64,000 nt of DNA from NCBI GenBank assembly GCA_903851035.1, contig CAINND010000078.1:20627-84626 (forward strand), read 5' to 3'. This DNA comes from an uncultured Acidobacteriota bacterium (GTDB lineage Bacteria > Acidobacteriota > Terriglobia > Terriglobales > Acidobacteriaceae). The position numbers and the translations under genes are program-made. Below, piece by piece: positions 1 to 64,000 of the stretch (position 1 is the first letter of the stretch; every line of letters begins with the position of its first letter). The notes under the pieces are model-generated. The model saw only the letters and a program-made list of their open reading frames with translations, ran no database searches and was not told where the DNA came from.

Positions 1-33
1 TATGTGAACGCCCACTCGAAAGGCGGGAAATAA
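1..33 (+). CDS. acpP: C-terminal end of a gene upstream of fabF, probably acyl carrier protein (partial)
   Basis: Reading frame YVNAHSKGGK-stop ends 2 nt before fabF; the ACP C-terminus/fabF order is typical. Only 10 codons visible. Confidence 0.5.
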   Translation, partial: YVNAHSKGGK

Positions 34-35
34 CC

Positions 36-1274
36 TTGAGCCGCCGCGTCGTTGTCACCGGAATGGGATTGATCTGCGGTGTGGGCAACACCGTGGACGA
101 GGTTTGGGCTGGCCTGATGGCAGGCAAGAGCGGCGTGGCGCCGATTACCGGCTTTGATGCCACGCTCTTCGCCTGCCAGATCGCAGCCGAAGTCAAAAAT
201 TTCGACCCCCTCAAGTTTGTGGAGAAGAAAGAGCTCAAGAAGATGGGCCGCTTCATCCACTTTGCCCTGGCCACCAGCACGGAGGCCATGGCGATGAGCG
301 GATTGCAGGTGACGCCGGAGAACTGCGAGAACATCGGCGTCTACATTGGCAGCGGCATTGGCGGCTTTGACGTCATCGAGCGCGAGCACACGGCGCTGAT
401 GGAAGGCGGCCCGCGCAAGATTTCGCCGTTCTTCATTCCGGCGGCCATCGTCAACCTGGCGGCCGGACAGGTCAGCATCCGCTTTGGCGTCAAGGGGCCG
501 AACATGGCCAGCGCCACGGCCTGCACCACCAGCGCGCACGCCATTGGCGACAGCTTCAAGATCATTCAGCGCGGCGATGCCGACGTGATGATCGCGGGCG
601 GCGCCGAGGCAGCCATCACTCCCATGGGCATTGGCGGATTTGCCGCCATGCGCGCCCTGAGCACCCGCAACGCTGAGCCGGAGCGCGCCAGCCGTCCCTG
701 GGACAAGGATCGCGACGGCTTTGTGGTGGGCGAAGGCTCGGGCATCCTGATCCTGGAAGAACTTGAGCACGCCAAGGCGCGCGGTGCCAACATCCTGGCC
801 GAAGTTGTCGGCTACGGCATGAGCGGCGACGCCTATCACATCACCTCTCCGGCACCGGATCACGATGGCGCCTTCCGCGTGATGCGCAACGCGCTGCGCG
901 ACGCCAAGTTGCAGCCCAGCCAGATTGGCTACGTCAACGCGCACGGCACCTCGACGCCCATCGGAGACGACCTGGAGGCCATCGCCATTCGCAACCTGTT
1001 CGGCGAGCACGTGGTTCCCGTCAGCAGCACCAAGAGCATGACCGGCCACCTGCTGGGCGGCGCCGGCGGTCTGGAAGCCGGCATCACCGTGCTGGCACTG
1101 CGCAACCAGATGCTGCCACCCACCATCAACCTGGAAAATCAGGATGAGGCCACCAAGGGCATGGACTTTGTGCCTAACAAGGCACGCGCGGCCAAGCTCG
1201 ACTATGCGCTCAGCAACAGCTTCGGATTCGGCGGCACCAACGGATCGCTGATTTTCAAACGCTGGAGCGAGTAG
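36..1274 (+). CDS. fabF: beta-ketoacyl-ACP synthase II
   Basis: Full-length KAS II: MSRRVVVTGMG start, TACTTSAHAIGD active-site Cys region, VNAHGTSTPIGD and STKSMTGHLLGGAGG His motifs, NSFGFGGTNGSL end. Confidence 0.97.
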   Translation: MSRRVVVTGMGLICGVGNTVDEVWAGLMAGKSGVAPITGFDATLFACQIAAEVKNFDPLKFVEKKELKKMGRFIHFALATSTEAMAMSGLQVTPENCENIGVYIGSGIGGFDVIEREHTALMEGGPRKISPFFIPAAIVNLAAGQVSIRFGVKGPNMASATACTTSAHAIGDSFKIIQRGDADVMIAGGAEAAITPMGIGGFAAMRALSTRNAEPERASRPWDKDRDGFVVGEGSGILILEELEHAKARGANILAEVVGYGMSGDAYHITSPAPDHDGAFRVMRNALRDAKLQPSQIGYVNAHGTSTPIGDDLEAIAIRNLFGEHVVPVSSTKSMTGHLLGGAGGLEAGITVLALRNQMLPPTINLENQDEATKGMDFVPNKARAAKLDYALSNSFGFGGTNGSLIFKRWSE

Positions 1275-1296
1275 GCAAATACAAAAGGAAAACAGA

Positions 1297-1324
1297 ACCC
1301 CGCCACACGGCGGGGTTTTTTATT
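1297..1324 (+). terminator. Rho-independent terminator after fabF
   Basis: Perfect 8-bp stem ACCCCGCC-ACAC-GGCGGGGT followed by T-tract TTTTTTATT. Confidence 0.9.
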
Positions 1325-1351
1325 GGCAGGCAGACCGTGCAATGCGCAGCG

Positions 1352-1999
1352 TTAATGATTCTTGCCGCGAGATTTGTCCACGGGCAGCACCCGCTGCAGC
1401 ACCAGCCGGCAGTGGCTTTCCACAAACTGCGGCGTCAGCTCTTTGTGGCGAATGAGAAAGCGAAAGTAGATGGGGCCATAGAGGGCGTCGAGCAGGTGAT
1501 CGATATCCACGCTGGCGGGCAGTTCGCCGCGGGCAACACCGCGCTGCATGGTCCCGGTGGCCTCAGCACGGCGCGGCATGATGAAGCGCTCACGGAAGGC
1601 CGTCAGCAGCATAGGTTCACTCTGCCCGGCGCCCAGAATGACGGAAACGACGTGTCCGCGGCGCCCGCGCAGAATCTTAACCAGTTGCTGCATCTGCTGC
1701 GTAACGTCGTTCACCAGCGATCCGGTATCGGGGAAGTGCAGCTTCTGAGTGGCTCCGAAGGCGAAGGCGTCGGCTACCAGGGCGGCCTTGTTCGGCCACC
1801 AGCGATAGACCGTAGCCTTGCCCACGGCGGCCCGGGCGGCCACCTCTTCGATCGTCAGGTCAATGTAGCCGTTCTGGCGGCTTTCGAAGAACTTCAATGT
1901 GCTGTTGAGGATGGCGCATCGCGCACGTTCACTACGGGGGCGGCCCAGTGTGCGCGGGCAGTCAGCGGACGGCTGCACGGTTGGTTTCTTGCTTGCCAT
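1352..1999 (-). CDS. TetR/AcrR family transcriptional regulator
   Basis: N-terminal HTH (IDLTIEEVAARAAVGKATVYRWWPNKAALV); divergent from an RND efflux operon. Confidence 0.93.
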   Translation of the reverse strand: MASKKPTVQPSADCPRTLGRPRSERARCAILNSTLKFFESRQNGYIDLTIEEVAARAAVGKATVYRWWPNKAALVADAFAFGATQKLHFPDTGSLVNDVTQQMQQLVKILRGRRGHVVSVILGAGQSEPMLLTAFRERFIMPRRAEATGTMQRGVARGELPASVDIDHLLDALYGPIYFRFLIRHKELTPQFVESHCRLVLQRVLPVDKSRGKNH

Positions 2000-2167
2000 T
2001 GCATCGCATCCTAGCACGGACGTGCTGCTTTGCGCGCTTTTCTTTTCAATCCAAGACGCATAGTATCGAATCTAAGTTATTGCGACCGGCCTGGGGGCCG
2101 ACCCATTCAGTATCAATTTGGCGCCTTTTGCAGGGCGCCGCCTGCTTCGGGAAGGTAGTCTTTCTCT

Positions 2168-5100
2168 ATGTGGATTGTTGCCCTAGCGCTTCGCCGGCCC
2201 TACACGTTTGTCGTCATGGCCGTCGCCATTCTTCTGCTGACGGTGATGACCGTCCCGCGCATGCCGGTGGACATCTTCCCGGATATTGATATCCCCGTGG
2301 TCTCGGTAGTCTGGTTTTACACCGGCATGTCGCCGCAGGAGATGGCCGACCGCATCGTGGTGAACAGCGAACGCGGCATCACCACCACAGTCAACAACGT
2401 CGAACATATTGAGTCCCAGTCGGTCAATGGCCTGGGCATCATCAAAATCTTCTTCCGCCCCGGCACCAACCTGCAGACGGCCATCGCGCAGGTCACCGCC
2501 ATCAGCCAGACCAACCTGAAGCAGATGCCGGTAGGCGCCAGTCCGCCGCTGATCATCAGTTACAGCGCCAGCACTACGCCGGTCATTCAGCTTGGACTCA
2601 GCAGCAAAACGCTCAGCGAGCAGGAGCTCTTCGACCAGGGCAACAACTTTCTGCGCAGTTCGCTGGCCACCGTGCAGGGAGCCGCCACGCCGTGGCCCTA
2701 CGGCGGTAAGCAGCGCCAGATTCAGGTGGACCTGGACACCGCCAAGTTACAGGCCTACGGGCTGGCTCCGGCGGATATCGTCAACGCCGTGAACGTGCAG
2801 AACCTGATTCTGCCCACCGGCACCACCAAGCTTGGACCGGTGGAATACAACGTTGAGTTGAACGGCACGCCTCCGACCATTGCCGCGCTGAATGACCTTC
2901 CGGTGAAGACCGTGAATGGCGCGACGATCTACATGCGAGACGTGGCTCACATCCGCGACGGCTTTGCTCCGCAGACGAACATCGTGCGGCAGGATGGCAC
3001 CCGCGGCGCGCTGATGAGCATTTATAAAAACGGCCGCGCCAGCACTCTGCAAATCGTGCAGGGCATCAAGGACATCGTCCCGGTGGCGGCCAAGAGCCTG
3101 CCGCCGGAATTAAAAGTCACTCCGCTCTTCGACCAGTCTCTTTTTGTGCGCGCCTCCATCAACGGCGTGCTCAAGGAGGCGTTGACCGCCGCCCTGCTGA
3201 CGGCCGCCATGATCCTGCTCTTCCTCGGCGACTGGCGGCCGACGCTGGTCATCCTGGTCAGCATTCCGCTCTCTATTTTCTGCTCCATCCTGGCCCTGTC
3301 AGCCATTGGCGAAACGCTGAACATCATGACCCTGGGCGGATTGGCGCTGGCCGTCGGCATCCTGGTGGATGACGCCACCGTGGAAATTGAAAACATTGAG
3401 CGCAACCTGGCCATGGGCAAGGAGATGCGCCATGCCATTCTGGACGGCGCGCAGCAGATTGCCATTCCCGCCTTCGTCAGCACGCTCTGCATCTGCATCG
3501 TCTTTGTGCCCATGTTCTTCCTCAGCGGCGTGGCGCGCTTTTTGTTTGTGCCGCTGGCGGAGGCCGTGAGCTTTGCCATGCTGGCCAGCTACCTGCTCTC
3601 GCGTACGCTCATCCCCACGCTGGTGATGTACATCATGCGCGGCCACGAGCACCGCGCTGCCGGGCCAAAGACGATCTTCGGCCGCTTCCAGCGCGGCTTT
3701 GAGCAGGGCTTCGAGCGCTTCCGCGCGGGCTACCAGGCAATGCTGGAGGTTGTGCTCGAGCATCGCCGCGGCTTCGTAACGCTGTTTCTATTCTTCTGCC
3801 TGGCCTCGCTGGGCATCATCACCGTGCTGGGGCAGGACTTCTTTCCCCAGGTGGATGCCGGCCTGCTGCGCTTGCACGTCCGCGGCCGTCCCGGCCTGCG
3901 CGTGGAGGAGACCGCCAAGCTGTGCGATGAGGTGGAGGCCGAGCTGCATCGCCAGATCCCCGGCAAGGAGATCGAGACGATCATGGACAACGTCGGCCTG
4001 CCCTACTCCGGTATCAACCAGAGTTACAGCACGGCCGGCACGGTGGGCACCAGCGATGCAGAAATCCTGATCTCGCTCGACCCCGAGCACCACCAGCCGA
4101 CGGAAAAACATATTCGCCAGTTGCGTCAGGAACTGCCCCGGCGTTTTCCAGGCGTGGAGTTCTTCTTCCAGCCCGCCGACATCACCACGCAGATTTTGAA
4201 TTTCGGCTTGCCCGCGCCGATCGACGTGCAGGTGGTGGGCAACGACATGCGCAGCAACTACGAAATAGCGCTGAAGATTGCCAACCAGATGCGCCACATC
4301 CCCGGCACGGCCGATGTGCATGTGCAGCAACTTCTCAGCCTGCCCACTCTGCACCTGGAGCTGGATCGCACCCGTATTGCGCAGGTAGGGCTGAGTGCCA
4401 GTCAGGTGGCGCAGAGCGTGCTGGTCTCGTTGAGCGGCAGTTCCCAGCTCACTCCGAACTTCTGGCTGAACCCGCGCAACGGCGTCACCTACAACATCGC
4501 CGTACAGGAGCCGCAGTACCGCATGACCCAGCTTGGCGACCTGATGGCGCTGCCCGTACAGGGTCCGCAGGGAGCGCAACTGCTGGGCAACCTGGCGCAG
4601 GTTACGCCCGTGGCCCGCCCGGCGGTGGTCAACCACTACGCAGTGCAGCCGGTGATTGACGTGTACGCCAGCACGCAGGATCGCGACCTGGGATCAGTGG
4701 CTAAGTCCGTGGACCAGATTGTGCATGGCTTTGACGGCAAGCTGCCGCGCGGCACCCGCATCGTGGTGCGCGGGCAGGTCAGCACCATGCGCTCGTCGTT
4801 TATCGGATTGGGCGTGGGCCTGCTGGGCGCCATCGTGCTGGTTTATCTGCTGATTGTCGTCAACTTCCAGAGCTGGCTCGATCCCTTCATCATCATCTCG
4901 GCCCTGCCCGGAGCGCTGGCCGGCATCTGCTGGCTGCTGCTGCTGACGCGCACTACTTTGAACGTCCCCTCGCTGACCGGCGCCGTGATGTGCATGGGCG
5001 TGGCCACGGCGAATTCCATCCTTATGGTGAGCTTTGCCCGCGAGCAAATGGAGAAGGGAGCCGACGCGCTGAGCGCGGCGATTGCCGCCGGGTATACCCG

Positions 5101-5317
5101 CGTGCGCCCGGTGCTGATGACCGCCTTGGCCATGGTGCTGGGCATGGTTCCCATGGCCTTGGGCATGGGCGAAGGCGGCGAGCAGAACGCTCCGCTTGGC
5201 CGCGCCGTCATTGGCGGACTGCTGTTTGCCACCGTGGCCACATTGTTTTTCGTTCCCAGCGTCTTTGCCATCTTCCACGGGCATCCACATCCGGAGCCAG
5301 ACGTCGACGAGGCATAA
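2168..5317 (+). CDS. RND efflux transporter permease (AcrB/CzcA-like)
   Basis: 1049 aa; RRPYTFVVMAVAILLL, PVDIFPDIDIPVV, GILVDDATVEIENIERN motif, two large periplasmic loops, C-terminal TM block. Confidence 0.95.
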   Translation: MWIVALALRRPYTFVVMAVAILLLTVMTVPRMPVDIFPDIDIPVVSVVWFYTGMSPQEMADRIVVNSERGITTTVNNVEHIESQSVNGLGIIKIFFRPGTNLQTAIAQVTAISQTNLKQMPVGASPPLIISYSASTTPVIQLGLSSKTLSEQELFDQGNNFLRSSLATVQGAATPWPYGGKQRQIQVDLDTAKLQAYGLAPADIVNAVNVQNLILPTGTTKLGPVEYNVELNGTPPTIAALNDLPVKTVNGATIYMRDVAHIRDGFAPQTNIVRQDGTRGALMSIYKNGRASTLQIVQGIKDIVPVAAKSLPPELKVTPLFDQSLFVRASINGVLKEALTAALLTAAMILLFLGDWRPTLVILVSIPLSIFCSILALSAIGETLNIMTLGGLALAVGILVDDATVEIENIERNLAMGKEMRHAILDGAQQIAIPAFVSTLCICIVFVPMFFLSGVARFLFVPLAEAVSFAMLASYLLSRTLIPTLVMYIMRGHEHRAAGPKTIFGRFQRGFEQGFERFRAGYQAMLEVVLEHRRGFVTLFLFFCLASLGIITVLGQDFFPQVDAGLLRLHVRGRPGLRVEETAKLCDEVEAELHRQIPGKEIETIMDNVGLPYSGINQSYSTAGTVGTSDAEILISLDPEHHQPTEKHIRQLRQELPRRFPGVEFFFQPADITTQILNFGLPAPIDVQVVGNDMRSNYEIALKIANQMRHIPGTADVHVQQLLSLPTLHLELDRTRIAQVGLSASQVAQSVLVSLSGSSQLTPNFWLNPRNGVTYNIAVQEPQYRMTQLGDLMALPVQGPQGAQLLGNLAQVTPVARPAVVNHYAVQPVIDVYASTQDRDLGSVAKSVDQIVHGFDGKLPRGTRIVVRGQVSTMRSSFIGLGVGLLGAIVLVYLLIVVNFQSWLDPFIIISALPGALAGICWLLLLTRTTLNVPSLTGAVMCMGVATANSILMVSFAREQMEKGADALSAAIAAGYTRVRPVLMTALAMVLGMVPMALGMGEGGEQNAPLGRAVIGGLLFATVATLFFVPSVFAIFHGHPHPEPDVDEA

Positions 5318-5344
5318 ACAGTTTTTGCAATTGCGGAGTTTCTT

Positions 5345-6676
5345 ATGAGCACAGACAACCCGACCCCGAATCCAACTCCGGCGCCGCGCCGCCACAAGAC
5401 GCAGGTGGAGCGCGACGAGGAGATTGAGGCCATACAGCAGCAGTCGCGCCACCAGCACGCGGAGATTCAGCGCCCGCCCGAAGTGCCTCCCGCCAGCCCG
5501 GGCAAAGCCATGCTGCTGGCAGTTGTCGTTGTGGCGCTGCTGGTGCTGGCCGGCGGTCTTACATTGTTTGAGCGCATTGCCCGCTCTAAGGCCCTGGCCC
5601 AGGAGACGGAGCAATCCGCCGTACCCACCGTGGCCACCGTGCATCCTTCCACCGATAAGCCGGACAACGAACTGGTGCTGCCTGCAACCTTGCAGGCCTA
5701 CCAGGAGTCGCCCATCTACGCCCGCACCAACGGCTACCTGCTGCGCTGGACACGCGACATTGGCAGCAAGGTGAAGAAGGGCGAATTGCTGGCCGTCATC
5801 GACACCCCGGAAATCGATCAGGAGCTGAACCAGGCCCGAGCCGCGCGGCAGCAGGTGCTGGCACAACTCGACCTGGCGCGCATCAGCGACCAGCGCTGGC
5901 AGAACCTGCGCAAGAGTGACTCGGTCAGCGCGCAGGAGGCCGACCAGCAATCCAGCGGCTACCAGCAGGCCAAAGCCAACCTGGCCGCCGCCGAAGCCAA
6001 CGTCCGCCGCCTGGAAGACCTGGAGAGCTTCAAAAATGTCTATGCGCCATTCAGCGGCGTGCTCACCCGCCGCAACGTGGATGCCGGCGCGCTGATTAAC
6101 TCCAACGGCACGGGCAAAGAGCTCTTCGATCTGGCCGAGGTTACGACCCTGCGCGTCTTCGTCAGCGTGCCGCAGGCCTACGCCAACGGCATGAAGCCCG
6201 GTTCCACGGCAACGATTACCATGCAGGAGTTTCCCGGCGAAAAATTTACCGGCGTCATCGTGCGCAACGCGCAGGCCATCGATCCCGCTACGCGCACCCT
6301 GCTGACCGAGGTGGACGTAAAGAACCCGGATGGACGCCTGCTGCCCGGCTCCTTTGGCCAGGTGCACTTTGCAGTGGATGGCCAGGTGCCGCGGCTGACC
6401 GTGCCGGTCAACACCATGCTCTTCCGCAGTGAAGGTCCCAAGGTGGCCGTTGTCGGCCAGGATGGGCACGCTCACCTGCGCACCCTCAACATTGGCCGCG
6501 ACTACGGCACCACGCTGGAGGTGCTGGGCGGCCTCGACGCGGCTGATCAGGTGATCGTCAATCCGCCGGATTCGCTGGAAGACAACCAGCCGGTGCGGGT
6601 GGCCGCGCCCGCCAAGACGAACGCCGCTCCCACAAAAGGCGCGCTGCCGTCCGCGGCGAAGGAAAAGAACTCGTGA
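5345..6676 (+). CDS. RND efflux periplasmic adaptor (HlyD/AcrA-like membrane fusion protein)
   Basis: Single N-terminal TM, lipoyl-like YLLRWTRDIGSKVKKGELLAVID, coiled coil, adaptor beta-barrel YAPFSGVLTRRNVDAGALI. Confidence 0.93.
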   Translation: MSTDNPTPNPTPAPRRHKTQVERDEEIEAIQQQSRHQHAEIQRPPEVPPASPGKAMLLAVVVVALLVLAGGLTLFERIARSKALAQETEQSAVPTVATVHPSTDKPDNELVLPATLQAYQESPIYARTNGYLLRWTRDIGSKVKKGELLAVIDTPEIDQELNQARAARQQVLAQLDLARISDQRWQNLRKSDSVSAQEADQQSSGYQQAKANLAAAEANVRRLEDLESFKNVYAPFSGVLTRRNVDAGALINSNGTGKELFDLAEVTTLRVFVSVPQAYANGMKPGSTATITMQEFPGEKFTGVIVRNAQAIDPATRTLLTEVDVKNPDGRLLPGSFGQVHFAVDGQVPRLTVPVNTMLFRSEGPKVAVVGQDGHAHLRTLNIGRDYGTTLEVLGGLDAADQVIVNPPDSLEDNQPVRVAAPAKTNAAPTKGALPSAAKEKNS

Positions 6677-8172
6677 GCCTCAGCCCATACAATGCGGGCC
6701 GCCTGATAAGCGCGCTGAGCCTGTGCCTGGCGCTGACCTCCTGCACGGTGGGGCCGCGCTACCAAAAGCCCGCGCCCACGGTTGCCGCCGTGCCCATGCC
6801 CGCCCAGTGGCAGGGCCAGAGCTGGCAGTTGGCCGCACCCGCCGATGAAACGCCGCGCGGCGAGTGGTGGCAGCTCTTCCATGACGACAAGCTGAACGAA
6901 CTGGAGCGTCAACTGTTGGAGGGCAATCAGAGCCTGGTGGCCGCACGCGACCATCTGGAATCGGCGCGCGCGCTGGCCCGCGTGGCCACCGCCGGACTCT
7001 TCCCGCAGCTCTCGGCCGACCCTTCTGCTATCCGCGAGCGTGGCGCCGGCGACCGTCCGCTGAATGGCGGCGCCACTACGACCCGCCCCTACACGCAGAA
7101 CGCGTTCACCGTTCCCTTCAACATCAACTACGAGTTCGACGTATTTGGCCGTGTGCGCCAGGGTGTGAAGTCGGCGAACGCGCAGTTGCAATCCACCGCC
7201 GCCGACACGGCCAACGCGCAGCTTGTTCTCACCGCCGAACTGGCCGCCGATTACTTTACCCTGCGCCAGCTTGATGCCGAGATGCAGGTGGTGGAAGAGA
7301 ACTCCGGCTACCAGCGCAAGGCGCTTGACCTGGTGAACCGTCGCCATGACGGCGGCATCGCCAACGGCCTGGACGTGGCGCAGCAGAAGTCTCTGCTGGA
7401 TGCCACGTTGACCCAGCTCTCTCTGGTGAAGCAATCGCGCGCGCAGTATGAACACGCCATCGCCGTGCTGGTGGGCCGCGCCGCGCCCGATTTTCATCTG
7501 GCTCCCGTGCCGCTGGCCACCGTGCCGCCGGTCATGCCCGTGGGGCTGCCCTCGCAACTGCTGGAGCGCCGACCGGACATTGCCAGTGCCGAGCGTCAGG
7601 TGGCTGTGGCCAACGCGCAGGTGGGACTGGCCAAGGCCGCCTTCTATCCACGTTTTGCCCTCAACTCCACCGGCGGTGGCTGGCAGAGCCGCGACATCGC
7701 CACGCTGGCCAACGCTCCCAGCCTCTTCTGGGCCGTGGGCGCCGATGCCCTGACGCCGATCTTTTCCGGAGGACGCAACAAGGCCAACCTGGCCGCCGCA
7801 CGCGCCAGCTACGACGCCAGCGTGGCCACCTATCGCCAGAGCGTGCTCACGGCCTTCGGGCAGGTCGAGGACGGACTCAGCAGCCTGGACGCACTCAGCA
7901 AGGCCAGTGAGACACAAGCAGCCGCCGTGGACGACGCTCGCCGCCAGCTCGAACTGGCCAACAACCGATATGTGGGTGGAGTGGACAACTACCTTACGGT
8001 GATATCCGCCGAAAGCACCCTGTTGAGCAATCAGCGGCTGGCCGTGCAATTGCTTGGACAACGCATGGTGGCCACTGTTTACCTGGTCAAGGCGCTGGGT
8101 GGCGGCTGGGATGCAAAACAGTTGGAGAAGCAGCAGGTTAAACCCACTGCCGGACAGATCGTACAACCGTAA
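6673..8172 (+). CDS. RND efflux outer-membrane lipoprotein, OprM/NodT family
   Basis: Lipobox LTSCTVGPRYQKP, ELAADYFTLRQLDAE, LLERRPDIASAERQVAVANAQVGLAKAAFYP. Confidence 0.95.
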   Translation: MSLSPYNAGRLISALSLCLALTSCTVGPRYQKPAPTVAAVPMPAQWQGQSWQLAAPADETPRGEWWQLFHDDKLNELERQLLEGNQSLVAARDHLESARALARVATAGLFPQLSADPSAIRERGAGDRPLNGGATTTRPYTQNAFTVPFNINYEFDVFGRVRQGVKSANAQLQSTAADTANAQLVLTAELAADYFTLRQLDAEMQVVEENSGYQRKALDLVNRRHDGGIANGLDVAQQKSLLDATLTQLSLVKQSRAQYEHAIAVLVGRAAPDFHLAPVPLATVPPVMPVGLPSQLLERRPDIASAERQVAVANAQVGLAKAAFYPRFALNSTGGGWQSRDIATLANAPSLFWAVGADALTPIFSGGRNKANLAAARASYDASVATYRQSVLTAFGQVEDGLSSLDALSKASETQAAAVDDARRQLELANNRYVGGVDNYLTVISAESTLLSNQRLAVQLLGQRMVATVYLVKALGGGWDAKQLEKQQVKPTAGQIVQP

Positions 8173-8181
8173 GGAATTTGA

Positions 8182-10482
8182 TTAACCGACCGGGTGCATC
8201 ACTTCGCCGATGGTGTTCAGCAGGTTGCGCAATTTAATCGGCTTTTGCAGCACCCTGGGACGTGGATTCTCCGGCAACCGCATCAGCAGGCGCTGATCCG
8301 TGTAGCCAGAGATAAACAGGGTAATCATTTCAGGACGCACCCGCTCCAATGCCGCCGCCAGCTCAGCGCCCTCCAGCCGCGGCATCACCACGTCGGTCAG
8401 CAGCAGGTGGATGGGCCCGTCGTGCTCGCCAGCCAAGCGCAAGGCCTCTTCGCCGTCGCAGGCAGAAAGCACGGTGTAGCCGTGTTGCCGCAGGTAGGCC
8501 ACAATGGAATCCCGCAGCGAATCCTCATCTTCGGCCACCAGCACGGTCTCTCCGTGGCCAATCAGAGCGGCTTCCTCCAAGGGCTCCGCCGCCTTTGTCT
8601 CCTCGGGCACGGCAGGAAAATAAATGCGGAAGGTGGTTCCGGTATCGAGCTCGCTTTCCACGCGAATATGCCCGCCACTCTGCTGCACAATGCCGTACAC
8701 CATGCTCAGGCCCAGGCCCGTGCCCTTGCCCAGCGGCTTGGTGGTAAAGAACGGCTCAAAGATGCGTGACTGCACCTCGCTGGCCATGCCCAGGCCGTTA
8801 TCCGCCACGCTGAGCACGCTGTAGATGCCGGGCGCCAGGCCGGGCAAGTCCTCGCTTTGGGCCGGAGTCACCGTGATGCTGCTGGTGCCAATCGTCAGCT
8901 TGCCGCCGCGTGGCATGGCATCGCGCGCGTTTACGCAAAGGTTCAGCAGCACCTGCGTAATCTGATCGGGATCGGCGCGCAGAAACTGCAGAGGCTTTTG
9001 CGTGGCCAGCGCAAGCTGAATGTCCTCGCCAATGAGCCGCTGCACCATCTTGGCCGTCTCCTCCACCACCACGTTCAGGTCCAGAATGCGCGGCGAAAGA
9101 ATCTGTTTGCGGCTGAAGGCCAGCAGTTGCTGGATGAGCGCCGAAGAACGTTCGCTGGCGCTCAGCACCTGCTGCGTGTACTGCCGCATCGGGTCGCCGG
9201 GCGGCAGGTCTTCCTCCATCATCTGGGTGTAGCTGCTGATGATCATCAGCAGGTTGTTGAAGTCGTGAGCGATGCCGCCGGCCAGGTTGCCGATGGCCTC
9301 CATCTTCTGCGCCTGGCGGAGTTGCTGCTCCAGCTCGGCGCGGCGGCTGATGTCCTCGGCGTAAATCTCCAGATAAGTACTGCCATCCGGCAACTGTGAG
9401 CGGCGCCCGCGCAGGCGCACCGAAAATTGCCGGTTGTCGCGGCGGCGCCAGGTGACGTCGGCCTCGGCGCGCTCCTCCAGCCGGCACTGCCGGGCGAAGG
9501 CCTTGCACTCCTCATCGCTGGCGAAGATGTCGTTGGCAATGTCAGCCGAAATCAGCTCCTGCGCCGAGGCAAAGCCCAGCATCTGCACCAGCGCCGGATT
9601 CACATCCGCAAAGCGCTGCAACTGCGGATCGCACTGGAAGATGCCGTATGGAGCGTTGGCAATCAGGGAGCGCAGGCGGCCTTCGCTCTCCTCCATCTTC
9701 TCCAGGGCAATTTTGCGCTCGGTAATGTCCTCGACCGTGCCCTCAAAGTACAGGATGTTGCCGTCGAGGTCGCGGGCCACGCGGGCGTTTTCCCGCACAA
9801 AAAGGATCGAGCCGTCGCGCCGCTTCCAGATGGATTCAACGCCGCGCGCCTCGCCGTCGCGCTCAATTTCAGCGCGGAAGCCTTCGCGCTGCGAGATGGG
9901 ACCGCAGCCGCCACCTTCCAGTCCGCGCCCCGTCAGGTCCTCAAACGAGTTGTAGCCCAGCATGCGCACCAGCGCCAGGTTGGCCATGGAGATCAACCCG
10001 TCGGCCGTGGTGCGGTAGATGCCCACCGGCGCATTGGCAAACAGATCGTGATAGCGGCGCTCACTCTCACGCAGAGCGCGCTCGGCACGCTTGCGCGCCG
10101 TGATGTTGCTGCACAAGATGACGCGTCCGTCGGCGGCACCCTTGGCATCCAGAATGGGGTAGATGACGGCGCTCATCCACAGTTCAAGGCCGTCGCGATG
10201 GTGCATGCGGATTTCGCATTGCTGACGGGTGGCGGAAAGCGGCGGAAGCTGCTGGCGGCGGCGTCCGGGCAGGGGCAACGGCTGAAAGTCACAGAATGGC
10301 GCGCCCTGCATCTGTGCCGCCGTGCAGCCCAGCATGGTGGCCATCTCCGGATTCACCCACAACGTATGTTCGTTGCGATCCAGCAGCCAAACGCCCTCTT
10401 CGGCAAGCTCCACCAGCTTGCGGCAGCGGTCGTCGCTGAATTGCAGCAGTGCGTCCAAGCGGGCGCGTACTCCGGCGTCCAT
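8182..10482 (-). CDS. PAS-domain hybrid sensor histidine kinase with C-terminal receiver domain
   Basis: Several PAS/PAC repeats, GGIAHDFNNLLMIISSYTQMM H-box, GTGLGLSMVYGIVQQSGG G-box, C-terminal receiver (VLVAEDEDSLRDS ... LLLTDVVMP ... FISGY ... LQKPI). Start chosen at MDAGVRARL; the ORF extends to 10635. Confidence 0.92.
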   Translation of the reverse strand: MDAGVRARLDALLQFSDDRCRKLVELAEEGVWLLDRNEHTLWVNPEMATMLGCTAAQMQGAPFCDFQPLPLPGRRRQQLPPLSATRQQCEIRMHHRDGLELWMSAVIYPILDAKGAADGRVILCSNITARKRAERALRESERRYHDLFANAPVGIYRTTADGLISMANLALVRMLGYNSFEDLTGRGLEGGGCGPISQREGFRAEIERDGEARGVESIWKRRDGSILFVRENARVARDLDGNILYFEGTVEDITERKIALEKMEESEGRLRSLIANAPYGIFQCDPQLQRFADVNPALVQMLGFASAQELISADIANDIFASDEECKAFARQCRLEERAEADVTWRRRDNRQFSVRLRGRRSQLPDGSTYLEIYAEDISRRAELEQQLRQAQKMEAIGNLAGGIAHDFNNLLMIISSYTQMMEEDLPPGDPMRQYTQQVLSASERSSALIQQLLAFSRKQILSPRILDLNVVVEETAKMVQRLIGEDIQLALATQKPLQFLRADPDQITQVLLNLCVNARDAMPRGGKLTIGTSSITVTPAQSEDLPGLAPGIYSVLSVADNGLGMASEVQSRIFEPFFTTKPLGKGTGLGLSMVYGIVQQSGGHIRVESELDTGTTFRIYFPAVPEETKAAEPLEEAALIGHGETVLVAEDEDSLRDSIVAYLRQHGYTVLSACDGEEALRLAGEHDGPIHLLLTDVVMPRLEGAELAAALERVRPEMITLFISGYTDQRLLMRLPENPRPRVLQKPIKLRNLLNTIGEVMHPVG

Positions 10483-10694
10483 CCCCAGAATCCAGTTTCC
10501 TGCTCGATGCGGCAGGATCGCCTTTATAAGCCTCGGCTGAGAAATCCAAGCCCCCGCCACAGGCGAGGGCCAACAGGCAGACATGGTAGCAGGGTTGCCC
10601 CGTGGGTGACGAGTGCAGAACACTGCTTTTGTCAATCACACAACTGCCCTTCCATTGGTCGTCAGGGGAACCGTGAACACCCCCATTACGTACA

Positions 10695-10723
10695 TTGCAA
10701 ACATCGCAGAATATGCTGATACT
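10695..10723 (+). promoter_or_regulatory. Candidate sigma70-type promoter for the 10851-12252 cassette
   Basis: TTGCAA (10695-10700), 17-bp spacer, GATACT (10718-10723). By eye only. Confidence 0.35.
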
Positions 10724-10850
10724 AACAGGGTAATAGTGCCTGGGATGCTTGGCACGCGCGTCAATAACGGCGCGGATGCGTCACCCTTTGGCCTTTCGCA
10801 AATCGCGTCTACTCTCCCGTTAGCGGCCACCTGCCGCGGGGAGAAAAACG

Positions 10851-11000
10851 ATGATCACGCGAATCTCGATTCTGGCTCTTCTGGTAGTGACACTTGCTTC
10901 GATTGGCATCAAGACCACCAACCCGCCGACTCACAACCCCGGCCCGCACGCGATGTGCTGCGACGGCGATCCGAACGTTCCGATCGGCACCGGTAAGTAA
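10851..11000 (+). CDS. Small 49-aa membrane/secreted peptide, unannotated in the supplied ORF track
   Basis: ATG-to-TAA frame MITRISILALLVVTLASIGIKTTNPPTHNPGPHAMCCDGDPNVPIGTGK preceded by purine-rich GGGGAGAAAAACG; hydrophobic N-terminus then hydrophilic Pro/Gly/CysCys tail. Confidence 0.6.
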   Translation: MITRISILALLVVTLASIGIKTTNPPTHNPGPHAMCCDGDPNVPIGTGK

Positions 11001-11048
11001 GCGATTCCCTGTTCCAGGTCCGCAGCTTCACCTTGAGGCGGTGCCCCG

Positions 11049-11801
11049 GTGAAGCTGCAGTGGACCATCTGGTATCTGAACGCGATCCTGCAATGGGTGC
11101 TGCTGGCGGTAGTGCTGTGGGATAACCGCTGGAAGAAGCACATCGCCTTCGCGATTTACATCGCCTTCTGCGCCGCCAAAACCACAATCCTCATCATTGT
11201 GATGCTGAAATGGCAGTTCCTGTATGTCTCAGTCAACTGGGGCATCCGGGTATTTACGCTTCCGATACTAATTGCAGTATTTCGCGAACTCTTCGCCGCC
11301 GTCTTTCGCCCTTACTCCACCCTGCCGCCCGGAACACTGCGTTGGCTTCGCACTGCCGTTGGAACTTTAGCAGTGATTTCCGCATGTGCCGCATTCTTCT
11401 TTCCCGGCTCGCACCCTGGAGATTTCTTGAATACGGTGCTTTTGCTGAACCGCACGGTTACACTCATCTTTTGCGGAGCTTTTGCCTTTACCGCTTTGGT
11501 ATCGTCCTATTTTGGAATTCCCTGGCAAACACGCGTTTACGGGATTGGCGTCGGCTTTCTTCTGTTCACCAGCGTGGATATCTTTGTATCCAGCCTGAGC
11601 ACGGGTTACGGAATCAGCGTTGTCCACTCTCTTAACTTGATTGCCATGCTCAGCTTTACCCTGGCATTAATCACTTGGTTATTTTATTTCTCTCTTCCTG
11701 ATGTTCAATCGAAAAAGCCCACTTTAGAGCAGATGCGAAGGTTACAGAAGGCACTTGACTATACGAGCACGAAAGTGGATTCTTACCGTGGAATGCAATA
11801 A
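11049..11801 (+). CDS. Polytopic integral membrane protein of unknown function (about 7 predicted TM)
   Basis: 250 aa with repeated hydrophobic segments and a soluble C-terminal tail; no family recognised. Confidence 0.8.
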   Translation: MKLQWTIWYLNAILQWVLLAVVLWDNRWKKHIAFAIYIAFCAAKTTILIIVMLKWQFLYVSVNWGIRVFTLPILIAVFRELFAAVFRPYSTLPPGTLRWLRTAVGTLAVISACAAFFFPGSHPGDFLNTVLLLNRTVTLIFCGAFAFTALVSSYFGIPWQTRVYGIGVGFLLFTSVDIFVSSLSTGYGISVVHSLNLIAMLSFTLALITWLFYFSLPDVQSKKPTLEQMRRLQKALDYTSTKVDSYRGMQ

Positions 11802-11838
11802 GGTATTAACTTATCTGGTTCCCTGGGAAGGCTGAACG

Positions 11839-12252
11839 ATGATTGACGCAAGAAAGCTCCAGGTGCGTTCGATCGAAGAGTTAGTCCAGGCTTTGCACCC
11901 CATTCAAACGGCTGCAATCCAGTCCGGGCGTGTGGAAGACGCGCTGGCTGAGTTGCGGCTGATTAAAAGCAACATTACGGCGGTTCTGTCGTTCACCTCT
12001 TACTCCTTGCAGGAGGTTTACGAGGAGCAGAGCGAGTTCCGCTATGTTGTGGATGAGGTTCGCCGTGAGTGCCTGCTGATTAACGGGATGATCTCGCGCA
12101 TCATGTTCCGCAAGCGCTGGCTTTTCTCAATGAGCAAAATTGAGGAAGCCCGCGACGTACTGGCACATTACGAAGACCTGACCAGTGCCGCCTGCCGTAT
12201 GTGTCTGATGGTGGCGCCGGAGCAGGGCAACAATCTGTTAAACGCGTTCTAA
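11839..12252 (+). CDS. Hypothetical cytoplasmic helical protein
   Basis: 137-aa ORF starting ATG 37 nt after the membrane protein; no recognised domain. Confidence 0.7.
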   Translation: MIDARKLQVRSIEELVQALHPIQTAAIQSGRVEDALAELRLIKSNITAVLSFTSYSLQEVYEEQSEFRYVVDEVRRECLLINGMISRIMFRKRWLFSMSKIEEARDVLAHYEDLTSAACRMCLMVAPEQGNNLLNAF

Positions 12253-12451
12253 GAACGGGCTGTCTGGCGAATCCCCCGCGCCAACGCCCGGCCCCTCAAA
12301 TTTCCTGCCATTCATACAGCAATCTTCAATAGCAATTGATTCCTGCCATGCCCGGGTAGTCCCCGTTACTCATTTTGCTGTGTTTATGCGCACAACGAGG
12401 TACCGCCGCATGGCGGCCGGCGTCAATCTTCGCCAAAATCTGTTTATTGGA

Positions 12452-12856
12452 TTACTTGGCTGCGATCGTATCCAGCGCGGCGGAGGCCTTCGTCACCTGG
12501 TCCACGCCAAAAACCGCCAGCGGCGTGGTGGAGCCCGGCTCCAGCCCGCAGTAGGAGTAGTTGATGTTGACGCGCTCGGCACCCAGCAGCATGGCGGCGC
12601 GGGCCAGTTCGCCGGAGCGGTGCGCCAGCCGTACCACGGCCACATCTTCCTGCTCGAAGTTGGCGTGGGCGGCGCGGAAAACCTCCATGGCGGCCGCAGG
12701 ATTATCCACCACAAAGCGCGCCAGGCTCTCGCCCTGCTCTACAAAAGATTGAAAGGCCAGGATGTTGATGCCGCGATCCGCCAGCGCCTTGCAGCAGGCG
12801 CCCAGGGCTGCCGGCCGGTCTTCAATGGTGACGCGGAACTCTTTTGCCTTGGCCAT
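12452..12856 (-). CDS. ACT-domain containing protein
   Basis: 134 aa; KEFRVTIEDRPAALGACCKALADRGINI and a second ACT-like half. Confidence 0.85.
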   Translation of the reverse strand: MAKAKEFRVTIEDRPAALGACCKALADRGINILAFQSFVEQGESLARFVVDNPAAAMEVFRAAHANFEQEDVAVVRLAHRSGELARAAMLLGAERVNINYSYCGLEPGSTTPLAVFGVDQVTKASAALDTIAAK

Positions 12857-13074
12857 GAGCAGTGTCCTCCCGGGGGTGGTTCAGCCGCCGTCATGCGGCC
12901 TTATTTCCTAAATACGATATGGCCATCTTACCAGCCAATCGGTCAGGATTCGAACAAGTCATGGGCCTATTAGCCTCTGGATTCGGTAAAATGGCCGGAA
13001 ATCGAGTGTTGTAACGGCTCTGCTGTATAATCGAACACTTACTCCCCAACAAATTTTCACAGAAGGAGTTCCCG

Positions 13075-14835
13075 ATGCCTAGCCAACCCGTCTCTTCCGC
13101 CGCCCCCCACACCAAGCAACTGACCGGTGCGGAGATTGTATGGGCCACGCTGACCGGCGAGGGTGTGCGCACGGTATTCGGCTACCCCGGCGGCGCCATC
13201 CTGCCCATCTACGACGCGCTGCGCAAATACCCCATCCACCATGTGCTGGTGCGCCACGAGCAGGGCGCCGCGCACATGGCCGACGGCTACGCGCGCGCCA
13301 GCGGTGAGGTGGGCGTGGCCGTTGCCACCAGCGGTCCGGGAGCTACCAACCTGGTCACAGGCATTGCCACGGCCATGCTGGATAGCGTCCCCATGGTCTG
13401 TATCACCGGCCAGATCAGCAGCAAGCTGCTGGGAACCGACGCCTTCCAGGAAGTGGACATCACCGGCATCACGCTGCCAATTACCAAGCACAACTTCATC
13501 GTGACCAAGAGCGAGGACATCGGTCCCGTGCTGCGCCGCGCCTTCAGCATTGCGCGCACCGGCCGCCCCGGCCCGGTTCTGGTGGATATCACCAAGGACG
13601 CTCAGCAGGGCCTGGCCGACTTCAACTTTGAGGCCTGCGCGCCGCAGCCGCACCGTCCGCACCCCATGCTTTCGGCGGAGAACGAGGCCGTCAGCGAGGC
13701 CATTGACCTCATCCTCAACGCGCAGCGTCCCATTTTGCTGGTAGGCCATGGCGCGCTGGAGTCCGGCGCCACCGATCAGCTCATCACCTTGGCCGAGCGC
13801 TTGCACATTCCCGTGGCCAGCACCCTGCTGGGCCTGGGAGCGATTCCCGCGTCGCACGATCTCTCACTGGGAATGATGGGCATGCACGGCGAAGCCTGGG
13901 TCAACCAGGCCATTCAGCAGAGCGACCTTCTAATCGCCTGCGGCATGCGCTTTGATGACCGCGTCACCGGCGCGCTGACCAGCTACGCTCCCAACGCGAA
14001 GAAGATCCACATCGAGATTGACCCGTCGGAGATCAGCAAGAACGTAAAGGCCGACGTGGCGCTCATCGGCGATCTGAAGGAGATTCTGGAGACCATACTG
14101 CCGCGCCTGGCGCCGCGCAAGGATCAGAGCTGGGTGAAAGCCGTCAACGCTCTGAAGGGTGTGGCCGCCGTGCGCGACATCAAAAACCTGCCCGACAGCG
14201 GACACCTCTACGCCGCCCATGTGATTCACGATCTGTGGCGCGCCACGGCCGGCAAGGCCATCGTTGTGACCGACGTGGGCCAGCACCAGATGTGGGAGGC
14301 GCAGTATTACAAGCATGACGCGCCGCGCTCGCTGATTACCAGCGGCGGCCTGGGCACCATGGGCTTTGCCCTGCCGGCGGCCATCGGCGCCAAGATGGCA
14401 CGCCCCGATGACGAGATCTGGGTCATCGCCGGCGACGGCGGCTTCCAGATGACCGCCTCCGAGCTCTCCACTCTTGTGCAGGAGAAGCTGAAGATCAACA
14501 TCGCGGTCATCAACAACGGCTTCCTCGGCATGGTGCGGCAGTGGCAGGAGTTCATGTACGAGAGCAACTACGCCTGCTCGCCCATCCTCTCGCCGGACTT
14601 CGTCAAGCTGGCCGATGCTCACGGCGTGCCCGGCGCCACGGTGCGCACCCGCGGCGAGGTGGCTGCGGCCGTCAAAGCCGCACGCGAGGCCGACGGACCG
14701 TTCCTGATTAACTTCCTGGTGGAAAAAGAAGACGCGGTGTATCCGATGGTCGGCCCCGGCGCGGCGCTCGATGAGATGATCCGCCGCCCGGCCAACGGCC
14801 ACAACCCGCTGCTGGAAACCTCGGAAGAGCCGTAA
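13075..14835 (+). CDS. ilvB: Acetolactate synthase large subunit
   Basis: TPP enzyme: GVRTVFGYPGGAILPIYDAL, GPGATNLVTGIATAMLDSVP, GDGGFQM(T)...INNGFLGMVRQWQE. Confidence 0.97.
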   Translation: MPSQPVSSAAPHTKQLTGAEIVWATLTGEGVRTVFGYPGGAILPIYDALRKYPIHHVLVRHEQGAAHMADGYARASGEVGVAVATSGPGATNLVTGIATAMLDSVPMVCITGQISSKLLGTDAFQEVDITGITLPITKHNFIVTKSEDIGPVLRRAFSIARTGRPGPVLVDITKDAQQGLADFNFEACAPQPHRPHPMLSAENEAVSEAIDLILNAQRPILLVGHGALESGATDQLITLAERLHIPVASTLLGLGAIPASHDLSLGMMGMHGEAWVNQAIQQSDLLIACGMRFDDRVTGALTSYAPNAKKIHIEIDPSEISKNVKADVALIGDLKEILETILPRLAPRKDQSWVKAVNALKGVAAVRDIKNLPDSGHLYAAHVIHDLWRATAGKAIVVTDVGQHQMWEAQYYKHDAPRSLITSGGLGTMGFALPAAIGAKMARPDDEIWVIAGDGGFQMTASELSTLVQEKLKINIAVINNGFLGMVRQWQEFMYESNYACSPILSPDFVKLADAHGVPGATVRTRGEVAAAVKAAREADGPFLINFLVEKEDAVYPMVGPGAALDEMIRRPANGHNPLLETSEEP

Positions 14836-14903
14836 ACTTTTTGCGTTCCGCGCCGCTTTTTTCAGTGGTGGCGCGCAGAGTTTTGAGAGAGAGGACTTCG
14901 GTC

Positions 14904-15512
14904 ATGCTGCACACCTTCGTTGCCCTGGTGGAAGACAAGCCCGGCGTGCTGACGCGCGTCGCCTCGCTCTTCCGGCGTTTGAACATCAACATCATCTCGC
15001 TGACCGTGGGCCGCTCGGAGCGTCCCGGGGTCTCGCGCATGTCCATCGTGGCCGAAGCTCCTGCCGGAGCCGGTCACCGCATCAAGGCCTCGCTCTTTAA
15101 GCTGGAGAGCGTCTTTGACGTGGACGACGTTGGCCAGTTGCAGTGCGTCACCCGCGAGCTGGCGCTCATCAAGGTGGCCGCCACTCCGCAGTCGCGCGCC
15201 CAGATCTTCCAGCTATCCGAGATCTTCCGCGCCCGCATTGTGGATCTGGCGCCGGAGTCAATGATGCTGGAAATCACCGGCGCGGCCAGCAAGATCGAAG
15301 GCCTCATCCAGGTGCTGAACGAGGGCGACAACCAGATTCTGGAGATTGCCCGCACCGGACGCATGGTGATGCGCCGCGGCCAGCACACCTCGCATGTGCT
15401 GGAAGCCTTTCAGCTCTCACAGCCGGAAGACGAGCCGATCATTCCATTGACGGCCGAAAAGGGCAGCGAGAACCTCGACGTCATCAGCGGGGACCCGAAT
15501 CACCCGATGTAA
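14904..15512 (+). CDS. ilvN: Acetolactate synthase small subunit
   Basis: MLHTFVALVEDKPGVLTRVASLFRRLNINIISLTVGRSE; adjacent to ilvB. Start set at the ATG. Confidence 0.95.
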   Translation: MLHTFVALVEDKPGVLTRVASLFRRLNINIISLTVGRSERPGVSRMSIVAEAPAGAGHRIKASLFKLESVFDVDDVGQLQCVTRELALIKVAATPQSRAQIFQLSEIFRARIVDLAPESMMLEITGAASKIEGLIQVLNEGDNQILEIARTGRMVMRRGQHTSHVLEAFQLSQPEDEPIIPLTAEKGSENLDVISGDPNHPM

Positions 15513-15572
15513 TCCACGTGGCTGCGCCATGGCGACTGGCCGTGGCGCGCCTCCGCGTGGTATCCCTAGCTG

Positions 15573-17060
15573 ATGCAGCCCGGTCCGCCTCATCCCGCAC
15601 TCCCCACGCAAAACACCGAGCACCGTCCGCTGATTCGCGGCATGGGGCTGGGTTCGGCCGTGCTGCTCAACATCCTGGACATGATCGGCGTGGGACCGTT
15701 TGTCACCATCCCGCTCATCGTGGGTGCCATGGGTGGTCCGCAGGCAATGCTGGGCTGGATCTTCGGCGCGCTCTTCGCCGTTTGCGATGGACTGGTCATC
15801 GCCGAGCTGGGCGCGGCCATGCCGCAGGCCGGCGGCAGCTACAACTTCCTGAAGGAAATTTACGGTCCCAACAAGCTGGGCCGCATGCTGAGCTTTCTCT
15901 TCGTGTGGCAGGTCAGCTTCAGCGCGCCGCTCTCCATTGCCAGCGGATGCCTGGGCCTTTCGAGCTACGCCGGATACTTCTACAAACCGCTTTCGCAGTC
16001 GCTGGCCTCGCACGACTTCCACCTGGCGCTGCCCGTAATCGGATCGTTGCAGGCCACGGCGGTCATCACGCGCGGTACTCCGGTGGCGATCCTGGCCGTG
16101 GTGCTGGCCGTGGTGCTGCTCTACCGCCGCATAACGGACATCGCCTGGTTCAGCCGGTTGCTCGCCATCGGAGTCTTCGGCTCGCTGGCATGGATCATCT
16201 TCACCGGCCTCACGCACTTCAACCGCCAGATGGCCTTCGATCTGCCCGCCAACGCCTTCCACCTGACGCCGGAGTTCTTTACCGGCCTGGGCGCGGCCAT
16301 GCTGGTGGCCAGCTACGACTACTGGGGCTACTACAACATCTGCTTCCTGAGCGAAGAGGTGCGCCAGCCGGAGAAGAACGTGCCGCGCGCCGTGCTGATC
16401 TCCATTGCCGTGGTCGCCGTGCTTTACTTGACAATGAACGCCAGTGTGTTGGGTGTGGTGCCATGGCGCGAGCTGAGCTCCACGGCGCAGTCGCCGACGC
16501 GCTTTTACGTGATGAGCGTGATGATGGAGCGCGTGTACGGCGCATGGGCGGGATACGCGATTACGGCGCTGATTGTGTGGACGGCCTTTGCTTCGGTCTT
16601 TTCTCTGCTACTGGGCTACAGTCGCGTGCCCTATGCCGCGGCCTTGGATGGCAACTACTTCAAGGTCTTCGGCCGCGTGCATGAGAAGCTGCGCTTCCCG
16701 CACATCTCTCTGCTGGCGCTGGGCGGGCTGGCCATTGCCTTCTGCTTCCTGCGGCTGGCCGATGTCATCGCCGCGCTGGCCGTCATCCGCATTCTCTTGC
16801 AGTTTCTGTTGCAGTCCGTGGGAGTGATTGTGCTGCGCATTCGGCAGCCGAAGAGGAAGCGGCCATTCCGCATGTGGCTCTACCCAATGCCCGCAATCCT
16901 GGCGAGCCTCGGCTTCCTCTACATGCTGTTTTCGCGCCCCAACTTTGCGCGTGAGGTGCGTTACGCCGTGGTGCTGGTCGTGGTCGGTGTAGCGATCTAT
17001 CTGCTGCGCTCGGCCCGTCGCAAAGAGTGGCCATTTTTACCCGCGCCTGTCGGTGATTAA
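15573..17060 (+). CDS. APC-family amino acid permease
   Basis: 12-TM-like protein; GVGPFVTIPLIVGAMGG, AELGAAMPQAGGSYNFLKEIYG. Confidence 0.92.
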   Translation: MQPGPPHPALPTQNTEHRPLIRGMGLGSAVLLNILDMIGVGPFVTIPLIVGAMGGPQAMLGWIFGALFAVCDGLVIAELGAAMPQAGGSYNFLKEIYGPNKLGRMLSFLFVWQVSFSAPLSIASGCLGLSSYAGYFYKPLSQSLASHDFHLALPVIGSLQATAVITRGTPVAILAVVLAVVLLYRRITDIAWFSRLLAIGVFGSLAWIIFTGLTHFNRQMAFDLPANAFHLTPEFFTGLGAAMLVASYDYWGYYNICFLSEEVRQPEKNVPRAVLISIAVVAVLYLTMNASVLGVVPWRELSSTAQSPTRFYVMSVMMERVYGAWAGYAITALIVWTAFASVFSLLLGYSRVPYAAALDGNYFKVFGRVHEKLRFPHISLLALGGLAIAFCFLRLADVIAALAVIRILLQFLLQSVGVIVLRIRQPKRKRPFRMWLYPMPAILASLGFLYMLFSRPNFAREVRYAVVLVVVGVAIYLLRSARRKEWPFLPAPVGD

Positions 17061-17093
17061 TGCAAGCCGTCTGCCGCTGTCGTTGCTCTCCGC

Positions 17094-17825
17094 CTAGCGC
17101 AGTTCGTAGCTGGCGTAGTCAATGCGCAGGGTAGCCACACCGCCCAAGCGCACATTGGTCGTCGTCTGGTTGCTGGCCGGCAGCCAGAAGCCTTCCACCT
17201 TGCGGTAGCGATGCTCGATGCGGGTCTTCTTGATCCAGAAGGATGGGTTGCGCGCCGGCTCGGCGTCGATGCTCTCCACGGCAAAGTCCGTGGCATTCAC
17301 GCAAATCTCACCGCGATAAAGAAATTTTTCGTCGCGCCGTGGCTCTACCTGCAGGCGGTAGCATCCGCCATAAGGGCTGGGCCGCGAGCCCAGCAGGGTG
17401 AAGATGTAATTCTCTGAGCTGAGTGCGTTGTGGCGCTGCGTTTCCGCCTTGGCTGCCTCGCGCTCGCCTTCCAGCAATTTGCTCAGCACGCGCTGCTGCA
17501 GCATCTTGCTGCCGCTCTCGCCCACCACATCAAAGCTCTTGCTCTCCGGAGCCTTGTAGTGCGCCATCACGTCGAGCGTTGCCTCGCGATTACTGGGAAA
17601 CCCCTGGTACTTAAGCTGATAGCTGCGGCGGCTCTCATAGGCCTTAAGCGTGGCGGCGCGCTGGCGGTTGGCTGCCTCCAGGCGCTGCACGATTTCCTCT
17701 GCCCGCAGGTTTGCCGCCACGGCACTGGCCGTTGGCACCGTGGGCACGTCGGCTGCCATGGACGGCATGGCCGCCAGCAACAGGATTGCCCCTGCGTGGA
17801 TCATGGTCTTCATCGTGTTTTTCAT
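17094..17825 (-). CDS. Secreted hypothetical protein
   Basis: Signal peptide MKNTMKTMIHAGAILLLAAMPSMAADV; no known domain recognised. Confidence 0.75.
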   Translation of the reverse strand: MKNTMKTMIHAGAILLLAAMPSMAADVPTVPTASAVAANLRAEEIVQRLEAANRQRAATLKAYESRRSYQLKYQGFPSNREATLDVMAHYKAPESKSFDVVGESGSKMLQQRVLSKLLEGEREAAKAETQRHNALSSENYIFTLLGSRPSPYGGCYRLQVEPRRDEKFLYRGEICVNATDFAVESIDAEPARNPSFWIKKTRIEHRYRKVEGFWLPASNQTTTNVRLGGVATLRIDYASYELR

Positions 17826-17873
17826 CACGCGTCTCCCTTCATCCGTCGGCCCATGTTTGCAGGCCGCCATGCG

Positions 17874-18467
17874 CTAGCTCTCACTCAGTCCGGTGCGCTG
17901 GCCCAGCCGCAGCACTCGCATAAAGCCACTGGCCACAAAGCGAACGGCCAGCATGGGCAGGCTGCGCAGATCTTCGAGGAAGCTCTGACCTTCGCCGCCC
18001 ACCAGCATGGTGCCGCGGCGCATGATGTAGATATTGAATGCCGCCGAAAGCGCGGTAAAGACGGCAGAGGAGATCATCCCGGCCCGAAACTGCTGGTGTC
18101 CTAGTGCGGTGTGTACGCCGAAATCAGCAAGCTGAAAGATCACGGGAAAGACGCCGGCCAGCAGCAGCTCGGCCAGCCAGGTGGGTGTGGCAAATCGCAA
18201 AGCCTGCGCGAAGGTTCCGGCAAAGCCCGCGTTCAGGGCGCCAATCATTGCCTCCGCCAGCACCGCCGAGTGGCGGCCCGCACCATGCGATTTGATGGAT
18301 GCCACCAGAAAGATTGCGCCGCGAAAGATTGCGCTCAGAGCGGCGGACTTTGCATTCCAGCGTAAAATCACCCGCTTCCACGGATCTGCCGCAAGCCATC
18401 CCAGCGCCGAGGCCACGCCTGGCTGCGGGCCGCCCGCCGGGTGCATCTCTCCGTCTGGGGTCTGCAT
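17874..18467 (-). CDS. Hypothetical membrane protein
   Basis: 197-aa ORF with several hydrophobic segments, upstream of and co-directional with 17094..17825. Confidence 0.65.
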   Translation of the reverse strand: MQTPDGEMHPAGGPQPGVASALGWLAADPWKRVILRWNAKSAALSAIFRGAIFLVASIKSHGAGRHSAVLAEAMIGALNAGFAGTFAQALRFATPTWLAELLLAGVFPVIFQLADFGVHTALGHQQFRAGMISSAVFTALSAAFNIYIMRRGTMLVGGEGQSFLEDLRSLPMLAVRFVASGFMRVLRLGQRTGLSES

Positions 18468-18598
18468 ACCTTAAGCATAGGCAAGCCTGCCTCCGGGCGG
18501 GTAAACGCCACACACACAGACGATAAAACTTTAGTGAATTGCTCAGTTGGCAGAGTGCGATTCATTGTTGCGAAAACATTTTGTTCGGCAAAACAAAA

Positions 18599-18620
18599 CG
18601 GCCCGCCACCCGACGGGCCG
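18599..18620 (-). terminator. Rho-independent terminator
   Basis: CGGCCCG-CCACCCGA-CGGGCCG stem; on the minus strand followed by TTTTGTTTTG. Confidence 0.75.
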
Positions 18621-18639
18621 CTGCCGCAAACCGTTGTGC

Positions 18640-19386
18640 CTACATGGCGGGAATGTAGCTCAGGTCCTTGCGCAGCACCAGAATCTCGCTGACAACGTGA
18701 TCGACTGACTCGCGATACTTTTCCATCGTCTTGTCGTCGTCGCCGTAAACTTTCTTCAGGATGTCGGAAAACTTGACGTCCGGTGCCTGGAAATCTGCCC
18801 AGCCGTTTCGCGGTGTGCTGACAACAAACTGCGGTCCCACGCCACCATTAGCCAGTGCGTACCAGGTGCTCCGCTTGCCCGGATAGTTCTCCTTGTCCAG
18901 CGCGGCCTTGATGCGCTTGGCCGATTCGACGAACTGCATGTAGTGCGAGGGCTTCACAAAGACAGTGGCCACGCTCAACATCTTCACATTCGGATCCGTG
19001 CCGGGTGCAACGCCCAGCTCCGGCTGCAGCACATAGTAGCTGGTCATGTTGTGCTCGCTCTGCGGACCAATGGTCTTCGCCACGTCGGCCATGTCGCGCG
19101 CATCCATGTCCTCGTGGCCGTCCATTCCCTTCCACGTCATGCCGCAGATGGTCGTCAGGTAGGCGCCGGTGTGCGGGCCGCTGATGATCTCCCACACATG
19201 GATGGCGTTCTTGTCCTTTTCCGCCTTGTGGAACTCGTTGTGCTTCTTGCGCGCCGCCTCAAAAGCCTTGGCGTTCTTCGCGACGGTCGTATTCACTTCG
19301 CAAACGCTGTCCGGAGCGGACTGCGCCCAAACGAACGAAGTGGTCAGCAACAGCACTGCACCCCACAGCAATGCAAACTTCTTCAT
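18640..19386 (-). CDS. Secreted hypothetical protein
   Basis: Signal peptide MKKFALLWGAVLLLTTSFVWAQSA; start set at MKK with AAAGGAG upstream. Confidence 0.8.
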   Translation of the reverse strand: MKKFALLWGAVLLLTTSFVWAQSAPDSVCEVNTTVAKNAKAFEAARKKHNEFHKAEKDKNAIHVWEIISGPHTGAYLTTICGMTWKGMDGHEDMDARDMADVAKTIGPQSEHNMTSYYVLQPELGVAPGTDPNVKMLSVATVFVKPSHYMQFVESAKRIKAALDKENYPGKRSTWYALANGGVGPQFVVSTPRNGWADFQAPDVKFSDILKKVYGDDDKTMEKYRESVDHVVSEILVLRKDLSYIPAM

Positions 19387-19525
19387 GCGATGTATCTCCT
19401 TTGATTTGTTAGCCTTGACGGAAAGGAGAGAGGCTTTGCCCGGACTCTCCGACGCTCTCCCACGGATGTGGCTGATTCCTCCACGAATCAGCCGCCCGGT
19501 GACACTACGTCCGGAGGGAGAGGTT
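19387..19525 (-). promoter_or_regulatory. Promoter and structured 5' leader of the 18640..19386 gene
   Basis: Minus strand: TTGACA-17 nt-TAGTGT, then perfect 9-bp hairpin GGCTGATTC-GTGGAG-GAATCAGCC (19470-19493) and second GGAGAG...CTCTCC stem before the RBS. Confidence 0.5.
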
Positions 19526-19668
19526 GTCAATTAAATCTTGAGTAAATTATCAAGATATTTTGCCCCATTCCTGCCCGAACAAGATTTCTGAACGCTAAAT
19601 ATCTCCCGAAATTATTACCTTCCAGAAGGCGGTTTCGGAGTATTATTGCCGCCCGTGAGGTGGCACCC

Positions 19669-20115
19669 ATGCGTCTAGCCGACCCAATTTCCAGCATCCT
19701 CAAGCACAAGAGCGCCGCCGTGCTGACGATTGCTCCAACGGCCGCCGTTTATGAGGCGATTGCCATGATGGCCGAAAACGGCGTGGGTGCCCTGCTGGTA
19801 GTGGAAGGCGATCGTCTGACCGGCATCCTCAGCGAGCGGGATTACGCGCGCAAAGTCATTCTGGAAGGGCGCAGCTCGCGCACCACGGCCGTGGCGGAGA
19901 TCATGACCACGCCAGTCATCTTCGTCTCTCCGGAGAGCCAGGTGGGCGAGTGCATGCAGATCATGACCGATCAGCGCATCCGTCACCTGCCGGTGATGAA
20001 GGGTGAGCGCCTGGTGGGAGTGGTCTCCATTGGAGACCTGGTGAACCACATGCTGCTGGCGCAGCGCGAGACCATCCGCCACCTGGAGAGCTACATCAGC
20101 GGCACGCCACTCTAA
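19669..20115 (+). CDS. CBS-domain pair protein
   Basis: Two CBS motifs (VYEAIAMMAENGVGALLVVEGDRLTGILSERDY; MQIMTDQRIRHLPVMKGERLVGVVSIGDLV). Confidence 0.92.
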   Translation: MRLADPISSILKHKSAAVLTIAPTAAVYEAIAMMAENGVGALLVVEGDRLTGILSERDYARKVILEGRSSRTTAVAEIMTTPVIFVSPESQVGECMQIMTDQRIRHLPVMKGERLVGVVSIGDLVNHMLLAQRETIRHLESYISGTPL

Positions 20116-20127
20116 TCAGGAAAAAGT

Positions 20128-20607
20128 TTAATTCAGCTCATCCAGCAGGGCGCGCAACTGGCGACGCAGCCGCTGCAGCTCCTCGCGATGCGCGTTGCCG
20201 CGCGGCGGAGGCGTGGTTAAAAACGGCAGCATGGGTTGTGCCGTGGCCGCAACCTTGGCGTTTACGATCTCGCGGATCTGGCCCGTGGCCGCAACCTTGG
20301 ATGGCGCCGCCACCTGGTGCAGGCGGGCTTCCTCGCGGAGCTTCTCCCGGGCGCCGGCAATGGTGAATCCCTCTTCGTAGAGCAGGCGGCGGATGCGAAA
20401 GACATTCTCCACATCCTTGCGGCGATACATGCGCTGCCCGGTGCTGCTCTTGGTGGGCTTCAGCAGGCTGAACTCCGTCTCCCAATAGCGCAGCACATAG
20501 GCCGGCAGCGCGCTCAGCTCGCTGACTTCGCCGATGCGAAAGTAAATCTTGTCCGGAATGACTACTTCCGGCTGCGCTTTTCCGTGTTTGCGTTTTGCCA
20601 GTGACAT
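20128..20607 (-). CDS. MerR-family transcriptional regulator
   Basis: [26 protein letters not shown]...[32 protein letters not shown]. Confidence 0.92.
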
Positions 20608-20669
20608 GCCTCTACTATCTTGCACGGCCTTGCCCAGGCTGCGCTATGGGTGGCACCAATGCGGTCACC

Positions 20670-20702
20670 CAAGAAAAAGTCTCCGCGGTCCGCGCGGAGA
20701 CT
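20670..20702 (-). terminator. Rho-independent terminator ending the candidate ncRNA
   Basis: Perfect 10-bp stem AGTCTCCGCG/CGCGGAGACT with 5-nt loop; minus-strand T-tract TTTTTCTT follows. Confidence 0.85.
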
Positions 20703-20846
20703 GAACAAGCAAATCCGGGGTCTAGCCACCCCGAAGATACGGTACTGCTGTGCAGCGCCGCCGCATTGGATTGGAACCTTCTCCCTTGAAGGTGCAGAGT
20801 GTTCTGCCAATCCTGTCTACATCTTGAATACAATCCAATGCTAGTC
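20670..20846 (-). ncRNA. Candidate structured small RNA (~175 nt), family unknown
   Basis: Minus strand: 11-bp perfect stem GCATTGGATTG (20831-20841) with CAATCCAATGC (20763-20773) enclosing hairpins GCAGA/TCTGC (20794-20807) and ACCTTC/GAAGGT (20776-20793); 3' hairpins CTGC/GCAG (20745-20755) and CGGGGT/ACCCCG (20716-20733); ends in a terminator. No coding frame fits. Confidence 0.68.
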
Positions 20847-20850
20847 CCAT

Positions 20851-20879
20851 ATTTTGTGGCCGGTTGTCGCCTTTGTCAA
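20851..20879 (-). promoter_or_regulatory. Candidate sigma70 promoter for the ncRNA
   Basis: Minus strand TTGACA (20874-20879), exact 17-bp spacer, CAAAAT (20851-20856), about 6 nt before the structured RNA. Confidence 0.65.
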
Positions 20880-21164
20880 TAGTTTTTATGAAAACTTTGC
20901 TTGACCTCCGCCCCGCTATGCGCATCTCCCCTTGCGCCGCGCACAGGTTTTTTGTTTCTTTCATTGCGCTCGGCAGGGCGACGCGCGTCCGCTGATGTGT
21001 ACTTCGCACGCCGGGCTGCGCTCACAACGCACTTGTGCGTCGCTTCGCTGTCGCCGCTCGCATCATGCGGCAACATCGCAGTGGTAGAATCTGATGTTCG
21101 GTTGGCAATTTTTCGCGGGCTTGCGCATTGCTGATACAGCCCGGAGATACAGAGGCGGCAAGGT

Positions 21165-22220
21165 ATGCGGAAGATGGCGGCAGTGGTAAAGGCAGGGCCC
21201 AGGGCCGGAGTGGAGTTGCACGAGGTTCCTGTCCCGGAGATTGGTCCCGGTGAAGTGCTGGTGAAGGTGAAGGTGGCCAGCATCTGCGGCACCGACCTGC
21301 ACATTTACAACTGGGATCCCTGGGCGCAAGGACGAATTGTGCCGCCGTTGATTCCCGGCCACGAGTTCTGCGGCCACGTGGCGGCCGTCGGCCCGGAGGT
21401 CACCAGCGTCAAAGAGGGCGACTTCGTCAGTGCCGAGATGCATGTGGCCTGCGGCAAGTGTTTGCAATGCCGCACCGGCCAGGGACACATCTGCCAGAGC
21501 GTGAAGATCATCGGCATTGACCGCGACGGCGCCTTCGCCGACTACGTCGTCATACCGGAGACCAACATCTGGAAGCTCGACGACTCCATTCCGCACGAAT
21601 ATGCCAGCATACTCGACCCGCTGGGCAACGCCGTGCACACCGCCCTCAGTGGCGACCTTGCGGCAAAGAACGTGGCCATCACCGGTTGCGGGCCCATCGG
21701 ACTGTTCGCCATCGCCGTGGCACGCGCCTGCGGTGCCGCGCAGGTCTTCGCCATTGAGGTGAACGAGTATCGCCGCAACATCGCCCGCCAGATGAAGGCC
21801 GATTTCGTTCTCGACCCTGCCACCGAGGACGTGCGCAAGATCGTCCACGAGCGCACCGGCGGCTACGGCGTGGACGTGCTGCTGGAGATGGCAGGCCACA
21901 AGGACGCCATCAAGCTGGGCTTTGACATTCTGCGCACCGGCGGCAGGGTGAGCCTGCTGGGCATTCCTCCGCGCCCCATTGAGATTGACCTGGCGCACGA
22001 CATCATCTTCAAGGGCGCCACCGTGCTGGGCATCAACGGCCGCAAGATGTTTGAGACCTGGTACCAGATGACTGCCCTGCTAAAGGCGCACAAGCTGGAA
22101 CTGCATCCGGTCATCACCAATCGCCTGCCGCTCACCGACTTCAGCAAGGGAATGGATTTGCTGAACAGCGGCAAGGCCAGCAAAATTCTGCTCTTCACCG
22201 ACTGCAACGAAGCTGTATAG
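21165..22220 (+). CDS. tdh: L-threonine 3-dehydrogenase
   Basis: Zn-MDR: SICGTDLHIYNWDPWAQ, GHEFCGHV, CGKCLQCRTGQGHIC, ITGCGPIGL; adjacent to kbl. Confidence 0.95.
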   Translation: MRKMAAVVKAGPRAGVELHEVPVPEIGPGEVLVKVKVASICGTDLHIYNWDPWAQGRIVPPLIPGHEFCGHVAAVGPEVTSVKEGDFVSAEMHVACGKCLQCRTGQGHICQSVKIIGIDRDGAFADYVVIPETNIWKLDDSIPHEYASILDPLGNAVHTALSGDLAAKNVAITGCGPIGLFAIAVARACGAAQVFAIEVNEYRRNIARQMKADFVLDPATEDVRKIVHERTGGYGVDVLLEMAGHKDAIKLGFDILRTGGRVSLLGIPPRPIEIDLAHDIIFKGATVLGINGRKMFETWYQMTALLKAHKLELHPVITNRLPLTDFSKGMDLLNSGKASKILLFTDCNEAV

Positions 22221-22257
22221 CGCCCGCGCGGCGCACGACATTTCTTAAGGACTCACA

Positions 22258-23466
22258 ATGACGACACGCATAAACCCGCTCGGCTTCCTTAGCGATGAGA
22301 TGAACGCCCTCAAGGAAAAGGGAACCTACTTCAAGCTGCGCGTGCTGGACGATGAGCAGGCCGCGGTTTGCCACTTTGACGGCCGCAAGGTCATCAACCT
22401 GGCCAGCAACAACTATCTCGGCCTGACCACGCACCCACGGCTGCGCGAGGCCGCGCTGGCGGCCACAAAGAAATACGGCGTGGGCTCGGGCGCCGTGCGC
22501 ACCATCGCCGGAACCATGCGGTTGCACATGGAGCTGGAAGAAAAGATCGCTCGCTTCAAGGGCGTCGAGGCCTGTGTCGTCTTTCAGAGTGGCTTTACGG
22601 CCAATGCCGGAACGGTATCGGCCATCCTCGGCAAGGATGACTACATCATCAGCGATGAGCTGAACCACGCCTCGATCATCGACGGCTGCCGCCTTTCGCG
22701 CGCCAAGATTCTCGTCTTCCGCCATAAGGACTTCGCTCACGCCGAGGAGCAGCTTGCCAGCGTGGCCAATCTGCCGGGCAAGAAGTTGCTCATCACGGAT
22801 GGCGTCTTCAGCATGGATGGCGACATTGGTCCGCTGCCCGGCCTGTGCGCTGCGGCGGAAAAGTACGGTGCCATCATGATGGTGGACGACGCGCACAGCA
22901 GCGGCGTGCTGGGACGCCAGGGACGCGGCACCATCGACCACTTCGGCATGCACGGCCGCGTGGACATACAGGTAGGCACGCTCAGCAAGGCCATCGGTGC
23001 CCTGGGCGGCTACGTTTGCGGCACAAAGGATTTCATCGAATACCTCTACCACCGCGCGCGTCCATTCCTGTTCAGCACCTCGCATCCGCCCAGCGTGGCC
23101 GCCACCTGCATTGCCGCCATCGACGTGCTGGAGCAGGAGCCGCAGTGGATGGAGCAGCTGTGGGCGAACACGCGCTTCTTCAAAAAGGAGCTGGGCCTGC
23201 TGGGCTTCAACATTGGCGGTGTCAACACGCCCGCCAGTGAGACGCCGATTACGCCCATCATCCTCGGCGATGGCCGCGCCACCATGGAATTCAGCAAGGC
23301 CATCTTTGAGCAGGGCGTCATGGGAACGGGCATCGCCTTCCCCACGGTTCCGGAGGGCAAGGCCCGCGTGCGCACCATCGTGACGGCCACGCACACCGAA
23401 AGCGAGCTGACCGAGGCGCTGGAAGTGCTGGGGCGGGTGGGCAAGAAGATGGGATTGATCAGCTAA
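22258..23466 (+). CDS. kbl: Glycine C-acetyltransferase (2-amino-3-ketobutyrate CoA ligase)
   Basis: PLP alpha-oxoamine synthase: NNYLGLTTHPRL, GSGAVRTIAGT, VDDAHSSGVLG, GTLSKAIGALGGYVCG. Confidence 0.94.
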   Translation: MTTRINPLGFLSDEMNALKEKGTYFKLRVLDDEQAAVCHFDGRKVINLASNNYLGLTTHPRLREAALAATKKYGVGSGAVRTIAGTMRLHMELEEKIARFKGVEACVVFQSGFTANAGTVSAILGKDDYIISDELNHASIIDGCRLSRAKILVFRHKDFAHAEEQLASVANLPGKKLLITDGVFSMDGDIGPLPGLCAAAEKYGAIMMVDDAHSSGVLGRQGRGTIDHFGMHGRVDIQVGTLSKAIGALGGYVCGTKDFIEYLYHRARPFLFSTSHPPSVAATCIAAIDVLEQEPQWMEQLWANTRFFKKELGLLGFNIGGVNTPASETPITPIILGDGRATMEFSKAIFEQGVMGTGIAFPTVPEGKARVRTIVTATHTESELTEALEVLGRVGKKMGLIS

Positions 23467-23511
23467 GGCAAGAGCAGATATAACAGGTGATGGACAATCG
23501 GGAGGGTCACG

Positions 23512-23973
23512 ATGGGCAGCACACCGAATCCGGATGCCTTGGAGTTTTACACGTACAGGTATTTCGCAAATGGCCGGACATTCTATGTGGGAAAGGGGCA
23601 CTGGGTTACCGGACAGAAGACTCAGCGAGTCAATGATCGTGGCATATTCTCCTCCCGACTCAGACGGAATCGTCTCGAACGAGACATAGAGCACCGGGAT
23701 CTCAAGAAGAAAGATATCCAGGTCCTCAATCTCCTTCACTTCAAACACCGGGTGGAGGTTCGATGGGAGTTCCTTGGTAAGAGAGATATCAACGAGGCTG
23801 ACGCTCTCGCGCAAGAAGCAGAGTTCATTAGGAAATACCTAAGCGAGGGATGCTGTCTCGCGAATGATGACATGAATCCCGCAAGGCACACTGTTGATCA
23901 AGTTGTCGAGTGGGTGTTGGCCGGAGACCCAACTCCAAGCCACCGTGGAGAGAAACTGGAGTTCAAGGACTAG
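23512..23973 (+). CDS. GIY-YIG-like domain protein
   Basis: N-terminal FYTYRYFANGRTFYVGKG resembles GIY-YIG nuclease motif; conserved-looking Glu/Arg positions downstream. By eye. Confidence 0.65.
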   Translation: MGSTPNPDALEFYTYRYFANGRTFYVGKGHWVTGQKTQRVNDRGIFSSRLRRNRLERDIEHRDLKKKDIQVLNLLHFKHRVEVRWEFLGKRDINEADALAQEAEFIRKYLSEGCCLANDDMNPARHTVDQVVEWVLAGDPTPSHRGEKLEFKD

Positions 23974-23982
23974 CTAAGTTGC

Positions 23983-24017
23983 CCCAGGTTGGCCGCACCC
24001 CTCGTGGTTAACCTGGG
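23983..24017. repeat. Long inverted repeat downstream of the GIY-YIG ORF
   Basis: CCCAGGTTGGCCGC (23983-23996) / GTGGTTAACCTGGG (24004-24017): 14-bp stem including GU wobbles, no T-tract. Confidence 0.6.
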
Positions 24018-24059
24018 ATGCACAAGGCCGTGGGTCTAAATCGGGCCAGAAGCGGCTGA

Positions 24060-25793
24060 CTAATCCTTCGCCAACTCCTTCAGCAGCGCCGCGCCGAACT
24101 GCTCGGCCTTCTTCTCGCCAATGCCGCCAATCTTCATCAGCTCGCGCATGGTGCGTGGCCGTTGCCGCGCCAGCTCAATAAGCGTGGAGTCGTGCAGCAC
24201 CTGAAAGGGCAGCCGGTGGAGCTGCTTGGTGAGTTGCAGCCGCAGCGCGCGCAACCGCTGAAAGCGCACCGCAACAGCATTGCCATAGCGCACGCCCACC
24301 TGCTCGGCGTTGATCTTCTCACTCGGTGCGCGGACGCTCTTCTTGGCTGTGGTCTTCGAATCGTGCGGCGATGACAGCGCTTTTCCGCGCACAGCTGTGC
24401 GCGTTGCGCTTGGCGGAGATTTTCGCACTGTCGTTTTACGCGAAGTCACCACGCGTCGCGCCGAGTACGCCTCATGCTCTGCGTCCTCTCGCACATCATC
24501 CTCACGAACATAGACCAACTCGCGCGGTGGCCCCGCACGTAACGGCACTCCGGCACCGGCACTGGCCACGCAAACGTCACAGTGGCAATCGACGGGCGCG
24601 GTGTTCTCGCCAAAGTATTCCAGTATCTGATGGCGACGACAGCGCTCCCAGCGCGCGTAGCGCTGCATGGCGTCCAGTTGCTGTGTGGCGCGGCGTTGCA
24701 GGGGACCAATATCACGCCTGGCCAGCTGCGAGTTGCCATCGCCAATCTTGTCTATGAAGAATTTCTGCGTCATCACGTCGGCGGCGGCAAAGTACAGGAT
24801 GCACTCCGCGGACTTTCCATCGCGTCCGGCGCGTCCCGCCTCCTGGTAGTAGGCCTCAAGACTGCCCGGCAGATTGAAGTGCACCACGTAGCGCAGGTTT
24901 GGCTTGTTGATGCCCATGCCGAAGGCGTTGGTGGCGACGACGATGGCCTCCTCGTGCTCGATGAAGCGCTGCTGATTTGTCTGCCGCGCCTCGGGATCCA
25001 TCCCGGCGTGGTAGGCCACAATGGGGCGCCCGCGCAGCTCGCTGGCCAGCAGATCGGTTACCATCTCCACCTGCTTGCGCGTGGAGCAATACACGATGCC
25101 GCCCGTCTTGCGCCGCCGCAGGTAATCCACCAACTCGTCTTGCTTATCCTTGGCCTTGCGGAAGGTAATGGACTGATAGCGCAGGTTCGGCCTATCAAAG
25201 CCGGTCACATGGATGGCTGCATCCTTCAATCGCAGCGAGCGGACGATATCCTGCCGCACCTGCGCCGTGGCCGTCGCCGTCAGCGCCACGGTCAAGGGAT
25301 CGCCCAACTGCTGGCGTACCTCACCCAGACGAAGATACTCCGGACGAAAATCATGCCCCCACTGGCTTATGCAGTGTGCCTCGTCAATGGCCAGCAGGCT
25401 GAGCTTGCGGCTCGTGATGATGGCTTGAAAGCCGGGCGCGGCGAAGCGCTCCGGAGCGACAAACAACAGGCCGCGGAAGCCGTCGCGCATGCGGTCCATC
25501 ACCGCGCGCTGCTCCTCCCGGGGCTGTCCGCTGGTCAGCATCATGGCCGGAATGCGCAGATCGCGCAGTTGCCGCACCTGGTCGGTCATCAGCGAGATCA
25601 GCGGAGAGATGATGAGCGTGAGTCCGCGCAGCGCCACGGCCGGAAGCTGATAACAAAGACTCTTGCCTGCGCCAGTCGGCATCACCACCAGCGCGTCGCG
25701 GCCAGCCAGCACGTCGGTGATGATCTCGCGCTGACGGGGCCGAAAGCTGGGCAGGTGGAAGATGGTGCTCAGGATGGAATCTACATCATGCAT
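24060..25793 (-). CDS. recQ: RecQ-family ATP-dependent DNA helicase
   Basis: MPTGAGKSLCYQLPA, DEAHCISQWGHDFRPEY, QEAGRAGRDG, CHCDVC zinc site, C-terminal HRDC-like region. Confidence 0.93.
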   Translation of the reverse strand: MHDVDSILSTIFHLPSFRPRQREIITDVLAGRDALVVMPTGAGKSLCYQLPAVALRGLTLIISPLISLMTDQVRQLRDLRIPAMMLTSGQPREEQRAVMDRMRDGFRGLLFVAPERFAAPGFQAIITSRKLSLLAIDEAHCISQWGHDFRPEYLRLGEVRQQLGDPLTVALTATATAQVRQDIVRSLRLKDAAIHVTGFDRPNLRYQSITFRKAKDKQDELVDYLRRRKTGGIVYCSTRKQVEMVTDLLASELRGRPIVAYHAGMDPEARQTNQQRFIEHEEAIVVATNAFGMGINKPNLRYVVHFNLPGSLEAYYQEAGRAGRDGKSAECILYFAAADVMTQKFFIDKIGDGNSQLARRDIGPLQRRATQQLDAMQRYARWERCRRHQILEYFGENTAPVDCHCDVCVASAGAGVPLRAGPPRELVYVREDDVREDAEHEAYSARRVVTSRKTTVRKSPPSATRTAVRGKALSSPHDSKTTAKKSVRAPSEKINAEQVGVRYGNAVAVRFQRLRALRLQLTKQLHRLPFQVLHDSTLIELARQRPRTMRELMKIGGIGEKKAEQFGAALLKELAKD

Positions 25794-25826
25794 GGGCCGG
25801 GGAGTCTCTCAGTAACTTCACTCTAA

Positions 25827-25857
25827 CAGCAAAGGGCCCGCCCGCAGGCGGACCCTT
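25827..25857 (-). terminator. Possible terminator of the pyr operon
   Basis: AAGGGTCCGCC-TGCG-GGCGGGCCCTT stem (one GU), weak T-rich TGCTGTT on minus strand. Confidence 0.5.
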
Positions 25858-25875
25858 GCGGAAAACGATGCGAGT

Positions 25876-27162
25876 TTATAGCTCGCTGAAAACCACCTTG
25901 CCGCCGACGATGGTGGCGCGCACCTTGCCCTTGAACGTCATGCCGCCGTAAGGACAGTTCTTCGCGCGCGAACGGGTCTTTTCCACGTCGTAGATCCAGC
26001 GCTTTTTCGGATCGAAGATAGTCACGTCGGCCACCGAGCCAACGGCGAGTGTGCCGCGACCTTTCAGGCCGACAATCTTCGCAGGGTTGGTCGAGAGCAT
26101 TTCCACCAGCCGCTTCAGCGTAATCAGCTTCTCGTGCACAAGCGCGGTCAGGCTGGCCGCCACGGCTACTTCCAAGCCGGTAATGCCGAAGGCGGCTTTG
26201 TCGAACTCGATTTCCTTCTCGTACAGTGCGTGCGGCGCGTGGTCGGTGGCAATGGCGTCCACCGTGCCGTCGGCAATGCCGCGCAGAATGGCCTCGCGAT
26301 CGGCCTTGGAGCGCAGCGGCGGATTCATCTTGTAGCGCGTGTCGTAATCCGCGCAGGCCTCTTCGGTAAAGAGGAAGTGATGCGGCGCAACCTCGGCCGT
26401 AACCGCTACCTTTGACGCACGACCCAACCGTACCATCTCCAGGCTTTTGCCCGTGCTGACGTGGGCCACATGCAGGCGTCCGCCCTCCTGGCTGGCCAGG
26501 CGCACGTCGCGCTCCACCATCTGCCACTCGCTGGCCGTCGGCTGCCCGCGCAGACCCAGCGCAAAGCTGGTCACGCCCTCGTTCATCGGATGCGTGCCGC
26601 TGATCTTCGTATCCTCGGCGTGCTGAATGACCGTGAGGCCGACCTTGGCGGCCAGGGCCAGCGCCTCGCGCATGATGTGGTCGTCAAGAATCGGCTTGCC
26701 GTCATCGCTGAGGGCGACGGCTCCGGCCTGGCGCAGCGCCTGGTAGTCACTTAGCTTTTCTCCCTGGCTGCCCAGAGTTGCGGCCGCAATGGGGAAGACG
26801 TTGACCACGGCGCCGCGCTCCGCATCCTGCATCCAGCGCGTCACGGCCGGCGAATCATTCACCGGACGCGTGTTGGGCATGGCGCAAACCGATGTGAATC
26901 CGCCTGCGGCTGCCGCAGCCGTACCGGTGGCAATGGATTCCTTGTGCGTCTGCCCGGGCTCGCGCAGATGCACGTGAAGGTCAATAAATCCCGGGGCGAC
27001 TATGAGGCCCTTGAGGTTGAGCTTTTCGTCCGCCACGGTCTTCGTCTTACCGGGCGCGGCCACCTCAACCACCTTGCCGTCTTTCAGCACCAAGTCGGCG
27101 GGGGCGTCCACGCCAGCCGCGGGATCAATCAAATGACCGCCATACAGTAGAAGCGTGCTCAT
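25876..27162 (-). CDS. pyrC: Dihydroorotase
   Basis: APGFIDLHVHLREPGQTHKESIATGT, ATDHAPH; start overlaps pyrB stop (ATGA). Confidence 0.95.
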   Translation of the reverse strand: MSTLLLYGGHLIDPAAGVDAPADLVLKDGKVVEVAAPGKTKTVADEKLNLKGLIVAPGFIDLHVHLREPGQTHKESIATGTAAAAAGGFTSVCAMPNTRPVNDSPAVTRWMQDAERGAVVNVFPIAAATLGSQGEKLSDYQALRQAGAVALSDDGKPILDDHIMREALALAAKVGLTVIQHAEDTKISGTHPMNEGVTSFALGLRGQPTASEWQMVERDVRLASQEGGRLHVAHVSTGKSLEMVRLGRASKVAVTAEVAPHHFLFTEEACADYDTRYKMNPPLRSKADREAILRGIADGTVDAIATDHAPHALYEKEIEFDKAAFGITGLEVAVAASLTALVHEKLITLKRLVEMLSTNPAKIVGLKGRGTLAVGSVADVTIFDPKKRWIYDVEKTRSRAKNCPYGGMTFKGKVRATIVGGKVVFSEL

Positions 27163-28067
27163 CGGCGGCCTCCCAGAATTGTTTGCAGTATCGCCATGCG
27201 TACCTTGACGCCGTTCAGCACCTGCTCCAACACTACGCTCTGCTTGCAGTCTGCCACCTCGTCCGTCATCTCCATGCCGCGAATCATCGGCCCGGGATGC
27301 ATGACGATGGCGTCCTTCTTGGCCAGCTTCAGGCGCGATGCAGTCAACTGATAGCGGCGGATGTATTCGTCCACGTTGATCTGCATGCCCTGCAAGCGCT
27401 CCTGCTGCACGCGCAGCATCATCACCACGTCGGCGCCTTTCAGGGCGGTCTCCATGTCGCGCACAATCTCCACGCCCGGCGCCAGCGCGGTCGCCGTGTT
27501 GGGCAGCAGCACGTCCGGCCCGCAGAAGACGACCCTTGCGCCCAGCTTGCTGAACAGGTGGGCATCGCTGCGTGCCACGCGGCTGTGGAAGATGTCGCCG
27601 ATGGTGACGATCTTCAAGCCCTTCAGACTCTTTTTGTGGTTCAGGATGGTGAATGCGTCGAGCAATCCCTGCGAAGGATGCGCGTGCATGCCGTCGCCGG
27701 CGTTGATGATGGGAATGTCAATCAGCCGCGAGAGCAGCACCGGCGCGCCGGAGCTGGGATGGCGCATCACGATCGCGTCCACAATGGATTGCAGCGTGCG
27801 GCCCGTATCCTTCAGCGACTCGCCTTTTTCAATGCTGGCCGTCGTCGCGTGGATGACCACGGTGCTGGCGCCCAGGCTCTTGGCGGCAATCTCAAAGCTG
27901 GTGCGGGTGCGGGTGGAATTTTCGTAAAACAGCAGGGCGATGCGGCGTCCGCGGAGCGTGGTGCGCGGGCGGGCGGGATTCATCCGCCGCGCCAGCGCAA
28001 GTATGTCCAGAATTTGCCGCGAGTCCAGCGATTCGATCGCCAGTAACGACCGGGGCTTGGCCTTCAT
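27159..28067 (-). CDS. pyrB: Aspartate carbamoyltransferase catalytic subunit
   Basis: FYENSTRTRTSFEIAAKSLGA, HPSQGLLDAFTI, MHPGPMIRGMEM. Confidence 0.96.
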   Translation of the reverse strand: MKAKPRSLLAIESLDSRQILDILALARRMNPARPRTTLRGRRIALLFYENSTRTRTSFEIAAKSLGASTVVIHATTASIEKGESLKDTGRTLQSIVDAIVMRHPSSGAPVLLSRLIDIPIINAGDGMHAHPSQGLLDAFTILNHKKSLKGLKIVTIGDIFHSRVARSDAHLFSKLGARVVFCGPDVLLPNTATALAPGVEIVRDMETALKGADVVMMLRVQQERLQGMQINVDEYIRRYQLTASRLKLAKKDAIVMHPGPMIRGMEMTDEVADCKQSVVLEQVLNGVKVRMAILQTILGGRR

Positions 28068-28078
28068 GGTTTCCTCGA

Positions 28079-28612
28079 TCAGCCTTCGCCTTCGGGGATG
28101 CGCTCCACCATCAGGACCTTTTCCATCTGGTCGGTCTCGGTGAGCTTCACCTCGATAATCTCAAGATCGGAGGTCTGCACGCGGCGGCCCACAAAGCTCG
28201 CCTCAATGGGCAGCTCGCGATGGCCGCGATCGATCAGCACTAGCAGCTTGACGCTGCGCGGGCGGCCCTGATCGAAGAGTGCATCGAGAGCGGCGCGCAC
28301 CGTGCGTCCCGTGTACAACACGTCGTCGCACAGCACAATGTCCTTGTCGGTGATGTTGAAGCCGATCGGGTGCGGTTCCACCACGGGCTTAGGTCCCACC
28401 GTGGAGAGGTCGTCGCGATAGAGCGTGATGTCCAGTGTGCCAACCGGCACCGGCGATTTCTCGATGCGCTCGATGTGGCGGGCAATGCGCTCGGCAATGG
28501 GGATGCCGCGGCGGCGGATGCCGACCAGCCCCAGCGAGCCGATGCCGTTATGTTTTTCCACGATCTCGTGCGCCAGCCGAACGAGCGTGCGCTCGATCTC
28601 AGAGGCCGACAT
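28079..28612 (-). CDS. pyrR: Bifunctional pyr operon regulator / uracil phosphoribosyltransferase
   Basis: MSASEIERTLVRLAHEIVEKHNG...LCDDVLYTGRTVRAALDALFDQGRPRSVKLLVLIDRGHRELPI. Confidence 0.95.
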   Translation of the reverse strand: MSASEIERTLVRLAHEIVEKHNGIGSLGLVGIRRRGIPIAERIARHIERIEKSPVPVGTLDITLYRDDLSTVGPKPVVEPHPIGFNITDKDIVLCDDVLYTGRTVRAALDALFDQGRPRSVKLLVLIDRGHRELPIEASFVGRRVQTSDLEIIEVKLTETDQMEKVLMVERIPEGEG

Positions 28613-28762
28613 GATCTGGCCTTTTTCGCGTAGGTTTGGTGCCCTAGAGATGACGTTCATAGCAGCCCGATGATACGCGAGGTGGCGCCGACGCGGCAAG
28701 GATGCCGAGCGGCATTCCAACGATGTTGTCGCGTGGAACAAAGCGCGTGGAAGGTGTTTGAG

Positions 28763-29485
28763 CTATTCCTGGCGGCTGCCGTCGCGGCCAAAAAGAGTTG
28801 CGCCCAGGGCTCCGCCCAGCCCGGCCACCACCACAAAACATAGCCCCAGGCAGAGCAATCCCAATGCCCAGAACAAGGCCATGCCGTGGTCGGTGGCCAT
28901 GTAGTTGCCTATGCTCTGCATCATCTGGCGGGTGGCGTCGTCGGGTGCGGCGGCGGTCTGCTGCTTCAGCAGCTCGGCCAGCACCTTGTGCATCTCCGCG
29001 CGATGCCCGGCGCTGAATAGCTGTAGCGAGTTCACAAAGGCCAGCACGCCAAAGCCCCAGCCCCCGGCAAAGATGCCCACCTTCGCGCCCATCCACGATG
29101 AGAGCGCCGGATAGCCCGTGCGGCGGCGATACAGGGTAACGGCCAAGCCTCCGGCGGCGAACATGCACAGCAACGCCAGCGGCACCACGCCAAAGGCCGA
29201 ACCCACGGCGGCCAGCACTCCGGCCAGCACAGCGGCGCTCAGCGCGGCGCGGCGGTTAATGCGCTGCCCGGCCGTAGCTCCAGGATGCGTCTGCCTGCCC
29301 GGCCGCGGTGTTTCCATGGGTTGCGCCGGAGGCTGCACGTCTTCAGGAGTTCCCGGCGGCAGCGGCTCGGTCACCGGCGCCGTCGGCGGATGCACCGGCA
29401 CGCGAATCTGCGGGGCGTGGCACTGGGCGCAGAAAGGCCGCCCATCTTCCACCGTTGCGCCACATTGAGGGCAGGCATGCTCCAT
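28763..29485 (-). CDS. Zinc-ribbon membrane protein of unknown function
   Basis: N-terminal CPQCGATVEDGRPFCAQC zinc ribbon followed by TM segments. Confidence 0.8.
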   Translation of the reverse strand: MEHACPQCGATVEDGRPFCAQCHAPQIRVPVHPPTAPVTEPLPPGTPEDVQPPAQPMETPRPGRQTHPGATAGQRINRRAALSAAVLAGVLAAVGSAFGVVPLALLCMFAAGGLAVTLYRRRTGYPALSSWMGAKVGIFAGGWGFGVLAFVNSLQLFSAGHRAEMHKVLAELLKQQTAAAPDDATRQMMQSIGNYMATDHGMALFWALGLLCLGLCFVVVAGLGGALGATLFGRDGSRQE

Positions 29486-29566
29486 GGGAAGAAACTAACA
29501 GCCCGGTCACCGTGAGGGCAACCGCCACCAGCGCGGCATCCGCCCGGCAGTCTAGGAGCTGGGCTT

Positions 29567-30139
29567 TTAGTGGCCGGCTTCGCGAATCGAGATCAGCGAG
29601 AACTGCGTGCCGCCGCCGTCCGGCCGAACCTTCACGAAGTGCGCGTCGCCCTGTCGTCCCACCTTCAGGTTGGTCGTTCCCGGAGCCTTCGCCGTTGCCG
29701 CGCAAAAGACGGGATCGTTGAAGCCGTGGGTCTTCCAGTCCGAGGAGTTCATTCCAATCTCGATTTCGCCTTCGTCGCGGCACTCCAGCACCTTGCCGTA
29801 GATGGCCAGCTTGTCGCGGTAGTAGGCCAGCACCTGTTCGGGCGCGTCCTTGCTGCTGTAGCTGAGCTTGATGATTTCCATCTTCATGGTCGGCAGGTCG
29901 AGCCCAACGTGCTTTTTGCCCGAGCCCCCGTTGGAAGCGTCAGCCATTGCTCCGGGATAAACCGGAATGCCGGCATCGGCCACCTTCGCGCCCTTGTCCA
30001 CGTTGATGCTGGCGCCGGGCACGCCAATGCTGACGTGCTTTTCTTCTCCATTGCCGCTCTTGCTGATGCGGCAACCACCCGCCGCAAGCAACAGTGCAAG
30101 GGCGAGCAGGGTGATGATTCGCAAAGATGTTTTAGACAT
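29567..30139 (-). CDS. Hypothetical lipoprotein
   Basis: MSKTSLRIITLLALALLLAAGGCRIS lipobox; rest unrecognised. Confidence 0.75.
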   Translation of the reverse strand: MSKTSLRIITLLALALLLAAGGCRISKSGNGEEKHVSIGVPGASINVDKGAKVADAGIPVYPGAMADASNGGSGKKHVGLDLPTMKMEIIKLSYSSKDAPEQVLAYYRDKLAIYGKVLECRDEGEIEIGMNSSDWKTHGFNDPVFCAATAKAPGTTNLKVGRQGDAHFVKVRPDGGGTQFSLISIREAGH

Positions 30140-30225
30140 GGCGCACCTCGTCGGCGGGTTAATCATTGGGCCTGCCCATAGCTACGCAGCCGCCTGGAGA
30201 ATGGTTCCCCGCGCGGAAAAAGACT

Positions 30226-31557
30226 TTAGCGCAGCATCTGCACCAGCAGCCACAGGTTGAGCACGGCAATGGCCACGGCCGTCAGCCAGGCCAGCGCCTT
30301 CAGCCACCGTGGATTCACGAACTCGCCCATCAGTCGGCGATCGCTGGTGAACATCACCAGCGGCACAACGGCAAAGCTAAGCTGCATGCTCAGCACCACC
30401 TGGCTGAAAATGAGCAGCCGCGCCGTGCCGCTCTCCCCGGCCACCACCGTGACGATCACCGCCGGTACGATGGCCACCAGCCGCGTGATCAAACGGCGCA
30501 GCCAGGGGCGCGCCCGCAGTTTCAGGAAGCCTTCCATCACAATCTGTCCGGCCAGCGTCCCGGTCAGTGTGGAGTTCTGTCCGCTGGCCAGCAGCGCCAG
30601 CGCAAAAATGCCGCTTGCGGCCGTAACGCCCAGCAGCGGAGACATCAGCTTGTAGGCATCCTGAATCTCTGCCACGTCATGCCGCCCGGCGCGATAGAAG
30701 GTCGCTGCCGAAACAATCAGGATGGCGGCGTTCACCAGCAGCGCAATCGTCAGGGCCACGGCGCTGTCAATGTTGCAATAGCGCAGCGCTTCGCGCCGTC
30801 CCTCCGGCGTGCGCGCAAAGTCCCGGGTCTGCACAATGGAGGAGTGCAGATACAGGTTGTGCGGCATCACCGTGGCGCCCAGGATGCCGATGGCGATGTA
30901 CAGCATCATGGGATCGTGCAGGATGGCCCCGTCCGGCACGAACATTCCGTGCATCGCCAGCGCCCACTCGGGCCGCGAGAACATCATCTCCAGCCCAAAG
31001 CAGATGCTGATGGTGGTCGTCAGCGTGATGACGATGGCCTCAATGTAGCGGAAGCCGCGGTTTTCCAGCAGCAACAGCAGCAGCACGTCAAAGCCGGTAA
31101 TGACCACGCCGATGACCAGCGGGATATGAAACAGCAGTTGCAGCGCTATGGCCGAGCCAATAACCTCTGCCAGATCGCAGGCGGCAATCGCCACCTCGGC
31201 CAGGACCCACAGCACGAATGAAGTGCGCGGCCCGTAGCGCTCACGGCAGGCCTGTGCCAGGTCGCGGCCCGTCACCACGCCCAGCTTCAGCGACAGGCTT
31301 TGCAGCAATATTGCCATCAGGTTGCTTAAGAAGATGACCCACAACAGGCTGTAGTTGTAGCGCGAGCCTGCCGCCAGGTCCGTCGCCCAGTTGCCGGGAT
31401 CCATGTAGCCCACGGCGATGAGGAAGCCCGGCCCGGCAAAGGTCAGCAGCTTGCGCAGCACGCCGGGGCCGGCCGGCAGAGGGATGCGGGTGTGCACCTC
31501 GGGCAAAGGTGTCGAGGGTGCATCCTGCCGCCAGGGCTGATTCTTAAAGCTCATCAT
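30226..31557 (-). CDS. mntH: NRAMP-family Mn2+/Fe2+ transporter
   Basis: [24 protein letters not shown] (DPGN motif), [10 protein letters not shown]. Confidence 0.95.
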
Positions 31558-31747
31558 TGGCCATCACGCAGGCAATAACATTCGCCTCCGCTCAAGCCAA
31601 GGCTACCAGAAATGAATCCCGCTGACTGCGCCTGTAGCCCGTGTCAAGCCGTGTTCCCCGGGTCATTGTGGACATCTTCCACATCGCGATTTCAAAGCCG
31701 TTGACTTCGTCCGCGCGACCTCATAACCTTTTGGCCTTGGAGCAGCC

Positions 31748-33016
31748 ATGAAAGTCCTCGTACTTGGCGGCGGCGGCCGCGAACACGCACTCGTCTGGAA
31801 GCTGAAGCAATCTCCTCGCGTCACCGAGGTTTTCTGCGCCCCGGGCAACGCCGGCATTGCGCAGGAGGCCACCTGCCTGCCCTGCGACCTCAATCGCCTG
31901 GATTCCATCGTGGAAGCCACGCTGAAGGCCGCGCCCGATCTGGTCGTTGTCGGCCCCGAAGTGCCTTTAATGCTGGGCACGGTGGACGAGCTGCGCCGCC
32001 GCGGCATCCCCGTCTTTGGCCCCACCCAGGCCGCCGCGCAACTGGAATCCAGCAAGGCCTTCAGCAAGGCCTTTATGACGCGCCACCGCATCCCCACCGC
32101 GCTCTATGTGCAGGTGCATCAGGCCAGTGAGATTAAGGCCGCGCTCGCCAACTTCAGCGCTCCCATCGTCGTCAAGGCCGATGGCCTGGCCGCAGGCAAG
32201 GGCGTCGTCATAGCCGCCACCAAGGAAGAGGCCGCGCAGGTGGCCGCCGATATGCTCAACGGCTCGCTCGGCGAGGCCGGCAAGCACGTGCTCTTTGAGG
32301 AGCATCTCGTCGGCGAGGAGATCAGCTTCCTGCTCATCAGCGATGGCGAGCGCGTGGCCCCTCTGGTGGCCGCGCAGGACCACAAACGCATTGGCGATGG
32401 CGATACCGGCCCCAACACGGGCGGCATGGGCGCCTACTCCATCTCCACCCTGGTGGATGACAACATGCGCGACTGGCTGCTGCGCCACGTCGCCCAACCC
32501 GTCATCGACGGCATGGCCGCCGAGGGCATGCCTTACACCGGAATCCTGTACGCGGGCCTGATGATGACTGCGCGCGGCCCCATGGTGCTGGAGTTCAACT
32601 GCCGCTTTGGCGACCCCGAGACCCAGCCCATCCTCATGCGCCTGGAAAGCGACCTGGTCGAGGCCTTTGAAGCCAGCATCGAAGGCCGCATCAGCGACGG
32701 CGTCTTCCACTGGACGCCCGACCCCAGCGTCTGCGTCGTCCTAGCCGCCGGAGGCTACCCCGGCACGCCCGAAAAAGGCAAAGAGATTCACGGACTCGAC
32801 ACGGCTGCGGCCATGGCTGGCGTCAAGGTCTTCCACGCCGGAACAGCTATGAAGGACGGCAAGATCGTCACCGCCGGAGGCCGCGTGCTGGGCGTCACCG
32901 CCCGCGCCACCTCGCTGGAAGCAGCCGTCACCCGCGCCTATGAGGCCGTCGGCAAAATTCACTTTGACGGCATGCAGTACCGCACCGATATCGCTCACCG
33001 CCGCCTCAAGAAGTAG
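31748..33016 (+). CDS. purD: Phosphoribosylamine-glycine ligase
   Basis: MKVLVLGGGGREHALVWKL, KADGLAAGKGVVIA, EFNCRFGDPETQ. Confidence 0.97.
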   Translation: MKVLVLGGGGREHALVWKLKQSPRVTEVFCAPGNAGIAQEATCLPCDLNRLDSIVEATLKAAPDLVVVGPEVPLMLGTVDELRRRGIPVFGPTQAAAQLESSKAFSKAFMTRHRIPTALYVQVHQASEIKAALANFSAPIVVKADGLAAGKGVVIAATKEEAAQVAADMLNGSLGEAGKHVLFEEHLVGEEISFLLISDGERVAPLVAAQDHKRIGDGDTGPNTGGMGAYSISTLVDDNMRDWLLRHVAQPVIDGMAAEGMPYTGILYAGLMMTARGPMVLEFNCRFGDPETQPILMRLESDLVEAFEASIEGRISDGVFHWTPDPSVCVVLAAGGYPGTPEKGKEIHGLDTAAAMAGVKVFHAGTAMKDGKIVTAGGRVLGVTARATSLEAAVTRAYEAVGKIHFDGMQYRTDIAHRRLKK

Positions 33017-33115
33017 CCTTCGGGCGGCCCGTGTGCGGCATCTTCCACGCAGAAGCGGAGTCTTTGGCTTGCCCGAGGATTCCACCTCCGCCCCGCAAAA
33101 TGAGAGAATAGCCCC

Positions 33116-33628
33116 ATGGAAAAGAAACCGCTCGTCTCCATCGTCATGGGCAGTGACAGCGACCTCGAGGTGATGAACGAGGCTGCCAAGGCCCTCGAAC
33201 TCTTCGACATTCCCTACGAGATTGACGTCAGCTCGGCGCACCGCTCCCCGGCACGCACCAGTGAATTCAGCCGCAAGGCCGCCGGACGCGGCATCAAGGT
33301 CATCATCGCCGGAGCCGGTGGCGCCGCCCACTTGGCCGGCGTCATCGCCGCGGAGAGCATCCTGCCGGTCATCGCCGTGCCCATCGCCGCCACGCCCCTC
33401 GGCGGGCTGGACGCCCTGCTGGCCATGGTGCAGATGCCCGCCGGAATCCCCGTTGCCACCGTCGCCATCGGCAAGATGGGCGCCACCAACGCCGGAATCC
33501 TGGCCGCGCAGATTATCGCCACCGGTAACGCCAAACTGACCGCGAAGCTCTACGCCTACAAGGAAAAGCTCGCCGCGGGAGTGGAAGAGAAATCGCGCAA
33601 GCTGCAGGCCGCCCGCGCCAAGCACTAG
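33116..33628 (+). CDS. purE: 5-(carboxyamino)imidazole ribonucleotide mutase
   Basis: VSIVMGSDSDLEVMNEAAKALELF, SAHRSPARTSEFSR, GAGGAAHLAGV. Confidence 0.96.
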   Translation: MEKKPLVSIVMGSDSDLEVMNEAAKALELFDIPYEIDVSSAHRSPARTSEFSRKAAGRGIKVIIAGAGGAAHLAGVIAAESILPVIAVPIAATPLGGLDALLAMVQMPAGIPVATVAIGKMGATNAGILAAQIIATGNAKLTAKLYAYKEKLAAGVEEKSRKLQAARAKH

Positions 33629-33663
33629 GCTGGCACGCTTTGCCGTACTCGCCGCACATAGCA

Positions 33664-33696
33664 AAAGGCCAGCCCTCGCGGCTGGCCTTTGATTTT
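33664..33696. terminator. Bidirectional terminator between purE and osmC-like gene
   Basis: Perfect 11-bp stem AAAGGCCAGCC-CTCGC-GGCTGGCCTTT with flanking T/A tracts. Confidence 0.85.
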
Positions 33697-33716
33697 CTCG
33701 TGCACAAAATTGCGGC

Positions 33717-34130
33717 TTACTTCGCAGCCGCGCTCGCCGTTCGAACCTCCAGCGCAATCTTCGGAGGATGAAGCAGCGTGTTGTGGATCAGGCAGCGGTG
33801 CACGGCCTCTTCCACGCCTTTGCGATGTTCTTCGCTCAGTTCCACCGGCACATCCAACTCAATGCGGAAGTCATCCAACCGCGCCGGGTTCTTCGCCTTG
33901 TCGCAGGTCACGCGAACCTTCGTCCCGGCCACCTCCAGCTTATTGCGCTTGAAATAGTCCACCGCGTAGTAGCCCGCGCAGCTTCCCAGGCTGGCCAGCA
34001 GCAACTCCGGCGGCGTCATGCCCTCGTCAAAGCCGTGATTGCTCTCCGGCTGATCGCTGACCACCTTGTTGCGTCCCGCCGTCATCTCAAACTGCACGGC
34101 GCCCAGATGTTCTACTTTTACTTCCAGCAT
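33717..34130 (-). CDS. OsmC/Ohr family protein
   Basis: LLLASLGSCAGYYAVDYFKR and EAVHRCLIHNTLLHPP: two conserved Cys regions of OsmC family. Confidence 0.9.
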   Translation of the reverse strand: MLEVKVEHLGAVQFEMTAGRNKVVSDQPESNHGFDEGMTPPELLLASLGSCAGYYAVDYFKRNKLEVAGTKVRVTCDKAKNPARLDDFRIELDVPVELSEEHRKGVEEAVHRCLIHNTLLHPPKIALEVRTASAAAK

Positions 34131-34156
34131 GGCTCTCTCCTCTGCTTGATTCCTGC

Positions 34157-34711
34157 TTAAACGATGCTTGCGCCCAGCCGTGCATCCAGCTTTTCGCGCA
34201 GCGCCTGCCGCGCGCGGTGCAGTCGGCTCTTCATCGCCGCCAGCGATATTCCCAGCTTCGCGGCTACTTCTTCGCCGCTCAGGTCTTCCACGTCGCGCAG
34301 CATGTAAACCTCGCGCGCATCCTCCGGCAACTCTGAAACGGCCTGCCACAACAGGTCCTTGATCTCCTGCCGCGCCACGACTACATCCTGCAGCTCTCCC
34401 GGCTGCACCAGCTCCGCGCTCTCCTCCATCTCGGAGAGTTGCAGCAACGGCGCCATCGTCTCCCGCTCGCGAAGCTGCCAGCAGAGGCGGCGGGCAATCT
34501 GCGCCAGCCACGCCCGGAAGGCCTTCGAATCGCGCAACTGCTCCAGGCTGCGGAAGGCCTTCAGCAGCGCCTCCATCAGTACGTCTTCCGCGTCTTCGTG
34601 ATTGCCGCAGACGCGCAACATCTGCCGGTACACCGCGTCCTTGTGCTCGTTGGCCAGCTCTTCAAAGTTTATGTTGGCGATTGTGCCGCAAACTTCGGCG
34701 CTGTGCCGCAC
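34157..34711 (-). CDS. ECF-type RNA polymerase sigma factor
   Basis: Region 2 (FEELANEHKDAVYRQMLRVCGNHEDAEDVLMEALLKAFRSLEQL) and region 4 (LPEDAREVYMLRDVEDLSGEEVAAKLGISLAAMKSRLHRARQALRE). Confidence 0.93.
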   Translation of the reverse strand: MRHSAEVCGTIANINFEELANEHKDAVYRQMLRVCGNHEDAEDVLMEALLKAFRSLEQLRDSKAFRAWLAQIARRLCWQLRERETMAPLLQLSEMEESAELVQPGELQDVVVARQEIKDLLWQAVSELPEDAREVYMLRDVEDLSGEEVAAKLGISLAAMKSRLHRARQALREKLDARLGASIV

Positions 34712-35266
34712 TTATCCGCAGCAGGGGTTCTGCGTCGTTCCGTTCTCGGCCACACGCGCCTGGTTCCACGGCATTTTGGCCAGCAGAATCCCCATCCCGC
34801 AGATGTCGGTCGCTCCCGCAAAGGTCAGCCCGGCGCCAATGAACATCGCCAGCCAGATGCCGCCATGCACACCGCTCGCGGCCAGCATCGTACCCACCAG
34901 CACCAGCAAACCCGCCACCAGTCGCACCTGCCGCTCCAGCGACCACCGTGTACGCGCTGAGGTCACAACCTCCAACCCGTTCCTAATCCAGGCATCGGTG
35001 CCGCCCGCCAGCACCTGTACTCCGGCGGCCTGTCCCATCCAGCCCGCCACAATCTGCGCCCGCGTGCCGCCCTTGCAGATCAGCACCACGCCGTCCGACA
35101 GCAGCAGATCCTTTTTGCGCGCCTCGAACTGATCCATGGGAATATTCATCGCGCAGGGAATGTGTCCGGCTGCGAATTCGCTCGCGGTCCTGACGTCAAT
35201 CATCTGCGGACGGCGGCCCTTCGCCAGCTCCGCCTTCAACTCTTCCACGCTTACCAGTGTGCTCAT
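34712..35266 (-). CDS. Rhodanese-domain membrane protein
   Basis: LICKGGTRAQIVAGWM active-site loop (CKGGTR), C-terminal hydrophobic domain resembling DUF2892-type tail ending NPCCG. Confidence 0.9.
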   Translation of the reverse strand: MSTLVSVEELKAELAKGRRPQMIDVRTASEFAAGHIPCAMNIPMDQFEARKKDLLLSDGVVLICKGGTRAQIVAGWMGQAAGVQVLAGGTDAWIRNGLEVVTSARTRWSLERQVRLVAGLLVLVGTMLAASGVHGGIWLAMFIGAGLTFAGATDICGMGILLAKMPWNQARVAENGTTQNPCCG

Positions 35267-35344
35267 CTGTTGATTGCCTCTATCTATCAAGAGCGTTTCC
35301 AGCGGAAAAGGATTCGTCCTAGCTGTTTTTACGCGAAAAGAAAC

Positions 35345-35363
35345 GGCGGCCACGCAGGCCGCC
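35345..35363 (-). terminator. Rho-independent terminator of the polysaccharide deacetylase gene
   Basis: GGCGGCC-ACGCA-GGCCGCC; minus strand then GTTTCTTTT. Confidence 0.7.
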
Positions 35364-35389
35364 CTTTCACTACATTCCTAAGTGACTCC

Positions 35390-36145
35390 CTAGCCCGCCA
35401 TGCCGCCCATGCCAAAGGGCAGCTTGATGTCCGGACGAAGCTGCATCATCTCCGTCACGGTCAAAAAGACGAAGCCCTTGTCTTTGTATTCGGCAATCAG
35501 CTCGTCGGTGGCGCTGACGGTGTGGCTGCGGTCTTCTCCCATGCGCAGGTGCCCGCCATCGTGCAGCAGCACCACTTCGCCGCCGGCAATCTGGCGCCGC
35601 GCGTGCTTCACTATCTCCGCCGGGGACTTGGCCGACCAGTCAAAGCAGGTCACCCGCCACATCACCGGAAACATCTTCATCTCCTCCACCACCTTGAAGG
35701 TGCCGGGGCGGCGGCCGCCAAAGGGCGGACGGAAGAGGAAGGGCCGCTCGCCGGTGGCTTCTTCAATCGCCAAATTGGTCTCTTCCAGTTCCTGGCGCAG
35801 CTTCGCCTCGCTGGAAAAAATCAGGTTCGGATGCGAGTAGCTGTGATTTCCAATGGCGTGCCCGGCCTGCTGCACCGCCAGCGCAACTTCCGGATGCTGC
35901 CGCACATATTTGCCCAGCATGAAGAACGTTGCCGGAACCTGGTGTTTGGCCAGCACCTCCAGCAGCTTCATCGTCCAGGGATCGTTCGGTCCGTCGTCAT
36001 AGGTAAGGGCCAATACCTTCAGGCCTTCTTTGACGCCGCTAAAGTTTGCGCCGTAGAGCTGCGACCATGGAACCATGGTGTGTGCTCCGGCAAAGGTGGC
36101 GGCTCCGGCCGCCAGGGCTCCTGCTACATATCCAATCATCGTCAT
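35390..36145 (-). CDS. Polysaccharide deacetylase family protein
   Basis: ALTYDDGPNDPWTMKLLEVLAKHQVPATFFMLGKYV...IGNHSYSHPNL...FRPPFGGR (NodB homology). Confidence 0.94.
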   Translation of the reverse strand: MTMIGYVAGALAAGAATFAGAHTMVPWSQLYGANFSGVKEGLKVLALTYDDGPNDPWTMKLLEVLAKHQVPATFFMLGKYVRQHPEVALAVQQAGHAIGNHSYSHPNLIFSSEAKLRQELEETNLAIEEATGERPFLFRPPFGGRRPGTFKVVEEMKMFPVMWRVTCFDWSAKSPAEIVKHARRQIAGGEVVLLHDGGHLRMGEDRSHTVSATDELIAEYKDKGFVFLTVTEMMQLRPDIKLPFGMGGMAG

Positions 36146-36258
36146 GGATTTTATCGCTTTCCACCGCTCTGCGGAAAACAGCCGTTGCCCGCCCGCGCGC
36201 AGCGCGTTATGCTTCCCAAAGAGCCTGCTCCGTTCGCGCCGGCCCGCGACCCTTCACC

Positions 36259-36921
36259 ATGGCAAATTTCTTCGAACCATCCCGCTACATCGCCGTTGAA
36301 GGTCCCATCCGTGTCGGCAAAAGCACCCTGGCCCGCTACCTGGCCCAGCAGTTGCGCGGGCAACTCATTCAGGAGCCGGAAGATAACCCCTTTTTGACGG
36401 CTTTTTACCGGGACGAGCCGGGCGCCGCTTTCCAGGCGCAGATGTCCTTTCTAATCAGTCGCTTTGAGCAGCTACACCCGCTGAACGAAGCGCGCAAATC
36501 GCAGAAGATCGTCATCACCGACTACATCTTTGAAAAAGATAAGCTCTTTGCCAACTTGAACTTGAATGACGACGAGCTGGCGGTTTACGACCGCTACTAC
36601 AAGCTGCTGCGCGCCCAGGTGCCCACGCCGGACCTCGTCATCTACCTGCAGGCGCCCGTGGACGTGTTGCGTAAACGGCTGCGCCGCAAGAACATATCGC
36701 AGGAAAAAGCCATCAGTGACGATTACATGGAAGAGGTGCTGAAGGCCTACGAACACTTCTTCTTCCACTACTCGGCCAGCGACCTGCTGGTGGTAAATAC
36801 GGCAGAGATTGACTTTGTGGAGCGCAGCGAAGACCTGCAAACGCTGTTGCGCCGCGTCAGCGAGCCCATCAAGGGCACGCAGTATTTTCTTCCTTTGGGC
36901 TCGCAGGGAAATCAGGAATAG
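36259..36921 (+). CDS. Deoxynucleoside kinase
   Basis: RYIAVEGPIRVGKSTLARYLAQQL (P-loop), ITDYIFEKDKLFA, DLVIYLQAPVDVLRKRLRRKN. Confidence 0.92.
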   Translation: MANFFEPSRYIAVEGPIRVGKSTLARYLAQQLRGQLIQEPEDNPFLTAFYRDEPGAAFQAQMSFLISRFEQLHPLNEARKSQKIVITDYIFEKDKLFANLNLNDDELAVYDRYYKLLRAQVPTPDLVIYLQAPVDVLRKRLRRKNISQEKAISDDYMEEVLKAYEHFFFHYSASDLLVVNTAEIDFVERSEDLQTLLRRVSEPIKGTQYFLPLGSQGNQE

Positions 36922-37065
36922 CCTCACCTTTTCATCTCATTTTTTGAAACTCTCTTCACAACTTATGCCCCATCAGTTGTTTACAATGGCGCATAGGTTC
37001 GGTTCCGGCCATGGCGGCGGAGCCCGCGCGCGCTTGGCGCACCACAGGTTTGCCGAGGTACAGGA

Positions 37066-37473
37066 ATGCCGTTATTCGAGTGGAAGGACGAGTACTCGGT
37101 CAGCGTGCTGCGCTTTGACCGTGAGCATCAGAAACTCTTCAATCTTATCAACGAGTTGAACGATGCCATGGCGGAAGGGCGGGGGCGCTTTGTCGCCGTG
37201 CGCGTGCTGCGCGAATTGAGCGAGTACGCGCGCTGGCACTTCAGCGGCGAAGAATCGGCCATGCGGCGGGCCGGCTATCCTGATCTGGAACAACACATTA
37301 CCGAGCATGAGACCTTCGTCAAAACGGTCAACGGCTACTACGAGCAGTACTCCGGCGGGCAGAGCGGCATTCCCATCGATCTGCTTTATTTTCTGCGCGA
37401 TTGGCTGACAAAACACATTCTGGAAAGCGACCGCCGGTACGCCGAATCGCTGAACAAAGCAGGCATCCACTAG
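37066..37473 (+). CDS. Bacteriohemerythrin
   Basis: FDREHQKLFNLINELNDAM...YARWHFSGEESAMRRAGYPDLEQHITEHETF...WLTKHILESDRRYA di-iron ligand pattern. Confidence 0.93.
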   Translation: MPLFEWKDEYSVSVLRFDREHQKLFNLINELNDAMAEGRGRFVAVRVLRELSEYARWHFSGEESAMRRAGYPDLEQHITEHETFVKTVNGYYEQYSGGQSGIPIDLLYFLRDWLTKHILESDRRYAESLNKAGIH

Positions 37474-37497
37474 CCTGCAGCGGCGTAAAATAAGCGC

Positions 37498-37995
37498 ATG
37501 ATCACCGCAGAAAGTCCCTTCTCCGTACTGACCGCCGTGGCCGCACCGGCGCTGCTTACCAACTCCTCTACCGTATTGGTGCTCGGCCTGGGTAATCGCA
37601 TTGCCCGCGTGGTGGATCGCACCCGCACCGTGGCCGGCGTGATGGCCCGCACCGAAGAGGGCTGCGAGTTGTATATGCGCCTGCAGCAGCAGGCCGGGCT
37701 GCTGGGCCGCCGCAGGGAATACCTGGGCCACGCTTTGCGCCTGGGCTATGCCGCGGTGGGTGGCTTTGCCGCCGAGGCCTTGGTGGCCGTGATGGGCGGA
37801 ACCCTGGTGCATTACGAGTATCACTGGGAGGCGCGCCTGGCGGCACTGGCGGCATTGACCATTGGCTTTGCCAGCGTGGGCAGCCTGGTGATGGCCTGCG
37901 TGTACATGGTGCGGGAGACGGCCGTGGCCCTGGACAATCTGAGCGAAGAGGCCAAGACGGTGATGATGGAAGCCGCCCGCGAACTCCGCAAGTAG
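37498..37995 (+). CDS. DUF2721-like membrane protein
   Basis: SVLTAVAAPALLTNSSTVLVLGLGNRIARVVDRTR pattern. Confidence 0.75.
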   Translation: MITAESPFSVLTAVAAPALLTNSSTVLVLGLGNRIARVVDRTRTVAGVMARTEEGCELYMRLQQQAGLLGRRREYLGHALRLGYAAVGGFAAEALVAVMGGTLVHYEYHWEARLAALAALTIGFASVGSLVMACVYMVRETAVALDNLSEEAKTVMMEAARELRK

Positions 37996-38118
37996 AAACA
38001 AGCCCTGCTGTTTGCTCATGGCTTGGGAGCGGACTAGAATCAGCACGGCCAGCCGGGGCCAAACCCTTCCGGCAGACAGGTGGCATCCGCCCGCGGCGGA
38101 GCTGCACTGGAGGACACA

Positions 38119-39021
38119 ATGAGCATCACCACCGGAGACTTCCGGCAGCGCGTGGCCGTGCAGACGCTGGCCGAGAAGAAGCATCGCCACGAACCCATTA
38201 TTTGCCTGACCGCCTATGACTACAGCGCCGCACGCCTGGCTGACGAAGCCGGCGTGGAGCTGGTGCTGGTGGGCGACAGCCTGGCCCAGGTAGTGCTGGG
38301 CTATGACAGCACTCTGCCGGTAACGATGGAAGAGATGCTGCATCACACGCACGCCACGCGGAGGGGCGTCAAGCGGGCCTTCCTTGTGGCTGACATGCCC
38401 TTTGGCAGCTATCACACGGGCGAGCAGCAGGCATTGGAGAACGCCACGCGCTTTGTGAAAGAGGCGGGCGCAGAGGCGGTGAAGATTGAAGGCGGCGTAA
38501 GCCGCGCGGCGCTGGTGCGGCGCATCATTGAGGCGGAGATTCCCGTGGTTGGCCACATCGGACTGACACCGCAGTCGGTACACAAGATGGGCGGCTACAA
38601 GGTGCAGGGCAAAACCGCGGCCGCCATGGATCAACTTCGTCGCGATGCTGCGGCCCTGGACGCGGCCGGAGTGTGCGCCCTGGTGCTGGAGGGGATTCCG
38701 CGCGAGCTGGCGGCAAAGATCACCGCCGAGGTTGCCACGCCAACGATTGGCATTGGCGCGGGGCCGGAGTGCGACGGGCAGATATTGGTCTTCCACGATC
38801 TGCTCGGGCTGACCTTTAACGCCGCGCCGAAGTTTGTGCGGCGCTACGCGGCGGTCGGCGAGGCGATTACGGCGGCCATCCAGGCCTATGGTGAAGATGT
38901 GAAGCAGCGCAGCTTCCCCTCCGACGCGGAAAGTTATCATCTGCCGCGCGAGTCGCAGGCGGCGCTGGAAGCGCAGACATCTTCACGCACCATTCCACCG
39001 CTGGTGGCCAACAAGAAGTAA
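38119..39021 (+). CDS. panB: 3-methyl-2-oxobutanoate hydroxymethyltransferase
   Basis: MLTAYDYSAA-type start (CLTAYDYSAARLADEAGVELVLVGDSLAQVVLGYDSTLPVTMEEML), GHIGLTPQSVHKMGGYKVQGK. Confidence 0.96.
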   Translation: MSITTGDFRQRVAVQTLAEKKHRHEPIICLTAYDYSAARLADEAGVELVLVGDSLAQVVLGYDSTLPVTMEEMLHHTHATRRGVKRAFLVADMPFGSYHTGEQQALENATRFVKEAGAEAVKIEGGVSRAALVRRIIEAEIPVVGHIGLTPQSVHKMGGYKVQGKTAAAMDQLRRDAAALDAAGVCALVLEGIPRELAAKITAEVATPTIGIGAGPECDGQILVFHDLLGLTFNAAPKFVRRYAAVGEAITAAIQAYGEDVKQRSFPSDAESYHLPRESQAALEAQTSSRTIPPLVANKK

Positions 39022-39062
39022 GAGACGGAAAGCAGGATAGGCCTGAAAGCAGGACAGAGAAG

Positions 39063-39878
39063 ATGCGATTGACCGAGAAGAGATGCTTACTGGCGGCCAC
39101 GTTGTGGTTGTGCGCAGCAATAGCCGTGGCGCAAAGCAGCGGCGGGGCCACTGCACCGGCAAATCCTGTGGCCAGCAAACCGGCGAGCACGGCGGCCAAG
39201 CCGAAGACGGCGACGAACACGCGCTCCACCACGGCGGCCAAAAAGCCGGCCACGCGCAGTGAATGCGTTGAAGCCGCCGGGCTGTGCGTGCTGGTTCCCG
39301 CAACATGGCAGCGGCTGGGCGACATCTTTGACGACCTGGGATTCGTGGTGGCAGAGCCGCACGCGGGGGTGGACTCCGCGCTGTGGCCGCAGGTGAACGT
39401 GGCGGCCATCGATGTGCCTCCCGAGGAGACGACGCCCACCGGCGCACCCAGCCTGGACGCCGTGGTGCGGGTGCTGCTGACGCCGGATGGGACATTCCGC
39501 ACGGCCGAGACGCAGCAGCGCACGCGCCTGCTGCTGAACGGCGCCGAGGCGCAGGTGCTGAAGGTGCTGCTGCGCGATGACGCGGGCAACACCAGCCAGG
39601 AAGAGGTCGCGCTGATTGACGGCGGCGACGAGGGCTTTGTGTACACCATCGCGCTGCGCTGCGCTCCGGAAGAGTACGCGCGGCTGGAGCCGGTCTTTCA
39701 ACGAATCCTGCAAAGCTGGCGGGTAAAGCCCGATGACGGCGCGGATGCGGCGGCCGGCAAGGCGGATGCGGCGAAGGCTACGTCGGCAACACCGGCGGTG
39801 GATAAAAAGGCGATCACAGCGCAGCCCAGCGCGCCCCTTCCCGAAGCTCCGCGCACGGACGCCGCGCCCAAGCCGTAA
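39063..39878 (+). CDS. Hypothetical secreted protein with Ala/Lys/Thr-rich segments
   Basis: Signal peptide; low-complexity ASKPASTAAKPKTATNTRSTTAAKKPATR; lies between panB and panC. Confidence 0.75.
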   Translation: MRLTEKRCLLAATLWLCAAIAVAQSSGGATAPANPVASKPASTAAKPKTATNTRSTTAAKKPATRSECVEAAGLCVLVPATWQRLGDIFDDLGFVVAEPHAGVDSALWPQVNVAAIDVPPEETTPTGAPSLDAVVRVLLTPDGTFRTAETQQRTRLLLNGAEAQVLKVLLRDDAGNTSQEEVALIDGGDEGFVYTIALRCAPEEYARLEPVFQRILQSWRVKPDDGADAAAGKADAAKATSATPAVDKKAITAQPSAPLPEAPRTDAAPKP

Positions 39879-39935
39879 GGTTTGCCGCATGGGCGTGAGA
39901 GAAATGCAGAAAAGAAATCATCAAGAGGGTAAGTG

Positions 39936-40784
39936 ATGCAGGTGATACACGAGATTGCCGCCATGCAGGCGTGGAGCCTGCAAGCCGCGCGTGAGGGCCG
40001 CGCTGTGGGCTTTGTGCCCACCATGGGAGCATTGCACGCCGGTCACATCAGCCTGGTGCGGCTGGCAAAGGCGCGGGCGCAGGCAGTGGTTGTATCGATA
40101 TTCGTCAATCCATTGCAGTTTGGCCCGACGGAAGATTACTCGCGCTATCCGCGCACGCTGGCCAGTGACTGCCGTCTGCTGGAGCCGGAGGGCGTGGACG
40201 TGGTCTTTGCCCCCTCGGCCGAGGAGATGTATCCCACGGACGCGGTGACCGTGGTTGAGGTAGCGGGGCTGAGTGAGCGTCTGGACGGCCAGTCGCGCCC
40301 CGGACACTTTCGCGGCGTGAGCACGGTGGTGGCAAAGCTTTTTGGCATTGTGCAACCGCGTGTGGCCGTCTTCGGTCAAAAGGATGCGGCGCAGGTGGCC
40401 GTGCTGCGGCGCATGGTGCGCGATCTGAATCTTCCGCTGGAGCTGGTGGTGGGTCCGATTGTGCGTGAGGCGGACGGGCTGGCCCTGAGCTCACGCAATG
40501 CGTATCTCTCGCCCGACGAACGGAAGCAGGCCCTGGTGCTGCATCGCGCGCTAGGTCAGGTGGCGGAAGCGGCCGCTAAGGGCGAGCGCAGCGCACAGGC
40601 CCTGCAGGCGCTGGCCGAGCAGGTAATTGCCACCGAGCCCGGAGCGAAGCTTGATTACTGCGCGGTGGTCGATCCTGAAACGTTGTTGCCGGTGGCCGAT
40701 ACCGCTGGCGGCGCACTGGTGGCCGTGGCCGCCTACTTTGGCAACACCCGGCTGATCGACAATCTGCTGCTTGACCGGGAGTAA
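39936..40784 (+). CDS. panC: Pantoate-beta-alanine ligase
   Basis: VGFVPTMGALHAGHISLVRLAK, VSIFVNPLQFGPTEDYSRYPR, LALSSRNAYLSPDER. Confidence 0.97.
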   Translation: MQVIHEIAAMQAWSLQAAREGRAVGFVPTMGALHAGHISLVRLAKARAQAVVVSIFVNPLQFGPTEDYSRYPRTLASDCRLLEPEGVDVVFAPSAEEMYPTDAVTVVEVAGLSERLDGQSRPGHFRGVSTVVAKLFGIVQPRVAVFGQKDAAQVAVLRRMVRDLNLPLELVVGPIVREADGLALSSRNAYLSPDERKQALVLHRALGQVAEAAAKGERSAQALQALAEQVIATEPGAKLDYCAVVDPETLLPVADTAGGALVAVAAYFGNTRLIDNLLLDRE

Positions 40785-40854
40785 CCTCGGGCGGCAAGTT
40801 CGTTGCCGGGCGAAGCATCCTGCACGCCGGTGTTGATGCTAAAATTCGCTTCTT

Positions 40855-42432
40855 ATGCGGCCTCTGCGAGTCTTCCTCTCACACACGTTTCTTCTGCTGC
40901 TTGTGTTGCTGGCGGCCGCGCCCGCAATGGCCGGCGGCAAGGCAAAATCGGCCGCTCCTACGCAAAGCGGAGTGACGCATCGCGTGGATGCCATCCTCAA
41001 CCGCGCCGAGCTGGCCAGCGGTTACTGGGGCGTGGCGGTGGAAGACATGGACACGGGCGCCGTAGTTTACGCCCACAACGCCAACCGGCTGTTTACCCCC
41101 GCCAGCAACGCCAAGATGTTTACCACGGCGGCTGGGCTGGCCCTGGTGGGCAGCGACTACCGCTTCCGCACCACGGTGGAGACCAACAAAGTTCCCGATA
41201 AATATGGACGCATTGCGGATGACGTGGTGCTGGTGGGGCGCGGCGATCCGAACCTGAGCGGGCGCGCCCTGCCCTACGCGCTGAAGACGCAGCATCCATG
41301 GCCGCCCGAACAGGTGCTTGTTGAACTGGCCGACCAGGTGGTGGCGCGCGGCGTCAAGGTGATTGACGGCGATCTGGTGGCCGATGACACCTTCTACACC
41401 TTTGAGCGTTACGCCGAGGGGTGGACCGAGGATGATCTGCTGTGGGATTACGGCGCGCCGGTCTCCGCCCTGGCCATCAACGACAATTCAGTCTTCCTCG
41501 GCGTGCAGCCGGGTGAGCATGTGGGCGAGCGCGCCTTCGTCACGCTGGAACCTTTTGCGAGCCTCTACGAATTAGTCAACCAGGTGACGACCGTTGCGGC
41601 GGGCACCGGGCCGCGCAAGGTGGGCATACGGCGACAGGCGGGAACGAATCGCATTGAGCTGTGGGGAACGATCCCCGCTGATGACTCCGGGCTGCACGAG
41701 AAGCTGGCAATCGAGGACCCGGCGGAATTCTGCGCGCGGCTGCTGGCCGATCTGCTGGCTCGCCGAGGGGTTACCGTGCTGGGCAAAACCCGGGCGCGGC
41801 ATTTGATGCCGGAGCAGGCGGAGGCTATTCGAACTGCGGCGGCGTTATCCGCAAACCCAACCTCCGCGCGGCCCAACCCGGTGGTGCTGGCCGAGCACAT
41901 CTCCGCGCCGCTGGCGCAGGATGTGAAGGTGATCAACAAGGTGAGCCAGAACCTGCACACCGAGATGCTGCTGCGCCTGCTGGGACACGAAAAAAACGGC
42001 ACAGGCTCAGTGGAATCCGGGCTGGAGGCCTTGAAGGGCTTTTTAACCACCGCCGGAATCAAGCCCGAGGAGTACGTCTTTTTTGATGGCAGCGGCCTTT
42101 CGCGCAAGGACCTGATTACTCCGCACGCGGCCGTTACGCTGTTGCGCTACGCGGCGGCGCAGTCCTGGGGAATGACCTTCCGCGACAGCCTGCCCAGGGC
42201 CGGGGTGGATGGCACGATGACCAACCGGCTGAAGTCCCTGCCGGCGGGCGCACGCGTGGAGGCCAAGACCGGCACCCACGACCATGTCAACAGCCTCTCC
42301 GGCTACATTACGACCACCGATGGGCGTCGGCTGGCGTTCTCAATTTTAAGCAACAACCACCTGCTGGGCAGTCCCAAGGCTGCCGCGGTGATGGATGAAA
42401 TTGTGATGGAGCTGGCGACGGGCAAGAACTAA
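40855..42432 (+). CDS. dacB: D-alanyl-D-alanine carboxypeptidase/endopeptidase (PBP4 family)
   Basis: LFTPASNAKMFTTAAGLALVG (SxxK), FDGSGLSRKDLITP, VEAKTGTHDHVNSLSGY (KTG). Confidence 0.94.
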   Translation: MRPLRVFLSHTFLLLLVLLAAAPAMAGGKAKSAAPTQSGVTHRVDAILNRAELASGYWGVAVEDMDTGAVVYAHNANRLFTPASNAKMFTTAAGLALVGSDYRFRTTVETNKVPDKYGRIADDVVLVGRGDPNLSGRALPYALKTQHPWPPEQVLVELADQVVARGVKVIDGDLVADDTFYTFERYAEGWTEDDLLWDYGAPVSALAINDNSVFLGVQPGEHVGERAFVTLEPFASLYELVNQVTTVAAGTGPRKVGIRRQAGTNRIELWGTIPADDSGLHEKLAIEDPAEFCARLLADLLARRGVTVLGKTRARHLMPEQAEAIRTAAALSANPTSARPNPVVLAEHISAPLAQDVKVINKVSQNLHTEMLLRLLGHEKNGTGSVESGLEALKGFLTTAGIKPEEYVFFDGSGLSRKDLITPHAAVTLLRYAAAQSWGMTFRDSLPRAGVDGTMTNRLKSLPAGARVEAKTGTHDHVNSLSGYITTTDGRRLAFSILSNNHLLGSPKAAAVMDEIVMELATGKN

Positions 42433-42458
42433 ACGAGGGCTGGCCGGATTCGTGCCGG

Positions 42459-42824
42459 TTAGGAGAGCGAGTCCTCGTGAGGATACTCGACGCGCGCGTC
42501 GCCCACCTGCATGATGATGCGCTTGCTCTGCTTGAGCTCCAGGAATGTGCACGTCGGGCAGAGGCAGGAGTATTGCAGGGTTTCACCGGTAAGGCGCTCG
42601 GCGGTAATTGGGATGGCCAACCGCACCGCCTGCTGGCAATGCTGGCAGTGTCCGGCGCCGCCCTGTATGTAGTGCATGACGCCCCAGGCACGCAGCAGCC
42701 AGATGTCACGGTTCTGCGGGTCGCGGGTGGCTGAGTCGAGCAGGCCGAAGTACTCCTGCAAGGCGCTCTTGCGCTCCTGGCTCTTCTCCGTATTCACGTC
42801 CGCACGCCCATCGTCGGTAGTCAT
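42459..42824 (-). CDS. Hypothetical protein with C-x2-C motifs
   Basis: GGAGHCQHCQQAVRL ... YSCLCPTCTFLELKQ; start uncertain (ORF extends over the divergent GNAT gene). Confidence 0.65.
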   Translation of the reverse strand: MTTDDGRADVNTEKSQERKSALQEYFGLLDSATRDPQNRDIWLLRAWGVMHYIQGGAGHCQHCQQAVRLAIPITAERLTGETLQYSCLCPTCTFLELKQSKRIIMQVGDARVEYPHEDSLS

Positions 42825-42987
42825 CAGCATCATTGCAGCACCACCAACGACGGCGGGCAAGAGAAAATCCTGAAATGTACCTCGGCGAGCATTACCCGCC
42901 GGGGTCACCGAAGTAAGCGCCGCTGCGGCGGTTGCCCGTGTTTGGATAGACTGAGCAGAACGACCGAACTGCCTGGGAGAGAGATTG

Positions 42988-43476
42988 ATGCTGAAAATCA
43001 GCACGGCCACGCGAGAGGACTGCGGCACCATTGTGGAGATGATTCGCGGCCTGGCCGAGTATGAAAAGCTGAGCCACCTGATGACGGCTACCGAGGCCGA
43101 CCTGGAACGTGATGGCTTTGGCCCAACGCCGCGCTTCCACTGCCTGCTTGCCAAGTGGGATGACCAGCCTGCGGGCTTCGCCCTGTACTTTTACAACTAT
43201 TCGACCTTTAAGGGGCGCGCCGGAATTTACCTGGAAGACCTCTTCGTGTGGCCTCGGCTGCGCGGCAAGGGCATTGGCAAGGCTCTGCTGCTGGAGGTGG
43301 CGCGCATCGCCGTCGAAGAGGGCTGTGGGCGCTACGAGTGGCAGGTGCTGGACTGGAACCAGCCTTCGATTGATTTTTACGAGTCACTTGGCGCGCAGCG
43401 GATGAAGGAGTGGCTACCCATGCGCGTGGAGGGCGAGGCGCTGGAAAAGATGGCGGAGATGGCGCGCAAGAAGTAG
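42988..43476 (+). CDS. GNAT family N-acetyltransferase
   Basis: IYLEDLFVWPRLRGKGIGKALLLEVARIAVEEGCGRYEWQVLDWNQPSIDFYESLGA. Confidence 0.94.
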   Translation: MLKISTATREDCGTIVEMIRGLAEYEKLSHLMTATEADLERDGFGPTPRFHCLLAKWDDQPAGFALYFYNYSTFKGRAGIYLEDLFVWPRLRGKGIGKALLLEVARIAVEEGCGRYEWQVLDWNQPSIDFYESLGAQRMKEWLPMRVEGEALEKMAEMARKK

Positions 43477-43510
43477 CCAGAACGCCGCGATGGAATTCCC
43501 GCGACAACAG

Positions 43511-43540
43511 AAAAGCCGCCCCAGCTAAGGGGCGGCTTTT
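43511..43540. terminator. Bidirectional terminator
   Basis: Perfect 12-bp stem AAAAGCCGCCCC-AGCTAA-GGGGCGGCTTTT between convergent genes. Confidence 0.88.
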
Positions 43541-43563
43541 GAATGCTGCGAACACCAATATTG

Positions 43564-44094
43564 TTATGCGCGCTCTTCGGCGCGGCGTGCAACCGGCAAT
43601 AGCGCTCCCAGACCGAAGAAGATGGCGGAGAAGAGCAGGTCGCTGATGGCCGTGTTGCGGAAGAACGGCACGGCGGCAGCATAGCACTGCATGAGGCCGG
43701 CCAGGTTGTGGGAGTACATCGTCCACCCTGCCCAGACCATGAAGTTGCTGACCACGAAGAACGTGACGGAGGCCAGAAGCGAGCTGGCGCCCACGCGCAG
43801 CACGCTCACCCTGGAGGCCAGCAGATAGCCCAGGCAGACGATGGCCGCATACCAGGCCCAGGTCACTACATCGCTGAAGCCAATCGCGTAGCCGTAGACA
43901 AAGCGGGTGAGGATGACATCGCTGGCGGCAAACAGAGCCACGGGGATCCAGGCGCGACGCACCAGCATCTGGCGTGAATCCAGCCGGGAGCCAAAAAAGA
44001 GCAGCGCAGCCGCAACGGGAGTGAAGTTGAAGCTCCCGGCATGGGGCATAAAGCGGGCGGCGACGGCAATGACAACAAATAGATAGGGAAGCAT
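43564..44094 (-). CDS. Hypothetical membrane protein
   Basis: MLPYLFVVIAVAARFMPHAGSFNFTPVAAALLFFGSR..., several TM segments. Confidence 0.8.
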   Translation of the reverse strand: MLPYLFVVIAVAARFMPHAGSFNFTPVAAALLFFGSRLDSRQMLVRRAWIPVALFAASDVILTRFVYGYAIGFSDVVTWAWYAAIVCLGYLLASRVSVLRVGASSLLASVTFFVVSNFMVWAGWTMYSHNLAGLMQCYAAAVPFFRNTAISDLLFSAIFFGLGALLPVARRAEERA

Positions 44095-44223
44095 GTTCAC
44101 CTCATTGGAGACTGATATCGATTCTTTCGTCATCGCCGCCCAGCGTCAAGAGTCAGTTGGAAAAATTGAACCTCAGTCAAAACGTTTCCGGGCGCAACGG
44201 GATTTTTTCCTGACCGGGTGGCC

Positions 44224-45267
44224 TCAGCGCGACGGCGGCGGACGAAAGCCTTCATAGACCGGGCGATGGGCGGAATCGAGCTGGATGTAGGCCGTTAGCA
44301 CGTCGCGGCCAGTGTCATTCAGGTAAAGGAAGCGCACATCGCGCAGGCGCACCAGGTCGCCGCCAACCGGCTGGGGCAGGTGTTCGGCTTCGAGGATGGG
44401 GAAGCGCGCCCACTCCAGGTAGGCACGACCCAGGCGGCTCTGGCTGGCGGCGCGAGTAACATCGTTGGCCTCAGGCTTAAAGTAGGCCACGGAATGCTCG
44501 CCGGGATCGACCTCCGGGGTGAAGGAATCCACACGAGCCGTGAAGTAGCCTGTGTCGGTTTCCGCCACGCCGCCCCAGCGGAAGGGATTGATCATCGTCG
44601 GGAAGGCGGCGACGCGATGCGAGGGCTGGCCGTGGAACTCGTAAGCGTCAAGAACGGCCAGGGCACGGCGGTGTTCGAAGTCCCGAAAGGCCCACAGGGC
44701 GACGACGAAGATCAGTGCGGTGATGGCCGCGCCACGGCCGCGCGGACCACGCTGGCGCGCGCCAATCTCCGAATTGATGAGGGCGAAGAGCCAGGGCAGG
44801 GTGAGCGCCAGAATGAACGCGGCCAGAATCAGCGGCTCGACGATGAAGACGATGTCCCAGGCATACCAGGTACGCACAAAGGGATAAAAGGGACGCAGGC
44901 CGTAGTTGTTGGTGAAGTCCAGCAACAGGTGCGAGAGTGCAGCGAGGCAGGCAAACAGATAGAGCCACGCCCAGTGGCGTACGGCAGGCGCGGCAAGGCC
45001 ACGGCGGCGTCGATAACGTTGCCAAAGAACGTCGCATAGCCACACGACGCCCACGACAAAGGCGGCCACAAAAGGCACGGCAAGAAACGTGTGAGTAATT
45101 CCGCGATGCGCGATGAAGCCGGTGGCCGAGCCTCGGACATAGGCCACAACGTCGAGATCGGCGGCCTCGGCGGCCAGCGCCATGGTCACCGTAGCGAGGG
45201 CGGTTTTGCGATTGCAGCCGGCGCGGCTGAGGACGGCTCCGGTGAGAAAGTGAGTGACGGGTTCCAT
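44224..45267 (-). CDS. Membrane-bound metal-dependent hydrolase (YdjM-like)
   Basis: MEPVTHFLTGAVLSRAG, HRGITHTFLAVP, SHLLLDFTNNYGLRPFYPF His motifs. Confidence 0.88.
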   Translation of the reverse strand: MEPVTHFLTGAVLSRAGCNRKTALATVTMALAAEAADLDVVAYVRGSATGFIAHRGITHTFLAVPFVAAFVVGVVWLCDVLWQRYRRRRGLAAPAVRHWAWLYLFACLAALSHLLLDFTNNYGLRPFYPFVRTWYAWDIVFIVEPLILAAFILALTLPWLFALINSEIGARQRGPRGRGAAITALIFVVALWAFRDFEHRRALAVLDAYEFHGQPSHRVAAFPTMINPFRWGGVAETDTGYFTARVDSFTPEVDPGEHSVAYFKPEANDVTRAASQSRLGRAYLEWARFPILEAEHLPQPVGGDLVRLRDVRFLYLNDTGRDVLTAYIQLDSAHRPVYEGFRPPPSR

Positions 45268-45392
45268 GGGCTGGTGTTGAGGTTCGCAAGTGGCGGCGGA
45301 AAAGTCAAAGGGGGTGCGTGCGGTGGATAGGCCGGCGGCTGAAATCCCAACGCCATTGAGGATTATGCCGGGGTGGCAAAAGGCATGAAACG

Positions 45393-46394
45393 TTAAATCC
45401 GGCTGACGGTTTCTCCGTCGGCTTGCTGGGGCGTTTCCGCCATCTTTGGAGGCAGCAGCAGGGTGAGCGCCGAGGGGACGATGGCGATCTCGGCAGGTGC
45501 GGGGCCAAGCAGCTCTCCATCGGCCTGCACGCGCAGCATGCGGGCGCGCACCTCCGGCGGATGGCAGATGACGGACTTTGCCGAGAGGAATCCCATCTCA
45601 CTGGCCTCCGCCGAATCGAGCTCATCGTAGGGAGCCATGCCGGTGAGCGCCTGCAGGGCATAGCGCATCAGGTGAGAGCGCGACGGACTGCGCAAAAGCA
45701 CCAGGCGGAGATCATCGCGCAGCAGAGAGCTGCCGGGCTGCCAGTGGCGCAGAGGTCCGCCAAAAGAGCGCACGCGCATGGCCACCAGTTCAAGTGCCGT
45801 GGTCACCATGGGGCGGCCCTCACTGGTGATGATCTCGACGGGAAACGGAATGAACTTGTGGCGGAAGAGCAGGCGCGCGCCCTGCGAGTAGTAGGTGAGA
45901 AAACCTCCGCGCTGCTTGGCCCTGGCGTTGGCGCGGTAGAGCAATTCTGCGTGCACGCCGACGCCGGCGGCCACGGTGAAGAAGCGCGAGCGTCCGGCGG
46001 CCGTAATGCGGCCCAGCGAGATGCGGCGCGGCGCAAAGTGCAGCAGCTGCGCGGCGGCACGCTCGGGGCTGTTGCCGAGGCCGAGATCGTGAGCCAGCAC
46101 GTTGCCCGTGCCCAGCGGAATGACGCCCATGACGGCCTCGGTCTGCGCCACGCCCTGCAAAACATCGAATACGGTGCCGTCGCCGCCGCAGGCGATGACC
46201 GCGTCACAGCCATGGGCAATGGCCTGGCGGGCCTGGCCACCGGCGGAGCCACGCGCCTGGGTGGCTTCCACGCGCACATCCATTCCGCCGCGGCGCAGCA
46301 CATCGGCCACGCGCCGCACGGTGGCCGTGCGCGCATCCAGATGCGCGCCGCTGACCGGATTGAAGAGCAGAAGAGCCTTGCGAATGGAGGTCAT
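45393..46394 (-). CDS. Diacylglycerol/lipid kinase family protein
   Basis: ALLFNPVSG start, VIACGGDGTVFDVLQGVAQTEAVMGVIPLGTGNVLAHDLG. Confidence 0.93.
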   Translation of the reverse strand: MTSIRKALLLFNPVSGAHLDARTATVRRVADVLRRGGMDVRVEATQARGSAGGQARQAIAHGCDAVIACGGDGTVFDVLQGVAQTEAVMGVIPLGTGNVLAHDLGLGNSPERAAAQLLHFAPRRISLGRITAAGRSRFFTVAAGVGVHAELLYRANARAKQRGGFLTYYSQGARLLFRHKFIPFPVEIITSEGRPMVTTALELVAMRVRSFGGPLRHWQPGSSLLRDDLRLVLLRSPSRSHLMRYALQALTGMAPYDELDSAEASEMGFLSAKSVICHPPEVRARMLRVQADGELLGPAPAEIAIVPSALTLLLPPKMAETPQQADGETVSRI

Positions 46395-46481
46395 CGGTTT
46401 AACTTCCCGGCGAGTATATCGTACGGGGATTGCACGACGGTTACAGCCGCATCCGAAGGGTCAACCGGGGCAAAAACAAAG

Positions 46482-46507
46482 GGCGCGGCCACTGTGGGCG
46501 CCGCGCC
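46482..46507 (-). terminator. Terminator of the response-regulator gene
   Basis: GGCGCGGC/GCCGCGCC stem; minus strand then CCTTTGTTTTTG. Confidence 0.65.
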
Positions 46508-46530
46508 GAGGAGCGATAAAACAGTTACAA

Positions 46531-47274
46531 CTACGCTGTGGCCGCCGTGGCTTCCAGGTCGCGCTGCGCCTCGTCAAACAGTCGCAGGGCCTCCAGCAAA
46601 ACGCTTTGCGTGCTGTGGTGGATGGTGGGCTCGCATTCGACGCGCTCGAACTCAATCTGGAAGCTGCCTTCACTCCAGCAGGCGACCTTGTAAACGGCAT
46701 GTTCGCCGCGCAGGTCGCCGAGAGTTGCATGGGCCAACTGGCCGTCGTGGAAGAACATCTCACACTGCTCGTTGGGACGGCTGAGCAGCAGACGGCAGCT
46801 CTTGCGTCCCATGTCGAGGGTTTGCAGCAGGTCCACCACGCTCATTTGCGCCAGGGTGCCGCGGACGTTGGTGGAGCTGTTGCCCTCGCGGGTGGCCTTG
46901 CTGAGGCGCACGCGATCCAGCACGCGCTTGACCTTGATTACGGCCTCATCCACGAAGAAGGGCTTTTCAATGAAGTCCTCCACCAGGGGGCTGGAACCGG
47001 CCAGGGGACCACTGATGTCAGAGCGCGAGGCCATCATCATCACCGCTACCTGGGGATACTGGGTACGCAACTGCGTCAGCAACTCGACGCCGCTCTGCTC
47101 CGGCATGCGGAAGTCGCTCAGGATAAGATCCGGCGTGACGCTGCCGACGCGGCGCAGAGCCTCCGTGGCACTGGCCACGGGAAAGACCTCGGCCTCCTGC
47201 GAAAGGCTGTACAGCAGAAGATCACGAATGACCGGATTGTCGTCCACCAACAGAACCTGCAGGCCCTTTTCCAT
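46531..47274 (-). CDS. Response regulator with C-terminal DUF4388 (PATAN)-like domain
   Basis: QVLLVDDNPVIRDLLLYSL, LILSDFRMPEQSGVELL, IEKPF; C-terminal RGTLAQMSVVDLLQTLDMGRKSCRLLL...MFFHDGQLAHATLGDLRGEHAVYKV. Confidence 0.88.
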   Translation of the reverse strand: MEKGLQVLLVDDNPVIRDLLLYSLSQEAEVFPVASATEALRRVGSVTPDLILSDFRMPEQSGVELLTQLRTQYPQVAVMMMASRSDISGPLAGSSPLVEDFIEKPFFVDEAVIKVKRVLDRVRLSKATREGNSSTNVRGTLAQMSVVDLLQTLDMGRKSCRLLLSRPNEQCEMFFHDGQLAHATLGDLRGEHAVYKVACWSEGSFQIEFERVECEPTIHHSTQSVLLEALRLFDEAQRDLEATAATA

Positions 47275-47316
47275 GATTACCCACCACCTCAACAATTTCC
47301 TGACGGCCGGAGGATG

Positions 47317-47859
47317 TCAGTTACGGCGATAATCGCCGCTTTTGCCGCCGCTTTTCTTCTCCAACTGGATGTTACGGATGACGATGCCCTTGTCTAAAGC
47401 CTTGCACATGTCATAGACGGTGAGCGCCGCTACCGTGACTGCCGTTAGAGCCTCCATCTCCACCCCGGTGGCATCCGTGGCCGTTACCCGGGAGTGAAGC
47501 TTGACGCCATCCTCGCACAGGGTATGGGAGATATCTACGTAACGAAGGGGTATTGGATGACACATAGGTACTAGCTCTGAAGTGCGCTTGGCGGCCTGAA
47601 TTCCCGCGAAACGAGCCACCTCAAAGGGATCACCCTTGGGGTTAGAAGCTAATGCTTTCAATACTTTAGAACTCATCTCCAGCCGGGCGCTGGCCTCTGC
47701 CGTGCGCTGGGTGGTGGCCTTGGCACTGACGTCCACCATGCGGGCGCGGCCGGCGCGGTCGTAGTGCGAGAGCTTTGCCGCCGGTTTCACCACAGACTTG
47801 GCAATAGATTTTGTGGCAGGCAGGGGTGCGGACTTTGATTTCCGTGCGCGAATGGCCAT
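47317..47859 (-). CDS. moaC: Cyclic pyranopterin monophosphate synthase
   Basis: LSHYDRAGRARMVDVSAKATTQRTAEASA...MCHPIPL...GVEMEALTAVTVAALTVYDMCKALDKG. Confidence 0.95.
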   Translation of the reverse strand: MAIRARKSKSAPLPATKSIAKSVVKPAAKLSHYDRAGRARMVDVSAKATTQRTAEASARLEMSSKVLKALASNPKGDPFEVARFAGIQAAKRTSELVPMCHPIPLRYVDISHTLCEDGVKLHSRVTATDATGVEMEALTAVTVAALTVYDMCKALDKGIVIRNIQLEKKSGGKSGDYRRN

Positions 47860-48060
47860 CGGGGAATCACCTCCGTTGCCGCCTGCAAGTGGACGCTTGT
47901 TCAGCCTCGCTCCTGCCGGGTGGCAACCCCTCGGATTGTAGGGCGTGGCGGGGCAATGGGCGTAGTGCCAAATCAGGCTCCCCGGGGAATGCGTCATTGT
48001 GTGCTAACCCGGTGTGCAAAGCGGGGCTTTCCCCCGGCGGTGGGCATCTGCGAAAATCAA

Positions 48061-49068
48061 ATGGTGACCCAGGAAAAACTATCCGTTGCAGTTATTGGCG
48101 TTGGCTCGTTTGGACAGAACCACGCCCGCGTGTATCAGGAACTGGCCGCCGAGGGCGCCGAGCTGGTGGCCGTAGTGGATGCCGACCTTGCCCGCGCCCA
48201 GTCCATTGCCCAGGCCCATGGCGGGCAGGCCTTTGCCAGCGTGGATGAGATGCTGGCTGCCACGCCCAACCTGAAAGCCGCCAGCGTGGCCGTGCCCACC
48301 GTGGCTCACCTTGCTGCCGCACGCCAGCTGATGGAGCGCGGCGTGGATGTGCTGATTGAAAAGCCATTGGCCGTGACCTTGGCGGAGGCCGACGAGCTGA
48401 TTGCCGTGGCCACTAAGCTGGGCCGCGTGGCGCAGGTGGGCCACCTGGAGCGCTTTAATCCGGCGGTGCGCGCAACATGGCAGTTGCTGACGCGTCCCAT
48501 GTTCTTCGAGGTGCACCGGCTGAGCGTCTTTACTCCGCGCTCGCTGGATGTGGACGTGGTGCTGGACCTGATGATTCACGATCTGGACATTGTGCTGAAG
48601 ATGGCCAATAGCCCGGTGCGCGAGCTGCGCGCCGTTGGGCTGCCGGTGCTGACAGGCAAGGTGGACATCGCCAATGTTCGCATTGAGTTCGAGAGCGGCT
48701 GCATTGCCAATTTCACGGCCAGCCGCATCAGCACCGAGAGGGTACGCAAGCTGCGCTTCTTCCAGCCGGCGCAGTATGTGTCGCTCGATTACTCCCGCCG
48801 CGACGTCTTCTCCTTGAGCATTAAGCCCACGGCGGGCGGTACGCCGGAGATCGTTCCCTTTAAGCCGGAGGTGAGCGCCGAAGAGCCTCTGCGGGCGGAG
48901 TTGAGCAGCTTTTTGAAGGCCGTGCGCGAGCGCAGCACACCCGAAGTCACCCTGGCCGACGGCCGCGCCGCACTGGCCCTGGCCCTGGAAATCCAGCAGC
49001 AGATGGCCGAGCACCAGAAGCGCGCCCATTTGGACGAGCTGATGAAGGGTGCGGCAGGGCTGCGCTAA
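48061..49068 (+). CDS. Gfo/Idh/MocA family oxidoreductase
   Basis: VAVIGVGSFGQNHARVYQEL, VLIEKPLAVTLAEADELI, GHLERFNPAV. Confidence 0.93.
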   Translation: MVTQEKLSVAVIGVGSFGQNHARVYQELAAEGAELVAVVDADLARAQSIAQAHGGQAFASVDEMLAATPNLKAASVAVPTVAHLAAARQLMERGVDVLIEKPLAVTLAEADELIAVATKLGRVAQVGHLERFNPAVRATWQLLTRPMFFEVHRLSVFTPRSLDVDVVLDLMIHDLDIVLKMANSPVRELRAVGLPVLTGKVDIANVRIEFESGCIANFTASRISTERVRKLRFFQPAQYVSLDYSRRDVFSLSIKPTAGGTPEIVPFKPEVSAEEPLRAELSSFLKAVRERSTPEVTLADGRAALALALEIQQQMAEHQKRAHLDELMKGAAGLR

Positions 49069-49293
49069 TCTGACTGCGGGCGGATGTACCTGCTGTGACT
49101 CGGCTTTGTAAATATCTGTAAGGACGGGGCCAAGGCCGGGATTTCGCCAGATTCAATGCCCGCGCGGGTGAGAGAATAATCAACGGGCCAGGGTGTGCCG
49201 GGCTGACCGATGACCGACGGCGGCGAATAGAGATTCCTACGGCGGGTAGAGCCCGCGGGAGCAGCTCCCATCAGTAGCGACAATCAGAATCCG

Positions 49294-50316
49294 ATGAGTG
49301 TGGTGCCACCGCCTGATGGGCCGGTGCGCCGCCCCACGCGCACGCTGCTGCCGGACACGGGCGAATTTATTCCGCACATGCTGGCCGAGCTGGAAGATGA
49401 GTTGGCACGCTCGCGAATGCGCGAGGCCTTCTGGATCTCGGTCATCGTTCACATTCTGATGGTGCTGCTGATTATCTTTTCGCCGGAGTTGCTGCCCAAG
49501 TGGGCACAGCCGCACATCCTGCGCGCCGAGGACCTGGCGAAAAACAAGAACCTGACCTTCCTGGAGCTGCCGCCGGATGTGCAGAAGGTTCCCAAGGTGA
49601 AGGCCGACAAGCTGAGTGATAAGGATCGTCAGAGCCAGTCGCGGCACCCGATTGACGAAAAAACTTTGGAGGAGTTGCGCAAGGGCAACCAGCGCCCACC
49701 TTCTCCGCAGCCTTCGGAGCAGGAGGCTCCGCCGGCATCGGGCCTGCCGCAGCAGCAGGGCAACGGCATGCGACAGCAATACACCCAGCCCACGCAGCGC
49801 ATGGAGCCCGAGGAGCGTCCCGATCCCAACGCCTTCCGCATGCCGGGCTCGGCCGGAGATCAGATCGCGCAGGCAGCCCGCGGCGCAGGACGCTTCCGCA
49901 CCGGCGGTGGCGGCTCCGGCTATGGCATCGGCCCGGTGGATCGCAACGCCCGCATGGGCGGACTGGACATCCTGAGCGACACGCAGGGCGTGGACTTTGG
50001 CCCCTACCTGTCGCGCGCGCTGCAATCGATCAAGAACAACTGGTACAACCTGATTCCGGAAGAGGCCCGGCCGCCGCTGATGAAGCACGGCAAGGTGACC
50101 ATCCGCTTCCTCATCATGCCAAACGGCAAGGTGGCGGGTTTATTTATTGAGACGCCTTCGGGAGACGTTCCGCTGGATCGCGCGGCCTACGGCGGCATTA
50201 CCGGCTCAGACCCTTTCTCGCCCCTGCCGCACGAATTCCACGGCCCTTACCTGGCGCTGCGCATTCGCTTTTTCTACAACCCGGCGACGGGTGAGATGGA
50301 ATCCGATTCCAACTGA
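49294..50316 (+). CDS. TonB-like energy transducer
   Basis: Single TM near N-terminus (AFWISVIVHILMVLLIIFS), Pro-rich linker, TonB-like C-terminal domain (KVTIRFLIMPNGKVAGLFIETPSGDVPLDRAAYGGI). Confidence 0.8.
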   Translation: MSVVPPPDGPVRRPTRTLLPDTGEFIPHMLAELEDELARSRMREAFWISVIVHILMVLLIIFSPELLPKWAQPHILRAEDLAKNKNLTFLELPPDVQKVPKVKADKLSDKDRQSQSRHPIDEKTLEELRKGNQRPPSPQPSEQEAPPASGLPQQQGNGMRQQYTQPTQRMEPEERPDPNAFRMPGSAGDQIAQAARGAGRFRTGGGGSGYGIGPVDRNARMGGLDILSDTQGVDFGPYLSRALQSIKNNWYNLIPEEARPPLMKHGKVTIRFLIMPNGKVAGLFIETPSGDVPLDRAAYGGITGSDPFSPLPHEFHGPYLALRIRFFYNPATGEMESDSN

Positions 50317-50360
50317 TTTGCGCGGAATGATCGCTTCGGATTACGCCGCGGCGCGTTAGA

Positions 50361-50501
50361 ATGACCCGCATGGCGCTGCTGAACCGCCAACCCGAGGTGC
50401 CGCAGACGATCGGCGTGCTGATTGTGCTGGGGCTTGTGCTAGCGGTGGCCGTGGCGCGCAGTTTGCCCTTCTTTTCGCACCATATCTTCAGGCTGCGATG
50501 A
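50361..50501 (+). CDS. Small 46-aa single-TM protein, unannotated in ORF track
   Basis: MTRMALLNRQPEVPQTIGVLIVLGLVLAVAVARSLPFFSHHIFRLR; its TGA overlaps the miaA ATG (ATGA). Confidence 0.6.
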   Translation: MTRMALLNRQPEVPQTIGVLIVLGLVLAVAVARSLPFFSHHIFRLR

Positions 50502-51454
50502 ACCGGGCCGCGATGAACTCCACTGCTGCAAAGCTCTCCCCGATGATTGTGGTGGCCGGTCCGACGGCCAGCGGCAAAAGCCATTTGGCCATTCGGCTTG
50601 CCGAGCGCTTTGGCGGAGAGATCATCAGTTGCGATTCGGTGGCCGTCTATCGTGAGTTCGAGCTGGGCACGGCCAAGCCATCCTTGGAGGATCGCGCGCG
50701 CATTCCTCACCACCTGATTGACGTGGCCGCGCCCACGGATCACTTCACCGCCGGAGACTACTCGCGGCTGGCGCGTGAAGCCGCCCGCGAGATTACCTCG
50801 CGCGGAAGACTGCCCATCCTCTGCGGCGGCACGGGACTTTACCTGCGCGCGATGCTGGATGGCCTCTTCGAAGGGCCGGGACGCGATGAGACGCTGCGCG
50901 AACGGCTGCGGCGGGTGGTGCGTCCGAATCTGTTATGGCGGATGCTGCGGCGAGTCGATCCCGAGGCCGCACGGCGCATCCATGCCAACGACCACTCCAA
51001 GCTCATACGCGCCATCGAAGTAAGCGTGGCCGCCCGCAGACCCATTACGGAGTTGCAGCGCGAGGGCAGCGAACCGCTTGCGGGCTATCAAGTGCTAAAG
51101 CTGGGATTGAACCCCGCGCGCGAGAAACTTTACGAACGCATCAACCTCCGCTGTGAGCAGATGTTTGCCGCCGGACTGGTGGAGGAGACGCGGCAGATCG
51201 TCTCCCGGCATGGCGACAACCTGTTCGCCCTGCGCGCGCTGGGCTACCGCCAGGCAATGGAGCAACTGCGCGGCGAATGCACGCTAAACGAGGCTGTTGC
51301 GCGGGCGCAGCAGGGCCACCGCAACTACGCCAAGCGCCAGTGGACGTGGTTCCGCCGCGACGCCGATATGTGCTGGCTGGATGGCTTTGGTGAAGACGTG
51401 GCCGATGAGGCCGAGGCGCTGGTGGAGAAATTTCTCGCCGCCTCAGCTCTATAA
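50498..51454 (+). CDS. miaA: tRNA dimethylallyltransferase
   Basis: VVAGPTASGKSHLAIRLAERFGGEIISCDSVAVYREFELGTAKPS, HHLIDVAAPTDHFTAGDY. Confidence 0.96.
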   Translation: MNRAAMNSTAAKLSPMIVVAGPTASGKSHLAIRLAERFGGEIISCDSVAVYREFELGTAKPSLEDRARIPHHLIDVAAPTDHFTAGDYSRLAREAAREITSRGRLPILCGGTGLYLRAMLDGLFEGPGRDETLRERLRRVVRPNLLWRMLRRVDPEAARRIHANDHSKLIRAIEVSVAARRPITELQREGSEPLAGYQVLKLGLNPAREKLYERINLRCEQMFAAGLVEETRQIVSRHGDNLFALRALGYRQAMEQLRGECTLNEAVARAQQGHRNYAKRQWTWFRRDADMCWLDGFGEDVADEAEALVEKFLAASAL

Positions 51455-51551
51455 ATCCCGAATGGTCACCGGTGCCGGGATGGTCATGACCGCTGCCGGG
51501 CGTGGAATCCGCACCGCCAGTTTCGGCCGGGCGTGAGAGAATCTAACGATT

Positions 51552-52697
51552 ATGGCGAGCCGCAAAAAGAGTACCGCAATCAAGAGCGTTGTTAAGAAAA
51601 ACACAGCACGGACAAGTGCACCCAGGAAGCCTGTGGCCACGAAGCGCGCTGCGGCAAAGCGAACTCCCTCCCGGCGCACACCCGTGGCACATGGGCTGAC
51701 CGAGACGCAGCGCCTGCGCCGCATCGTGCAGTCCTTCAGCAAAATCAGCGTGCTGGTGGTGGCCGACATGATCGCCGACGAGTTTGTGAGCGGCGAAATT
51801 GCCCGCGTCTCACGCGAAGCTCCGGTGCTGATCCTGCGTCACCGCGAGCGCACGCTGGTACCGGGCGGCGGCGCCAACGCGGTAATGAACCTGGCCGCCC
51901 TGGGCGTGACCGCCCTGCCGGTGGGCCTGGTGGGCGACGACGAGGCCGGACGCAGCCTGTTGCAGATCTTCCGGCGGCAAAAGATTTCGGTTAGCGGCAT
52001 CAGTCGCATCAAGGGCTACACGACTACGACGAAGACGCGCGTGCTGGCCTTTTCCGCGCACTCCAGTCGGCAGCAAGTGGTGCGCATCGACCGTGAGTGC
52101 GAGGCGCTCTCTGATTCGCATCCCGCGCTGCTGGAGCTGGTGAACAGCGCCCGCGAATACGCTCCGGCGGCCGACGCCGTGTTGCTGAGCGACTACGGCT
52201 ACGGCGCGGTGACGCCGCGAATCTATAACCTGATCCGCGCGCGCGGTGTGCTGGGCGAAACGCCGGTGACCCTGGACAGCCGCTATCGCCTGCTTGAATA
52301 CGACGGCATTACGGCGGCCACGCCCAACGAGGGCGAGGTGGAGGAGTCCCTGGGCGTTAGCATTGGCGACGACCGCGCCCGCCTGCTGGAGGCCGGTGCG
52401 GAACTGCTGCGCCAGATGCGCCTGGAGGCCTTGGTGATTACCCGCGGCGGCGACGGCATGATGACCTTTGAGCGCCGTGAGACGCCGGTGGAGATTCCGA
52501 TCTTCGGTGCCAATCAAGTGGTGGATGTGACCGGCGCGGGCGACACGGTGATTGCCACCTACACGGCTGCGCTGGCCGCTGGCGCCAGCAACTACGAGGC
52601 GGCGAAGCTGGCCAACTACGCCGGGGGCCTGGTGGTGATGAAGCGCGGCACGGCCACCATCAGCCAGGGAGAGTTGCTGGCCGTACTGGCCGACTGA
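51552..52697 (+). CDS. rfaE1: D-glycero-beta-D-manno-heptose-7-phosphate kinase (PfkB family), with basic N-terminal extension
   Basis: PfkB motifs VPGGGANAVMNLAALG and VVDVTGAGDTVIATYTAALAAG; neighbouring rfaE2 and GT9. Confidence 0.92.
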   Translation: MASRKKSTAIKSVVKKNTARTSAPRKPVATKRAAAKRTPSRRTPVAHGLTETQRLRRIVQSFSKISVLVVADMIADEFVSGEIARVSREAPVLILRHRERTLVPGGGANAVMNLAALGVTALPVGLVGDDEAGRSLLQIFRRQKISVSGISRIKGYTTTTKTRVLAFSAHSSRQQVVRIDRECEALSDSHPALLELVNSAREYAPAADAVLLSDYGYGAVTPRIYNLIRARGVLGETPVTLDSRYRLLEYDGITAATPNEGEVEESLGVSIGDDRARLLEAGAELLRQMRLEALVITRGGDGMMTFERRETPVEIPIFGANQVVDVTGAGDTVIATYTAALAAGASNYEAAKLANYAGGLVVMKRGTATISQGELLAVLAD

Positions 52698-52733
52698 CGC
52701 GCGGTCATATGACACCGGTGCGACAATAAAAGA

Positions 52734-53219
52734 ATGGGTTTGATACTTCATCGTCGCGATGTGGCCCGCTGGGCCGATGAGCAACGCCGCAAGGGCGAGC
52801 ACATCACGCTGGCCAACGGCTGCTTTGACCTGCTGCATGTAGGACACGTGCGCTATCTGCAAGGGGCCAAGGCGCTGGGCGGAAAGCTGATCGTGGCCAT
52901 CAACTCCGACGCCGGCGTGCGCGGGCTGAAAGGTCCGGGACGGCCGGCGATGCCGGAGCAGGAGCGCGCCGAAATTGTGGCCTCCATTGGCTGCGTTGAT
53001 GCCGTGGTGCTGTTTGACGAGCCCGATGTGCGCGCCTTGATTCGCGAGATTCGTCCTAACGTGCAGGCCAAGGGCACGGACTACACACGCGAGACGGTGC
53101 CGGAGCGCGACGCGATGGCTGCCGTGGGAGGTCGCGTGGAAATAGTCGGCGACCCGAAGGACCACTCCACTACGGAGCTGCTACGCCAAGTGGAGTTGCT
53201 GCGCAAGCTGGAGAAGTAA
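52734..53219 (+). CDS. rfaE2: D-glycero-beta-D-manno-heptose 1-phosphate adenylyltransferase
   Basis: [35 protein letters not shown] nucleotidyltransferase motif. Confidence 0.95.
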
Positions 53220-53224
53220 ACCTC

Positions 53225-54316
53225 ATGCCCAACGCACCGGAGAATCCCCGCATCCTGATCGTTCGCCTGGGAGCGATGGGCGACGTGCTGCACGCGCTGC
53301 CGATGGCGGCCATGCTGCGACTGGCCCTGCCCGGCGCGCAGATTGACTGGGTGGTGGAGCGGCGCTGGAGCGAACTGTTATGCGCTCCCGAAAGCTACCC
53401 GGTGGGCGAGTGTTCGGCGGGGCGTCCGCTGGTGAACGCGGTGCACGTGGTGGATACGCGCGGCTGGCGGAAACATCTGTTGGCGGCCGCCACACGACGG
53501 GAGTTTACGGTTTCCGTGGCAGCCATGCGTTCCGCGCATTACGACGCGGCGCTGGATGTGCAGGGCGCGGCGAAGTCCGCGACCGTGGCAAGGCTGAGCG
53601 GCGCGGCAAAAATATTTGGCTTTAGCGATCCACGGGAATGGCCGGCGCGGCTGGCCTACGACGTGACGATTGAACCAAAGGCCGCGCACGTGATTGTTCG
53701 AAATCTGGAGATGGCCACGGCCCTGCTGGCGCGGATGGGCCATGCCGTGGCAGAGCTGCCAGTAAAACCGCTGGCGGAATGGTTGCCGCGCGACCTGGCG
53801 GCGGAGCGGCGCGTGGAGGCCGCATTGCTTTCCCACGGCGTGGCCGAGGAACCGTTGGCGGTGCTGAATCCCGGTGCGGGCTGGGGCGCCAAACAGTGGC
53901 CGGAGCAGCGTTACGGAGAACTGGCGGAGCGGCTGAAGGCTCGCGGGCTGCGCGTACTGCTGAACTACGGTCCCGGAGAGGAGCCGCTGGTGCGGCGCGC
54001 GGCGCAGTACAGTCACGGAGCAGCCTTGCCGCTGTTCACTTCTCTTGGAGAGTTGGTGGCGCTATTGCGACGCGCGCATCTTTTTGTTGGAGGAGACACC
54101 GGCCCGCTGCACATGGCCGCCCTGCTGGGCGTGCCCACGGTGGCATTGTTTGGCCCCACCGACCCGGAGCGCAACGGGCCCTACTGGCCTGGCTGCCGTA
54201 CCCTGCGCGATACGGCCAGTGAAACCAATTACAGCCATCGCCGCACGGAAGACGCCGGATTGCGCAACCTGACTACGGCGCAGGTATTCGAGGCAGTGGA
54301 ATCCCTTCTGGCCTGA
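53225..54316 (+). CDS. Glycosyltransferase family 9 (heptosyltransferase)
   Basis: RILIVRLGAMGDVLHALPMAAMLR, LNPGAGWGAKQWPEQRYGELAERL, FVGGDTGPLHMAALLGVPTVALFGPTDPERNGPY. Confidence 0.94.
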   Translation: MPNAPENPRILIVRLGAMGDVLHALPMAAMLRLALPGAQIDWVVERRWSELLCAPESYPVGECSAGRPLVNAVHVVDTRGWRKHLLAAATRREFTVSVAAMRSAHYDAALDVQGAAKSATVARLSGAAKIFGFSDPREWPARLAYDVTIEPKAAHVIVRNLEMATALLARMGHAVAELPVKPLAEWLPRDLAAERRVEAALLSHGVAEEPLAVLNPGAGWGAKQWPEQRYGELAERLKARGLRVLLNYGPGEEPLVRRAAQYSHGAALPLFTSLGELVALLRRAHLFVGGDTGPLHMAALLGVPTVALFGPTDPERNGPYWPGCRTLRDTASETNYSHRRTEDAGLRNLTTAQVFEAVESLLA

Positions 54317-54340
54317 GCCGCGCCCCAGGGCTGCGGCGTT

Positions 54341-55369
54341 ATGCTGATGAGTGGCGTGGTGACATCGGGAGAAATCAACATGGAATACATTCGCCTTGGT
54401 AATACCGGAGTGAAGATTTCCCGGCTGGCATTGGGCTGCATGACCTACGGCTCGCCCACGGCCGGCAACGGCGTGCGCCCCTGGGTGCTGAACGAAGAGC
54501 AGAGTCAGCCCTTTTTGCGCGAGGCGCTGGAGCTGGGCATCAACTTTTTTGACACAGCCAACGTGTATTCATCGGGCGAGAGCGAAGTTGTTGTTGGGCG
54601 TTATTTGAAGACAAACACGCGGCGTGAGGCCATTGTGCTGGCCACCAAGGTTCACGGCGTCATGCGCGACGAACCCAACGGCCGCGGATTGAGCCGCAAG
54701 GAAATCTTCTTCGAACTCGACCAGAGCCTGCGCCGCCTGCAAACCGACTATGTGGACCTCTACTAGATTCACCGCTGGGATTACGAGACGCCGATTGAGG
54801 AAACGCTGGAGGCTCTTCACGATTGCGTGAAGGCAGGCAAGGTGCGCTATCTGGGGGCGAGCTCGATGTACGCATGGCAGTTCACCAAGGCTTTGTATCT
54901 GCAAAAGCAGCACGGCTGGACGCAGTTTGTCAGTATGCAAAACCATTACAACCTTCTGTATCGCGAGGAAGAGCGTGAGATGGTGCCGGTGTGCCGCAGC
55001 GAGGGCATCGCCATACTGCCGTGGAGTCCGCTGGCGCGCGGTAGATTGGCGCGGCCCTGGCAGGCGGAGGCCACCGCACGACTGAGCACCGACAACTTCG
55101 GCAACAAAATGTACTCGCAGACGGAAGAGGCCGACCATCGCGTGATTGACCGCCTGGGCGAGGTGGCCGCGCAAAAGGGCGTGCCCCGCGCGCAACTCGC
55201 GCTGGCCTGGCTGCTCAACCGCCCCGGCGTTACCGCGCCAATCGTGGGCGCCAGCAAGCCGAATCACCTGAAGGATGCCGTAGCCGCCCTGAGCGTGAAG
55301 CTGACCGCCGAGGAGATGGCCGCGCTGGAACAGCCTTACGCGGCGCATCCCGTGCTGGGCTTCAGCTAA
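54341..55369 (+). pseudogene. Aldo/keto reductase interrupted by an in-frame TAG at 54764-54766
   Basis: 54341..54766 ends DYVDLY-TAG; the same frame continues IHRWDYETPIEETLEALHDCVKAGKVRYLGASSMYAWQF to 55369. Confidence 0.9.
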
Positions 55370-55479
55370 TGGCCTCTCAGAAGTACATCCCGCATGCGAT
55401 GGGCGTGGACAAACTTTCGTGACCCCGGCGCCGGGCGAGCAATGCCGTAGAATAGAAGCATCTCCTCACAAGGGCGTGT

Positions 55480-56028
55480 ATGGACTGGGGTAGGGTAGCC
55501 AAGAGAATTCGTGTGCCGCTGGGCTTTCTGTTCGCGGCGTTCTTCCTCATGCGGGCGCAGCCGCAGTGGTGGTCGCTTGCGGCCGGTTCGGTGATCGCGC
55601 TGGTTGGCGTCGCCATCCGCGCCGTGGCCAGCGGACATGTGAAGAAGAACGAAGAGTTGGCCACGACTGGCCCATATGCCTATACTCGCAACCCGCTATA
55701 CCTGGGCTCCATTGTGATTGCCATGGGCTTTGCGCTGGCCGCCCTGCGCTGGGAGATCGCGCTCGGCCTGCTGATCTTGTTTGCCGCCATCTACATTCCG
55801 GTTATTCGCGGCGAGGAGCAGTTCCTGCACGCGCACTTTGCCGGCTATGCAGAATACTGCCGGCAGGTGCCGCGCCTGTTGCCTCGGCTCACTCCTGCGA
55901 CGCGCACACAGGGCGGTGGATTTTCCCCGGCGCTTTATAGCAAGCATCGCGAGTACAACGCACTGGCAGGCACCCTGGCGGTGATTGCCGCGCTGGTACT
56001 GAAGCTGGTAATGGGATGGGGGCGGTAG
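55480..56028 (+). CDS. Isoprenylcysteine carboxyl methyltransferase / phospholipid methyltransferase family protein
   Basis: TGPYAYTRNPLYLGSIVIAMGFAL...EEQFLHAHFAGYAEYCRQVPRLLP. Confidence 0.9.
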   Translation: MDWGRVAKRIRVPLGFLFAAFFLMRAQPQWWSLAAGSVIALVGVAIRAVASGHVKKNEELATTGPYAYTRNPLYLGSIVIAMGFALAALRWEIALGLLILFAAIYIPVIRGEEQFLHAHFAGYAEYCRQVPRLLPRLTPATRTQGGGFSPALYSKHREYNALAGTLAVIAALVLKLVMGWGR

Positions 56029-56029
56029 T

Positions 56030-56851
56030 TTGAAGTTTGATTCTCTCATCAATTCGCCGCGTGGTCTTTTGCGCAAGTTCGCCCTGCTGCTGGCGCTGCC
56101 CGTGGTGTTGCTGCTGACCATGAGTGCGCAGCAGGCAACGTTTTCCGCCGAGCCTCACGCTACGTTGCCCGTTCCGCCGGAAGGCTATCACTTCCCCAAC
56201 GGCACAGTGTTGCAATACGACGCCGAGTGGCGGCTGTGGAAGGCCGGCGCCGGAGCCGTGCACATTGAACAGAACGGCGACCAGATGCACATATGGGCCA
56301 CGGCTGAGGCCAGTGGCGCCGTGGCCTTGCTCTTCCATGTGCAGGACCGCTTTGACAGTTGGTTCGACGCGCGCACCGGCTGCAGCTCGCGCATACTGAA
56401 GCACACTGAGGAAGGCCTGCATAAGCGCGAGACCAACCTGGTCTTCGACGCCACGCACGGACGCAGCATCCTGGACGAGCGCAACCTGCGCAGCGGCGAG
56501 ACTAAGCATCTGGAAGGCGACTCACCGGCCTGTGTCACCGACGTGCTGAGCGGCATTTACTACCTGGCGTCACAGCGTTTGGACCCCGGCTATAGCTACC
56601 TGCTGCCGGTGAACGATGGAGCCAAGAACTTTGCCGCCTCCGCCTGGGTAGAGGGCCGCGAAGAGATTAAGACCGAGGCAGGCAGCTTCCACACGGTGCG
56701 CGTGGTCATCTATTCCGACCGCGGGCCACTGAAAGGCCGCGGCAAAGTGTGGGTCTGGTACACGGATGACGCACAGCACTTGCCAGTGCAGATGCGCTCC
56801 CGCTTGTTTTGGGGCACGCTGACCATTCGCCTTGCCCGCCTGCAAAAGTAA
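56030..56851 (+). CDS. DUF3108-like domain protein
   Basis: Secreted protein with FPNGTVLQYDAEWRLWKAGAGAV...HVQDRFDSWFD...GRGKVWVWYTDDAQHLPVQMRSRLFWGTL. Confidence 0.8.
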   Translation: MKFDSLINSPRGLLRKFALLLALPVVLLLTMSAQQATFSAEPHATLPVPPEGYHFPNGTVLQYDAEWRLWKAGAGAVHIEQNGDQMHIWATAEASGAVALLFHVQDRFDSWFDARTGCSSRILKHTEEGLHKRETNLVFDATHGRSILDERNLRSGETKHLEGDSPACVTDVLSGIYYLASQRLDPGYSYLLPVNDGAKNFAASAWVEGREEIKTEAGSFHTVRVVIYSDRGPLKGRGKVWVWYTDDAQHLPVQMRSRLFWGTLTIRLARLQK

Positions 56852-56950
56852 TCTCCCCATAAGATCGTGATTTGACGTGGGCTCCGGACGGGGCTACGCT
56901 CAACCGTTCACTTGGCCGGCATTCTCAGACCCTGCCAAGGGAGGTTCCTC

Positions 56951-57187
56951 ATGACGGATCCATCGAAAAAACTCACACGGGAGAAGCTGATCGAGGTCTT
57001 CGTCGGCGAGCAAGAGAGCGAGGCCCTGGTGGTGCGCGGACTGCTGGAGCAGGCCGGCATTGAGGTGTTGTGGACGAACTACGACGCTCCCTCCGACGTG
57101 CTGCCCGGGGTCGGCGCCATCAAGCTGCAAGTGCGCCACGACCAGGCGCAGGAGGCGAAGGCCATCCTGAAGGAATACAAGCGCTAG
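56951..57187 (+). CDS. DUF2007-like putative signal-transducing protein
   Basis: EKLIEVFVGEQESEALVVRGLLEQAGIEVLW...LPGVGAIKLQVRHDQAQEAKAILKEYKR. Confidence 0.8.
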   Translation: MTDPSKKLTREKLIEVFVGEQESEALVVRGLLEQAGIEVLWTNYDAPSDVLPGVGAIKLQVRHDQAQEAKAILKEYKR

Positions 57188-57209
57188 GGTTCGACCTTGC
57201 GCTCGCCGG

Positions 57210-59891
57210 TCATCGCGCGGCTTCGAACTGCATCGGCACGGTCTCTGCCCGCACGCCGGACGCATCCAGGTAGAAGGTGACGGGGCCGAGCAGGTCGGTG
57301 CGATAAACGCGGGCGTGATGCTCGCCCAGCCGCCTTAATACCTCCGGCCGGGGATGGCGGAATGGATTGCGCACGCCACTGGAGATAACGGCGTACTCCG
57401 GCCGCATGGCGTCCAGCAGTTCATCGCTTGTTGAGGTATTGCTGCCGTGGTGCGGTACCTTGAGCAGGTCGGCGTGCAGCGATGCTACTTTGTTTTTGTC
57501 GCGCGCGGCCTCGACGAGTGCCAGCTCGGTGCGGCGATGGATGTCTCCCACAAGCAGCGCCGAGCGGCCTGCGTAGCTCACGCGCAAGACCATTGAGCTG
57601 TCATCCTGTCCACGTGGACGCACCTCGTATTCCGCGGGAGGCCACAGCACCTGCACCTCTACGCCTTCCCACACAAAGCTTTCTCCGGCGTGATGCTGCA
57701 CATCGCGCACGGCGAGCCTTCGCGCCTCCTCGCGAAGTTGCGCCAACTCACGCGAAGGATCGTCGGCGCCATGCCACAGCTCGCGGGGGCGGAAGTTGCG
57801 CAGTATGGCCGCCAGGCCGCCAAGGTGATCGGCGTGAGAGTGACTGACGGCTGCGGCCTCCAGGCGCTGCAAGCCGCGATGCCACAGGTAGGGCGAGACT
57901 ACATCCTCGCCAATGTCGAGGTCGCCGTGGTGCGGGCCAATCAGTCCTCCGCTATCCAGCAGCAGGGCGTGCCCCTGCGGCGAGACCAGCAGAAAACAAT
58001 CTCCCTGGCCTACGTCCACGGCCGTAATCTCAATCGCATTCGGCCGATAGCTGAAAGGCCGGGGATGGGCGTAAAGCATCCACGCCGAGGCGGCCAGCGC
58101 CACAACGCTAAGTGTAGCGAGCACTCGATGCCGCCGCGCCAGCAGCAGCGCCAGCAAATAACAAACGACGAGCATGGTAACGACGCGCCCGTCCGGCATG
58201 GCCACGCGAAGATCGTGCAGATGCGCGCCGCCGGAGCCATGCACGGCCCACAGGATTCCCGCCAGGCTGATGCGCGCCGCCCAGGCGAAGGGCAGGGCCA
58301 GCCAGTGCGAGATGTAGCTGAAGACGACGCCAAGCATCGCAGTCGGCATCAGCCACGCCGTCAGCGGCAGCACGGCCATGTTGGCCCACACCGCGCGTGG
58401 ATTTACCCGGTGGAAGTAGCAGATGGTTGGCAGCATCAGGGAAATCTGCATCAGCAACGAAAGCAGCGCCAGCTCAAAGAACGCGATGGAGAAGAGCAGC
58501 CCGGAGCTGATAAGCCAGCGCGCCGGACGCAGGCCCACGATGCGGCCTAGGCTTTCAGCGAGCGCACGCACATCAAGCCGCCACTGCGCCTGCCGGGGCT
58601 CCAGCGTAAGGTCACGGCCATGGTCATCCACATCAACCAGCGCCTGGCGTAGCGGATGGGTGGTGCGGGCAAAGAGCGGCACTCCGATGCCGGCGATGGT
58701 GAGCACGGCCAGAAAAGTAAGCTGGAAGCTGGCATCGAAGAGCTGCGCGGGCTCCCAGGCCAGCAGCGCCAGTGCGGCCAGGGCGACGGTGTTCAGTGGT
58801 GCGCGGTCGCGGTTGAGCAGGGCCGTGACTTGGTAGACGGCAATCATCAGCACCGAACGCAGAATGGGCGCACCCAGTTCGGTGAGCCAGGCGTAACCGC
58901 AGGTGATGACTACTGTGGCCACGATAGCCCACTCGGCGGACAGGCGCATGCGCCGCATCGCCCACAGCAGAAAGACGGCGAAGACGGCCACGTTCATTCC
59001 GCTGACGACCAACAGATGAAAGGTTCCGCTGCGCTGGAACTCCAAACGCTGCTCACGGTTGACCAGGCCGCGCTCACCCAGCACCATGGCCTCAAACAAT
59101 CCCGCCCAGGGCGCAGGCCACAGTTGCCGCATATGTTCGAGCGCGCTGCGGCGAATGCGCCAGCGCATGCGCTCAATGGGCGAGCCGCCGAATCCGGGCA
59201 GTACATTTACATTTGTCGATTTTGTCGAACCCAGCACGCAGACGCCCTGCCCTCGCAGCCAGGTGACGTAATCCATGTTGCCCGGGTTGCGATAGTTAGT
59301 CGGCGGACGCAGCTTGGCTACCACACGCAGGCGCTGACCGTAGTCGAACAGCGGCGGCGCAACCGGCTGGTCGAGCCCATCCTCCTCGCTCTCATACACA
59401 GCATGCGTACCCGGCACATAGAGCGAGAGTCTTACTCTTCCGTTCGCGGCCTGTGCCGCTTCGCCCGCACGCTGTGCCTGCTCCACCTCAAGATCGAGCG
59501 ACTCGCCCAGGTCTTTTCCGCTGCGCAGGCTGCCGGAGCGCGCCACATAGCCGGTGAGCGTGACCTCCTCTCCTCCGCTGTAGTTGAGCACCGTGGCTAC
59601 CGGCAGCGGACGCGCCTGCCGCGCGGCCAGCGTGAGCGCGCCCGCCGGCAGAAAAGCCAGCGCTGCCGCCACGTAGGCCAACATGGCACGACTACGCCCG
59701 CGCAGCAACCGCGCGGAAAGCAGGGCGCACAGGACGAATCCACATAGGCAGAAAAAGTACAGCCGCGGAGGACGATAGAGAAATTGCTGCAGCAGGATTC
59801 CCGCGCTGAATGAGAGCAGGGCGGCAAAGAGCGGCGCCGACGGCGGACGTGGCTGGGCAGTGGCTTCCGGGTTGGCGGCAGAATCCCTCAT
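57210..59891 (-). CDS. comEC: DNA internalization-related competence protein ComEC/Rec2
   Basis: N-terminal OB-like domain, central competence TM domain (GLFEAMVLGERGLVNREQRLEFQRSGTFHLLVVSGMNVAV), C-terminal beta-lactamase fold (AVSHSHADHLGGLAAIL, LKVPHHGSNTSTSDELL). Confidence 0.94.
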   Translation of the reverse strand: MRDSAANPEATAQPRPPSAPLFAALLSFSAGILLQQFLYRPPRLYFFCLCGFVLCALLSARLLRGRSRAMLAYVAAALAFLPAGALTLAARQARPLPVATVLNYSGGEEVTLTGYVARSGSLRSGKDLGESLDLEVEQAQRAGEAAQAANGRVRLSLYVPGTHAVYESEEDGLDQPVAPPLFDYGQRLRVVAKLRPPTNYRNPGNMDYVTWLRGQGVCVLGSTKSTNVNVLPGFGGSPIERMRWRIRRSALEHMRQLWPAPWAGLFEAMVLGERGLVNREQRLEFQRSGTFHLLVVSGMNVAVFAVFLLWAMRRMRLSAEWAIVATVVITCGYAWLTELGAPILRSVLMIAVYQVTALLNRDRAPLNTVALAALALLAWEPAQLFDASFQLTFLAVLTIAGIGVPLFARTTHPLRQALVDVDDHGRDLTLEPRQAQWRLDVRALAESLGRIVGLRPARWLISSGLLFSIAFFELALLSLLMQISLMLPTICYFHRVNPRAVWANMAVLPLTAWLMPTAMLGVVFSYISHWLALPFAWAARISLAGILWAVHGSGGAHLHDLRVAMPDGRVVTMLVVCYLLALLLARRHRVLATLSVVALAASAWMLYAHPRPFSYRPNAIEITAVDVGQGDCFLLVSPQGHALLLDSGGLIGPHHGDLDIGEDVVSPYLWHRGLQRLEAAAVSHSHADHLGGLAAILRNFRPRELWHGADDPSRELAQLREEARRLAVRDVQHHAGESFVWEGVEVQVLWPPAEYEVRPRGQDDSSMVLRVSYAGRSALLVGDIHRRTELALVEAARDKNKVASLHADLLKVPHHGSNTSTSDELLDAMRPEYAVISSGVRNPFRHPRPEVLRRLGEHHARVYRTDLLGPVTFYLDASGVRAETVPMQFEAAR

Positions 59892-60028
59892 CGCGGGCTA
59901 CACCGGCACGGCCTTCTTCCGTTGTGGCGGAAGAAGCACTACACGGCACTGCTCAACGAAAGGGATGCGGAGGGAGTCCGGCGGCGGCCCAGATTCAGTA
60001 CCGCCGCGGCGCATCCTTACAACTTTGC

Positions 60029-60322
60029 TTACAGCTTGTCGAGACTCTCGCGGCCTATCACTACGTTCCACGGAATCAGTTCGTAGCTGGCGACATGCTT
60101 GAAGAAGAAAGGATCTTCGTCGCGAATTCCGTTCAGCGCGGCCTGCACGTTATCATCCGGCACTTTAACCAGCAGCACGCCGCCGCTCATCGGATCCATG
60201 GGGCCACTGGCCAGCAGCACGCCGGAATCCAACAGGCCGCGCAGATACGAGCGGTGATCGGCCCGGACTTTTTCCACTTCTTCAATCGGCAGACGATAGC
60301 GAATCACAACCAGTGCGTACAT
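60029..60322 (-). CDS. YciI family protein
   Basis: MYALVVIRYRLPIEEVEKVRADHRSYLRGLLDSGVLLASGPMDP. Confidence 0.88.
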   Translation of the reverse strand: MYALVVIRYRLPIEEVEKVRADHRSYLRGLLDSGVLLASGPMDPMSGGVLLVKVPDDNVQAALNGIRDEDPFFFKHVASYELIPWNVVIGRESLDKL

Positions 60323-60354
60323 TGATCCACTCCTTAGTTCTTATTCTGCTGTTC

Positions 60355-61698
60355 TTATTTCGCCCCAGCCACGCGGACCAGTTGCAGAACACTTTCCATA
60401 TGATACGTCTGCGGGAAGAGATCGACGATGTGCGCCGCCTCCACCCGGTATCCCGCCGCCACCAGCGCAGGCAGGTCGCGTGAGAGCGTCGCCGGATCGC
60501 AGGAGACCAGCATAATCTGCTGCGCCTTGCGTGCGGCCAGCAGCCGCGCCGTGCGCTCGCCCAATCCCGCACGCGGCGGATCGGCCACAATCAGATCCCA
60601 GCCCGCGCGCGCCGAAGCCAGAAAATCTTCGGTCGTACTTTCCACCGTGCGCACGCCATGGCGCGGCACGTTGCGCACCAGGTCGTGATAGGAGACGGGC
60701 GCCACCTCGACGGCTGTAACTTTCTCAAAAGCAGCGGCCAGGGGCAACGTAAAAAGCCCTCCGCCGGCGTACAAATCAAGTGCCGTCTGGCCTTCGCGGC
60801 CGCCCGTCACCAGTTCCACCAGCTTCCCGGTCAGGTGACGATTGGTCTGGAAGAACGCTCCGGCGGAGACCTGATAGGTGAACTTGCCAACCTTGTAGGG
60901 CAATGCGTCGGCACCATCGATGAAGGGCTTGCCGGCGCGCGCCAATAGGCGTGTGCTTTCCAGGCTGGTGTCATCAGCATCCTCGCCCGCGCCGCCAGTG
61001 GCGAATACTGCTATGCCAATCACTTCAGGCATGCGCTCGCGGATGGTCTCGGTCAGGGGCTTCAGCTCCGCCGCGCGCGTGGCGTGGTGAATGTAGAACT
61101 CGATGCGCAACTGGGTGTCATCCTGATTGGCGAAGAACTGCACTTCGCGCAAAGGCTCGCAGTCCGCCAGCTCCGCTTTCATCCGCCACAGCAGGGCCAG
61201 CGCACGGTTGATAAGCGGCGAGCTGATGGGACACTCTTCCACCGGCTCCAGTTCATGCGAGCCGCGGCCGTGATAGCCAATGGCAAACTCCGCGCCAGTG
61301 GCAATCTTCATCCGGGTGCGGTTACGGAAGGCCCAGGGCTCGGCCGAGTGCACCGTGATCTCCGGCAGCTCGACGCGCGCGCCGCGCAGGATGGTCTCAC
61401 GCAGAATCTGCTTTTTGGCCTCCAACTGCGCCGGATAGCTGAGGTGCTGGTAGTGGCAGCCTCCGCAACGAGCGTAGTGCGGGCAGGCGGGCGCAACGCG
61501 CTCGGGCGACGGGGTGATGACCTCGACCAACTCGGCGCGGGTGTAGCCCTTGCGCTCTTCCACCGCGCGGGCCTCAACAACCTCTCCTGGCAGTACGCCG
61601 GAGATAAAGACGGTCTTGCCGCGGCGCTCATCGCCCGCAGCCGGCACACGGGCCAGCCCGTCACCGCCGTAAATCAGCTTTTCAATGGTTAACTTCAC
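60355..61698 (-). CDS. rlmD: 23S rRNA (uracil-5-)-methyltransferase, RlmD/RumA family
   Basis: TRAM domain start, CPHYARCGGCHYQHLSYPAQLEAK, ALDLYAGGGLFTLPLA, ADPPRAGL, MLVSCDPATLSRDL. Confidence 0.93.
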   Translation of the reverse strand: MKLTIEKLIYGGDGLARVPAAGDERRGKTVFISGVLPGEVVEARAVEERKGYTRAELVEVITPSPERVAPACPHYARCGGCHYQHLSYPAQLEAKKQILRETILRGARVELPEITVHSAEPWAFRNRTRMKIATGAEFAIGYHGRGSHELEPVEECPISSPLINRALALLWRMKAELADCEPLREVQFFANQDDTQLRIEFYIHHATRAAELKPLTETIRERMPEVIGIAVFATGGAGEDADDTSLESTRLLARAGKPFIDGADALPYKVGKFTYQVSAGAFFQTNRHLTGKLVELVTGGREGQTALDLYAGGGLFTLPLAAAFEKVTAVEVAPVSYHDLVRNVPRHGVRTVESTTEDFLASARAGWDLIVADPPRAGLGERTARLLAARKAQQIMLVSCDPATLSRDLPALVAAGYRVEAAHIVDLFPQTYHMESVLQLVRVAGAK

Positions 61699-61818
61699 GT
61701 TGTGAGAATACCGTAAACGGAGTGCCTTGCGGACAATCGACTATTTAATGCACCATTCGTTGGGCTTTCCCTTGATGGCATACTCTGCCTCAAGTCTTCT
61801 CAAGCTGGAGGAATTTTC

Positions 61819-62325
61819 ATGCCGGATAAGATCGACAGCGGCAGTGCGAATACCACTAATGATTTTTACGATGGTCTTCTTGTTGCTGTGGCTTTTGTGG
61901 GCTTCATGGCAGCAGGTCTAGGACTTGTGGTCTTCCTGAATGACGTTCCCCATGAAGAGCTTTATCTCATCGCCTATATGCATGCGAGTTTCGTTATTTT
62001 ACTGACTTTTTTCCACGTAAGAGGCTTTGATCGCGGGTATAGCCTGAATCTCAAGGCTGTCCGAAGTCAACTCTCAAAGCTGTTTTCCATTCACTTACTA
62101 TTCCTAGCCCTGGTCCTGGCAGGGTATATGGGAATTGAGGCATCGCGCGTACATTTCCCCGAATCTTGGGTTCATGAAGATAGTCGGCACCGGAGTCCAT
62201 TTGTACTGCTCTTGATATGCGCTTTCTCTGTCGTTGTTATGGCACAGGTACTTCTTTCGAGAAGAATTCTTCAGAGAAGCGTGGATGCCGAACGAAATAC
62301 AATGATGGATGAGTTACAGCCGTAG
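61819..62325 (+). CDS. Hypothetical membrane protein (about 4 TM), AT-richer than surroundings
   Basis: 168-aa ORF with four hydrophobic stretches; preceded by GGAGGAATTTTC. Confidence 0.7.
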   Translation: MPDKIDSGSANTTNDFYDGLLVAVAFVGFMAAGLGLVVFLNDVPHEELYLIAYMHASFVILLTFFHVRGFDRGYSLNLKAVRSQLSKLFSIHLLFLALVLAGYMGIEASRVHFPESWVHEDSRHRSPFVLLLICAFSVVVMAQVLLSRRILQRSVDAERNTMMDELQP

Positions 62326-62363
62326 TTCAAATTCTTGAAGAATTTGGCCGCGATTAGTTTTCT

Positions 62364-63050
62364 CTACAGATAAAAGAGGCTCAGCCGCGGCAGTTTGTAA
62401 CGCTCCAGCAGCTGCTTGTTGCCGTATTGGCGCAGCAGTTGATCAATCTGCGCAGCGGTCATTTTGCCGCGATAAGGCGCCAGTTCGCGCTCGGCCTGGG
62501 CGCGGGCAGCGACCAGTTCCTCGTCCGTGGCGTGGCTCCACAGGGCGGCCAGAATCTTCTCCTCGGCCACGGTCTGCCGCTGCTCCAGGGCCTCCAAATC
62601 GGCGGGCGCGGCGTTCTTGCTTATCTCATCGGCCAGCGTGCGCAGGTTCTCCGCCTGCGCGGCCAGCAGCGTCCGTACGGCCTCCGCCGGGTGCTTACAG
62701 CCGGCAAGCTGCGCGGCGTTGCGCTCAAAGTAGGCAACAATCGCCTCGTTGGGGATGGTCGTCGCCGCTGGATCGCGTTTGCTGCCCACGGCGGCCTCCT
62801 GCGCCTCTTCCACGGCGGCCAGAACCTCCTGCTGGCAATAGGCCAGCGAGTTCACCTTGCGCGTGCGGACCTTGCGGCGCTCGTACTTATCAAAGGCGGC
62901 GTCAATGCCACGCAGCACGGCCTCCACCGGGATGCCGGCTTCCTTCCATGTCTCCATCAGCGCCCAGTCCAAGGGCGAGCACAGCAGGATGCTGCCGCGG
63001 CGGCGCTGGAAATGCTCTTCGATCTCAGAGAAATAAGTGAAATATTCCAC
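62364..63050 (-). CDS. Hypothetical protein
   Basis: 228-aa helical ORF with natural-looking composition between convergent gene and coaX. Confidence 0.75.
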   Translation of the reverse strand: MEYFTYFSEIEEHFQRRRGSILLCSPLDWALMETWKEAGIPVEAVLRGIDAAFDKYERRKVRTRKVNSLAYCQQEVLAAVEEAQEAAVGSKRDPAATTIPNEAIVAYFERNAAQLAGCKHPAEAVRTLLAAQAENLRTLADEISKNAAPADLEALEQRQTVAEEKILAALWSHATDEELVAARAQAERELAPYRGKMTAAQIDQLLRQYGNKQLLERYKLPRLSLFYL

Positions 63051-63084
63051 GGCGGAGATGACCTTTACCTCGTTTATGCAGCAG

Positions 63085-63894
63085 CTACTTGCGGCGTGTG
63101 TGTTGATTGCGCTCCCAGATGAGGCGCAGCCCGGTGAGAGTCAAGGTCTCATCCACCTCGGTCAGGTAGCGCGAGCCTGCGGCCAGGAACGGCGCCATGC
63201 CGCCGGTGGCCAGCACGGGAACCACGCCCATCTCGCCCATCAGGCGCTCCAGTATTCCATCCACCAGCCCGACGTAGCCGTGGAAGAAACCCGATTGCAG
63301 GCTCTCCACCGTATTGGTGCCAATGACCTTGGCCGGGCGCTTGACCTCCACGCGCGGCAGCCGCGCGGCGCGGGCAAACAACGCTTCGGCCGAAAGATTG
63401 ACGCCGGGCGCAATGACGCCGCCCAGGTATTCGCCCTTGGGGCCAATCACGTCAAAAGTGATGGCCGTGCCAAAGTCCACCACGATGCAGCTCTGCTTGC
63501 AGCGCTCAAAGGCGGCCACGGAGTTGGCGATGCGGTCGGCTCCAACCTCGCTAGGATTGTCGTAATGCACGGGCATGCCGGTGCGCACGCCGGGCTCCAG
63601 GAAGATGGCCTTGACGCCAAAGGTGCGCTCGCAGACCGTCCGGATCAGGCTGTCGAGCGGAGGCACGACGCTGGCCACAATGATGCCGCGCACGGCCTTT
63701 GTCTCCAATCCATGCACGGCGAAGAGCTGCCGCAACAGCACGCCATGCTCGTCCGCCGTCTGCTGCTGAGCGGTGCTGATGCGCCACTGCGCCACTAGCT
63801 CGGGCAGGGTGGTGCCGTCCTCGCGCAGGGGAAAGAGGCCGAGCTCGGTCTCCGTGTTGCCAATGTCCAAAACAAGCAGCATGGGGTTCATCAT
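63085..63894 (-). CDS. coaX: Type III pantothenate kinase
   Basis: MLLVLDIGNTETELGLF, GADRIANSVAAFERCKQSCIVVDFGTAITFDVI, GGVIAPG. Confidence 0.96.
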   Translation of the reverse strand: MMNPMLLVLDIGNTETELGLFPLREDGTTLPELVAQWRISTAQQQTADEHGVLLRQLFAVHGLETKAVRGIIVASVVPPLDSLIRTVCERTFGVKAIFLEPGVRTGMPVHYDNPSEVGADRIANSVAAFERCKQSCIVVDFGTAITFDVIGPKGEYLGGVIAPGVNLSAEALFARAARLPRVEVKRPAKVIGTNTVESLQSGFFHGYVGLVDGILERLMGEMGVVPVLATGGMAPFLAAGSRYLTEVDETLTLTGLRLIWERNQHTRRK

Positions 63895-63912
63895 AGTACA
63901 GCCGGGGATGTT

Positions 63913-64000
63913 TTAGAGCGCCGGCTGGGATGGCCCACGCAAGCCTGTCGCTAACGGCCACCCTGCACCGATCTGTGCGGCGTGCCCCAAACCCAACGCC
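63913..64000 (-). CDS. 3' end of an unidentified gene upstream of coaX (partial; possibly birA by usual gene order)
   Basis: Open frame ...ALGLGHAAQIGAGWPLATGLRGPSQPAL-stop running off the window edge; too short to identify. Confidence 0.2.
   Translation of the reverse strand, partial: ALGLGHAAQIGAGWPLATGLRGPSQPAL

Follow-up and report, generated by a model that had tools for sequence, protein, structure and literature searches.

What is the RNA encoded between a divergent dehydrogenase gene and a MerR-family gene in this 64,000-nucleotide stretch of DNA (the window), if no protein is read from it? A sequence-only reading had described a structured candidate small RNA and offered three options: a trans-acting sRNA, a lineage-specific structured RNA, or a terminating leader of the MerR gene. 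By sequence inspection, folding and scanning, a transcription unit of about 170 nt with promoter, fold and terminator was delimited on the minus strand at 20844-20675, with a presumed 5' end near 20844. Its parts, its neighbours and two sites predicted to pair with a second small RNA, sRNA2, are listed here.

20128..20607, minus strand: downstream MerR-family gene, a conserved neighbour outside the RNA
20674..20702, minus strand: intrinsic terminator, 10-bp stem (20702-20678) plus T-run, recovered by terminator scan; sequence kept in the genus
20675..20844, minus strand: ORF-less RNA of about 170 nt, supported by fold, conservation and homologues
20716..20733, minus strand: P3 hairpin CGGGGT-GGCTAG-ACCCCG
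20719..20727, minus strand: predicted sRNA2 pairing site 2, GGCTAGACC, complementary to the sRNA2 hairpin loop
20763..20773, minus strand: P1' helix, 3' strand CAATCCAATGC
20771..20791, minus strand: predicted sRNA2 pairing site 1, CTTCAAGGGAGAAGGTTCCAA, 13 + 6 bp (-32.8 kcal/mol, z -7.0, 0/500 shuffles)
20776..20793, minus strand: P2 hairpin ACCTTC-AAGGGA-GAAGGT, a family-conserved element
20831..20841, minus strand: P1' helix, 5' strand GCATTGGATTG, pairing with 20773-20763; genus-specific, with a compensatory change in other species
20851..20879, minus strand: sigma-70-type promoter TTGACA-17-CAAAAT (TTGACA 20879-20874, 17-bp spacer, CAAAAT 20856-20851)
21165..22220, plus strand: divergent zinc-dependent (threonine-type) dehydrogenase gene, a neighbour common to the orthologous loci of g22 and g31

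Elsewhere in the window, an ORF on the plus strand at 23512-23973 starts with FYTYRYFANGRTFYVGKG and, judged by reading, resembles a GIY-YIG nuclease domain.

The promoter had been read correctly: it was the sole sigma-70-like site in the scanned region, where 0.3 sites were expected by chance, and it was kept across the genus and the family. The RNA was indeed highly structured, with a minimum free energy (MFE) of -77.3 kcal/mol against -61.1 +/- 4.3 for shuffles (z -3.76), and 1 of 200 dinucleotide shuffles folded as well. The MFE structure included the GCAGA/TCTGC, ACCTTC/GAAGGT and CGGGGT/ACCCCG helices, together with the 11-bp helix (P1') and the 10-bp terminator stem that had both been proposed from the letters. 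The MerR start codon (ATG 20607) lay about 70 nt past that stem, close to the ~60 nt given before. When the RNA was searched with Rfam 15 cmscan at the gathering threshold and at E<=10, no family was found, and a lone chance miRNA match fell outside it. No covariance model matched, including those of Acido-1, Acido-Lenti-1, 6S and riboswitches; this excluded Acido-1, which had been raised as a possibility, and agreed with the earlier view that the shape is not that of 6S and holds no known riboswitch core.

Conservation was analyzed in four genomes of the genus, the window genome (G000) and G001-G003. The RNA was found in all three other genomes, again with the divergent dehydrogenase gene on one side and the MerR gene on the other, and 49-78 nt separated terminator and MerR. 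Among the four, identity was 74-80% in the RNA, compared with 33-53% in the intergenic flanks, taken without the promoter, and 43-61% at the neighbours' fourfold-degenerate sites. The consensus structure of the four sequences (P1', P2, P3 and terminator) had z -4.4, which 0 of 300 column shuffles equalled, and compensatory changes were seen in P1' (U-A to C-G) and P3 (G-C to A-U). All hairpins named earlier exist in the window RNA; the ACCTTC and CGGGGT hairpins were conserved across the genus like P1' and the terminator, but the small GCAGA and CTGC hairpins were not, the CTGC region being deleted in G001. The higher identity of the RNA than of flanks and fourfold sites, the consensus fold and the compensatory changes together indicate that the RNA is maintained by selection. 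In the window's genus, purifying selection acts on the promoter, on the hairpins of the leader and the 3' part, and on the terminator. Short frames in the genus RNAs were not conserved among the four genomes, as expected from the earlier statement that no meaningful ORF fits.

The exact P2 sequence, CCTTCAAGGGAGAAGG, was also present in other genera, where promoter type and leader agree with those of the window RNA. There, the P2 leader was followed by a Shine-Dalgarno sequence, a tiny lysine-rich ORF (e.g. MPVKKKAAKKAAKKKAKK) and a terminator, an arrangement that we call the type-1 mRNA. A covariance model (R1) made of promoter and leader only, with the ORF left out, was searched against 300 family genomes and gave one match each in 68, of which 64 lay outside the genus (26 genera) and 4 inside. 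All 64 matches outside the genus carried a Shine-Dalgarno sequence and, after it, a lysine-rich ORF 12-27 codons long, the L100 ORF entering an assembly gap. Inside the genus, this combination was found in 0/4 genomes, and a pattern search for a retained or relocated type-1 ORF was negative in 4/4 genomes and positive in 5/5 controls. The window RNA shares with type-1 mRNAs the homologous promoter, leader hairpin and terminator, and lacks the Shine-Dalgarno sequence and the lysine-rich ORF. In G024, an ORF-bearing unit sits between the same two neighbours as the window RNA; the loci are therefore orthologous, some with and some without the ORF, and parsimony favours its loss in the window's lineage. 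Homology and ORF loss showed the window RNA to be a former mRNA, the ORF-less orthologue of a predicted lysine-rich microprotein mRNA found family-wide.

Leaders of the ORF-bearing units have a 5' hairpin that, set by hand, covaried (64% of cells paired versus 38-48% in slid controls); RNAalifold, run automatically on the alignment of family leaders, returned zero pairs. The genus replaced this hairpin by P1', whose 3' strand lies at the position of the relatives' Shine-Dalgarno sequence and start codon. Named homologues fell in metagenome-assembled Acidobacteriota of the class Terriglobia, and named matches outside the Acidobacteriota, like most one-mismatch pattern matches in the family, were taken as chance. 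Rfam gave no match for the homologues either, and the description as a lineage-specific structured RNA held. At locus L064, a tRNA-Pro(GGG) gene (L064:2631-2707) was found just past the MerR gene downstream of the microprotein gene, and the genes around MerR may form a conserved cluster of old standing.

The partner sRNA2 was detected by searching the four genus genomes for the P2-loop 12-mer TTCAAGGGAGAA. Besides the RNA itself, one locus was conserved in 4/4 genomes; in G000 and G002 the 12-mer was present solely in the window RNA and, antisense, in this locus. On its reverse strand, the locus reads as a small RNA about 83 nt long that has a promoter (TTGACA..TAGTAT) and a terminator of its own.

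G000:C114:39902-40033, minus strand: sRNA2 in the window genome (L206), on a different contig from the window; further loci are L203-L232

Homologues of sRNA2 were found in 68 family genomes (E 2e-79 to 1.4e-8), near a tRNA-Thr(CGT) gene in the loci whose examined stretch reaches that gene. The RNA is C-rich, with a nearly invariant core GGAACUAUUCUCCCUUGAA, and it had no Rfam match; this family-wide sRNA deserves a family entry of its own. Two stretches of sRNA2 are exposed, the linker CUCCCUUGAA and, inside GGUCUAGCC, a hairpin loop; they are the complements of the two loops that the window RNA exposes.

Pairing was calculated with energy models that treat the RNAs alone. At site 1, the predicted duplex reached -32.8 kcal/mol in G000, -30.4 in G001, -32.8 in G002 and -28.9 in G003, with z -5.6 to -7.3 in the four genomes, and 0/500 dinucleotide shuffles reached these energies. 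The homologous site of ORF-bearing orthologues gave -26 to -30 kcal/mol in g22, g31, g33 and g55 and -24 in g80; the type-1 duplex predicted for more distant genera, among them g7, g76 and g29, was weak, with z -2.3 to 0. At site 2, GGCUAGACC and GGUCUAGCC form 9 Watson-Crick pairs in 4/4 genus genomes, a match reached in 7/1000 shuffles of the RNA with site 1 excluded, and G024 has a partial version. Cofolding placed both sites in pairs simultaneously in all four. Both RNAs are strongly self-folded, and the whole-molecule cofold gain was clearly above shuffles in G002 only (-19.2 vs -6.7 +/- 3.1). In the other genomes it was either moderate (G001, G003) or small (G000, -8.3 vs -4.6 +/- 2.6). 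Duplex formation between the window RNA and sRNA2 is strongly predicted by these models. A pseudoknot within the window RNA, in which the 5' end would pair with the P3 loop (CUAGC/GCUAG), was rejected in favour of P3-sRNA2 pairing; both of its sides are invariant, so it offers no covariation.

A wider covariance model, R2, also recovered a second lysine-rich microprotein gene (type 2) with a different leader and the ribosome-binding site (RBS) AAGGGAGAAUAG; the window genome holds one, G000:C103 (MATKKAAKKAAKKPAKKAAKKK). The invariant 12-mer of sRNA2 complements the type-2 RBS in 8/8 genomes tested, as its sole perfect complement in seven of them and with one extra match in G002, and the duplex amounts to -20 to -27 kcal/mol. 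Site 1 of the window RNA shares sequence with this RBS. Its complementarity gives sRNA2 the look of a translational repressor dedicated to the lysine-rich microproteins. The microproteins resemble HC2/histone H1-like proteins (PF07382) in being rich in lysine and alanine, but they are only 12-27 aa long, and Pfam and NCBIfam held no family for them (best Pfam match E 0.023, below the cut-off). Type-2 genes with their own structured leader were seen at L163 (G000:C103:3226-3405), L164-L169 and L177-L182, and related genes extend to other families of the class (L170-L176, L153-L162). Longer lysine/alanine-rich ORFs of 34-48 aa (L199, at about 34301 of G000:C85, minus strand; L200; L201) share the ribosome-binding site GGGAGAAU and differ in the upstream region.

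The window RNA has the marks of an sRNA sponge: conserved complementarity to an sRNA at two sites in 4/4 genomes, and resemblance to a target of that sRNA, site 1 being a leader element of ORF-bearing orthologues that are themselves predicted targets. Since no ORF is left to regulate, it is most likely a target mimic or sponge, and a lost ORF combined with a kept sRNA2 site and a second site perfected in the genus fits this. The type-1 microprotein mRNA would have lost its ORF and Shine-Dalgarno sequence in the window's genus, keeping its promoter, the hairpins of leader and 3' part, and its terminator. sRNA2 would cover the ribosome-binding regions of lysine-rich microprotein genes and repress them; the window RNA would bind sRNA2 at two sites and titrate it, and the G000:C103 gene would be relieved. 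We infer this sponge action, as well as the direction and outcome of regulation in the circuit, and regard it as somewhat probable that the ORF-less former mRNA survives as a target mimic of sRNA2 relieving the remaining microprotein gene. Among the three options offered before, a trans-acting role is now the best supported. The microprotein-mRNA ancestry and the complementarity to sRNA2 had been missed because relatives were needed to see them.

Pairing could also have another consequence, with sRNA2 processing or degrading the window RNA, or with the RNA addressing other targets through its AAGGGA and GGCUAG loops. Complementarity is equally compatible with sRNA2 acting on the window RNA, and Hfq is encoded; we nevertheless consider this unlikely, as the two sites match both exposed regions of sRNA2 and the loop 12-mer has no further antisense copy in G000 or G002. 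Still less probable is a role as leader or attenuator for the MerR gene, the option that has lost ground to a trans-acting RNA. MerR lies downstream in 22/30 loci examined, and in the genus the terminator is close to it, but in relatives the homologous unit is a microprotein mRNA complete with terminator, G002 and G003 (2/4 genomes) have promoter-like sites after the terminator and before MerR, and several genera differ in neighbour or distance. For a functionless, decaying remnant of the lost gene speak the loss of the ORF in this genus and the existence of a second copy of the microprotein gene; conservation far above that of flanks and fourfold sites, the compensatory changes and the perfected second site leave this reading very little probability.

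Comparably little is left for a divergent, very short peptide still encoded by the RNA, such as the 14-codon frame MRRRCTAVPYLRGG from 20766. This frame is present in G000 and, starting at GTG, in G002; it is missing from G003 and G001, does not keep the relatives' Shine-Dalgarno sequence upstream, and is not lysine-rich. The least probable reading is a protein-binding RNA, for example a CsrA sponge, in which the A(N)GGA-like AAGGGA hairpin loop would correspond to the ANGGA motif. A CsrB/RsmX-type sponge requires CsrA and multiple GGA loops, and we found one conserved GGA-type loop and no csrA in the window genome or 36 other family genomes searched, an absence that excludes CsrA binding.

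The target-mimic reading has parallels in published bacterial sRNA sponges, which are both free-standing and mRNA-derived (PMC8383071); the reviewed examples include SroC/GcvB, chbBC spacer/ChiX, AgvB, 3'ETS-leuZ, RbsZ and ChiZ (PMC8383071). Like them, the window RNA has sites complementary to a conserved sRNA; the known sponges relieve the targets of their sRNA, some with their own promoter and some derived from mRNAs. The reviewed ones come from UTRs, spacers, tRNA precursors or phage genes (PMC8383071), whereas this putative sponge is a whole mRNA orthologue minus its ORF. Acido-1 and Acido-Lenti-1 (RF01686, RF01687; PMC2864571) are likewise candidate noncoding RNAs of Acidobacteria, from which the window RNA differs in having no cmscan match at gathering or E<=10. 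The predicted antisense RNA over the RBS of a tiny ORF recalls the sRNA-repressed small-protein genes of type I toxin-antitoxin style; the peptide linked to sRNA2 is, however, lysine-rich rather than hydrophobic, and sRNA2 itself comes from a locus far away and would control two genes. Literature searches on acidobacterial sRNAs or lysine-rich microproteins returned nothing relevant, and they turned up almost no sRNA work for the phylum.

We give an even chance to the wider proposal that an mRNA became a dedicated regulatory RNA through loss of its ORF, kept and extended its pairing with sRNA2, and buffers control of the paralogous microprotein, in a two-microprotein, one-sRNA circuit of Acidobacteriota. 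Two items are new to Rfam, Pfam and NCBIfam as searched: the family-wide C-rich sRNA and its two apparent targets, the genes for lysine-rich microproteins. If the proposal is true, it would provide a traceable origin of a bacterial regulatory RNA, because the ORF is present in some and absent from other orthologous loci that share their neighbours.
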